Assembly: GCF_963675165.1 (NCBI RefSeq)
Contig: NC_087379.1
Coordinates: 4,031,442-4,095,441 of the forward strand
Direction of reading: 5' to 3'
Length of the DNA stretch: 64,000 nucleotides
Origin: Halichondria panicea
Lineage: Eukaryota > Porifera > Demospongiae > Suberitida > Halichondriidae
This document shows positions 1-64,000 of this stretch, piece after piece (positions within the stretch are counted from its first letter, which is position 1; every line of letters starts with the position of its first letter). The notes below the pieces were generated by a model. The model was not told where the DNA came from and did not search any database. It saw nothing but the letters and a program-made list of their open reading frames with translations. Position numbers and translations under genes: made by a program.

Positions 1-1556
1 GAATACCATGCGACGTATCATGAAAGTTTAGCAGTGCAATAGATGAGAAAATGGTTAGTGGCACTCTGAACCAGTTAGTCACACTGAGCTTGTGTTCAGC
101 TGGTAGAAACTTCTCTCTTAGAACCCGCATGATGGGAAAATAAAATCCACATATCAGCTCAAAAGATTGCAAGCAAAGGAGCATTTTGATGCGATAAAAT
201 AGACTATTAGTGTCCCTTGCAAACTGAGCAGCTATGATAAAAATGATTGAAGCAGATGCATTCAGTACAACAAGCACTCTAGTCATTGAGTAACCCACTT
301 TAGAGATTAAGTAGTCACATGTGATGCTTCCAAGCATATTACAAACCATGAACGATGCAAATATAATTCCTAGAGGAACGTCGTGAAAAACATCCAGCGA
401 AGGAGTCCATATAAACACAAACACGAACACAACACTTTCAAACAGGCTCTGAATAGCTCCTACTAAAAACAAATCAACGTTCTGAACAATCGTTTTCAAT
501 CCTTCCAGACATGATTTTCGCTCCTTATTGAAGGAGAACTTTCTTTCCTCTCCATAATTCTCAGTCCACACAAACAACAAGGCTGGAATTGAGCTCAGAA
601 GTGCTGGTATAGCCAAAATGAATGGTGCAAGTGGTCCCAAAGAGAGCCATCGTGCAAATGCATCTGCCACAACACCAGCAGCCACAGCAACAATACTGCT
701 TCCGAAAGCAACATGGCTAAAAGTGATTGGCACCCATTCCTTTGGAAAGTCATACTTGTTTATATGCTCGTGTACATACCAGGTTTCCATGGTTGAGAAA
801 AGGATCGAGTTGCTCAGTCCAGCTACACACCTCCCAATTAATAGCACACCATAATTGGGGATGAGTATCAGCAAACAAGAGAGTGAGTAAACCACACAGA
901 ATAGAACAACAGTTGCTCTGCGACCTAGCTTATCGGATATGATGTCCTTGGCAGCCATGAAAATAGCACTTGAAACAATACCACAGGCATAGATCACTGC
1001 GACTTGTGTCCCAACAAATCCATGGTAGCGATACAGTGCATACAGGTACGGACCTGCAGAATACAGATTGAGACCACAGGAACTGTGTACACACAAAATA
1101 AGTAACTTCATAACAATTTGAAGTGTCCAGAAATTTGGTCCGATGGTAATCTTGACATTACATAATAATTATTATAACCATTCGAGCACGGGGGGGGGTC
1201 AGTTCAGCCTCAGAGCACTCAGGAGTATGAAATCATGAATTATGTTTTTTATACCATAATTATTTCCCTTACAGTGTACGAATGTAACCTTTTATATACT
1301 TGGTCCATATAAAAATGTACTCACGTATAATAATAATAGAGTCCAAAGTCTATACTGTATACGTATAGATTTACATGTACGTACCTTGCAGCCAGTCCCC
1401 CCACACAACAAGAAGATAGACAGGGATGAACTTGTGCTGAAAAGATCGGAATGTTGGGTTGTTAGACGATCCTTCTTTCGTAATCCTTAACTTGAGATAG
1501 GCAGCCAGACACATCGATGAGAGCACACAAAGGGATACATATGCCACCACCAACAT
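1..1556 (-). CDS. MFSD5: MFSD5-like major facilitator transporter (5' part, runs off window)
   Basis: Multi-pass membrane protein of the major facilitator superfamily. Vertebrate MFSD5 is called a molybdate-anion transporter. Two exons are visible on the minus strand. Exon 1 (1556-1385) begins with ATG, codes a first hydrophobic helix and ends in a phrase reading DWLQ, with donor GTACGT. Exon 2 runs from 1053 (acceptor CAG) to the window edge. The junction gives DWLQGPYLYALY, which matches the MFSD5 motif DWLQAPYLYKLY as I remember it. Further matches in exon 2 are DKLGRR, ETWYVHEH and FDFPxEWxP-like text, and PLGIIFASFM. About 410 residues are present and the 3' end lies outside. There is no stop or frameshift in the visible part. 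The gene is divergently arranged with PSMG2, whose start lies 213 bp away. The substrate in this organism is not shown by the sequence. Confidence 0.88.
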
Positions 1557-1768
1557 GGTTGATCATCACAGCACCAATCTGTACAAGCTGAGCACACAAC
1601 TTATTCACTCCCCATACAAAAATTAATGGTGAGATCTAGATTAGATCTCTAGATTAAATTTTAATTTGGATCTAAGTTCACCTCAGGTCAGAGTAGACTA
1701 CACAAAGATGCCTGATTACGGATTATGCTGACTCGACTGGACTGTAAGATTTCCTTGAAAGTTTAGAT
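1557..1768. promoter_or_regulatory. Shared bidirectional promoter, MFSD5-like / PSMG2
   Basis: These 212 bp separate the start codons of two divergent genes, so both 5' UTRs and promoters must lie here or overlap the genes. The segment contains a cluster of imperfect AGATCT/CTAGAT palindromes around 1632-1655 and no obvious TATA box in a standard position. The regulatory assignment is inferred from layout only. Confidence 0.5.
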
Positions 1769-3530
1769 ATGTTTGTACGATCAGGAGATACTGCTGTTGA
1801 CTTGGATGGTTACAGAATCATTGTGGTGAATAAAAACTAGCTTGTCTATTTTAATCCATTGTCCATTTCCAGCCCTGCATATCAGTGGGGAATGTGGCTC
1901 AGTTGGCAGTGGACCTGCTTATAAATACTCTGAAGCTCCCACGAGTCGGTTACCTAGATGATGACTCCTTGCTCCCATTGGTTGGAAACGATGCATTTGA
2001 CCACACAGGATTGTCTGGATACATGCATACTGCAGGAGAAGGTGAGTTTAGTTGAGTTAGCCATTTTGTTTGGTACTGTGCATGAAGCTGAAGAAGCAGG
2101 TGAAAACTGCTGCCCTCAGCATAATTATAATTATATAGGAGTCGGCCTCTTGTCCCCCGCGTGATATAGAATTTGGGTGTTTGCAATATTAAACCCAAAA
2201 ATCATGCACTTCATACTCTTCGTGTTGTCCTTGTTTTACAGTGTATGCAAATTTTGAGTGCAAGACGGCAGTAGTCCAACTGCGTACTCCCATTGCTAAG
2301 GTACGTACGTGTATGCAAACTAGTTCTTGTAATCTTTAGTGGCTGTAGGGAAGGAAGCTCTCATTTTGTAATAACCTCATATCGTGGATTAAGAGTGCCA
2401 ACTTCACGGAGGTCATTCTACTGACAAGTTCCTATTCTCATGAAAGAAAAGATGTTCAGATTAGAGGGTAAGTAACAAGTAACGTGTATAGCTACCTCTG
2501 TACATGCATGCTTTTTCTTTCACCTAATGTATCACTGTTACATTTTATTTTTACTTTGGGAGCCTGCACATGCATGTGTGAGAGCCAAAAGTACAAAAAG
2601 AAGTTAACTGTGTATGTCTCTGCTACACTATAGTGAACCATATCGTTTCCTGCTCACCCCTGAAGCCCGAGATCTCTACACTCCTCTTACAATGGACCAG
2701 GGTTGGAACTTGCTAGAACCTCGGAATGAGGATGAAGGAAGTGCAAGCAGTGTGGGCCAGGATGGTGTGCTTTCAGAAAGTCAGCTGTTTTTACCTGGGT
2801 CTGGACTGGCTAAAATACTCTACTCACAATGGTCAGTATTAACCGTTTGTTTCTCTTGTGTAACAGTTGCATACTTTCAGCTTAAAATCACATTGGTACA
2901 AAAAGGTAGTCCAACATCCCCCAAACTTTGTTTTGTACACATGCAACTAAGCAGCTCACCTTAGTAATTACACACCTTGTCTCCTTCATATAACATACAT
3001 TTTTGTCTCCCAGAATCCCCCGTCTATAATTTTGTATGTGTTTATTAGCAGTGCGTATAGTACGTATTACTTATATTTAACTCTTCATACGTATAGCTGC
3101 TCAGAACATGTTCGACTTATGATGTTCGTAGCATTTTGCTCCCAGGGAGATAATATTCATGATGCTATTGCTGTAGCAGCCAAAATTAATTCATGGCTAA
3201 AGCTTCTGCCAAAAGAGGTACGTAAGTCACACACATAATTATGCATTTCCATAATTGTAAATAGTTTGGATTTTCTTTTCGGATCTACAACACAAGCTTT
3301 AATTCTGATATTGTAATTCAACCTAAATTATGATGATTAGGGAAACGGCACCACATAACTATGCCCAGGGCAATGTCTGTGATCAATCATTACTGACCTG
3401 ACGAGGCTGTCCTGTAATAATGTCAAAATTTAAACTGATTTTTATGCTTATCCAGAATGACCGATTGTGGTGTGTCCCATCCTCGTGGAGTCTTATGTAT
3501 GGAGGACCTTCACCAAACACTTTATTCTAA
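1769..3530 (+). CDS. PSMG2: Proteasome assembly chaperone 2
   Basis: PSMG2 pairs with PSMG1 to assemble the alpha ring of the 20S proteasome. Seven exons were traced: 1769-1825, 1873-2041, 2242-2300, 2349-2467, 2634-2831, 3097-3217 and 3456-3530 (TAA). They total 798 nt, 265 residues, against 264 in human. All junctions are GT-AG and phases agree. The start MFVRSGDTA matches human MFVPCGESA. Other matching stretches are ISVGNVAQLAVDLL, the region around SSYSHERKDVQIR, YRFLLTP, SEHVRLMMFV...SQGDNI, and the C-terminal IPSSW-like tail with a final hydrophobic residue. The start codon is the first ATG with this family motif, 213 bp from the divergent MFSD5-like start. No break was seen. Confidence 0.93.
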
Positions 3531-4069
3531 ACAACAATGATTATGCGTGCAGTTCTATGTTATAATTGCTCTTTTGTGACCACTTAATTTTCTTGTGAAA
3601 TAGTGATTATGCCAATGAAATCTTTATTGCTGGTATTAAGTAGCCAATAGATATGTGTACGTGCATATATATTATAGTACCGTGAAGTCCATGATCATAC
3701 CCAAGAACCGAAGACATATGGAATGAGCGGTCGCGGATTTAAAGGAATCATCAAATCTAGATCTGGATGTAAAAATAATCGTGACAGCTATTAAATGACT
3801 ATTATATAATAATCAAGTCGATATATACATACGGTATATGCAGTAATTATATTTACGTCATGAAAATCATGTCCTAAAAGTGAAGGAGATCACTATAAAT
3901 TTAATTCCACAAGCATGGACACAAACATCTCCAGCCTCGTGTGGGCTAATTAAAACTTTTAGGCAACGACACAAACACAAAAGACAGCATAATAATAATA
4001 ATTGTACTTCTGGCCATAATAATAATAAAAAATTTTATATAACGTTTTGCTGTGACTGTACACTATCTG
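3531..4069. other. Convergent intergenic gap, no gene seen
   Basis: This stretch lies between the PSMG2 stop and the kelch-kinase stop. It is AT-rich, with runs of ATAATAAT near 3989-4030 and no convincing coding exon, RNA gene or inverted repeat. It probably holds both 3' UTRs. Confidence 0.5.
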
Positions 4070-6468
4070 TTAGTTCCTATAAACAAGTTCCATAGAAAAC
4101 ACGTTCTTGTTCCTATTGTTTCCCGAACTGTCCCGACCACCAGCAACCAACACTTTCCCACAAGGCAGGGCAGCAGCTGTAGCATCAGTCAGTCCCATAG
4201 GCAGGTCTGCAATCTGTATCCACTTTCTCAGGTTAGGATTGTAAGCGTGTATTGGGGTGCAACTGTTGATCGTCGTTTTTCCTCCGATTGCTAGTAGGGT
4301 ACCGCAAATGTGTGCTGGGGTAGCTGATCGACTAGGTAGTTCTTGAAGCGTACTCCAGACAATTTCTCGACTCTCATGGAATAAATTCCCTGTAGGGATA
4401 CTGAAGCAGTCACGCATACCGTCTTGCGATAAATCTTCGTAGCCACCCAGTAGATACACAGTGTTATGTAGGACGGTCATTCTCAGTGCAGCTCTTGATT
4501 TCGGTAGAGATGTTACAGTAGTCCAGTGTGGGCTATCTTTGCGGTACACCTCGACAAGATTAGTAGGTACATGTACCTTGCTAGTGCCGTTAATAAACAT
4601 GCCCCCACAAGCCGCTATGCAAGCACTACTTTCATCTTCCGTTTGGCTTACAACACAAACTCGAGCTCGAGGTTTCGATAATGCAGGAATTGCGCTTTCT
4701 TTCCACTCATGGGCATCACTATCAAACGCGTAAATCTTGTTTGTCATGCTTTCACCCTCAGCTGTTCTCCCACCGATCGCTAGAAGTTTCCCTCCAATGT
4801 TTCCAAGACCAAATTGAATCACAGGACACTCTGGTAGTTTACCAATCGAAAGTTGAGTCCAATTGACGGTCAAGACCTGATTTCGCACGCCCAGATCAGC
4901 TGTGTTTTGCCCTCCACCCATGTATAGTGTTGATGTGATAAGTGTACTTTGGGTAGCAGTCATTGGAGCATGTATTTCCACTGCTTTGATGGACTCTGAT
5001 GGATCCCTGACTTTCTGTACTCGTAGCATGACTTGGTCGTGTAGTAAATGGAGCTACAAGGAAACACTTTAGTGCACGTGGTGTACAATATAGTAAAAAA
5101 TAATGGGTAAGTTAATTTACACAGTACAGAACTACTTACACGTACATACAGATATTTTAATGTACGTGTACTTTTTAGACTCCCATTCACCTGTTCTCCT
5201 GAAACAAGACTCTTCATTGCGTCACTTCTCTGCTTCTCTAGTTCATGCATTCTCTCATGATACTTTTCACCGCGATTCAACAGATGCTTTGTCTTTTCAC
5301 TTACTTCACTCTCTCTTTTCCGAAGCATATCTCTTGTGCTGTTTAAATCTTTTCGCAATGTTTCTATTTCTTCTCTAAGCTTATCAATGCTAGGCTCGCT
5401 TTTGTACACTTCAATTTCTTGTTTCAGATCAGTGACAGTAAATTTAAAATCAGTAATCTCATCTGTTAAACGTCTTTGCTCATTCGTCAACTTCTCAATC
5501 TTCTTTTTCTGGCACCGCCTTTCTTGAAGCATTTCAATTTTGGAATAGCAATCGATGTTCAGCTTAGCTTTTTCCTGGCGTATATAAGCTTTAACGTCGG
5601 CTGCTATTGGTCGCTTGTCCGCTTCGTCTAGGCACTGCTCAATGAGCCCTACCATAGGGTGGTCTGGATTGATTACATCCATGTACTTTTGTCTCCTTGC
5701 TATTTCCGTGAGTCTCCGAAACCTGTGATCCCCACTACATGTGGAATCCTCTTCGAATTCATTTGTTGGAACGGGGCTTTCTCCGCAGAAAATTTCCATA
5801 GCAAGGATACCATACGAAAATATATCTATTTCCACCTTGTAAGTTGGATTGTTTATCAGTACCTCTGGAGGCATACAATACAGTGTTCCAGGCTTAGTTG
5901 TCATTGCTTTTTGTTTTGGTGTGATGTTGAGAATTTTTGCCATGCCCAAATCGGAAATTTTGGCATGCATGTCGACTGTCAACAATATGTTGTTTGAAGA
6001 GAGGTCACGGTGAGCTATGAATTTTGAGTGAAGGTAGCAAAGAGCAAGAGCAATGTCTTCGAGAATCGTGTATGCAACTGTTTCCGGTAGGATGTGGTAC
6101 TTTTCAATACACTCATTGAGAGTAGTGTGCAAGTATTCCATTACTAGCACGGGGAGGTTGCTGTGTTTGCTCATGTATACACCTAGGAATTGCACGATGT
6201 GGGGGTGTCTCACGGTAGCCAGGAACCTACGTTCTCTGAAGACACTTTCTTCCAGAGAAGATCTCGCCAATTTGTTCGATGATTTCGTTTCGTTGTAGAG
6301 AATTTTGTGAAATCTTTTGCCTGCACATTTGAGTCCATGGAATCTTAGCTCCAAAACTTCAGCGTAACTACCACAACCAATGACTTTTGGTTCAGAATCT
6401 GCTCCCATTACTTCCTCTACTCCTGACAGATTTAGATCAGGTAGGTCTGAGTACTCTCCACTAGCCAT
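4070..6468 (-). CDS. Protein kinase with coiled coil and C-terminal kelch repeats
   Basis: Two exons: 6468-5191 and 5053-4070, phase 0, 753 residues. The kinase domain (about residues 25-290) has a Gly-rich loop GCGSYAEV at 31-38, Lys51, HRDLSSNN at 153-160, DLG at 173-175 in place of DFG, and a PPE motif in the activation segment. Residues about 300-415 are highly charged and heptad-like, a predicted coiled coil. The second exon is a kelch-type propeller with repeated GG pairs (LLAIGGRT, YLLGGYED, LLAIGGKT, VLVAGGRD). The start was chosen at MASGEYS because the in-frame sequence upstream looks untranslated. Catalysis should be intact, with cytoplasmic signalling likely. The substrate is unknown. 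Tyr versus Ser/Thr specificity is not settled; HRDLSSNN is closer to the TKL type. Confidence 0.85.
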
Positions 6469-6946
6469 TGTTAATGTTGTTGCAGCTACAGTACAGTACT
6501 CTGATAGCAATTTGACAGTGATTAGATGGTCAGCAGAGGTAGACGATATAAATTCTAGAATGAGAGCTACACAGTACAGTACTGAGTACACTATAAAGTA
6601 CTGTACTAGTACAGTATAGGATCTCGAGGAAAGACAGCTACATGTAGTAAGAAGAAGGGTGTGTCTGCTAGAATAAATCACGTGCCAAATTAATTAATAA
6701 GTCAAAAATGGCTAATATTAACAGTAGCTAAGTTTCTACACGGCTAGCTAGCTCAAGCCTTCATCCAAGTCTCTTGTTTGGACATCCGTGCCTTAGTTAG
6801 TAGCTACTTCTTCATTTACAGAGAACTTGCAACCGTAGTACCGTGGCGTCGTTCTGTTTCCAGCCTCAATACAGACTGATTGAGCACTGTTGCTAACTTT
6901 CCTGTGCTTCAAAGCTAGCCTGCTGCACTGTACTGGAGGGAGAGTC
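6469..6946. promoter_or_regulatory. Divergent promoter, kelch-kinase / ARHGAP39
   Basis: This 478-bp spacer lies between two divergent start codons. Near 6570-6615 it has a dense cluster of overlapping AGTACTGT/ACAGTACT palindromes. The role is inferred from layout. Confidence 0.45.
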
Positions 6947-15410
<8,464 letters not shown>

Positions 15411-15658
15411 TCCAGATTTAGCATTGGAATTAGCACTGGTGTGTGTATTTATTATTTTGTCTCTGGTGTATGTCAGTAGTGTATTGATTGAGCCTTTTTG
15501 TAGCTGCCATTCTTCTGATTGTGTGTTTCTCTGATTTGTTGCTGATGATGTGTACGTGTGGGACTGTTTCAAAAATATACTGCGCATGCGCTGTTAAATG
15601 TGGGCTATTTAATGTAGCAAAGAACCGACTCAATGGATGTTGGCTCTGATCAGATCAA

Positions 15659-18600
15659 ATGGGGAATGCTTTGAGAAATCAGCCATTTCCTAGCATTTTC
15701 CCTGAGCTAAAAACCAGTCCTACTTATAATTCTCAGAGTGCTGTCAATTATGCTTACCTGTCTATGATAGCAGTTTCATTCTTTCTCATTCTACCTGGTA
15801 TCAGAGGTCTGCAGGTGAGTATCACTATAATTATGTGCATTTAATAGTACTGTACATGTAGGCCTGTAGAAGTGGTGTGTGCAGCATGGTAACTGATGAA
15901 ACCCATCTACTCTTGCCAATGATAATTCTATATGTCTGTATATATAGCTAGACTATGGGAAGTTGCATTCACAAAATACCGTATAATTATTGTATCGGGT
16001 TAATCGAACGAATTAATTACACTGTACAAGCCTGATTGCATTTCTAACTGTTGCAAATTGCATGGGGGAATTTGCAATTGAAAGAACATCGCATTCGAAA
16101 CCTGCATGATAATTATATGGTAGCACGAAATGTTTGTTGTTTTCTAGAGTTAGCAATCCTCCACGAAAATTTAGCACTATATAATTTTACGGCTATTTAA
16201 ATTAATGATCAATGTGGTGGAACAGATGTAGACCCTTGAATATATCCGTGTTACTCTATCTGCGGTTCTATCGAGGCTGCATGTCTTAGCAAACCAATTG
16301 CAAGCTGATGCTCAAAGAAGTCGTCGAAAAAATGCTCTAGCGAATGTGTAAAACACACTCTTTAATAACTAAATAGCAGTTTGTAACTTCTTCAGACCGA
16401 ACAGAAGAAATCGCAAGCAAAATGACATGCTCATAGGTTGCAGCTCATTTAAGTATCTAAACCTGTACGCTTATAGGCCTTGGTAGGTTATGACATTGCC
16501 TATAATTATTCTTTTCCAATTGCCTATTATTCCTCAGTGTAAACCACGAGCACAACATAATTATAGACCATAATAATTATTATCATTGACGTCACACAAG
16601 CAACATAATTATCACAAACTTTCACATGCATGACTGTGTTAACACTATAGCCCAGAATCATGCTGTCAAGGAGATAATTATCCACAATTTAATTATACTG
16701 ACTCGATACTAACACCCAACAAAAATAGGCGTATAAAAAGAATGATTTTGATGTGCGTGAAATGGTCACGTGCACTAGCTTCCGTTTCGAATGCTTCTCT
16801 TTCTTTTTCGTGGTCGTATCCAATAGATCTAGCATTGTATTAATTGTCCATTCTAGGGGGATGAAAATATAATATAATCCCAGATCGTAATATACCTTGT
16901 TGCCCAGTGAGTGGGCAGATCAAAGCAATCCAGTGCTCAGTATATGGCATGTTGCATCACTGCCATGGCTACCATATATTGCACTGCATTATATGGCATA
17001 ATGCACTGGATTATATGCACTTGCACTGTGTGTTAATGCAGTAGATTTCTTTAAGAGATATCCATTTGGGACTTATGCCCCACTATCCCTAGCCTCGACT
17101 CCAGCCCCTTGAATAGTGGGCCTGGTATTTACTGTTGGCGCGTGGGTGGACAATTAATTTATTATTTACCGTATTTTATCTCATTGAACGTTAAAACAGT
17201 CTTATTGTGATAAAGACAAAAAGAGAGGTACCTCTGTATATACTGTAGACAGAGACAGCTAAGTAAAACATCAGCTCTGTAGATTTATTCATTAACTTGA
17301 GGCTCGGATCGGATACACACTCAGGCAACAAGTTAATCTCATAAGAAATTAGTTAAACCTGTGGGTAAAAAATAAATGTGGATAAGTACAGTGGCTGTGA
17401 CGTAACATAATGTGAGGACTACTTATTGATTTACACAATAGATTTGCCATTGAAAGCACTATCCATTAATACACACTCAAGCAACAAGTCCGGATACACA
17501 CTCAAGCAACAAGTCCCTCAGATCGGATACACACAAGTCCCTCGGATTGTAAACACATTCAGGCCACACAGTTCTCGGATCAGATACCACGTACTTACTC
17601 TGTGACCAATTTTCAGTAAATGTCACAACAATACTTCCTTCCAGAGAGAATGGTACTGAACGTCGAACAGACACTTCAACACTTTGAAGATGGCTTCACT
17701 CAGAGAAACAAGAGGAGAAATCACCATCACAACACTTCTTTCAGAGAGAGGTGCACTGGTCCTGTCAAGCTTCACATCAATCAAGAAAGGGAGTGTCTGG
17801 AAAGCAGATGGACTTGCTCTGGGACTTGCCATAGCCCGTCGGTACTGTACCTACATAAACACCAGCGTACAGACACTTCAACGCCTCCAGCTGCTTGTCT
17901 TTCAAGACTAGACCTGGTTTTCCAACACAGGATAACGCGTACGCGAGAGCAGAAGAGAAGGTAGCAGCCATTTAATACAGACTAGATTTCTTTTTTCAAT
18001 GACATCATTATAAATGAAACGGATATCAATGTTTTACAACTAAATACGGAATAAGAATACTGATAGATATACTACAATTTACGATTACCAAGATTCTTGG
18101 TAATTCTGGCGCATGCGTAAACAGTGTATACCAGGCCGCCTTTCTCAGCGGCCTGGAATCGAGGCTACACTATCCCACCCAATACTCAGTTGGTCCCTTT
18201 TATAGGCTACTTTTACAACTACTAGTGGGAAGAAAACCTAATACTATGGAATTCAGCAAAACTAATGAATACACTAAATTCCTTCAAAACACATGTCTTT
18301 TATTACGATTTATATGACCAGTTAGACGAGTTTAACGTCATTGGGCAACAAGTTAGTTATTGCAGGCGCCCTCGTGCAACATGCCATATATTGCTCCAGT
18401 GCAATATATGGCATGTTGCACTCTGGCTGGGCAATAACTAATACGTACATGCTCATTAACTATGATAATTATACAAGTAGAAAACGTTCAGTTGAACAAC
18501 CGATTCGTATTATTCTTTTCCTTACTCTTAACCCCAATATGAACTCCTCATAAATGAAGCGATGCTGGACACTACTTCGTGTGTATACGGCAGTATGGAT

Positions 18601-20656
18601 AGCAGGAGTTCTGCTCATCTGCAACTATAGTGCCTGGTACGGGGATACAATATGCACGAGGACACAGTACAAAGCTTACACTGGCGGCCAGAATGTGCCC
18701 CAAGAGATTGAAGCAGAAGTTGGACTTCACATAAGTTTGAGAGGCATCAACATTACAGTCTCTGAGAAGGACTGTGGTAAGTAGCCATTGCATGTAGGAA
18801 ATTGATTTTGCTTACTTTACATACTAAGAATAATGAAAGCACCGCGGGTGCTGCATGATGCCTCTGTGGAGGTGCCAAAGAGCTACGTATAATTATAACC
18901 TATTAATAGCTAGCTTTTATACACACATTGATTATGATCACAACATTTTAATTTTGCTGCAGAATCCAGGGAAACTGAAGGAGTGGGTAATGATCAACAA
19001 TGATTGACAATTGAACTTTTGGCATCGATCGTTTTGTTATTAAAAACAAGCGATGCCAAAAGTTCAAGTGTAAAATTAATGGCAGCAAGTCAGCAGAGCC
19101 TTGCAGCTCTCTTCTCACTCTTGCAGCTACCAATAGCTAGCGTTCTAGTGCAGAGCTAACTACTAAGCAGAGTAGCAACACTCGGTGGAACAAGTTTTGC
19201 TACGCACTCTTTTGAAAAGGCTGCAATGGCATTCCAAGTAGGCATAACTCAAGAACGAAGCTTTATTTTGCAAATCCACCAATTAAAATCCAAGAGAACA
19301 TGACTAGAAGCCTATAGAAACTCTTACTTGCCACTTCATTGATCCTTGAGCGCCTGACTACACACACACACACACACACAAACACACTTCCGTATACCTC
19401 GCTTGCGCATGCGCATCGAGGCATAATTATCACATGTATATAGCTCTATCTATCAATTATGATGGATCGCTTATTATTTTGCCTTTTGTTTCTTGTTTTA
19501 TACAGGTTTTTCCTCTCACTACATTTCTCCTTTTCCCGATGAGACTATCAACTACAATGAGCATTTCTCTTGGTCTAATCCCTGGGGACAAGGAAGACAA
19601 GACTTTGGAAAGTATGGAGGGAAATTCAGACAGCAGTTTAGAGAAGCTAAGTATCGAGGTGTTCCTTACCCAATAGCATGGATTGCAGAGTATTTCATTA
19701 TTGACGGAGAACAGATTCGCTGGTATAGAAAATTCAGACAAGCGGGATGGTACACTCACATCATAATGTGGTATGTAGGGCTAATTATGATGTCATTTAA
19801 TTATAGCACTATTTTTTTATGTACGTAGGCTATAATATAATGTACCCACATTTTATACGAAAGCTATGTTTCGTGTGCAGGTTGGCCTTCACAACACACC
19901 TCTTCTCAATTTTGCTCTTCACGAAAAACATCCGGATTGGAACTTGGCACTTAGCAATGACTGGGTCACTCATGCTTCTAGCTTGTCTGTCTTACAGTAC
20001 TATTATTTTGAATGATCCAATACTTCAAATTCATTTTCCTGACGACACATTGACACCATGTATAAAGCCTGCATTTTGGGTGACCTTGGGGACTGGACTT
20101 GCGACAGTACTGATTGCCTGTACCCTACTAATACTCGAGATGTTGATCCCGTTGAAGATGGCAGAATTATTCAATATGAAAGACGACTCATTTTTTGAGG
20201 TATGTTTCTGATTATTGCAATATCTCTACATAATAGATCTACTAATACACAATGGTTGTACAGGTTGATGAGGAAATTACACAATCGTTTGCTCAGATGT
20301 CTCTAATGAAACAAAAGTCCGACTACAGACCCTCATTGAGGGGAGCTGTGAAACGAAGAACAAAGCGGCTTTCCAAACGAAAATCACGCGATAGTTATGT
20401 ATCACAGGAAGTCTGTAAGCAACCAAAGGCAAAGCCTACCTATTCTGATAACGAGAAGGAAGACTCGTCTGTAACTATGAGAACCATTTCGTCACATGAC
20501 CAACCAGAAATTGAAGTTTTAAATGATATCACTCATCTAAACTATTTTACACGCTCTGGCGAACAACAAATTCACAAGTTGGACAATACTCTTTCTGTAA
20601 TGACTTCCCATGATTTGGAAATGGAAATACAAGTAGCTGAAATCATACTTAAATGA
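15659..20656 (+). CDS. DUOXA: Dual oxidase maturation factor
   Basis: DUOXA proteins take dual oxidase from the ER to the plasma membrane, where it makes H2O2. Five exons: 15659-15814, 18560-18776, 19506-19770, 19881-20199 and 20264-20656. They are in frame, 449 residues. Matches to the family are ILPGIRG in the first membrane helix, an Asn-containing extracellular loop (GINIT, as in human GVNIT), DETINYNEHFSW (human NETINYNEEFTW), a Tyr-Arg-Lys-Phe-Arg stretch before the second helix group, and PAFWVTLGTGL in the last helices. The C-terminal exon is a charged cytoplasmic tail, longer than in human DUOXA1/2. No dual oxidase gene is in the window. Intron 1 (2.7 kb) holds a transposon, a hairpin MITE and a helicase fragment on the other strand. 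Confidence 0.92.
17090..18167. mobile_element. 1.08-kb TIR transposon with 9-bp target duplication
   Basis: Inverted termini begin TAGCCTCGA and share about 50 bp with gaps (AGCCTCGAYTCCAG..., CCTGGTAT..ACTGT). The 9 bases cactatccc occur immediately before (17081-17089) and after (18168-18176), a perfect target-site duplication. Its size fits the Mutator superfamily. The interior holds degenerate tandem copies of GGATACACACTCAAGCAACA (17465-17560) and a broken RecQ-like helicase fragment. No transposase is visible inside, so it is non-autonomous. The insertion lies in DUOXA intron 1. Confidence 0.8.
17623..17971 (-). pseudogene. Broken N-terminal fragment of a RecQ-like helicase
   Basis: The minus strand codes a Q-motif-like phrase (LKDKQLEALKCLYAG), a Walker A motif VPTGYGKS, then after a frame change FQTLPFLIDVKL and VVMVISPLVSLSE, the motif Ia region of RecQ-type helicases. 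At the break there is a small duplication of CAAGTCC and one extra C, which shifts the frame. The reading then stops, so helicase motifs II-VI are absent. It lies wholly inside the transposon at 17090-18167 and is probably captured or transposon-derived sequence. No function is expected. Confidence 0.7.
18353..18441. repeat. 89-bp hairpin MITE
   Basis: Outer arms TTAGTTATTGC / GCAATAACTAA and inner arms TGCAACATGCCATATATTG with its exact complement surround a short loop. The inner arm text also occurs near 16945-17000, so this belongs to a small dispersed family. Confidence 0.7.
18835..19080 (+). repeat. Dispersed repeat (copy 1) with internal hairpin
   Basis: It begins GAAAGCACCGCGGGTGCT...GATGCCTCTGTGGAGGTGCCAAAGAGCT and ends with a stem-loop: TTGAACTTTTGGCATCG at 19011-19027 pairs with 19051-19067. 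The same unit occurs reversed at about 36654-36809 and directly, shortened, at 44648-44745. No tRNA-type A or B box was recognised. Confidence 0.65.
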
Positions 20657-21138
20657 CCATGTCTGTAACTTTGATAGTGAAGAAATACTCGATCTATAAA
20701 ATAATAATGAGGCATGGTATTGGGTATAGTCTCATGAATCAGCCGCCGTTCGTTTGACAACGGCGGCTGATTCATGAGACTAGGTGTTGGGCATGCATGG
20801 GGGCGTATGGATATATCATTTTAGATATAACAACTAGCTCTGTTATTGGGCTCGTATACTTTTGTACTGCAACATCATTTTATACCTATGTGTAATTATT
20901 TACTCCCAGAGCCTAAGTATACTGTACAAATATCCATCACTAACTGTTTGAGTTCCCTGATGGAGGGGCTGATGTACACACTATAATTATAGCTACTCAA
21001 TGGAGAGCACCCCTTTAATTAGCGGAATATCATGCACCAACAAGTTAATAATGCAGTTTAATAATAATTGGAATCAGTTTGGAAGACATAATATATTATA
21101 TAGAAACTAGACAGTTATGTAATACAGCTTCGTATATT
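20657..21138. other. Convergent intergenic gap
   Basis: This gap lies between the DUOXA and cysteine-rich gene stops. Apart from the hairpin at 20727-20782 it is AT-rich sequence without recognisable features. Confidence 0.5.
20727..20782. repeat. Perfect 24-bp inverted repeat
   Basis: The arms TAGTCTCATGAATCAGCCGC(CGTT) and their exact complement are separated by 8 bp. One similar arm (AGTCTCATGAATTAGCCGCC) occurs alone at about 34085. The repeat lies just after the DUOXA stop, so it could end up in the 3' UTR as a stem-loop, but a MITE remnant is likelier. Confidence 0.75.
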
Positions 21139-24100
21139 TTATCCTTTAAGTGGACAGGGATAGCGATAGCATCTGAAGTTGTCTTCAGTCTGATCAGCAG
21201 TCTGTGGCAAAGTAAAACGACATGCAGGACATTGATGAATGATTGCCTATAATTATATCAATGGCAACTGACACCCAACTTTGAAGTCTTTAGCTGCTCA
21301 AGTTTTAGCATCAGAATATTACTAATAATTCATTTACACATCGAAGTTCACTCAAAACAACTTACATCTTCATACTCTCTGGCATCTGCCCTCCCAATAC
21401 AGTAGGCCCATCGTTTATAGCATCTTACACTGGAAATTGGACCGCCACATAACGGGCAATAACCAGGAAGTGGACGTGGCTCCTCAGAGAAGTAGCAAGC
21501 CGAGCAAAATGTGAACTGGCAGGTACCAGTACATCCTGGAATCTCACGAGGACCAGGCCTGAAGAGAGAAAAGAACTTTGTGTTAGTGGATTGTGCATGA
21601 TCAACGTTCATTCAGTAAATTGATCAGACAATAATTATGATCTGTAAACTAAACTAAACTAAACGGTGTGACTCTTTAACAATGCCTCAGTTGAATATTA
21701 CTTACTTCCAATGAAGCCAGGAACGGGTCTAAACCAGTTGGTATATATAATGATGAATACTTAACACTGTATTAGTCAGTGGAATGATCCGAAGAGATTA
21801 TAACCTGACTTACATGGTACACTTAGCCCATTTGTTCCTCTTACAGAATGCAGCAGTGCATACTGGTGGACAGTTGTCTACGAAAGAAAAGAATGATTCA
21901 CATGATACAACATGGTCAACAAACTTGCACTCTCACAAGTTAAAGAAAGGCTGCCTGTCGTCTTTTAAGTATACTGGGGGAGGAACTACATGCACTTACA
22001 AACTACAGATTCCCGTAGGAGAATAGGTACTACCTATTATTCCATTATCTTGTTACATGTAATTTCAAAATCGATTTGTAATGCTGTGAATCTCGAGAAT
22101 CACTTTAGATTAGCTACAGTCAGTTAATATTATTGTACAATCAAAACTAGCTAGGAGGCACTCAATATATATGTACCTGGGCACTGATCACGTGGGACAC
22201 ACTCATTCTTCTTCTCATCAATAACCTGTCCTGCAGGACACTCACATCTTGCCACACACTGACGTGTGCAGATAGGGTTGGGGGTGGTGCAGTTAGCAGG
22301 ACAGGCTGACCCGCACTCCTTGAATATCTGGCCTTTGACTGGACACTCTGCCGGAAAAAATGGTCAGGAGTGAATTAATAAAGCAATCAGGGGTTTACAA
22401 AGTAAACATAACCAAAAAAGTACGTTTATGATTTCATCATCATTCTTACTACATGTGTCAGTGACTTCTTTCTTTCCAATGAAGAACCTAGCATTGCACC
22501 CTCCACAGAAATCAGCTACACAAACAGCATCTGGGTGGGCGGGGCAGGTTGCGAACATGCAGGGGTCAGCAAAACAGGAGACGAGGGGCTTGTCAGGTGG
22601 GCAGGTAGGAGGAGGTGGAAGCTCAGTGGTAGGCTCAGCTGCATGATCAGCAATTGATATGTACATGGATGTAAGTAGTCAATTACATGACTTGGTATTT
22701 AAGAGTGTGTATACTTACGACAAGCTATGAGAGTACACACAATCGTATTGGGGCGAATGCAGCCACTGCAGTAAATACAAAAGACCACATCATGATTACA
22801 ATGCACTTCATCATAGATTCTGTCTAATGACCGGCACTGATTACCGATTATTGTGGTCCCTATGGATAATCATCACTCACCAATTGTTGCAGCCATCACC
22901 AGCAGGGAAGTTATCACCAACTTCATATATGACCTCGCCTTGAACACACACATCAGCTACATCACAGTGCGTACAAATGTATTAAAACGATATTACTATT
23001 TATTTATATCAACTTACGACATGCGATCTCTGTGCAGGCTATTTGGCCACCAGCTTGACATGTACTGCATGTAAATTATAGGCAAAATAGCAAGGTACAC
23101 AAAATGTTGTTATAGTGCCTCGCATACCATGTGTTGCACTCGTCTCCAGCAGGAAAGGTATCTCCTACTTGGTAAGTTACACCGTCCTTGACACATACTT
23201 CAGCTGCATGTATGGGCAGCAAATAGTGAAACAGTAGAATATAAGCCTAGCAGTATATTGTATACAGTAAGCTTTAAAGTAATACTTAATGGTTATCTGC
23301 AGTCTCTAAAAAACTACACTACACCACTGTAACATTACTACAGATTAACCATTAAACCTTCAGTCGAATGTGCTCAACATTGAAGAGCCAATATATGCTA
23401 TTACGTACATACCTGGGCACTGATCACGTGGGACACACTCATTCTTCTTCTCATCAATAACCTGTCCAGCAGAACACTCACATCTTGCCACACACTGACG
23501 TGTGCAGATAGGGTTGGGGGTGGTGCAGTTAGCAGGACAGGCTGACCCACACTCCTTGAATATCTGGCCTGTGACTGGACACTCTGAAAAAAGGGTCAGA
23601 AGTGAATACAGCAATCAGGGTTTACAATCATGTGTACCACAGTTATAAGTTCAGTCGTAATTAGATCTATACTAGCTAGAAACTATAGATGCAATAATTA
23701 TTTTTCACCATTACAGAGTTTAAAATTGACCATAATTATAAGCACAATATTTTTCTTACTGCATGTGTCAGTGACTTCTTTCTTTCCAATGAAGAACCTA
23801 GCATTACACCCTCCACAGTAATCAGCTACACAAACAGCATCTGGGTGGGCAGGGCAGGTCGCAAACATGCATGGGTCGGCAAAGCAGAAGACGAGGGGCT
23901 TATCAGGTGGGCAGGTAGGAGGAGGTGGAGGCTCAGTGGTAGGCTCAGCTGCATTAATTATTTGATATATAGGTACGTAGACATTGTAACACACTTGTCC
24001 TGACAATTAACACTGCAACTGCATAAAATAACCGAGTGGATGGTTGTATACTTACGGCAGAAAATCTTTGTACATGCGACTAATCCACCAGAGCTGCAGG

Positions 24101-24688
24101 TGCTGCACATGTATAGACAAATTTAGTATGATCTTGAAATACTAAGTGAATTGAACACACCATTTGTTACAGCCATCATCCGCTGGGAATACATCTCCAA
24201 CTTGATAGACATTTTCATTGTAGTTGCAAACATCTATTTCAAATTGTGTATAAAATAAGTGACTACCCTGAGGACTCAAACAAAATATACTATCACTATT
24301 TTCTACGGGCATCAGTGTACCAAAAACTACTTTTCAAACCACACAAATTTGTAGCTTCGTGTTGCATGCAAAACCCCGCTCAAAAGCGGCTAGCAGTTCA
24401 CCAAAAATACCTGCAGGAGGGCATGTGGGGCAGCACTGTCCATGGCCTGGTGGTATGGGATTAAGGCAGTCTGGGAAGGCACACAGTACAGTTGCACAGA
24501 TCGGTAGAAGGGGAGCTGGTTGAATACTGATGCATTGTCCTGTATTGAGAAAATAGTATACCATGCTAATGGCTATCTAAATAAAGAAAATTCAGACATT
24601 ACAATTATACTTAGCATGCAAACGTACCTTCAAAAACGAAGAGAAAAGACAAGTATAGAAGGCCGAATGCGCTCATATATGTCACCAT
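21139..24688 (-). CDS. Secreted cysteine-rich protein with TIL and pacifastin/VWC-like modules
   Basis: Exons in order: 24688-24628 (signal peptide, starts MVTYMSAFGLLYLS), 24539-24411, 24233-24161, 24102-24056, 23948-23760, 23583-23413, 23203-23128, 23064-23018, 22956-22881, 22765-22719, 22638-22450, 22347-22177, probably 21877-21845, then 21558-21366 and 21201-21139 (TAA). Most junctions are phase 1. Modules: three paired-exon modules of the type Tyr-x2-GDxFPAxDxCNxCxC...GG..ACTxxxC, resembling pacifastin or VWC; two modules starting PEPTTE-PPPPTCPPDKP with DPCMFATCP and ARFFIGKKEV; and two trypsin-inhibitor-like (TIL) domains, each with ten cysteines. A serine-protease inhibitor or matrix role is inferred. 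Phase between 22177 and 21558 is not fully resolved, so one small exon may be missing or misplaced. Confidence 0.8.
22177..23948 (-). repeat. Recent duplication of a two-exon block inside the cysteine-rich gene
   Basis: Exons 23948-23760 and 23583-23413 are nearly identical to exons 22638-22450 and 22347-22177: same lengths (189 and 171 nt) and only scattered substitutions. Part of the intron between them (GAATGCTAGG side and splice sites) is also alike. Three related pacifastin/VWC-like exon pairs lie before and between the blocks. Confidence 0.9.
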
Positions 24689-25731
24689 TATTGCTTTGAC
24701 GGTGAAATCAAAGAGAAATGTTCATAAAAGCATGGTATGATTCTCTTTATATAGGGGTGCATGGTGGTTAGATTCGTTAACATGCAACGGAAGTGCAATG
24801 ATACGATGTTTTAAAACAGAACACCTCTAAAGACATGCTACCAGGTGTTCTAGTTTCAAGATAGGTGCTAAACCCACACACTGGACCAAATATAGATCAT
24901 TGTATAGTCTACACCTTATGATATTACCATGCAACCTAGAAGTTGATTGAACTGTGCAACAATTGTGCCTATTGTATTATGATATCACCTTTAAATGTGC
25001 CTAAATTGCATCATGCGATCATTCTATATTGGCAAAACAGTGAATCAATGTATATACACATTGTGTGGTTTCTGTGGATGACGTGTGTACATTTAGTGCA
25101 CACACATGCACCCCTTAATCTATATACATTTACACACATATATATGTACACCAGCATCTTCACATATAGAGACAAACAAACGAACTGCCAACTAAAGGTG
25201 CATTAAGTGCATAACAACAGCTTTTAGTGCCGTGGCATGAGCTGTACAATTCTGCTTGTGGTACCGCACGGTTTCAGAGACTCCTGACTATATAATGATG
25301 TGATATACTGTGCACGTGTGCGTGATGTACGTAGTTGGGATATACGGTAGCAAGAGGTAAAAGACAGCTGGTTTCAACAAAGGCCATGATTGTACGGTAC
25401 AACGCACTTGCATGCCCAAAACCTTTTTGCAACTTGCAATAAATTATAAACGGTATAAACGTAATTTGTGCATGGCATTATATAATTATACTCAGCAATT
25501 AGTTTTTAGGTGCAATCAAAAGAAGAAAAGTATGTACTACATGTACAAAGTAAGCAACATGCAGTCTATAACAAGAGAAACAAAGAAACAGAACAGTGAT
25601 TAATGTTGGTGTCGCAGCTTTTAAATTTTGTCCTTCTGCAGTATATATGATAGCAAGTCAATAATATAGTGGCAAATACATGTAGTGTGCATATAACAAA
25701 CTAGATATAGTCACAACTATAATTATAAACA
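24689..25731. other. Intergenic stretch, nothing recognised
   Basis: About 1 kb of AT-rich DNA upstream of the cysteine-rich gene and downstream of the MOB-like gene. No exon, RNA gene or inverted repeat could be supported. A TATATAA-like sequence near 24755 could serve the cysteine-rich gene, since it lies about 65 bp upstream of its ATG. Confidence 0.4.
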
Positions 25732-27987
25732 TCATGCAGACTGCATGCATACAATCAAAATCACACTTACCAATATTTGCAAATCATCTGACTTTACAAG
25801 CTTGAATTCCTTCACAAAGTAGTAGAAGTGCTTGTGGCATGAACTGAGCAAGTACATCTGAGGGGAAGAGAAATCAGTATCGAGTTCTACAACACAAAAA
25901 AGATTTCACCTTAGGTGGTTATAGTGCATGCCGGATATGGTATTATGAGGTTCGCATGCATGATGCAGACATACAAGTCATGTACATGCAATCATGACAA
26001 CCGTCTATGATAACTGCATGCATGAATGCCATAAAGAGCTAAACCCTTGGCTAGAGGTGTGGTTATATATGTATAGCACGTCTCATACATACATGTATAG
26101 ACAAATAATACGTAAGCCCAAGAGGAAAACCTATTATAGTGAGGGAAAGAGGGTGTTGCAATTTTATAACAAGAGGCTAGATCATGCAATAAACGCACTA
26201 TATACTTTATAGCAGCCAGGAGCCGAGTCAGAATACACATGCATGCAAACAGACAGACTAGTTATAACAGACAACCTATAATTGCAATTATGTGCAGAAG
26301 TGCATGCGTGGTGCCAATCCTAGTTAAGGCTTTAAAAAATTCAGCATCAATCACATACCACTTCTGATGGCAGTGAGCTAGAGTGGTGAATGAAGGCATG
26401 AATGAATACACGATATAACCGAGTCAGCATCTTCTGACACAGTGGAACAAAGTTTTTATGAAAGTCCATGTCTGCATAAAAGTATAACACACATGCATAT
26501 ATTAAGCCTATAAGCATGTAAACATGAATAAAGAAAGAACATGTCAAGTGTTGTTTATACTTTTTTATATACCTTCTACAGTGGGAAGTATGTATATACT
26601 CCATGTGGATTTTTTTCCTTACCCACTCTAACAGCCTTTCAACATACTGCAATACAGCGATTGAGTATACTCTAATATAAGGGAAAGAACTTACGTCTAC
26701 AGCAGAGAGTCGTAGAGGGCTTGTCAGCTCATCTGTCCAATAGTAAATAATGGTACCTGACATTAGGGGACACTTGCACTCATTGTAAACTACAGATATC
26801 ATGGCTGCAATTCGATGATGGAAATTCACCAAATTAACAGCTATCCAGTGGTTTAGATCAACATCTTTCGGACACTTGACTCCCTCTTGAGCATCAAAGT
26901 TTGAATCCTTCGCAGCCTGTTGAATTTAAGAATGAACCATTGGCAAGATATATATACGTACCATTGTAGACATAATTATAGCAGGGATCTGACTTAGTAA
27001 ATATAAAGGTTCAGAACTACTGTAAAACTATGAGTTTACAGAATATGAGGCAGTATACAGAGGATTGCAAATGCCTGTAATATAGAGCCTACATGTATAG
27101 CCTCGTCCCAAGATGATTTTTGTCTAATATTTATGGTTCGACCTAGCATTACATTAGAGAAAAATCAGCCTGGTGATACAGGAACATTTGACTGTAAATA
27201 ATTATTCTACAAATTGTGTGTCTAAATGCCTCTGGTTTTGATAGACTGTTGCAACACCACCCACTTTCAAGAGTTCACTTTGGAAAGCCTCAGAGTTCCA
27301 TCTTTTCTTCTGAGATGAGCTTCCAGTATCTTGGGATGACACAAACTGGTTTATGCCCTTTTCCTTTGAATTAAGACACAGCCTGTACGTCAGAAAAGAC
27401 TGAATTCTAAACGATGTACATTACAGATAATGTAAATCTTAGTACGGACGAAATCAATGAAGTACAATAGTCTCAGCTAGATCTAGATCAAAAACATGGG
27501 CCAAACTAGCTGCTCTACAGTTAACGATTATTATTGTGATTATGTGCTGTCTGTAAAGTACTTCAAGGCACTTTCACAGGTGTTACAATGTATATACATA
27601 CGATGGCACAGCATACTAATTTACTTCCTGGACAAGCCTAGTCAGCAGCAGATGACCCCCCATCCCAACTCCTAGCTTTGTGATGATCTAGTCCTCCAAC
27701 ATTAGAAAAGACTGACCAGTAAATCCATTCTCTACAGAACAGTAGCAGTTCCTTTAAACAAGACTAGCTAGGACACACGTTGCAATTGTCATACAATATA
27801 TATATATAGTATGCTTCTATGTTACAATGCTACCAGTACGGTTACGTAAACAGAGTTTAAGACAACTTTACATGTACACATGCACGTACGTATATAGAAT
27901 CAGTATTCCAGTACCTTCAAATAATTTGCAATCTTTCTTCGAAATTCCTTTGTTCAGTAACCACACCTTCAGTTCCTCACAGTCCAT
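25732..27987 (-). CDS. Divergent MOB3-like kinase activator
   Basis: MOB proteins bind and regulate NDR/LATS or, for phocein, STRIPAK kinases. Six exons: 27987-27915, 27329-27265, 26916-26695, 26646-26580, 26471-26359 and 25857-25732. They are in frame, 221 residues, the normal MOB length. Matches are DLNHWIAVNLVNFHHRI (family DLNEWIAVN..DFFNQI), CPLMSG (CPVMSG), LYRVFIHAFIHH (LFRVFVHVYIHH) and KHFYYFVKEFKL (KHFYYFVKEFGL of MOB3). The two His zinc ligands are present. The Cys pair is compressed to C-x-C (NECKCP) instead of C-x4-C, so zinc binding may differ. The donor of exon 4 (CACT/GTAGAA) is weak and was chosen by phase and alignment. Start ATG is moderately certain. Confidence 0.75.
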
Positions 27988-28326
27988 AGAACATCGAAAC
28001 TTACTTTCATTCAAAGTTGCCACGGTAGTGTTGGAAAAGTTTGATAATTGATGACCACCTTGTGAATTCCATAGATTCTGAGTGCCTATACGTACACCAT
28101 GTATTGCATATGTACAGTCATGTATCTTGTATACGCACTATCTGATGTAATTTTAGGACTGAAGTTGTTCACCTCATGCACAATGACGTAATAACTAAGG
28201 TGTTACAGTAGTGTATACTGACTGTGTGGTGCACGTAGTTCATTACATCACATTCATAGAGCTCAGAATCTGTTGTTAGGGGGATGGATTGATGCATGTA
28301 CACATAAATCTCACCATATGCCTTCT
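27988..28326. other. Short intergenic gap
   Basis: This gap separates the MOB-like start from the metalloprotease stop. It should contain the MOB-like promoter. No specific element was recognised. Confidence 0.4.
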
Positions 28327-31053
28327 TCAGTTCAGATCAGTCAGAGAAGGGCCTTTGGGAAGATCCTCGCCTTTATGCCTTAGGTGAATACCCTTCAGGT
28401 ACTGCTTCTCTTTCCTGGTCAGGGATGGATGACAGTCAATGTTCTCGTACACTCGCAGATTTTTATCCCTGATCCAGTTTATGTCAAACCTAACAAACAC
28501 GAGCAGTGCATGTATCAATAAAATACTGGTTTGAACTCCTAACCAACAAAAACAGTGCCTTACTTGAGACCACTACATAGAACAACACTATAGATATACC
28601 TATCTCTTAACTCATTACAATTTGAGCCAGGCCACAATCGAGCGCATAATATTTTGCAAGCAGCCAACATTGCGAATTTTGTAAGTGCTTATATGACATC
28701 ACACCACAAATACCTCTAACAGTACTTGTGCATGGTATCACAATTCTTCCTGATCGATGCCACTGTGTCATATTTTCTGCTGATTTTCTTCATTCGCAAA
28801 ACATTGTAGTAATACGTACGATATAATTATTTAAGTGAACTATGTATATACAAGTACAAGACTGTTAGCGCTACTAAAATGCATGTGCCTACTCTTTCCA
28901 GATTGCTACACACAACCACATGCAGGAATTCATAGAGAAGGGAGATTCCCAGGGCGCCTCAAAATTAATGATGTCATAACAAAATGTATGATAAAAACGT
29001 CTACAATCTCTATTAAAAGAAGTACGTTACCGTATAGCGCGAAATTTTCGAGGCACTTATATTTTGTGGATTGGCCTCTAAAAGCATTTCGTTGCACAAT
29101 GTTCGCGGAATTACTGCTTACCGGAAGCCACGCCTTTAAATCTTTGCACGTTATAGCAGATTAAAGAACAATTTTCGTGGACTTAATTTGCGTGTAGGAT
29201 TGCTAACCCACAAAATCCGCGAAAATTAAGCCCCTCGAAGTTTCGCGCTATACGGGTTATATACTAATGGTTCGAAACACACAAAAACACCAGATAATCA
29301 TTTCGTAAAACACGTTTCCGGGGAATGACTCCTGAACCCCCCAAATTAAACACTTCCCCCCTCCTAGCTAAAAATCCTGTACAGTAGCCCTCAGTTTCCC
29401 GTTGCACGTAATGCTGTTTTTATGGACTAAAATGCAAACTGAACAATTATAGCGTGATACACACACCACCCACACCCGCTCATTGTACTCACAGACTCAC
29501 CAGTAGTGCATGATGCTGTTGGGGTCATAGTCCGATCTCGCCACGTCCAAATGGGTGTTACCTTTCAGCCTCGACCAGTCCTTTAACTGAGCTAATCGCT
29601 TGTCCTCCTTTATACTGCCAAGATCGAAGTGTTTCTCCAAGACGTCCCAAAAATCAGAGCGCTGATGTTCGTGCTCTAATCCCAAAGCATGCCCAAACTC
29701 ATGAATGACCAAGCTTCTTTGGATGTCAGGAGAGTGGGCTCTGAGGCTCAACACCATTGTGGGTTTCTCCAAATCGGTGACGTTCATAGCATCTGTTCCA
29801 ACCATTGATCAGCATCCTTCACCATCTAAGATGAAATTTTACTCAGCCTGTCAAAGGTCTGACTACGGTAGTGAGCATAATTTATGTACGTGTACGTACC
29901 TGAAAACTTTACTCTTATCTGAGCCCTGCCATCATTGATTACTGTCATATCAAACACTGGAATAGGGAGTTCCATCGAAGGGTTCCACATTTGAGCCCAG
30001 CCCATTATGTTGGTAACATTTATAGGTACTCCTTTGTGCATCCAATTGTCGACAACATCAGGATTCAGGAAGTAGACTTTCAATTTCTCATGTCCTATCC
30101 AGATCTTGACCCTGTGGACGGTAAGCTCCAGCTGCCCCGGACTCACGCTCTTCCGGCTTTTCATTGGCAATCACCGAGGGAGCACTTGCACATACTGGGA
30201 TCATCTAATTATGTGGATATAAATTAAATGACTTAACCAACTGAAGGTATATTTAGTTGACGCCTGAGGCGTACATGTAATAGGCATCCAGAAGGTTCCA
30301 AAACAATGCAAATATCGAGGTTGTGGTCTGTAACCTTGACGCCACGTAGCCTATAGATGCTAGTCTAGCAATGTAATAACCTAATGAATGGAGACAGTAA
30401 AAGCTCATATTAATAAATCAATATTTGCATATTATGGTAGCTACGTAGGACAGTATAGCAATCCTGGCTGGAAGCCACTGAGGCGATTTTCTGGAAATAG
30501 AAGTCCCCGTGTGTCATCTAAAAAGCTGGATATAAATACTATTTTCATCATGCTGAGTTCATAAAACCGTTGTAAAGCAAAGTCAATGGACCGGGCAGGG
30601 CGCTATCTATCTGGTTTGATATAGATAACGCCCTTCCATTTGATTGGCGGTGGTTTTTCAGCATGGTGATTATCCAGTTTTTTAGACATACAACACAAGC
30701 GACTTTTAGCGACTAGATAAGTATAGAATTTGTAGTGATTGACTTTCCAGGTGTGGTTTTAGCAGTTTCATTAGATATATACACGTAAAGAGCTTGTAAA
30801 GATGAAGCTAACTCACCTCTGACTTCAAGACAACTTTCAATCTGCAATCATTACAAATATCCTTGTCAGAGCTCAAGTCAGTGAACTCCTGACTCTCATC
30901 ACTCCAAGCCTTGAGGCAAACAATCTCATTGTCTCCGAGGTTGAATTCTCTCTTGACACTCTCTAATATGTCCTGGTGGGTGTTTCCAGAAAGCTGAAGT
31001 CTTTTTTCTTTGCCTTGAACACATACTAGCACCACTGTATTCATTCCTGCCAT
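28327..31053 (-). pseudogene. PB1-like plus astacin-like zinc metalloprotease, stop at a conserved Trp
   Basis: Exons: 31053-30817 (PB1/CAD-like fold: conserved DxL and charged pattern, ends LKVVLKSE), 30131-29900, 29825-29501 and 28489-28327 (TGA). Phases agree at every junction. The protease part has KVYFLNPD, then the zinc motif HEFGHALGLEHEHQR and the Met-turn SIMHYW, as in astacins (M12A). The splice at 29900/29825 gives DGEGC-stop-SMVGTDA, where relatives have Trp (C-W-S-x-VGTDA). The TGA is at 29809-29811. The rest of the reading frame is undamaged, so this is a very young pseudogene, a null allele, or a sequence error. No signal peptide was seen. The link between the PB1-like exon and the protease is an inference from phase and spacing. 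Confidence 0.65.
29030..29255. mobile_element. TA-type MITE, CCGTATAGCG family, copy 1
   Basis: Termini CCGTATAGCGCGAAA and complement enclose 226 bp with internal secondary palindromes (TTTTCGTGG, TTCGCGG). TA precedes the left end. The right-hand TA is changed. Two other copies are at 38139-38346 and 40297-40502. It lies in an intron of the metalloprotease. Confidence 0.75.
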
Positions 31054-31389
31054 GACAATAATGTCAAATCTATCTCTATCTGCGGCCTGTTCTCTAGACG
31101 ACCGTACTCTTGGTTGTATGTTTTGCCATAGATACAGTTTACACAAGAACACAACAGTTTACACACAAGAAAACATTATAATCACTGCATAATAATAATA
31201 ATAATAAAGTGTCAAAATAATTTTACATGCAACTATTGCTTGGGCTCTCGCCTGCAGCTTTGCACTAATTAAAAAGTGCGAGCTGTGGTTCTAGCTGTCT
31301 CGAGGATACTTAAGTGTTGATCTGACAAACTACACCCAAAACTTCATATCCGGCCGTAATAAACGTACATTGAAAACCTGGTTTGGGGC

Positions 31390-31574
31390 TAGTTGGGCGT
31401 GGCCCGATCGCGTCCCTGATGGGAGGTCGGGTTGCAAGCTTATCTTTATGCGGAAGTGTAACCAACTTAACCACGTGAAAAATGCTGCAATAATGATAGG
31501 GCGCCCTACAGTGGCGGCAGAACAAATCCGAGATAAGCTTGCAACCCGATCTCCTGTCAGGGACAGTCCAACTA
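31390..31574. mobile_element. Degenerate TIR element related to the one at 31759
   Basis: The left end TAGTTGGGCGTGGCCCGAT and the right end ...AACTA share inverted sequence including GGTCGGGTTGCAAGCTTATCT. GGTTTGGGGC before and GGTTGGGGC just after suggest an eroded 9-10-bp target duplication. Confidence 0.55.
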
Positions 31575-31758
31575 TAGGTTGGGGCAGCCAGTAATGGCTA
31601 GTAAGGAATAGGAGTGCTAGAGTAAACAACGGAACTTCGAACAACACCGATTTTCGAACGATTTAGCACCACGGTAAGCAAAAACAAACAGCGTTATGCA
31701 GAATCTGACCCCGCTACACAAGCCGACTTACATGCCTTAGGAACAAGCTGGGTTGAAT

Positions 31759-32103
31759 TAGATGGGCGTGGCCCGCCTCCAACAAGGGAGACGGGTTGCA
31801 GCCCTATCTAGCATTCGTTCTTGCTGCAGAAAAACATGCAGCACCAATCAGATTGCAGACTGCCTACATTACGTAAGCAGTTTGCATTCAGGAATGCATA
31901 TGCACTAATCAGATTGTATAACCCTTACGTAATGCATTTTTGTTGGCTTCCCAGCCCCTCCCCTCTCTGCAGCAAGCTAAGCTTTGTGGTTAGAGGCGCG
32001 GCTAATATAAATGATATTCATAGTTAGTACGTGATGCAGCAGAACGAATGCTAGACAGGGCTGCAACCCGTCTCCCTTGTTGGAGGCGGGCCACGCCCAT
32101 CTA
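31759..32103. mobile_element. 345-bp TIR element with perfect 9-bp target duplication
   Basis: Both ends start TAGATGGGCGTGGCCCGCC and stay inverted for about 62 bp, to ...AGCATTCGTTC. The 9 bases gggttgaat flank it exactly (31750-31758 and 32104-32112). It has no coding capacity. A solo right end of the same family is at 45087-45144. Size of duplication and long TIRs fit a non-autonomous Mutator-like element. Confidence 0.9.
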
Positions 32104-32683
32104 GGGTTGAATAGCAACGTCGTAGCTCTTGCAATGATGACGTAATAATCCAGAAAACAAAAGTGTGCGGTGATGGTTGTATAATCTGTACAACCGTCCA
32201 CGCTACTGCACATGCGATGAGATGCTTTTAGTTGTGCGAACGTCTGTAGATTTAGATTGTATGATAACTGAATGTGTCCAAAAATCAATTGTTTTTAGTC
32301 GTGCGAAATTCTGTAGATTTAGATAACTGAATGTGTCCAGAATCGGTATTTAAGCGAGCGCTTGCTTTTAATCATAGCCGTACTGCAGTACAGTGTGCAC
32401 CCGTGTATATCATCCAAATAAATGCATTCACTCACATGAAGATCAAATTGGCAACACTGAGTCTTCATCAAATTGCAGATCAAGACTGCACTGCAGTGGC
32501 TGAGCCTGTTTCCATGAGCAAGGCTTCGTTTCCTAAGCCCCGCAAGCAGAAATTAATCGGCCGGATTCGAGGCTAGAGCTAGCCTCGGTCCCAGGCCGAT
32601 TTTTCTTTAATAGAACGAAGTTGAAGAATACGGCGACCTAGCGTTCAATTGGAGACGGATCGGCCTGGGGTCGAGGCTAAGGC

Positions 32684-33091
32684 TAGTCTCGCGAGCAGAC
32701 GTGGGAGGGAGGGAACGTCTGGTAACTATTGCAGCAATTCCATGGCACTGAGGAATGTAGTCACGTGCAAGATATTTGTTAATTAATTAACCAAATTCAC
32801 ATGTAGACAAATATTTTCATATGCAGCTAGCTAGCTCTTGCTTGGTCTGAGCTCCTTGTAACCAAGTTTCTTCACAACCAGGTATAGTTCAACACTAAAA
32901 TTAGCCTTTGCTAGAGTAATAATCCTTCTTTTCACGTTCATTTTATGCTATAATAGGAAAATATACGGGGTGTTACCCGCCCACTATGACGTGGACAAAT
33001 CTGATTGGCACTGCCAACATTCTGGCAGTGGTCCACAGAATTGCTGCAATAGTTACCAGACGTTCCCTCCCTCCCACGGCTCGCGAGACTA
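32684..33091. mobile_element. 408-bp TIR element with perfect 9-bp target duplication
   Basis: Ends TAGTCTCGCGAGC are inverted, followed by GTGGGAGGGAGGGAACGTCT and GGTAACTATTGCAGCAATTC on both sides (about 60 bp with one small gap). The 9 bases ggctaaggc occur at 32675-32683 and 33092-33100. It is non-coding and of the same superfamily type as 31759-32103 but a different sequence family. Confidence 0.9.
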
Positions 33092-33219
33092 GGCTAAGGC
33101 TAGGCTAGAGCAAGCCTTTTCCGGTTAAGGTTGCCGCGAGTCTAAGTCTACAAGTAACGCCCGATTATGTGCTCCTTTGTAAACTGTTTTGCACATGCGC
33201 TAAATAGATCACTAGGTCT

Positions 33220-33525
33220 AGGGTAGCGCCAGCGATCGGAGTACGGCCGATGTTTTTAATATACGTAATGATAGACCTTGATTAGTGCTCTCTAGTAGTG
33301 GTCTTGGATTTCCAGTGCCTTGCTTGGTTCTCTAGATATGAAGGCCGAAAGTAGCTGGGCGTGGTCTGGCAAGTGGGTAAAGGGTGCTAGGTATGAAAGT
33401 GGCTTAATGGGGGTCAGAGGTCAGTTTGGAAAAGGGTTGGGCTTGCAAATGAGAATCCGGATGAGGACATGTCTGGGTCAGAGGTCAGATGGGCTGGGCA
33501 TCCGGATGACACTGTACTGCGGTTT
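33220..33525 (+). repeat. Segment duplicated in inverted orientation at 45560-45785
   Basis: Shared text includes CGGCCGATGTTTT, TTGATTAGTGCTCTCTAGT, GGGTTGGGCTTGCAAATGAG and GACATGTCTGGGTCAGAGGT. This copy carries about 100 extra bases in the middle. The other copy ends just before the start codon of the secreted protein at 45806. Confidence 0.8.
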
Positions 33526-34661
33526 TCAGAGTTCTTGCATCTCCAATGTCTAGAGCGGAAGTACCTGTCACGTGAACCGTTACGTAACAAGATTGAAGTC
33601 TAGCTTCATTCTAAACCGATTTTTTCCCAATACATGATTTGGGAGAAAATCAACCTTGGAAATAGCCTTTGCAAGCCTTTTGCATCACCACTGAAGCTAT
33701 CCTTGAGATTGTAAGCACTTCCAATAGTTTTGTGAGCTACTATTAGTAACACAGGACTGGATGTCTGGAGCTAAGAGAGAGAGATTCTACTGTCTATATG
33801 ACTCATCACTGACATCAGCTTGCAGCAACACAAAATGAGTAGGCAGACCGGGGTAGTCACTTCAATCAGTTCCTTATATAATACTGAGAAGCTACACTCT
33901 TATTTCAGACTTTTCTGGATAACTAGTAACAAATAATTTTGTCTGTAAATGAAAACTCATGTAAAAAAACTTGCCTGACTCAGCAATATTTGTGCTCCCG
34001 TGATGTTGTCCAACCAGAGGAGGCGCGAAGCACTTAACCTTTGCTCATTAGGTCTCTAATTGCCGTTGTGTTAATTGCATGCCAGTCTCATGAATTAGCC
34101 GCCCTTCGAGTTTACTTTCAGCTTATTTAGAGGGACGTGCAAGAACCGACGGTCATGATGGTACATGTACATGCTTTTTCTTTTGTATCAGGCCGATTGG
34201 TATGATGACATGTACGTATTTGACTCATGTCTTGTAGGTGTAGGGTATAATGCAGATTTGTAACTTCCTTACTCTGGGTTGCCACTCGTACTCGTACTTG
34301 GCAGTCGAGGTCAAAGTTCAAGAAAACGCACATGATACACAATAATACCCCCCCCACAATAATAAAGATACACATGATCAGAGCTAAAAAGTAGCTCTAC
34401 TGACTTAGTAGGAAATACATACTTGTATAAGTGTAGTGTATAAGCACTCTGTTTGTGTGCATACTCTGTTTGTGTGCTTACGCCCAGTGCAAGAAAGGGA
34501 GCACCACTGAAAAAGTGGATACATGTACGTACCCAATAGTGTCCAATTGACGGGCTAGATGTACATAGAATAATGTTACAGAGGCATTTGCAACTATTTT
34601 TGACTGCCATAACAAAATGTATTCAAAACAGGCTGGCATTCTTTTAAAATAAAGCACGTAC

Positions 34662-36627
34662 GTTTGCCCAGCTGTCTGGTAAGAGCTGATGCTGGCGATG
34701 GGTCCCACATCAAACTGGAGAGAGATGCCAGGCTTGCTCCCGTGTCTCTGGCCCTGTGCACACTCCTCACTGCCTACAATGAACTCAGTCTGTGAACCAG
34801 AAGAAAACACCGATAATTTCTCAGCATTTAGAGAGATTTTAGGGAGGTAGATACATAACTACTGAAGCCTCTCAAAAAAGAGAGGTGGCAGAGGTTGTTT
34901 AGACATTACATGTCAGCATTGCACAAAGTTTGAGTGGTCTACATAACGGACACCTTCGGGGAACAACGTTTTGGCTTTGATAATCACTAGTACGTGCATG
35001 TATATATACGGGTACTTTTTTTACCCATTACATGTCCTGTATGCCCAATAGTAACTCAATCTCTTATTTACACCCCAATAGGTGCTAAGTCAGGTACGTA
35101 CACATGTAGTAAAGCTGACCTGAACTTTCCGAAGGAGTCAACCACTTTTTTCTGTGTAAGGACAGGACAGGAGAACATTATAATTACCAAAACAAAAAAA
35201 CACGTGCAGCACTGACGTAGCACGCACATAAACAATACATGAACAGCTAAGAGAGAGAGCCAGTGTTTTCTTGGCTTGCTAGCTAAAGCTCTAATACAAG
35301 TGAGGTGGAACAGTAACAGTATGCAGTTCACACTATCTGCAGTGGAGTTACCTGGCAGCAGTCTCCAGTATTGATATCCTGCCACGCCGCCATTCTCAAT
35401 CTGGGCGGCCATACTCTTGCTACCTCCACCTGGTGTTACGCAACCTGATTGGTCAGATCCATGAGAAGGCGTTGTATGGAGAAAATGTTGCTGGACAGGT
35501 GTGCTTGAGCTGCAGAAAAGTGCGACAAAAAGCCATACACTTACAGTAACGGACGATCGATCAAGTCGATCATCCATCATTGGTATAGCCCAGAAGGTCG
35601 AATACAAGACCTTTTCGTCCCTAATGTTTATTGTGCCGGGACTCATCAGTGGACTGCACGCGCACTCAGTAAATGTACTTTGCTCATACTATTAGCGGTT
35701 TCTAGAACTAATAAATAATTACTTGCATCCAGTGTAATTTAATGGAAAGTGGTCATGGCAATAGGCAAATGGACTAAGTGTACATGTAGTTATGGTCCAA
35801 CAGGACAGATTCTATGGCTATCTATGCAAATGTATGTGGTACATCATCACACAATAATTTAAACGGACTCCCAAATATTCGTTTAGCGGCAGGGGGGGTT
35901 CATTTAACCAATTAAATATTAAGTGGTGTAAATCATGTTACAAAGGGGTTGTATGGTAAGCATCAGTCAACCAATAAACACATTCTTGGCAATCACACTG
36001 AGACGGTAAAGACCCACTAGACAATAAACATTAAGTGACGTAGCTACATTCAAAGTTAGCTCCAAAAAACAGGCCTGCTTTCGAAAAAGGACCCACTTGG
36101 ATAAAAGTTCTGCAAGGGGCAAGAAAGTGCCTATTTCGACAAAAGACCAAGGGCTATATAGCCTATTTTCCTACAATTTGGCAGGCACGTATTTTGGGGC
36201 TGAAAGTGACATTGTCTGCGTCAGCATGACCTTCCTGGCACAGAACACAGTCAACACAGTCATCAATGCCACTACGTACACACACTTACAATGAGATGTC
36301 TCGGCAGCTCTTTGAGCTGGACAGGGTCCTTCTCCAGTCTGCGGAACAGCTGTGGGGGAGGGGGAGAGGTCACACGAAATTCTATGAGCCAATCATACGA
36401 GGGAATGCATACAGTAACTTACTCAGCCACACATAATTATAGGATAAGTGTAACGCTAGGAGGTGGAACGGTTATGCGCATCCTATACATGTAGGCACAC
36501 GTAGCTATTTAGGGCACCTCTCAGTATTTGTTTAGCCTTACGCAATGTTTTAGCGGCCTGAATACGGTACAAACATTACAAGTACGTACCTCTTCAGCTT
36601 GAGAGTCCTCTTGTGTGTTTGTCTGAT
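34662..36627 (-). CDS. Exons of an unrecognised minus-strand gene
   Basis: Several short open segments have good splice signals: 36627-36590 (codes TNTQEDSQAEE), 36349-36290 (20 codons, LFRRLEKDPVQLKELP...), 35509-35352, 35151-35120 (KKVVDSFGKF) and 34789-34662 (TEFIVGSEECAQGQRHGSK...). Another candidate exon of the same strand is at 45308-45153. The first two are duplicated at 39613-39576 and 39335-39276. I do not recognise the protein. Phases do not join between all neighbours, so exons are missing, and the frame of 35509-35352 is ambiguous (two frames look coding, one with an internal TAA). It could be one gene disrupted by the insertions at 36.9-45 kb, or pieces of two. Confidence 0.4.
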
Positions 36628-36636
36628 CTGTAAGTA
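36246..36636 (+). repeat. Segmental duplication, copy A (uninterrupted)
   Basis: About 390 bp are nearly identical to 38383-38429 plus 39278-39622. It covers two exons of the unrecognised minus-strand gene and the intron between them. Confidence 0.9.
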
Positions 36637-36653
36637 CTTGCAGCCATTAATTT

Positions 36654-36809
36654 TAGACTTGAACTTTTGGCATTGATCTTTTTTAACAACACAATCACCA
36701 TCGATCATTACCCACTAATAATCATGATCAATGTTTGCTTTATGTTATGTAGCTTTGGCACCTCCACCGAGGCATCAGCACCTACGGTGCTTTCATTGGA
36801 AAGGTAATT
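36654..36809 (-). repeat. Dispersed repeat (copy 2, reversed)
   Basis: This is the reverse complement of the unit at 18835-19080: TTGAACTTTTGGCATTGAT at one end and GGCACCTCCACCGAGGCATC...GCTTTCATT at the other. Confidence 0.65.
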
Positions 36810-36940
36810 CTGAGAGCTACTGCATCAATATTATTAGTTTAGGAATTGAACATGCTCTCAAAAATGCTACTAAATAGGTGTGAGGCTCTACTTTAAATAG
36901 GGATAAATACCTTCATTAGCCTTCATTATGACTAATCACA

Positions 36941-37385
36941 GAGCCTGTGTGTGGGGGGGGGGGAAGGTTGTGTACAGTATATTAGCCATGAGTGTGTGTG
37001 TGAGGGGGGGGGGAGGTTGTGTACAGTATCTATGAGCCTGTGTGTGTGGGGGGGGGGGAGGTTGTGTACAGTATATTAGCTATAAGCCTGTGTGTGGGGG
37101 GGGAGGTTGTGTACAGTATATTAGCTATGAGCCTGTGTGTGTGGGGGGAAGGTTGTGTACAGTATATTAGCCATGAGAGTGTGTGTGTGTGTGTGGGGGG
37201 GGGGAGGTTGTGTACAGTATCTATGAGCCTGTGTGTGTGTGGGGGGGAGGTTGTGTACAGTATATTAGCTATAAGCCTGTGTGTGTGGGGGGGGGGGGGA
37301 GGTTGTGTACAGTATATTAGCTATGAGCCTGTGTGTGTGGGGGGAAGGTTGTGTATGTGTTGGGGGGGGGGGGGAAGTTGTGTAC
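36941..37385 (+). repeat. G-rich minisatellite
   Basis: About nine imperfect units of 45-65 bp follow the plan CCTGTGTGTG-GGGGGGG-AGGTTGTGTACAGTATATTAGC. A weaker continuation lies at 37490-37600. Each unit brings a run of 6-12 G on the plus strand, giving strong G-quadruplex potential. Open frames through it are a by-product of the repeat. Confidence 0.9.
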
Positions 37386-37700
37386 AGTATGCACACCTTG
37401 CACGTAGGGGTGGTCCCAATATCGTCTCCTGCATAATCGAGTGATCCCTGTGGCTAGCCGTCAGTCGTGTCTAAGGCGGGTGCCCTCAGCTGGGGGGGGG
37501 GGGGATATTTAGCAACACAGCTCAATATGTACAGTACATTAGGTATAAAGCCTGTTGTGTGTGTAGGGGGGGGGGCTATGTACAGTACATTAGGTATAAG
37601 CCTGCCATGTACATACATGTAGGAGGTGATGAAGCAAAGTGGGTGATACCTAAAAATAGCTAACCACACATTACAGGGTTTATGCTAAGTCCTGGTAGGT

Positions 37701-37971
37701 CTTGAATAAACAAGATAGATCTTGAATAGAAATTGAGCAATAATTTAGAACCACAATGTACCTGTGCTGGACATGATGAAGTTAAAGACCTAGGGAGTTT
37801 TCTGATTTTAGTCAAGTCATTAATGTCTTACTATTTTTATCATACATCATGCTTCATCATGTCCAGCACCCTTACTATTTTTATCATACATGCTTCATCA
37901 TGTCCAGCACAGGCATTGTGGTTCTAAATTATTGCTCAATTTCTATTCAAGATCTATCTTGTTTATTCAAG
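37701..37971. mobile_element. 271-bp palindromic MITE
   Basis: Arms of about 75 bp start CTTGAATAAACAAGATAGAT and are inverted at the other end. The centre has two direct copies of CATGCTTCATCATGTCCAGC. A piece (GTTTTCTGATTTTAGTCAAGT) recurs inverted at about 38357-38380. Confidence 0.8.
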
Positions 37972-38138
37972 CCAGCACCCTTACTATTTTTATATCATAC
38001 ATCAGGCAATAATTATTGAGAAAGCTCAACATTTTCCTGCTTATACAATGCTGTACATGATGAAGCAATACGAGTTATATAACTATATAAATTATGGAAG
38101 TGTATTAATTTTATAGAACAGCTATATCGATCAGAATA

Positions 38139-38346
38139 CCGTATAGCGGGTCATTTTCGTGGGGGTAAAATATTCGTTATTTTCGTGGGCAGGCTGACCT
38201 CCACGAAATTTTAACGTAGGCGTGGGCTTATCGGAACGTAGGAATGCCGTGCAGCCACGAGGCTAAACGAAATTTTTACTCACGAAAACCACCGTTTCTC
38301 GAGTTGAACGAATTTTTTACCCCCACGAAACTTTCCCGCTATACGG
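38139..38346. mobile_element. TA-type MITE, CCGTATAGCG family, copy 2
   Basis: Ends CCGTATAGCGGG / CCCGCTATACGG have TA on both sides. The interior is made of inverted TTTCGTGGGGGTAAA / TTTTACCCCCACGAAA text. No coding capacity. Confidence 0.85.
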
Positions 38347-38429
38347 TACACATAACTATGACTTGACTAAAATCAGAAAACTCATGCTTCAACACAGTCA
38401 TCAATGCTACTACGTACACACACTTACAA

Positions 38430-39277
38430 AGAAATGTACTCTTGTTTAACCAAAGCAAGTGTAAATACATGACTATATCAAGAAAATTCAGCCCACCACT
38501 TCCCAACATGTGTCTTAATATCAGTGGACGTCCCCTACTTAAAGTTGACCACTACAAGTACCTTGGCGTGTGGATCTCTCACGACCTCTCATGGTCAAAA
38601 CACATAGAAGAAATGTGCAGAAATACCTGCAAGCAGGTTGGTATAATTTACCGACAGTTCTATGGCCACTCGTCACTAGAATGTTTTAAGACAACTCTAC
38701 ATCTCCCTTGTGAGATCAAAACTGGAATATGCTGCCCCTGTTTGGGATCCACACCAAAAAACAAATTCTCACAAAATAGAAAAAGTACAAAAGTTTGCCC
38801 TTAAAATCTGCACAAAACTTTGGAATATGGACTACGACTCCCTATTAGATACTGTGGACCTACCGTCCCTTTCTACAAGAAGATTGTACCTGAAGCTATC
38901 ATACCTTTACCAGGTAATAAATGGTAACTTTAAATTCCCTGATCCACCACTGGAAAGAAGAGTATGCCCTCTCAATCTAAGAAGCACAAAAAATATACAG
39001 TTTGAAAGACCAATTTGCAGAACAAATGCATATGCGAACTCTTTTTTCCCAAAGGCAATATCTGTGTGGAATGAATTACCACTGGAGCTGCAGGAAAGTA
39101 CATCGATTTTGTCATTTAAGAGAAATGTACTCTGTCACTTGCATTAGTATAATATTAGTCTTTATTTTTAATTTGTACTCGCTATTGTAAGTAATATATA
39201 CAGGGCGCACATTAGGTTAGCATAATATGCTACTAGTGTATCCATGCATTTTGCAGAATTATTATAAAAAAAAAAAA
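38430..39277 (+). mobile_element. 5'-truncated non-LTR retrotransposon (jockey/CR1-like RT end)
   Basis: The insert codes the end of a LINE reverse transcriptase: YLGVWISHDLSWSKHI, EYAAPVWDPHQ, VQKFALKIC, RTNAYANSFFPKAISVWNELP. One base is missing near 38700, so the frame shifts. The rest reads to a stop at 39147. A tail of about 12 A ends at 39277. It split copy B of a segmental duplication exactly at an exon border: the sequence on both sides joins to match 36246-36636. The element is dead, being truncated and frameshifted. Confidence 0.88.
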
Positions 39278-39622
39278 TGAGATGTCTCGGCAGCTCTTTG
39301 AGCAAGACAGGGTGCTTCTCCAGTCTGCGGAACAGCTGTGGGGGAGGGGGAGAGGTCACACGAAATTCTATGAGCCAATCATACGAGGGAATGCATACAG
39401 TAACTTACTCAGCCACATATAATTATAGGATAAGTGTAACGCTAGGAGGTGGAACGGTTATGCGCATCCTATACATGTAGGCACACGTAGCTATTTAGGG
39501 CACCTCTCAGTATTTGTTTAGCCTTACGCAATGTTTTAGCGGCCTGAATACGGTACAAACATTACAAGTACGTACCTCTTCAGCTTGAGAGTCCTCTTGT
39601 GTGTTTGTCTGATCTGTAAGTA
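39278..39622 (+). repeat. Segmental duplication, copy B (right part)
   Basis: This part matches 36292-36633 almost base for base. Minus-strand exon copies lie at 39335-39276 (differs by Asp to His and Gln to Leu) and 39613-39576. The first has lost its GTAAGT donor to the LINE insertion. Confidence 0.9.
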
Positions 39623-40117
39623 CGCAGGTACGCAATCACAATCACAATTTTACACCTGGCAGGGAACAAGACAGATCTAGCTGACACAATTTGTATGTAT
39701 ATACAACAATCATCACAACATCACTATATGCAATGCTGGATAGATATAATCATCTCACTTACCTTATTTTTCATAACTTGTGACAACCTAAAAATTGTGC
39801 CTAGGGTTTTTCCTCTGTGCTGGTCATGACCACGAAGTGACAACTCAGCTTGAAAAAAACCACACACCATTTTCTGTGTGCTGATGGTCAGCAAAGTGAC
39901 CCTAACCACAAAGTGACCAGGTAGCTCAGCTGAAAAAACCACAAACCACCACACTGGACAGCTAAAACACCTCAAGTATTATTTTTAGATTGTAGTTACA
40001 TCATTGGTTAGTTGCATATAAAGGCTACACAGTACACAAACAGCACTATTCATCTCACCAAACTCAGCAAGTTGATCTCACAGAGCAAGATATTCCAGGT
40101 GCAAAGAGAACTCTGCG

Positions 40118-43100
40118 ATGTACAGCATGGAAGACTCGCCTCTCACCCCAATAAAGGACTCAGAGGTTTGTACACCCTTGCTGTATGTACTTTGTGATAT
40201 ATAGAGTGGAAACTGCATTTGGTGAACCGCATTTGAAAACAACAAGTATGTATTGTATACACGGCAACTACATATAATGCTCAGAAACCGGATATACCGT
40301 ATAGCGTATAATTTTTGTGGGGCAAAATATTCGTAGTTTTCGTGGTTGAAGGTCTGACCACGAATATTTTACCCACGAATGAAGCGACCTTGCCTACCTT
40401 TACCTGCAGTGCAAGCTCCAACCACGAAAATATTACCCACGAAATGTCTCAATATTGCTGAACCACGAATATTTTGTCCCCCGAAAATTACCCGCTATAC
40501 GGTATGCTAAGAAATTTAACCCACCTGTATACAGGAACTTGAAGACTACTCTGAACAGGACAGGCTACAAGAGTCCGACTCGCCCCCTACTCCAAAGAGG
40601 AGATGTCTACAGGTGAGAAAATTAATAGTTACATCATCAGCACAACCACGTACAACCACGTACAGTGCATATAATTATACATATGTAGGCCCCCAATTTT
40701 TTCCATAAAATTGCCGCGAATTTCGCGTATTATATTTTGACTACGTGCTATATTGTTTTTCGCAGCTTATAATTGGTTGAAATCCGTCCCTATTTACGGT
40801 ATATGCACGTACATGTATAATTATATGCTAAATTTACCAGAGCAGACCATTATCACCCCCCTTCAGGATTCGCAACCAGACACACCCTTCTCCACTGTGG
40901 AATACCCTCAAGATTCGGACTACATTCTAACACCAATGGACATAAAATGTACTAATGCGCATGAAAAGGCGCTTTGTTTTCTTGATTTGAGCCAGTTGGA
41001 CGAGTTTGTCGAACGCCTCAATGAGATTCGTCAGTGCCCTGAACCAGCTTGTAGGGGTAACCTTGTTCCCACCTCAGTCAAGAGGGGAATAGGTGGAGTT
41101 GCAACAATAACATACAATTGTGACGGATGCCGAGGACAAGAGCTCACACTGGACACGTGCAAGGTACAAGAAGATGGAAGGAACAGTGAGATCACACGAG
41201 CACTGCATGTCGCCTTTATCATCAGTGGGTGTACCTTCACAACCTACACCAAGGTCTTACGCTACTCGCTGGGAATTCAGTCCACATACGACGACCGGTT
41301 TCAAGACACTATTCGCATTATGCACCCAGTGGTCAAAAAAATGGTGGATGAGATGTGCACAGAAGCCAAAGAGGCCATGAAACAAATGAAACCAGAAGAG
41401 CTAGGATCGTGGAAGAGAGCCGTCACTGTTGCAGATGGAGCATGGATGACAAGAGGTCATCATTCGAAGAACTTTACTTTCAGTATTAGAAATTATTTCA
41501 CAGGTGAATTGCTCTTTCGAATACATCTGTCTCAAAAGGGCGGAGACAATCTGTACAAGGGGACGTCCGAGGGAGCGGAGGGCTATGCAGCCAGGATACT
41601 CTTCCAGCAAGCCAAAGAACAGGGGATGAAATTGGAAATAAACTGGCAGGTAATGGTTATACTTAATGGCATTATATCTATGATTATAAGCGAGCTAGAA
41701 TGATGCAATTCCTGCCTTAATTTACAAAATAATTACACCAACCCCTAATTGGCAGGATGATGACTCCTCCACCTCAAAGGCCATAAGAGGTATCTACGAG
41801 GACGTAGAAATAATGATGTGTCGTGGACACGAGGGAAGGTCTCATCTCAACCAGTTGAAAAAGCTGATGCAAATGAAAGCGTTCACCTCTACAATGTTTA
41901 AAAGTCATCAAAATCACATTGCAGACATACAGAACAAGCCCTGCTCCTGTTCTGGAAAAAAGCACAAGAAAGGCTGCGGATGTTTCACTGACCAGTTCAT
42001 CAAAAACTCCAGAAATTTGTTCTCAAAAATTCTGTCGAACAGCGAGTCCAAAGAGGAATTTGAAAAAAAAACCCGTAGTCTCTACCATCATGCAATTGAT
42101 GAACACGTGTGGGATGGCGGATCTTGCGACTTTCATGCCCTAAAAGTGTGCAGCTGTGGAGAGTGCCCCGACAAAACAAACTTTGTGTGCGAGGGACAAG
42201 AGTACCACACACGGGATAAGCTGACATGTCCTTTCCATATGATGGCCTACAGGACGGAGATTGAGCACAGGGCTCGAAAGTCATCATCGCTGATCCACCC
42301 AGAACTAAAAGCAGGGCACACAAACTCGATGGAATCATCACACAACATCCTAATTCGATTTAGGCAGAAGCACATCTCCTTGGAAAAGAGTCACTACGAG
42401 CTCTCCACAGAGCTGGGCCTCCTTCAAGCCAACCTTACCTCAATGAGAAAAAACAAAGGACCTCATTACCACTGGATTCCTATGCTGTACCAAAGGTTGG
42501 GGCTGCCCCTCTATACAGGAATTGAGGATGCTCTGGAGAAGTACGGAAAATCCAGAGACAAGCAATTGAGAGAAATCAAAGAGGATAAGCACAAGAAGAG
42601 AAGGATACGATATAAGGTCAAGAGAAAGATGGACAGGGAAGAAAGAATAAAGTGGTCAAAGAAACTCGGTGATGCATACGGTTGTGAATGGAGGAGAAAG
42701 AGAACAAAGAAGGATCAAGCTGCCACGAAACTCTGCAAGTGTGGCTCCAGCGAACACAGAAACAAATCTCACAGAGACTGCCCACTGAACAAGCGACACG
42801 CAAGCAGGTCAGAGTTGTAATGAGATTTTAAAACAACATACAGACACGCAAAAAACATTGTGTCCAGTTAATATGATTGAAGCACACCATGCATGCATCT
42901 ATACAATTTACTGATCTGATGTCCGGGTTTCTTATTTACATGCAGGGATGCCAGGAGTCATCCTAAATCAGAGAAACAAGGACCTTCTTCAGCTGAATCA
43001 GATGAGTGAGTAATACGTACACATGAATGCATGTATACTAACAGAAGCAATGTGTAATGTACAGCAGCCGCCACAATGGGATTTTGTGGTGTGATTGTGA

Positions 43101-44395
43101 TAACATGTTCGCTATAAATATTTTTACAACACAGAAACAATGGGACAGACGCTAGTGTGAACAGGGACAGCAGTGACAGCAGTGAAAGCGACTTTGAGGA
43201 TCAAATTTTGCACGCAGAACGAGGCGAATGTATCTGCCCAAATCCCAAAGCACACAAGAGAAACTGCCCAGCGGGCAATAGGAACCGTGGGAAAAGGCTC
43301 TTCCAGACTTTCAAACCTGGAGACAAGGTAGCCATCCACGTTACGAGGTTGTCTGGGAAACACCTTGTCTGTCGCATTGCTCAAGTGACCAACAAGCGAT
43401 ACACACTCCATTCCAAGCGAGGGACCCTATTGAAGCGATTTGGAGGAAGTGAGCTACACAAATTGGGGGAAGACGAAGGCTACGAGATTCCCCTCGACAA
43501 CTGGCGCCAGAGCGAGGTCGTGTCAATCAGAGCACTGCAGGAAGAAGACATGGTGAGCTGCTCGTGTGCAATCGACACTCCAGACTATCTGTACGTGGAG
43601 GACGATGATTCAGAAGAGGACCCAGACACACAACAGGGTGATAACACTATTCAAACATCCATATACTGTCTGTCATCAACTGACATCAACAAGATTGATA
43701 GACCCACAGGATGGCTGAATGACATCGTCATCACTGCAAGCCAACACCTTTTGTACCAGCATTTCCCGCACATTGAAGGCCTACAGCCACCTACACTCCA
43801 AGCGATTAGAGGATTCAATGTGAACAAAGGAGAATTTGTTCAAATTTTAAACGTGAGCAATATGCACTGGTGTGTTGTGTCTACTGTTGGCTGTAGCCCG
43901 GGGCAAGTAAACGTCTACGACACCATGTACCGCAGCGTTCAGAAGTCAACGATTCCAATTATAGCAAGCCTGATGTTATGCACCTTACCCAACCTCACAA
44001 TCAACATGATGGATGTCGGTCTACAGAGAAACGGCTCTGACTGTGGTGTGCTAGCTATCGCCATTGCCTATGACTTATGTGCTGGGAACGATCCGTTGAC
44101 CGTGGTGTACGAACACACATCCACAAGACAACACCTGAAGGAGAGCCTCAAGAAGTGCTGCTTCGATCGCTTCCCAATAAGGAATTCGAGGACCTCAACA
44201 GGTGTGATCCACGCTGAGCATGTCCCCCTGTACTGCACATGCAGAATGCCCGAGGAAAACATCGAAGACGATCCTATGGCAGAATGTGATGTTTGCAAGG
44301 GGTGGTATCATCGATCGTGCTTGAGCATTCCCAACGAAGTGTTTCAAGTTGATGGCGTCGAATGGAAGTGCGAGGCATGCACAGAACAATCATAA
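40118..44395 (+). CDS. Mutator-like transposase fused to Ulp1 SUMO protease and PHD finger
   Basis: Six exons: 40118-40165, 40535-40612, 40867-41649, 41756-42807, 42946-43005 and 43135-44395. They are in frame, 1093 residues. N-terminus: acidic, Ser/Thr-Pro-rich. Residues about 65-580 resemble Mutator-type DDE transposases: Asp232 in VADGAWMTRG, an EGAEG phrase, Asp304-306 in WQDDDSS followed by C-x2-H (MMCRGHEG), and Glu496 in TNSMESSHN. Zinc knuckles of the C-x-C...H...CP type lie near 630-650 and 705-724. A Tudor/SH3-like stretch (FKPGDKVAI) follows. Then a Ulp1/C48 domain with GWLND and the triad His918 (MHW), Asp936 (VYD) and Cys977 (RNGSDCG). A C4HC3 PHD finger ends the protein (CTC, CDVC, WYHRSC, CEAC). 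Every catalytic residue is present. No matching left terminal repeat was found, so it is either an element with unseen ends or a domesticated gene. Confidence 0.85.
40297..40502. mobile_element. TA-type MITE, CCGTATAGCG family, copy 3
   Basis: Ends CCGTATAGCG / CGCTATACGG are flanked by TA on both sides. Interior words CCACGAATATTTTACCCACG are inverted. It lies in intron 1 of the transposase gene at 40118. Confidence 0.85.
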
Positions 44396-45086
44396 CTCTA
44401 ATAATAGACTGCATGTATATAATTAATAGAATTGCAATATGGGATTAATAGCATAAGTAACCATACTATTGATTTCTAATCGTGAATGATGAAGTTCTCT
44501 GCAGTTTTTATTAACATTTTCGGCCACGGGAGTTATTCGAAAACAATACGTTGTCGTTGACAGCGTGCAATTTTGTCCTCCCCCGGGACACCCCTGAATT
44601 AAACGCTTCCCCCTCCCAGCTAAGAATCCTGTATGAAACCCTGTTAAATGAAAGCACCACAAGTGCTGATGCCTCGGTGGAGATGCCAGAGCTATACATA
44701 ACATAAAGCTCTACTAATACTAAATAGCTTTTATACATACTCCTAGTATTTACCATAAAAAGTTCTATTATACTGCATGTAACAGCGGCAATTGACTATG
44801 CGGCTTAGCAACCAGATGATATTTTCCAAAAGGGGGTGAAATGGCGGAAAGAGTGTAGCAACGTTATGACTAAATGTAAAAACTGATAAGAAGCTGTACG
44901 TAAATGCAGCACTATACAAATCTAGACATAGGCTTGAAACCCGTCCTCCCTTCTTTTGGGTGGACGGGCCACGGTTAGGGTTAGAGGCGTATATAGGAGC
45001 AGTATGGAAGCAATATCACCCCATCACGCATTTTGTGGTTTGCAGGACAACTCTCACACGGCAACTTGCCAGTATTGGTGCTGCGT
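44396..45086. other. Repeat-filled gap after the transposase gene
   Basis: It contains a repeat shared with 29341-29386 (AATTAAACGCTTCCCCCTCC and following AGCTAAGAATCCTGTA), the short third copy of the 18835 repeat (44648-44745), and a degenerate TIR end of the 31759 family (about 44937-44990, AACCCGTCCTCCCTTCTTTT). Confidence 0.6.
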
Positions 45087-45144
45087 GAATGCTAGATAGG
45101 GCTGCAACCCGTCTCCCTTTTTGGAGGCGGGCCACGCCCATCTA
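45087..45144 (+). mobile_element. Solo right end of the 31759-type element
   Basis: The 58 bp match the right terminus of 31759-32103 (GAATGCTAGATAGGGCTGCA ... GGCGGGCCACGCCCATCTA) with two differences. No paired left end and no target duplication were found. Confidence 0.8.
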
Positions 45145-45152
45145 CCCCCTAC

Positions 45153-45308
45153 CTTGGGCAGCAGCCATTCCATTGAGGTTCTTCTCGATAAAGAGATAAG
45201 GTCCATCCCAATCACAATCCTCAGACCACCGCCTTTGGGTATCACAAATGAATGAGTAGCCAGCCCAGCAGACAATGGTGGAGACACTGCTCTGCCCTCA
45301 GGGGTTGT
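45153..45308 (-). CDS. Candidate coding exon, unrecognised
   Basis: An open 52-codon segment between a CAAG acceptor and a GTAGGG donor codes GRAVSPPLSAGLATHSFVIP and GLRIVIGMDLISLSRRTS. The codon pattern looks coding. It may be an upstream exon of the gene at 34662-36627, which would place the transposase gene within an intron of that gene. This is speculative. Confidence 0.35.
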
Positions 45309-45559
45309 CTTGTGTTGGAGAGAAGACACAATAATATACATATAACCTCCAATACGTGTATTTTTACTCTCCAATGCACTTGTACTTCCTCACCTGTGAT
45401 ACTCTGTAGAGTGCTGTCTTTGTCTATTTAGCACTGCCCTAAGGTATAGTATAGTAGCTAGCTACCTGGACCCCAGGCCGTACTTATTTGTATTTCTATA
45501 TTTTATTTGTATTTCTATATAAAGCACAGAGCCCAGCCCCTTTTTTCTGAGCTGACCTC

Positions 45560-45785
45560 TGACCCGTTTTATCTCGCTGACCTCTGAACTCCAGTACTAC
45601 GTCATCCGGATGCCCAGCCCATCTGACCTCTGACCCAGACATGTCGTCATCCGGATTCTCATTTGCAAGCCCAACCCTTTTCAGTAAGGCACTGAAAATC
45701 CAAGACCACCACTAGAGAGCACTAATCAAGGTCTATCATCAGGTATATTAAAACATCGGCCGTAAATCGGATCGCTGGCTATACC
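45560..45785 (-). repeat. Inverted copy of the 33220-33525 segment
   Basis: It ends about 20 bp before the ATG of the secreted protein at 45806, so it contains or abuts that gene's promoter. See 33220. Confidence 0.8.
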
Positions 45786-45805
45786 TTATATTTTTGCCAA
45801 GAGCG

Positions 45806-47512
45806 ATGAAGCTGATTTTAGCTACAATCTGTTTCCAAATTATCTTTGCCTACTTGGTAATGGGCCAGAGAGAATGTGTCCCTGACCCTTGTGAATCAGC
45901 CGAGTGCCCTCGCTTCCTTAATGCTGATTGCAGAATTGATCCAGAAAATTGCACTGTCAAGTTTTTTTGGGGAGAAAGAAACGTCTCTGATCAATGTGCA
46001 GTGCCGACTTGTGACACAAGACAATGTGGAAAAAGTCGAGACTGCATAGAGAATGTTTTTCCACCTAGCTGCCCACAAGACAATCCGGAATGCCGACAAT
46101 ACATAAAAACCAGGTGCATGTTGAGACCTCAGTCGAGACCACTAACCTGTAATGATGTAAAATGTGAAGCTGGAATGACTTGTCACTTTCGAGAACGTGG
46201 AGATAGTTTTCCACCAGTAGTGCGATGCATACCTTCTGTACCGAAAGACTGCTCTGAGCTGAAATGTGACGATGGGTCCAGGTGTGTTCTGCAAGGTAGA
46301 AGGCCATTCTGTGTTCCCAGTGTCACTACTAGTCCTCCGACTACTACTAAACCTAACGATTGCTCTGAACTAAACTGCAAGCAAGATGAGATGTGCATTA
46401 TAAGTGGCACTACACCAACTTGTGTTCCCTTCACTACCCCTACGCCAGCTCCTGACTGCTCTGAGTTTGAGTGTAAAGATGATGAGATGTGTGTGCTAAG
46501 AGAAATGTCACCAATTTGCATACCTGCAACCCCATTTACGACAGTAACTACACCGACAAGTACAACTCCAAACTTTAATGTCATGGCGGAGTCTTGTAGC
46601 GAGCTAGATTGTCTTGCTTTTTTCACAGTATGTAATCAAGTCAATGCAAACTTTGCAGTTTGTGAAGAGCCTACGGAATGCACGGATGAGTTCAATGAGA
46701 GGTGCATGGACATTCATCTCGTTTGTGGTGGTACATCATTTGATACTGTAACTTGTGTTGTTCCATCCAGCTGCAACCAACTCACATGTAATGAAGAGCA
46801 AAATTGTATTGAATTTACATCTGGTAACAACATCATAGCACAATGTATAGAAAATACAGGTCCTATGTTCAGCTTGCGTTGTGAAGATCTCTCATGTCCA
46901 GAAGGTCAGGGTTGCCTAGCCAATGATTATCCTTCACTAAATCTTATTTTCGCTTCATGCATTGCCAATGACGTTTTGGATAGCATCGCTATCAGTATTG
47001 AATTGGCTTCGAGGATCCCGCAAACATGCTCCTCTCTTGAATGTGGAAATGAGAGTTGTATTGATATACAGAGAAATGAAAACCAGGTTCTCCAATCGTG
47101 CATTCCTCAAAATTGCTTAACTAATATGAACTGTTCAGCTGTCTTTGATCAATGCGTCTCCCTTACTGATCTCGACTTATTAGCTGCTCCTGAGTCAATT
47201 TGCGTACCAACAGTATTTCAAGCATTGGTAACCAATAAATCATGCAAAGAAAATGAAAGAGTTTGTTCAGAGGGCTTGGAGTGCCAAGATGTATATATAG
47301 ACGGGAACCTTATCGGCACAGTTTGTAATACTCCAGTACCACCACTTGGCAGAACGTGTGACGAAATTGAGTGTATAGGTGAAAATGTAGGTTGTGTAAT
47401 AAACGAGATTCCTAGTAGGCCTGATTTGGCCCAACTGGCTTCGTGTATTGACAATTTCGATGTAATAACTACGAGCATTATATCAGGACTTCGTGCTCTT
47501 GGCCTGATTTGA
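45806..47512 (+). CDS. Intronless secreted cysteine-rich repeat protein
   Basis: A single open frame of 568 residues. The ATG at 45806 opens a signal peptide (hydrophobic residues 3-19, cleavage likely before QREC). Residues 21-60 form a module DPC...CP...FFWGERNVSDQC, like the DPC...ARFFIGKKEV module in the gene at 21139-24688. Then come degenerate repeats of about 40 residues, each starting with C-S-E-L/F-x-C followed by C-(V/I)...P-x-C-(V/I)-P, with Thr/Pro-rich linkers between the first ones. No transmembrane segment or GPI signal is clear. The terminal ILISGLRALGLI-type tail is mildly hydrophobic. Function unknown; an extracellular binding or matrix role is a guess. Lack of introns in an intron-rich neighbourhood suggests retroposition or a single large exon. 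Confidence 0.8.
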   Translation: MKLILATICFQIIFAYLVMGQRECVPDPCESAECPRFLNADCRIDPENCTVKFFWGERNVSDQCAVPTCDTRQCGKSRDCIENVFPPSCPQDNPECRQYIKTRCMLRPQSRPLTCNDVKCEAGMTCHFRERGDSFPPVVRCIPSVPKDCSELKCDDGSRCVLQGRRPFCVPSVTTSPPTTTKPNDCSELNCKQDEMCIISGTTPTCVPFTTPTPAPDCSEFECKDDEMCVLREMSPICIPATPFTTVTTPTSTTPNFNVMAESCSELDCLAFFTVCNQVNANFAVCEEPTECTDEFNERCMDIHLVCGGTSFDTVTCVVPSSCNQLTCNEEQNCIEFTSGNNIIAQCIENTGPMFSLRCEDLSCPEGQGCLANDYPSLNLIFASCIANDVLDSIAISIELASRIPQTCSSLECGNESCIDIQRNENQVLQSCIPQNCLTNMNCSAVFDQCVSLTDLDLLAAPESICVPTVFQALVTNKSCKENERVCSEGLECQDVYIDGNLIGTVCNTPVPPLGRTCDEIECIGENVGCVINEIPSRPDLAQLASCIDNFDVITTSIISGLRALGLI

Positions 47513-47804
47513 GTGATCTTCATGATCAGGATTGATTGATTTGTGGCATTGTGGCATGCTAATTATTGTCTATAGCTAGTTGCATCTCCCTTGCATGCAT
47601 GGACTAAATACTATAATTACATACTGAGATTTTGCTGCCTAGAAACGAGTGAATATGTGACTACAATATATTATAAGCTGGCGGTGTGGCAGATGGCAAT
47701 AGCACGTATCTACCCAAGTGTTATAATTGGGCCCCACTCGACCATGCGTGCATCTATATAATTATATAGTGGACCAAGATGTGTTATTAGTTAACTCTAT
47801 CATG

Positions 47805-48170
47805 TACAATATCGCACAGACATGCATGAACAATATGTACACTATTATTGTATATAGCCATCGGAAGATCACATCATATGCATGCACGACAATTGAACAC
47901 AACGGCACATTTGCCATCATTGTACAATATCGCACAGACATGCATGAACAATAATAACATGCACTATTATTGTATATAGTCATCGGAAGATCACACCTTA
48001 TAATTATGCATGCATACACGACAATTGAACACAACGGCACATCTGCCATCATTGTACAATATCGCACAGACATGCATGAACAATAATATGTACACTATTA
48101 TTGTATATAGTCATCGGAAGATCACACCATATATGCATGCACGACACAACGGCACATCTGCCATCATTGT
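47805..48170 (+). repeat. Tandem repeat, three units of about 118-132 bp
   Basis: Units start at about 47805, 47923 and 48055 with TACAATATCGCACAGACATG and include ATCGGAAGATCACA and AACACAACGGCACAT. The copies are over 90% alike by eye. Intergenic. Three near-equal inverted words (ATTATTGTATAT) give local stem-loop potential. Confidence 0.9.
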
Positions 48171-48381
48171 CTTTAACCTTATTCTTATGGCTTGTAGTTG
48201 TACGTGAGAGTAACAATTTACACACAATCATTTTGTTCATGCAGCTATAATTATAATTATCACGTTGATTTCCGAATTAACAGTGTTGTCAAGGATTCAC
48301 CAGTCATATAATTGTGGCTCTAAGATAAAATCATATATTCAGGCATGACTCAAATATCATTCCATTGGTGGTAAAAAAATA
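48171..48381. other. Gap downstream of TBC1D9 stop
   Basis: AT-rich; probably the TBC1D9 3' UTR. No other feature seen. Confidence 0.4.
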
Positions 48382-51300
48382 CTATAATGGTGATGTGGCT
48401 ATTACTGTTCTAGTGTAGCTACTGAGAATAGGATCTACACTACTAGCTCCAGTCAAATCTAACAAGTTCTGCTCAGCAAAAAACTGACAAAGTTCGGGTT
48501 CTTGATTTAACCCCGACACAAACTGCTCAAACGTTAAAAACCATTTTTCTTGGACTTCAGAGTCATTTCCTACGTCCAACGTGAGAGAGTTCGATAAACT
48601 ACTGGTAGACGAACTACCAAGTGATTTAGTGATACACTGATGTGCTTCTTGAGGTGGAACTTTAATGTTGGAGTGTTCATGTTCACCAGCACCAGCCAAT
48701 TCTTGGTCTTCACTTACATGTATCTTCAAAATTTTTAAGTCAGGCAAAATTTGTGAGTTTGGTGTGTCTCTTTTGTCGGACAGTAACTGTTTTTTATCGT
48801 TAGAGATTGGTTCAATCTTGTTTTTCTCTGAATCAGAGCCCATAACGTCGTCAACACAGGATATTTCAGCAATGCTTGGGACAGTCGCCTCTTCAGACGT
48901 TTGAACATTGCTTGCGACTGGGCCTTCGATATTTCTCTCTCCTTCACGTAACAAATTCGATGCCACGATTCCCATTGCATGAAATAACTCATTTTTCTCT
49001 GGGAAATCTTGAAGAAGTGTGTACAGTGTCTTGCATAGTTGAATGAATTCACTCTAGAGAAACAAACCAAAGACAATTGTCTTAACTATGTTATTGTAGT
49101 TGCATGCTTTTTCCTTTTTACAATCACTAATTATCAAATCCTGTCTGTAGTGTCAGGTGTGTGTACACTAGACATAACTACAAGTTAATTAAAACTTTGT
49201 ACTCCATACATGGATGTACATGGTAGCGTTATACCTGTTTGAGAGGTGGTGGATCGTAACTGACATCAAGAGGTGAGTGTGAATCATTAGTGGCAGGTTT
49301 GGATTGCATTTCTGTACATGAAAATTATAATCTTACCAAAACTCTATACACTACATGTATAATAACGGTCAAGAAATACTTTTTGACATAACACAGACAT
49401 GCAAACCTGGTTCTTTGGCCGAAACGGTATGATCTGAGTCAGCTGGTTTAGCCTCAGGTACTGGGGTATTTCGTTCTGTATCTTCATCATAAAATACTTT
49501 CAAAGGTTGCGACGCAGACGGAGCATCCAAATCTATGAAGCAGGGTGTTACAGAGTGTAGAAAAGATTTAAGAGAGCATGAAATTGCACAGTCAAAGTCT
49601 GTTGGGTTCACAAGATCAACTACATGTACGTACATGTACGTACACTGTACAGTACAACAGAAACTTCAATCATACGTACAATAAAAATTGGGGCAAGGAC
49701 AGCACATGTACTTGATAGGATATCACAGGGGGATACATGTACATATATGAAGAAGTGCTGAATGGGGTGTGTACAACTGTTCCATATTAGTTCCCATACT
49801 CATCTAACAGATACATGTAATTATTAGTTAGCTGATAGGGTTCTCCAGCGCTGAACCATTTTCCCTAATAGTTTCTTATAAACCGTCAATTTATAGACTA
49901 CACACTTACCACTTTCTTTAGCGGTCGAGCTGTTTTCCAAGGACTCTTGCATCATGGTCTTTTTACGTGTAGTGAGCTCCTTGATGTGGAGTATGCACAG
50001 CAGCTTCAATCTCTCTTGGAGGGTAGCTCTACTCATTATTCCAAAGAGCTCAACAAACCGGTGGAAGTTCATCTGACCAGTACAATCTGGATCCACAAGC
50101 TGTGCAAAGAAAACATCAATAGTTGGTCGAACGTGCAGTATGCAGGACTTACCCTAAACGCTCGCTTTGCTACTGTTTTGGAGTGTTCCCCAAAGTTCCA
50201 AGGAGAGAGGTATTGAAAGAGCATCACAAACCGTTCCACATCCATCGTCGGCTCTTGCTTAGAATGGGAGTAGCTAGTTTTCTGGAACTTGGCACCACGC
50301 CCCCAGAATGTGGCCTGTCTATGGCCCTCCTGTAGTTACAGAGATCCAGTATAGTTGTACATACCCACAGTCACATACATGTATTATTGCAGCATATTTC
50401 ACATGATACATACGAACTGTACATTAAGGCCTATTTCTCAATAATATGCACACAATTACATAATTACATAAAAAACTTGGACACAGTTCAGAGTGTATAG
50501 AATCTGACATTATTACTACAGGTCTACATTGCAAATGTGCAACACAAATACAAACTAAGCAACAGTGTTTAAACTCTAGGTCGCAAAACAGACACGAATG
50601 CGAATGCTATACATTGTACTACATGTACATTCTAAGAGCATAATTTACTTGAAACCATTTGAAGAGTTCTTCGAGTTCTTTCCTGTTGAATTTTGAGCCT
50701 TCCATGGATGCCCTGAGAATAGATTTTTTGCTGGACTCGAGGAGCGTCTGACCCACTTCCAATCGAGCAGAGTTCCTCATCTTCTCAATTGTCTCGTTGC
50801 TGATAAACCCGTATGTCTCGTATGACTGCTTCAAGAGGTCAGACACAGACACATGAGTGGGACGCTGTGCATGGGAAATAACATGGCAAACGTAGACATA
50901 AAAGTTCACGTTGCTGCCAAAGTGCATCCAGTCTAGAGAGTAGAATACCAAAAATGTGTGAGTAGTTGTACATGTACTTAAATGTAAATATCTTATGACT
51001 AAGATGATACCATTGTGTAGGTGAATGAATAAGCTACAACATATCTAAAGGCGTTTCCATGACAACATAAGGTGGTGGGTTTATGGTGATATAAAACAGT
51101 AAACAATTGTTATAGTGGGTAATCGGTTAGGGAGAGAAAAGGCCAACGGTTTCCGGCTAAGGTGTGGGACTTTTTCACAACATCGGCTGTCTTATGAAAG
51201 CTAGATTCGATGTTGCTTAAATATCTATACATCCTCCGCAGTGCTCAAAATTGCTAGTTTTTAGTGCCGTTTCGGTTTGGGGAGAGATTTGAAGAAGATG

Positions 51301-54300
51301 AAATGACATGGCTAACGTAGACATAAAAAATAATTTTTCACGTTGCTGCCAAAGCAACATAATTATATGTACATGAAAAGAGCATACCTTGATGTGATCT
51401 TCATCCAAAACTTTGTACTCTTGGGACAGCTTTTTGCCAATACTGCAGAAATTCATAGTCAGTACACTACGCATAAAATAAAGAATGCCATTGCAAATGG
51501 ACGATATAGAGATCAATAGGACTAGCAATTCATGCCAAAGCGCCGCATGGTAAAACCATAATTTTTATACTGAAATAAAGTTCATATAATAGTGTGCCAT
51601 ACGTACCTGGATAGGAAGTCATTGAGGATGGCTATGGCATCAGCCTCGTCACTGCTGCTCAACATGGCTGTCTCCACAAACTTGAGCACCATCAATGACA
51701 CCTGGAATATCACCTGCAGTCATGGAAACAATGTAAGTGTGTGAATACTGGCCAAAAACAATAAAACGGCTGACACCTCCAGAGTGGTATCATACACAGT
51801 AAAAAGAAAAGAGAACATTTACTATGTTAAGTACACAAATCCGAGAAATACCCTCTTCAAATGGATACTTGTACCGGTACCATATAGAGGGTATAGCAAA
51901 TGAACTATAATTGGTTTGACAATCACGCTGCAGAGCATTATTGATTACGTATGAGATTGTATTTTAATTGGAAATTTATAATTTGGCTACCAATCACAAA
52001 AATAATTTTTTTAAATTCACCTATACACTACATAATTATATTGGTATTATTATATTCAACGGACCTTTGCTCCATCAATAAAGAAGCAGTCTATGATGTT
52101 GACTGCGACACGGTTATCCATGACAGAGAGGAAGAGAGTGAGGAACCAGCTAAGAGAGATCATGGCCATGATCTGAAGCTTGTGCTTGAGCAGGGTGTAG
52201 AGTTCAGGCAAGTGCTTCTCAGTCAGCCACTCAAACACAACTAAATGAGAACGACATAAATAAATATATACATGTAGAGTTGCTGTAAGTGTACAGTCCC
52301 ATATCACACAATGTGAGAACCAATAACCAAGTTTGTACCCTGGATCCACACCACTCGTAGTACTACATGTAAATTGTCAGTGCTCTGTTATAGTGTCTCA
52401 GAAGGAACACAGCTAGACAACATACAGAGGTGGAAACGGTCTGGGACTAGGGAGTAAATTAACTCACCCTGGTCTATCTGTGCTCCTACAACTCTGGAGT
52501 TGTAATACTCAGGCAGCATGACTTCACAGACTACAGAGAGTAGCCAGAAGGCCTCTTCCTCATTGGCATGGAGTAGGAACACTGACGTGATAATGTTCAT
52601 AGCCTGGCAATAGCCTGAGGGTGTAAACGCAACATGAAAGTTACATACATGTACATGTACATGTACGTACTGTACAGTCGTAGATACGTACTCGGTGCAT
52701 ATATATATATATGTTCACATTCTAAAAAAACAATCTCTCAAATGAAACGATAACCAGATCACTCACCAATGTTGGGGTTGTGCAGTGCGTATGCCCTGAG
52801 GACTCTTCTAAGGGTGTCAATGCCTTTGTCCTGCTGGTAGGCAGGGTGCTCTGGTAGGGAGCGATGAAGATCCCTCTCTATCTCCTCAAACGTAAACAGT
52901 TTCTCTCCGTAGCTGCGCTCCAGCAGCTCTGCATAAAGACCAGGGTTGGCCTCCATACAATCCAGGGCACCTACAGTGTTTGAGCCAATTTGTTCACACT
53001 GTACTTTTACGGCACAATCAATGCACCATAAACTACTGTCACATGACTATGATGCTTCTACAGTTGTACGTACGTTTCATGTCTGATGTAAGATCTGCCG
53101 AACAGTTTATTGCTAACCTGAGTACACCATCCAGATCTCGACCCGGTACTTTTCTGGGATGCCTTTCTGAGCCATGTCCACGTGCTCCCTGATTCGGTAC
53201 ATAGACACTCCTCTGGTGAAGAAGAAAATATAAGAATAATGATTGTATCCATGTACGCACAACATAACCATAGATAGAAAAAGGTATTGGAAACGATGTA
53301 CCCTCGAAGTACCATCCGTGTTTCCCCGCGGTTTTAATCGAGGCTTACTTCCAACGTGGGGGTCTAAACATGAATAATTCATGAGAATTGTTTTTGCTGC
53401 CTGTAAAAAGTCCACGAACAGTTCTGCTGCTAAACATCAACTTCATCAAATACTTGGGGCCATTTGGGACACAGCACACTACTTAGTGACAGAACCTTAA
53501 TTAGCTATATAGTACGTAGCTAAAATAACACAAGCATGAATAATCGCTCTGTGTTAGACTAGCTACTTCACGACAATCAGGATTATATTTTCTTCATTTT
53601 CAAATGATACTCACCAGCATACTAGTTTAAGTGTTAGAGGGGTCTTTGAGACGCATGCATAGGACTCAATAAGTTTTGCGGGAAACTTATGTTCCCAAGG
53701 TAGAAGTGAAACACGGATTGTTTCTGAGCTACCAAATAGACTTCATTATAGAAGCATCACGTGAACCACTTCCTTTGCCAATCCCTCTCTCTTCTATCTA
53801 TGATATAACACTGTAGCATTCAGAAAGTACAGTATATGTACAGCAGAACAAATTCCCACAGTGAATACATACTGTAAAGCGGTTGAGAGATCACATGTTT
53901 ACGACCATACAGAATTCTTTAATGTAGCAATTACAAAACAGTTTAGGAACAGACATGTGTATTACACAGTTACATGTAGGGTTAGGGTAAGACAGACAGA
54001 CAAGGTTTCCTACCGTCCATTTTCGGTGAAGCTCATTTCCCACATGTTTTCCTTGACCTTCTGTTTTGCCTCATGGTGTGGGGAATGAGGTAAGTCAATT
54101 GTTGACAGCAGAGCAGGCTCAGGAACAAACTGGGCCCCAGCTTTCCTGTAATCACGAGGAGTGGAATATGACTCAAACAAAATGGCTATAAACTTACAAC
54201 GGTACATAAACTCTTGTGGAGTCTCTATGTCACATTGAGGCCTAAATACACAGTCATGCATATCCACGCTTACCTACAAAGCACCAGAAATGTTTTAGGA

Positions 54301-57300
54301 AAAACATTAATGTGACTAGATACATCTATAGAGGTTGAGCATCTTCTAACTTTTCCAATGCACTTTTCCTGACAACTACCGGAATTGTGTACAAGCTACA
54401 TGTAGCCTATACTTACATCTACGTACTATCATGCTCTAAACCACCACATAATGATAGCACTCACACTCTCCTAGGAGGTGACCCAGCCCTGAAGGAGGAC
54501 ACCGTCCCAATGATCTGCTCTCTATCATCCAAGTTGGCAAAGATGATGGTGTTCTTGTTGGCCCTGGTGGCAATAAGGATGCCATTGGGGAGGGTTTGTT
54601 CCTGATTTAGACGCTCTATCTGCACTACGTCTCGCAGTGGGATCACCACCCACACCACACCCACCAACTGCGTGCAATATATTGAGATGAGTCAGTGAAT
54701 TACACTGAGCATGTGTACATGGAGCAATGTGTGTGTTAATTATATGCACTACGTTGGTATTGATCATTGTGTTTCTTACACCCATACGTATCAATTCATC
54801 CAAGCAACCCTTTGGCTACAGTACAATTAAGTGTGTACGTACCTTGCTGGAGAAACATATGTAGTTTGGTGAGCAGTAGAGCTTGCCCAGGATGGGTGCT
54901 TTTGAGGCGGGGTTCCACATGGTGCACTCACAGTAGCCATCCAGCCCCTCAGTCTCAGGCAGTCGAAAAGTGGATCTGCAGTGAATACAGATCAAGTGAA
55001 TGCAAAGTACAACGTATTGTGTAGTACATGACAGACAATTAGTGATATATGTACCTGCCAAATGTTAAGGGGTACAAGTGTATGTACGTGTATAAAGCTG
55101 ACTGAGTGTATTGATGATGAAACGTAAACTTCTTGGGAAAGAAATGTTAAACAGAAAGTCTTACGTACGCACAAACAATTACAGTACAGTAGAACCTCGA
55201 TTATCCGGCCCTCCATTATCCGGAACCTCGATTATCCGGCTTGGCATTTTTTTATCAGATTAGAAAATGGGCGTGTCCCTAAAATGCGCATGCGCGTTAC
55301 AGCTGTTACCATGGAGACATACCTGCTTATCTTATGCGCATGTGGCACTGCTGTTTATCAATAAAGTGGGTGGATCAAGGCGTGGTTTATCTATTCAATT
55401 ATCCGGCATATTCACTTATCCGGCCTGCTTCTGGAACCAAGGTGTCCGGATAATCGAGGTTCTACTGTATTGTACCTACCTGTACATGTACAGCTGTGTT
55501 GCAGAATCTACAGTGCCATCATGCACATGTATGTGCTCAGCTCATAGCTGGTCTCCCTCACCTGTATTGCTCCGTGAGCTTCCTGGCATCGAGGACTTGG
55601 CTGAGAGGAGTTTTGGCCACAGAGGCAGCCCGCAGCTCTGAGAGCAGGGACTGGTGGTCTGATTTAGTACTACCCAATAGCACTCTGAGGAAGGAGGGGT
55701 GATGTAAGTAAGGAGAGATAGTGCTGCACAATAACTACATGTACAACGTCATGCAAGGACTCACTCCTTGGTGGCAATCTTGGCGAGCTGCTCCATGAGC
55801 TCGAGGGTCTCCCACCTTTTCATAAACATGGAGAAGTGATGCTCCTTACCTCCACTCTTGACAAAGAGCCCCTCACTCAGACGAGCTGATTCAGAAAATA
55901 TACCCTGTGTGTGGGAAGAGCGCAGGAACGTGCATACACACAAAATGCTGGTACAACACCAGTCCACATCCTACAAAGTCACTTGAGCAGTTTTCCCATG
56001 CGTAAAAAAATGACATGCATTGACAACACAAATACCCTAAAATGGACCGCTGTCTATATAACCCCCAGATGGACAGACTATCCCAACAGTAGAACCCCAA
56101 TCATTAATTTTGGCTGGGCAAATTTCTCCACTAGAGGATAAAGTAATTAAATGCGTATACGCAAACAACACCTGTTACCATGGAGATAGGTTTATCAATT
56201 CGCTTAGATGGATTATCTGATCTGGGTCTGGAACAAAGGGTGGTCCCCCGATAATCGAGGCTCTATGGTACTGTGGACAAATTAGCTACTCCCCAAGTGT
56301 CTAGCTTTAATTAATCGAGCAGCATTATGAAAGTTACATGCATTATAACTATAGCAATGCGAGTTCTCTGGTGCACACTAACCCAGACCCTCACATGTCC
56401 ACACTCCCCACAGACCCTCACACAACACACTCCCCACAGACCCTCTCACACAACACGCTCCCCACAGACCCTCTCATGTCCACACTCCCCAAGACCCTCT
56501 CACACAACACATTTTCCACAGACCCTCACACAACACACTCCCCACAGACCCTCTCACACAACACGCTCCCCACAGACCCTCTCATGTCCACACTCCCCAC
56601 AGACCCTCTCACGCAACACACTCTCCACAGACCCTCACACAACACACTCTCCACAGACCCTCTCACGCAACACGCTTCCCCAACACCCTCTCATGCAACA
56701 CACTCCCCACAGACCCTCTCACGCAACACACTCCCCACAGACCCTCACACACAACACACTCCCCACAGACTCTCTCACGCAACACACTCCCCACAGACCC
56801 TCACACACAGCACTCTCCCCACAGACCCTCTCATGTTCACACTCCCCACAGACCCTCTCACACAACACACTCCCCACATACTCCCTCACACAACACACTC
56901 CTCACAGACTGTCTCACAACACACTCCTCACAGACTCTCACACAACACACTATCCACATACCCTCTCATACAACACACTCACGTTAATGCTGGTCCACCT
57001 GAGCACAATCATTATCTCAGCCCCCATGAAGTAGGAGTAGAAGCAGAGATGGTTTACAGATAGGTACATCCATCCTTGTCGCGGCAGAGAGCTTTTCCAA
57101 TAGCTGCAAGAGTAGTCTGTGGGCCAAGGAGTGCTCATGAGTTACAAATTGTACTGCTTTGTACTGCAATAATACTACCGCTATTAAATTACACCACAAA
57201 GGTACGACCGTGTACGTACATGTATCTTAGCTATAGAGCATACCATGCACTACCTTTCTACGCAGGCCAGGAGCAGAAGTGGGCATGGGGACAAGGCTAA

Positions 57301-59132
57301 CCATGTACACATATACCTAAGTGTGCATTGCACAACTGGTAGTGCTACAATGAAGCTTACCAATAGTAATTATTATTACAAACAATAAGTACACGTACGT
57401 GTGATAAATTCTCAAGAACGTACAGTTGACAAGTTTCTCTTGTTTTGGCATGTTGAACTGCTGCAGGAACCGAGCTTCCACCTCCTTGAACCTCATAGTT
57501 ACTGGATCGTCTTCAGTCACACTCGCCGATCTACTCCCAGTCCCCCCGTCACTCCCCTCTCTAATCATCACCAAACTATGGATCTTGGCCTGAGCAAAGT
57601 CCATCGATTGGAGAGTGTCATCAAACGTCTCTGAACAGTGGGAAATTAATCAAGTACGTGATGACAGACACACTTGAATGGAGCACATGTTGATGCATTA
57701 GGTTAAACAGGTAGTGAAGGCTCTGAACTTTATGGTGTAAATGATAGTCACACGCTCTCAACACATACACCGACAAGTATCAGCATGTACACCGACAAGT
57801 ATCAGCATGTACACCGACAAGTATCAGCATGTACACCGACAAGTATCAGCATGCATGTACACACATGCCATGCTACATGTATAAGGGAATTATAATAATT
57901 ATACGCATACCATAATTATGCTACTAAAATAATAAGGGAATTACATACATACCATGCTATAAGGGAATTAAAGTAGCTGCAATATACAATATTGATTCAG
58001 CGCCATGTACTGCACAAGCACGCATGTACCTAGAGTGGGCACGAGTATCTCCTCCAGCCATTTCCAGTCAGTGAGGATGTCTTGTTTGGAAGAGGCCACT
58101 GCCACCACATAACTGAAGTCAGACCCAGCCTGGTGGAGGGAATAAGTAGTAGGTACCAGGGTGTCATACAGGATTTTGAAGTAGAGGGGGGAAATGAGAA
58201 AAGTAACCAGACAATTTTGCTAAAAAAAGGTAAACTGTTATTCAATACCCAGCTATGGACACTCAGTCATACAACTAGTATTTGAAGGGGGGGGGGGATT
58301 GGAGCTAGTCCCCCCCCCCCTATATGACACCCTGGACCATACTCTATCTCTATAATTGAGGCCAGGAATGCACTCCTGTTGAGGCTTAAATGCGGATCTA
58401 TACTCGTTTCAAGGCATATGCAGGCTCATCTTTGCAGTGCATGAACTGTGGAAACCACAAAGAACCTCCCGCCTAAAAATCATTTAGTTAAATGCCCTTT
58501 TTAAAGCCATGTGCTACATAATTCCAAGGATCACATTTAGAGGCTCCACTGTACTCTGAATAAAGATGCTCCACGCTAAAAGTGTTATACACAAGATGAG
58601 GTCTTGATTGACACTCACCGTTTGCAGCAGTATCCTGTACGGTGGTGGTCTTGAGTCCCGTATGTTGTCCAGGGTACCAATGACCCTCGCTGCAAAACCA
58701 CGGCCTTCACCATGGCCTCGTCTTTTTTGCAGACAGAAAAAAGAATTAGAGCGCTCACTCACCCTGAAAATATAAATAGAATACCCGATAGCTTTGGTTA
58801 GTTGCAAAGATGGTTAGGGTACCAAGTTCTCATACATGTAGTGTGATGTGGCATAGTCTCACAGACCATGCAGACTGTAAAAGATACATTGTAACGGCTG
58901 GCTTGCGAGACTAGATGTGGGATAACGTTGCAATGATGCAATGTCTAACTTTTAGTGACCGAGGGTAAATGATTGGTATGGGAGAGTGTTTAAGTGAGAC
59001 CTCTACACCCAATAATGGGATTGCAAAGAGTATAGAATCCTGACATGTTTTCTGGAGGTGTTTCATCAGCCCTGATTCTCACCAGAGAAGGTTGCTGGAG
59101 ATGAGTATCTCCTGCGGTTTCACCCACACCAT
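48382..59132 (-). CDS. TBC1D9: TBC1 domain family member 9 orthologue (Rab GAP)
   Basis: TBC proteins stimulate GTP hydrolysis on Rab GTPases. Twenty-three exons, 5' to 3': 59132-59083, 58763-58619, 58129-58030, 57630-57424, 57116-56983, 55904-55765, 55684-55562, 54975-54843, 54667-54465, 54241-54198, 54140-54014, 53212-53118, 52970-52767, 52614-52468, 52240-52065, 51713-51607, 51442-51388, 50864-50649, 50329-50153, 50099-49910, 49532-49407, 49311-49235 and 49053-48382. The sum is divisible by three: 1215 residues, human 1266. GRAM 1 ([20 protein letters not shown]), GRAM 2 ([15 protein letters not shown]), TBC with the arginine finger ([13 protein letters not shown]) and glutamine finger (GYCQAMN), EF-hand-like [13 protein letters not shown], and the C-terminal FIQLCKTLY / WFLTFEQF blocks all match TBC1D9. 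The acceptor at 54140 was chosen by frame. The protein tail differs from vertebrates. Confidence 0.95.
55187..55467. mobile_element. Pogo/Tigger-type MITE, 281 bp
   Basis: Ends CAGTAGAACCTCGATTATCC and complement, with TA on both sides, are the classic Tigger/pogo termini. Inner repeats of ATTATCCGG are present. It lies in a TBC1D9 intron and has no coding capacity. Confidence 0.9.
56088..56273. mobile_element. Second, eroded pogo-type MITE
   Basis: CAGTAGAACCCCAATCATTA at the left and ATAATCGAGGCTCTATGGTA at the right match the ends of 55187-55467 with many changes. Inner CTGTTACCATGGAGA is shared by both copies. Confidence 0.75.
56376..56985 (+). repeat. Minisatellite of about 27-30 bp units
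   Basis: Over twenty imperfect units of the form CTCCCCACAGACCCTC-TCACACAACACA fill most of a TBC1D9 intron and end at the exon at 56983-57116. The tract has almost no stops in two plus-strand frames, giving long spurious Thr/His/Pro-rich frames. Confidence 0.95.
57761..57855 (+). repeat. Short tandem repeat, 22-bp unit
   Basis: Four units of TACACCGACAAGTATCAGCA-TG lie in a TBC1D9 intron. Confidence 0.9.
58154..58338. repeat. Inverted-repeat element with G12/C12 core
   Basis: Outer arms CCAGGGTGTCATA / TATGACACCCTGG and an inner pair of a G run (58287-58298) facing a C run (58309-58320) form a foldback. It is a MITE candidate in a TBC1D9 intron. Confidence 0.7.
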
Positions 59133-59628
59133 ATCTGGAACCAGAGGGTTAAACACATTATGTTAGTTGATAGCCTGATCATTGAACCAGCAGTTATGAA
59201 TTTATAGGAGCATGCAAAGGTAGGTAGACATACAATCCATGGCCAAGGAGACACACCCACTTTGCAACATTTCAGCCTCTGTGTGGAGCAACTCACCTAC
59301 TACACCCTTTCAGAAACACTTGATAAGCTTTTGATAATAGGATCAACAGCCTTGGAGCATTCTATACGCCACTGGCACAGAATGGATGTAGAAACAAGTA
59401 CAAAAGAGTAATGCTTGCCTAGTCAGCAAAAATGTAGATGACGTCGAGAAAATTAATTGAAAAGGAGGACACACCCATGTTGAGTTCAAAGATACCGTAC
59501 CGTGGGGCGACCATTTCAGTACTAGTACATGCAAGGCAGAGATCGAGAGGGGTAGGGAACGCAATCAAGCTTCAAAAGGCAGAGAGTTTCTAGATCTAGA
59601 GTTGAGACACTATCAGAGAGAGAGCAGG
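59133..59628. promoter_or_regulatory. Divergent promoter, TBC1D9 / SNX9-family
   Basis: This 496-bp spacer lies between two divergent start codons. No TATA box or motif could be singled out. The assignment rests on layout. Confidence 0.45.
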
Positions 59629-62488
59629 ATGGCAATGAAGGTGAGAAGGTTTTTCTATGGGCGGGTCAAAAAGACTAAAAGACTTGATGCTTTGTTGTTG
59701 TGTTGTATCATTTATTTCTTGTGAGAGTTGGTCTGTAGGCAGTGATATGATGTACAATTAAGAGCCTGTGCTGTTAATTAAGCTTATTGCCTGATTGGCC
59801 TATTAATAGTCTGTAGTATAGCAAAAAACAGTGTCAGGATCGTGAATACTCATACTGTGTTGGTACACTCCTACATCCACTGAGCAGCATGAGGTGTAAA
59901 CACAGTGATCAACATGTTCACAAAGTTGAAATAGTGGAATTCTTGTATGTGTATGCATACAGGCGGTAATCATACAGATTTGCCATCTTGTACTTATGTA
60001 CTCTCTCTTTTATTCGACACTTTTACACAATGTTAGAACGTGTGCGATTGATTAGCATTCGACTGTTGCCTGGGAAACCCTAGGTTTCGTAATGCATTAG
60101 AGCGCAACTACAGTAGTTGGCTAGACCATGCTGTTTAGTGTAAATTAGCTTTGTTACTCCTGTGTCACATAATGGCAAGGGTGTGTGCCAGAATTAGATT
60201 GGGGCTTGACAGACTCAACTGTAATCAGTGTCCACCTCAGTCAATCTCCTAGATGTAGTAGCTGCTCTTCCCATAAAATTTTGTCACGTTCTTTGATATC
60301 CAAATGTGATCCCTTAATTGTATGTGGTGAAACTACTTGTTGACCAGTCACAATGGACCGTGGTTTATGTGGGCTAGTGACATTTCTGTGTAAAAACATG
60401 AATTGTTCCTCAATTAATGTGGCTCAATATTGAGAAGAACGCATTTGTGAATTCATGTTAAGTGTAACATGAAGTGAGTGTAAGTTTTGTGTTTAACCAC
60501 AATATTGCCACAGAAACCGTTTATGTTCTTGTTAACTTAATTAATTTACACTCTCATTATAATAATTATGGGGTAGTGGATTAGAAATCATAAACAGTTT
60601 TTGTTTATTGTTTTGTGGACAGAATTGCATGTGCATGTAGCGTGTTACACAACTGTGCTATACAATTCCTAAACTTTCCCAGTGATACTTGGCATCACAA
60701 GTTGCTTTGTGAATGAGGTAACGCAAATTCGTAGTGCACACACAGAATTTTAGCATCTTAATTTAACTCGTTAGTACAAGCATTTTGTAAGGACCACGGG
60801 TTTCGCTTGTGTCGGCCATTAGTCAAGTAAATGTTTGGTTGCAGTATTGAATACACATGAGCTCATTGTTCCCTCCTTCCTTGTATGGGTATAAAATGCA
60901 ACATTATGTAACCATCGTCATGAGTGCATAAGATGATCTTTCATAGCAACCAAAAACATAGTTTGACAACAACAATTACGTTACAATTTTGCAACTTCTG
61001 TGCCACACTGTGTGGAGGAGTGCTGTGGTGCGTGGAGTGGATATGTAGTGTACACAGAATTAAACCAGTGATGGTTAGTAGTGCGATAGATGTTCAGTAT
61101 AAAGGACTAGGGCAGCTATTATAGGATGTGAGTATAATCTACTCTAGGAACTCAGCCAACCACGCCCAGCTTTTCAAGTGCTTACCCGTATTCATGCCGA
61201 GTGCTATTCATGTATTATATAGTGTGGTACGTGTTTTCTTTGTACATGCAAAGGTGTGATGTAGTGTACATGTACGTCAGTCTTAGAAGGCAAAGAGGGG
61301 GGGGGGGGGGGTACCGCCTAAGTAAAAGACACCAACTAAAATACAAAGACATCATGAATATAAACAGGATGTTTATGTGCAGTACGTACAATAGTTTACT
61401 GTTTCTTGCTCCATCTGCTTGACTTCTTATACCTGTGTTGTACAGCCTGTGTGGCGTGTGCTTAGCAGCTACAAGCTGATTGCATGTGCCAATTAAGCTA
61501 CACTGTTTCGTGGTTCATTAGTTCTCACACTTCCCTCGGTTACTCCCACCCTTTTTTTAAGGTTCTTCTGATATTCTCAAATGTGGTTAACTACAGGAAT
61601 TGTTGTTTTAGTGACATGGTTACGTGCATGAAGGCTGCAGTGTTTACTTACATGTATATACATTCTAGCCTCTACACAGGCTCTCCTTTTTCTGTTCTTT
61701 ATCACAATCGTTCAATAAGATAAAATACTGTATTATTCCTTCAATGAGATAAAATACGGTATTAATTGGAGGAATAAAGAAAGAAATAGACGTAAAGTTA
61801 GGAAAAAGGAGAGCCTGTATCGGGAAGTCACGTGAGGGTAGAAGGGTGGTAGAAGGGTGAAAATGAGCGTGGGCATACTGAGCTAGAGATGTTGGACTGC
61901 CCACGCAGAGGTCTACGACTAATAAAACTTTGCCTGCAGCAAGCTGGACATGGACTTGGAACTGGAAGTTTGCAAGCACTATAGCTAGCTATACCTTAGG
62001 CTTAGCTAGATGATCTACTAGTCTAGATTGTGTGTTTAGATTCTATCACTATTGTGTCTTTCTACATGCTATAGTAGAATAGCTTAGTCATCATTATCAT
62101 ATAGCAGGTAGCTACTGCCACCAGAGCTGGCCACGCTGGTTCTCTGATCTGACTTGCAGCACAGCTTGGTGGTTGTCTCAGTGCAGTGCAGTACAGTACA
62201 GTCTTACTCTGAATGCGTGGGAGAATACCTTACGTCACGATTGTGGGCTACATATCGCCCACGTTCATAAAAATCCTTGTGGATCACGCGATTTCCCAAA
62301 CCAGGCCTTACTTTTTCTTAACTGTACGCCCATTTCTTTCCTTGCTGCCTCACTATGTCTTGTTTATGGATGAACAGTGACAACAGCAAGAAAAAGTAAG
62401 GCCTGGGAACGAGGCTATATACATTCTAGAACTTTATATAAAGTGTCACTGTCACATTCTTTTTAATAGGTAACTGTTCACTTACGAT

Positions 62489-62551
<63 letters not shown>

Positions 62552-63817
62552 CAAGGGTTTTGTATGACTTTGATGGTGATGAGGAGAACGGAGAGCTGAC
62601 CATCAAGGAAGGTGATGATCTCACTATCCTGAATCAGGTGATTACATGCAGTAATATAACAGTCTATACATCCCCCGTATTAAAGTAACTGATCAGTGTG
62701 GGTCCACTCTACTTGCCTGACAATCTGCACGCATGTACATGTTTTATTATACTTGTGATCAATTGTGTCCACTCCCAACAGACGACTTAGTGTAAGGTGT
62801 GTAGTGTAAAACTTTGTGCTTGTTTAACAATTTATGTAGTGGATAGGCAGCGCTATAGCAACTACTGGATATGCGTAACACTGTAACAATAAATATAGGG
62901 CCTTTTTGCTTTAATATAGCCACATGTACCTCAAATGTATGATGCCCCCTCCCCCCCCCCCCCCACACACACACACACAGGACATTGGTGATGGATGGTG
63001 GGAGGGGGAACTGGCGAATGGAGTAACAGGTCTCTTCCCAGAGTCTTACGTAGAGGCAAGCCTTGATATTTGTGTACCCATGCCTGCATGTGGTCTGTTG
63101 TTGTTGTACTTCGCTATTTATAGACACTACTATATTTACCAATACTTTCTAAGTGTATGCTTATTACATGTATATATCCCTGTACGCTACAAATGTTAGG
63201 TATGGCTTCAAGCCAAGTGTCTATGTCCCGGTTCTTGTGTGCTATGTTTGGTAACTGTTTGTCTGCATTCTGATAGCTATAGCTACATTGTGCATGCATG
63301 TACATGTATATCCGCTATTATAGTGCTGTACCTCAACCTTTGGAATGATGAATCTGTACAACTAGCATTACATGTACAGTCAATGAACTCTTGTACAGTA
63401 TACTGTGCTTGGTCCTGAGGTTTGAAGACCTACATGTATAGTGTTTGATGCAGAACAGTCAACACACTATCTCTATAGAATTGAATGTGTGTTTTGCAGT
63501 AGCTATACATGTATGTTTATTGTAAGCACTCGTTTTGTCCTGTACAATGTATCGCAAACTTGTGTCGCATAAACCTATTACCATGGAAGTGGCAACTGTT
63601 GATCATTTGTATCTTTTTATTATTATGACTGTCGTGTGACCATTGCAGCTGGTAAGTGGTGGTGGTGGTGCCACAATGGGGGGTGTGGAAGACGAACAGT
63701 TCCAGGGCGCAGGGGATATTGAGGAACGTCATGACAGTTTTGACCAGCCACCATCGTACAACAACCAAAAGTGGGACGAGGAAGAGGAATGGGAGACAGA
63801 ACAAAGGGAGGATGATG
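59629..63817 (+). CDS. Sorting nexin of the SNX9/18/33 family (5' part)
   Basis: SNX9-type proteins couple dynamin and actin assembly at endocytic sites through SH3, PX and BAR domains. Four exons seen: 59629-59640 (MAMK), 62551-62637, 62981-63055 and 63649-63817, with the rest beyond the window. The protein starts MAMK-ARVLYDF, as human SNX9 MATKARVMYDF. The SH3 domain (residues 5-58) includes the ALYDF-like motif, GWWEGE and LFPESYVE. Then comes a Gly-rich and acidic linker with Trp in acidic context (KWDEEEEWE), like the DDDWDDWDD stretch that binds AP2/clathrin in this family. PX and BAR are not reached. Intron 1 is about 2.9 kb. Intron 3 appears to start with GC (GAG/GCAAGC). Exons 2 and 3 follow CA repeats. 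Confidence 0.88.
59641..62489 (+). other. Large first intron of the SNX9-family gene
   Basis: No second gene was recognised in this 2.8-kb stretch on either strand. It has a poly-G run (about 61296-61311). The words GCCTTACTTTTTCTT (62305-62319) and AAGAAAAAGTAAGGCCTGGGA (62389-62409) face each other around a small foldback. Confidence 0.5.
62490..62548 (+). repeat. (CA)n abutting the SNX9-family exon 2 acceptor
   Basis: About 59 bp of pure CA repeat end in the CAG acceptor itself, with the exon starting at 62551. A shorter C-run plus CA tract (62949-62979) does the same for exon 3 at 62981. Confidence 0.95.
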
Positions 63818-64000
63818 GTGAGAAGTTGTGGTGGCTGTGGGGGGGGGGGGGGTGGAGTGATTTGGTGATGCTCTTAATTGATTGTTGTAGGAGTAAAGAT
63901 ACAACTACTTGTTACAGTAGCGCAATGACATTCTTTACAATGTACATGTGTACACACTCAAGAGGAAGGTTGGAGTATTTGTTCCAAAATTCTTGCTGTA

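Follow-up and report, generated by a model that had tools for sequence, protein, structure and literature searches.

A sponge gene that joins a PF20700 transposase core, a Ulp1-type protease and a PHD finger in one chain

The gene and its encoded parts

The window analysed here is a stretch of 64,000 nucleotides of the Halichondria panicea genome (contig NC_087379.1, positions 4,031,442 to 4,095,441). It carries on the forward strand, at 40118-44395, a gene of six exons with GT/AG borders, which is free of stops and encodes 1093 amino acids, as the first-pass annotation of this DNA had described it. The positions of its exons and encoded parts, and of the repeats around it, are given in Table 1. 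For exon 3 more than one acceptor is possible, as 40843, 40846 and 40867 each keep the frame, and 40867 was used, having the best pyrimidine tract by eye; its AG is retained in three copies of the gene, E1, E3 and E4. Exon 4 has three in-frame donors, the alternatives lying at 42813 and 42816. Exon 2 is identical in E1 and has diverged in E3 and E4 (82%, borders not recovered).

It may be argued that protease and PHD finger form a gene of their own, joined in error to the transposase by the reader or by gene prediction. The protease part lies in a different frame from the DDE part at L006, L007 and L037, no protease match was found within the 7 kb fetched for L005, and at a pogo locus (L036/L052) the protease part is a separate frame, which would agree with such an error. 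Against this stand the intronless paralogs L008 and L009, which hold transposase, protease and PHD finger in one frame (1109 and 1210 aa), so that the fusion is independent of predicted splicing, and the borders of exons 3-6, which are conserved in E1, E3 and E4. A joining error is therefore considered highly improbable, and the single-chain fusion which had been proposed is present and intact in the window copy. Among the five loci with full-length DDE paralogs (L005-L009), a protease match occurs in four and shares the open frame of the transposase in only two.

In the transposase core, the residues first proposed as its landmarks (D232, D304/D306, C325-x2-H328 and E496) were all located and are invariant in six of six rows of alignment A1, which includes two near-copy pairs and so represents four distinct lineages. 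Four cysteines between CxxH and E (C366, C368, C377 and C379) form a putative metal-binding cluster, of which C377 is lost in L007. The profile search upheld the transposase assignment: exon 3 alone matches PF20700 with 29.5 bits (cut-off 26.5), and L008 and L009 match it over most of its length with 48.3 and 48.1 bits. PF20700 was not listed by hmmscan for the whole spliced protein, where only PHD models appeared, nor for L005 and L006. No other Pfam transposase model was returned for exons 3 and 4 (maximum E 10) or for L005, L006, L008 and L009 (maximum E 1), in searches whose filters remove the majority of matches with E over 0.1. A profile of the DDE half aligned with the PF20700 copies L047/L048 of the same genome (probability 84.9, E 6.4e-6) over both Asp regions, the CxxH and the cysteine region, stopping short of the E, and hhalign pairs the CxCx8CxC region with the C/H cluster of these copies; against solved structures the best E of the DDE profile was 0.39. 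L048, a strong PF20700 copy, has downstream a YqaJ domain (a match over cut-off was established for one of the two strong copies only), which we take to be equivalent to the PD-D/ExK nuclease of KolobokE. The two zinc knuckles noticed at first reading were located at residues 630-645 and 706-718, and L008 lacks both in the alignment.

The Ulp1/C48 domain was identified by a family profile of eight rows, which matched among solved structures the Ulp1-like protease 6dg4 (9.6e-7), SENP1 (5.1e-6) and yeast Ulp1 (3.5e-4); this confirms the claimed domain with its full His-Asp-Cys triad and adds Gln971. The Pfam C48 model is weak on the window sequence alone (E 0.3) and stays under its cut-off of 20.7 in every protein listing it, including L008 (16.9 bits) and L009 (16.6 bits). 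Alignment A2 (12 rows) was built from the genome-search hits that were fetched, leaving out L009, L011, L012 and L040 as near-copies and L033, L038 and one of two L035 hits for a stop inside the match. The protease His, Cys and oxyanion Gln and the PHD Trp are invariant in all 12 rows, and the protease Asp is present in 11, L032 having a gap there. The C-terminal PHD finger, also claimed at the outset, scores 28.3 bits on exon 6 (cut-off 24) and stays below cut-off in L008 (18.7 bits) and L009 (19.7 bits); its nearest solved relatives are PHF2, PPS and PHF8, with EBS and BPTF also among the hits. The structure predicted by AlphaFold2 for exon 6 from its sequence alone was not usable (pLDDT 34).

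Table 1. Positions of the gene, its encoded parts and the associated repeats in the window
Feature	Position	Strand	Remarks
Inverted full-length copy of terminal repeat	33219..33534	-	
Upstream part shared with E1	34520..40117	+	blocks 34520-35804, 36636-38437, 39276-40048; interrupted by other repeats
Exon 1	40118..40165	+	residues 1-16; start codon 40118
Exon 2	40535..40612	+	residues 17-42
Exon 3	40867..41649	+	residues 43-303; first half of DDE core
PF20700 match	40993-41526	+	exon 3
D232	41434-41436	+	exon 3
Exon 4	41756..42807	+	second half of DDE core, basic tail, zinc knuckle 1
D304/D306	41756-41764	+	exon 4
CxxH	41819-41830	+	exon 4; C325-R-G-H328
Cysteine cluster CxCx8CxC	41942..41983	+	between CxxH and catalytic E; Kolobok-type position (as defined in PMC9587614)
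Second Cys/His cluster CDFHALKVCSCGEC	42125..42166	+	between CxxH and E
E496	42332-42334	+	exon 4
Zinc knuckle 1	42734-42781	+	exon 4
Exon 5	42946..43005	+	
Exon 6	43135..44395	+	zinc knuckle 2, Ulp1 domain, PHD finger, stop codon
Zinc knuckle 2	43229-43267	+	exon 6
Ulp1/C48 protease domain	43640..44179	+	about residues 843-1022
Protease His918	within 43862-43879	+	
Protease Asp936	within 43910-43930	+	
Protease Gln971 and Cys977	within 44018-44053	+	
PHD finger	44234..44380	+	residues 1041-1089
Right terminal repeat	45579..45788	+	ends ..GGCTATACC then TTA

Copies, terminal repeat and insertion sites

The genome holds at least five close copies of the gene, namely the window copy and E1-E4, two of which are broken, along with further fragments; these copy numbers are lower bounds, as 42 of 269 candidates were scored. 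E1 and E2 are 97.5% and 97.3% identical to the window DNA over 5.7-6.0 kb, and E3 and E4 96.7% and 96.5% over 4.0 kb, with 91.3% over 1.2 kb. Exon 3 of E1 is broken by a 50-bp tandem duplication and E2 is identical at that site; since E1 also adjoins an assembly gap of 200 N and E2 lies less than 50 kb from a scaffold end, the two could be segmental or assembly duplicates. Amino-acid-changing differences per site are fewer than silent ones between copies, with dN/dS, by simple counting without a significance test, of 0.15 for window and E1 over exons 4-6 and 0.50 for window and E3 over exons 3-6. Viral contigs gave 37 pattern matches, with no relative among them.

The homology of E1-E4 to the window ends at the right terminal repeat (45788-45794), beyond which the flanks differ between copies, and the same terminal repeat also forms MITEs. 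The blocks within 34520-40117 are common to the window and E1, so that the element appears to reach beyond the gene on its upstream side. TTAA forms the four bases outside the tip in 11 of 22 junction rows, against 0.42% of window positions; counting each of the duplicate pairs L003/L004 and L026/L027 once gives 10 of 20. Four further rows, in which TATATAGCC forms an internal join, are outside this count. At the right end of the window element itself the junction reads TTAT instead of TTAA. Matched duplications of 4 bp were seen in two of the five MITEs with both tips, with TTAA on both sides of L017 and TTCA on both sides of L020, and in none of L021, L022 and L023. The right end is ..CC-3' in the window and its copies, and L017 has GG..CC at its two ends.

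A left end was not found by a tip search of the window and E1-E4 allowing up to 4 errors, nor genome-wide with up to 2 mismatches (29 matches, all but 8 retrieved, against 2 for the reversed pattern as control), nor in partial copies, nor on extending E3, E2 and a rearranged copy on C2. The same searches yielded no full element with two terminal repeats around the gene, only the right end. The inverted repeat copy at 33219-33534 was rejected as the left end of the window element, being without a matching duplication. The inverted ends C2:4622985 and C8:3783325 were also considered as left ends of elements of 39-44 kb; this reading was dropped because the end at C2 is part of a further inverted and degraded member of the family and has its upstream flank in common with the C8 end (the extension being done at C2 only). 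The paralogs L005-L009 gave no terminal repeats.

The gene is most likely a transposon gene. The first-pass annotation had offered, as one choice, a domesticated host regulator which retains transposase, protease and PHD finger, and the intact frame and the dN/dS below 1 between copies are what such a regulator would display. It is nevertheless very unlikely, given the number of close copies and fragments with 96-97% DNA identity, the broken copies such as E1, the transposon-type end, a terminal repeat beyond which the flanks vary between copies, the MITEs sharing that end and the DDE residues invariant in the aligned paralogs.

Placement of the transposase core

The core had been called Mutator-like, a name in line with the match to PF20700, for which 'Mutator-like transposase' is the Pfam label. 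The junctions, ends and cysteines fit Kolobok better than MULE, although only the right end of the element was found. Kolobok elements are recognised by a TTAA target, RR..YY ends, C/DxxH and a zinc finger between C/DxxH and E; C/DxxH between the second D and E is common to Kolobok, hAT, P, MuDR and Dada, and the finger is said to be absent in MuDR (PMC9587614). The present family has termini of the RR..YY type at the right end in the window and copies and at both ends of MITE L017, the C and H of CxxH are invariant in all six aligned rows, and the four cysteines before E would occupy the place of the finger. Within Kolobok the likeness is especially to KolobokE (PMC9587614), with RR..YY ends, C/DxxH and cysteine cluster before the catalytic E in common and TTAA favoured at the junctions, and the YqaJ-bearing PF20700 copy of the same genome aligns to the window core by profile. 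The differences are that the described Kolobok accessories are DEDDh, PD-D/ExK, His-Me, RecQ or KolX and not Ulp1-PHD (PMC9587614), and that the Kolobok CCHC finger after the first Asp is not seen in the window protein.

The Pfam name suggests a Mutator-like element proper (MULE/MuDR), whose terminal repeats are long and whose duplications measure 8-11 bp; the terminal repeat found here has a length known from many MULEs in the account of PMC6446971, which also gives the 8-11 bp, and PMC2836005 mentions Ulp1-bearing Mutators in hydra and lancelet. We consider it unlikely, as TTAA stands at half of the junction rows, the duplications in the MITEs L017 and L020 are of 4 bp, the cysteine cluster lies between CxxH and E where MuDR is said to have no finger, the window exons match no other transposase model and the strong PF20700 copy L048 carries a YqaJ nuclease domain. 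TTAA junctions, GG..CC ends, the cysteines past CxxH and the alignment to the YqaJ-linked copy together favour Kolobok.

The Ulp1-PHD cassette with other transposases and its possible role

Transposons of which the fusion is a variant are known from animals, and the earlier statement that no animal precedent had been described was too strong. Table 1 of PMC2836005 lists Ginger1-9_HM of Hydra with C-terminal Ulp1 and PHD, and a figure legend there refers to Ulp1 and PHD domains of Ginger1 and Mutator TPases in an alignment. Ginger1-9_HM, which has two introns and more than 22 copies, is like the window gene a DNA transposase with Ulp1 and PHD, and it is described with a Gypsy-integrase-type DDE, a zinc finger, a GPY/F motif and CCGG/CCGT duplications (PMC2836005), unlike the PF20700 core and TTAA-rich junctions found here. 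The Mutators of hydra and lancelet, compared by their description in PMC2836005, are likewise animal Mutator-type transposons with Ulp1; the plant Mutators of Arabidopsis, maize, rice and melon share Ulp1 on a DDE transposon and differ in being plant elements, with no PHD fusion mentioned in the corresponding part of that paper. Rehavkus shares a PHD finger in an animal transposase and differs by 9-bp duplications and a minisatellite before the 3' repeat, Ulp1 being unmentioned in the passage concerned (PMC6446971). The host-TE fusions of fungi, as outlined in PMC10799480, are unlike the window gene. In the open-licence literature searched nothing was found which pairs a 'Mutator-like' transposase with Ulp1 and a PHD finger, or which treats Kolobok, or Kolobok/TTAA, with Ulp1, or PF20700 as Mutator.

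What is new is one genome in which the same Ulp1-PHD unit stands next to, or is fused with, transposases of the PF20700, pogo and integrase-like kinds, the integrase-like fusion being at another locus (L031/L051). At L010-L012 the unit was found with only an HTH part upstream.

The gene probably encodes a cut-and-paste transposase with a PF20700 DDE core closest to Kolobok, in which the Ulp1-PHD cassette serves as an accessory to transposition. The RNase H-like core is a member of the PF20700 group, nearest to Kolobok by insertion site and motifs; recognition of the terminal repeat, excision of the element and its insertion at TTAA would be the task of the N-terminal half. Through the PHD finger the complex may be held at histone H3 tails, with H3K4me3 of open promoters as the likeliest mark, and the protease may there free silencing or repair factors bound to chromatin from SUMO, which would let the element be expressed, cut and joined. 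Both enzyme halves, whose catalytic residues are complete, would be active, and the element may be mobile at present.

SUMO modification has a part in the silencing of transposons in animals, and a transposase equipped with a SUMO-type protease and a histone reader could act directly against this defence. More tentatively, one Ulp1-PHD cassette may have been passed among three unrelated superfamilies (PF20700/Kolobok-like, pogo and Ginger-like) as an interchangeable anti-silencing module, which would read active-promoter histones and strip SUMO from host silencing factors, which in the present family would give a Kolobok element of a new accessory type; that the cassette recurs with transposases of unrelated kinds points to a benefit from it. 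The counter-defence idea is testable, since the copy in the window is intact and the catalytic residues are clear in each of its parts.

The cassette might instead have no task in transposition, being retained cargo or a shield of the transposase against SUMO-directed turnover, and its presence with three transposase types, including L010-L012, would suit this too. Such a role is rather unlikely, and the cassette appears to be in use, because its catalytic residues are conserved and dN/dS between window and E3 is about 0.44 in the C-terminal part, by simple counting.

Domain composition of the window gene

The continuous six-exon frame proposed in the first-pass annotation was borne out as a single 1093-aa frame with standard splice borders. 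The Pfam model PF20700 (Mutator-like transposase) matched exon 3 alone at 29.5 bits against a cut-off of 26.5, and a PF20700 profile search of the sponge's own genome scored the exon at 27.9 bits, again above cut-off; hmmscan of the spliced full protein listed PHD models alone. The PHD finger also passed its Pfam cut-off; the Ulp1/SENP protease model C48 was weak on the single window sequence (E 0.3). A profile of the Ulp1-PHD unit (the cassette), built from eight sequences, matched the solved structures 6dg4 (Ulp1-like protease, 9.6e-7), SENP1 (5.1e-6) and yeast Ulp1 (3.5e-4), and the claimed His-Asp-Cys triad is present, with His918, Gln971 and Cys977 invariant in 12/12 alignment rows and Asp936 in 11/12. 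In a six-row alignment that includes two near-copy pairs, every row keeps the CxxH and the claimed catalytic residues of the DDE core (D232, D304, D306, E496).

In each of the paralogs L008 and L009 one uninterrupted frame, 1109 and 1210 aa long, carries PF20700, C48 and PHD together, the C48 and PHD scores lying under the Pfam cut-offs and the identity to the window protein being 35-41%, varying with the alignment. At family level these two sequences meet the chief concern over how the exons were joined. The DDE and protease parts lie in different frames in L006, L007 and L037, and L005 gave no protease match within the 7 kb fetched.

Copies, junctions and superfamily

The copy search (at least 60 matches; 42 of 269 candidates scored) gave four close copies, E1-E4, and element fragments on contigs C5, C8 and C39. 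Copies E1 (L001, C2:3322000-3331500) and E2 (L002, C2:8592500-8602000) show no difference across 5.9 kb and 99.96% identity across another 9.1 kb, the two blocks being separated in E1 by about 0.23 kb of additional sequence; they diverge right of the terminal repeat. Their left limit is a 200-N assembly gap in E1, so that a recent transposition cannot be distinguished from duplication of a segment or in the assembly; with one member beside this gap, the pair may have arisen by either kind of duplication. Exon 3 is broken in E1 by a 50-bp tandem duplication, which E2 shares. Exons 3 to 6 are intact in E3 and E4, which have long flanks in common and look like segmental duplicates. As plain counts from a purpose-written script, without significance test, dN/dS was 0.15 for window-E1 (exons 4-6; 12 synonymous and 7 other changes), 0.50 for window-E3 (exons 3-6) and 0.47 for E1-E3 (exons 4-6).

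Homology of E1-E4 to the window ends at a terminal repeat that closes with ..GGCTATACC; the C39 fragment shares this end, and near-palindromic MITEs of about 285-390 bp are made of the same repeat. TTAA lies directly outside the tip in 11 of 22 junction rows (10/20 once duplicate pairs are merged) against a background of 0.42% of window positions, and in 5/6 rows of transposase-bearing copies, E3 and E4 counting as one junction. The other junctions are ATAA, TATA, TAAA, TTCA/TGAA, CTAA and three unrelated; the window's right junction is TTAT. The pattern behind the junction rows missed the altered tip at window 33222, outside which stands CTAG. Among the MITEs, L017 has TTAA and L020 TTCA on both sides, and L021, L022 and L023 showed no matching duplication pair at the two sides.

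In the literature, MULE duplications are 8-11 bp (PMC6446971), and Kolobok is recognized by TTAA, RR..YY ends and C/DxxH, with a zinc finger ahead of the catalytic E in almost all lineages (PMC9587614). The window protein shares the CxxH and cysteines with Kolobok, and its family aligns by profile with L047 and L048, the genome's two strongest PF20700 copies (both interrupted), stopping short of the catalytic E. L048 has, in its downstream part, a YqaJ domain above cut-off, which would be the counterpart of the KolobokE PD-D/ExK nuclease; L047 shows just a weak match to a related exonuclease. From the TTAA-rich junctions, the CxxH, the cysteines and this profile alignment, the window family is probably Kolobok-like, judged against published descriptions and with the left end not found; the earlier "Mutator-like" label has the PF20700 match behind it and fits less well as a class.

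Positions of element copies and cassette-related loci
Feature	Position	Description
E1	C2:3.32 Mb	close copy
E2	C2:8.60 Mb	close copy
E3	C2:4.66 Mb	close copy
E4	C8:3.74 Mb	close copy
L047	651-2504	PF20700 copy
L048	481-2647	PF20700 copy, KolobokE-like
L010	382-3323	2.94-kb element with HTH_psq + Ulp1-PHD
L011	386-3327	2.94-kb element with HTH_psq + Ulp1-PHD
L012	419-3360	2.94-kb element with HTH_psq + Ulp1-PHD
L036	1261-3499	pogo DDE_1 (1.5e-12) and, downstream, cassette frame
L052	2-892	HTH_psq (5.5e-10), pogo transposase upstream of L036 cassette
L031	1798-4068	integrase-like (Ginger/Gypsy type) tail + Ulp1-PHD in one 757-aa frame
L051	539-871	H2C2 integrase domain (1.3e-15), upstream of L031

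The Ulp1-PHD cassette at other loci

The cassette also occurs outside the window family. In L010-L012 it follows an HTH_psq domain in its own separate frame, between 398-bp terminal repeats (97.7%) with TA at each end of the repeat, and no transposase core was found in these elements. L010 and L011 have common flanks; L012 is 99.9% identical to L010 in different flanks. The pogo transposase of L052/L036 stands upstream of the Ulp1-PHD frame in the same orientation and may form one gene with it. An integrase-like tail accompanies the cassette in L031, L032 and L035, the integrase core giving a sub-cut-off match alone (rve_3, E 0.018 in L035); we label these Ginger because of the single L031 frame and a motif that we take to be GPY/F-like. 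In the 12-row cassette tree the rows cluster according to their transposase class, at 98/96 for PF20700, 100/99 for the integrase type and 92/90 for pogo, the last with a long-branch warning. Some of the class labels are indirect: that of L034 comes from its near-identity to L008, that of L010 from the HTH and the TA ends, and that of the L035 row from its inverted partner. Each class thus seems to have a separate lineage of a single cassette.

The suggestion that no such combination had been described went too far: PMC2836005 tabulates Ginger1-9_HM with Ulp1 and PHD, as in the window protein, and its Figure 1e legend names both domains for Mutator transposases too. PMC6446971 gives Rehavkus a PHD finger, which the window protein likewise has. 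The literature search of open-licence papers found no paper pairing Kolobok with Ulp1. With these precedents, what is new is confined to the cassette on a PF20700/Kolobok-like core and to three carriers within one genome.

Possible mechanism and neighbouring features

Beyond the observed domain order, residues, copies and right end, the DDE core would move the element, the PHD finger would guide it and the protease would strip SUMO, or a relative, off neighbouring proteins. Solved structures matched by the PHD finger are, among others, PHF2, PHF8 and BPTF, which read H3K4me3; at the positions that we assigned to the aromatic cage, the Trp is present in 12/12 rows and the first Tyr and Met in 8/12 each. 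According to Bao and others, Ulp1 and OTU domains of transposons may activate repair factors (PMC2836005).

Immediately right of the element's end, window 45752-47509 holds a 586-aa cysteine-rich open frame for which neither Pfam (E up to 1) nor the solved structures (E up to 0.001) gave a match. A 348-bp direct repeat (36290-36637 and 39276-39623, 98.9% identical) encloses 2.6 kb that includes frames resembling, by eye, a reverse transcriptase tail (38367-39147). The overlapping direct repeats at 36941-37390 and 56365-56980 are tandem arrays, the latter with long open frames rich in proline, threonine and histidine.
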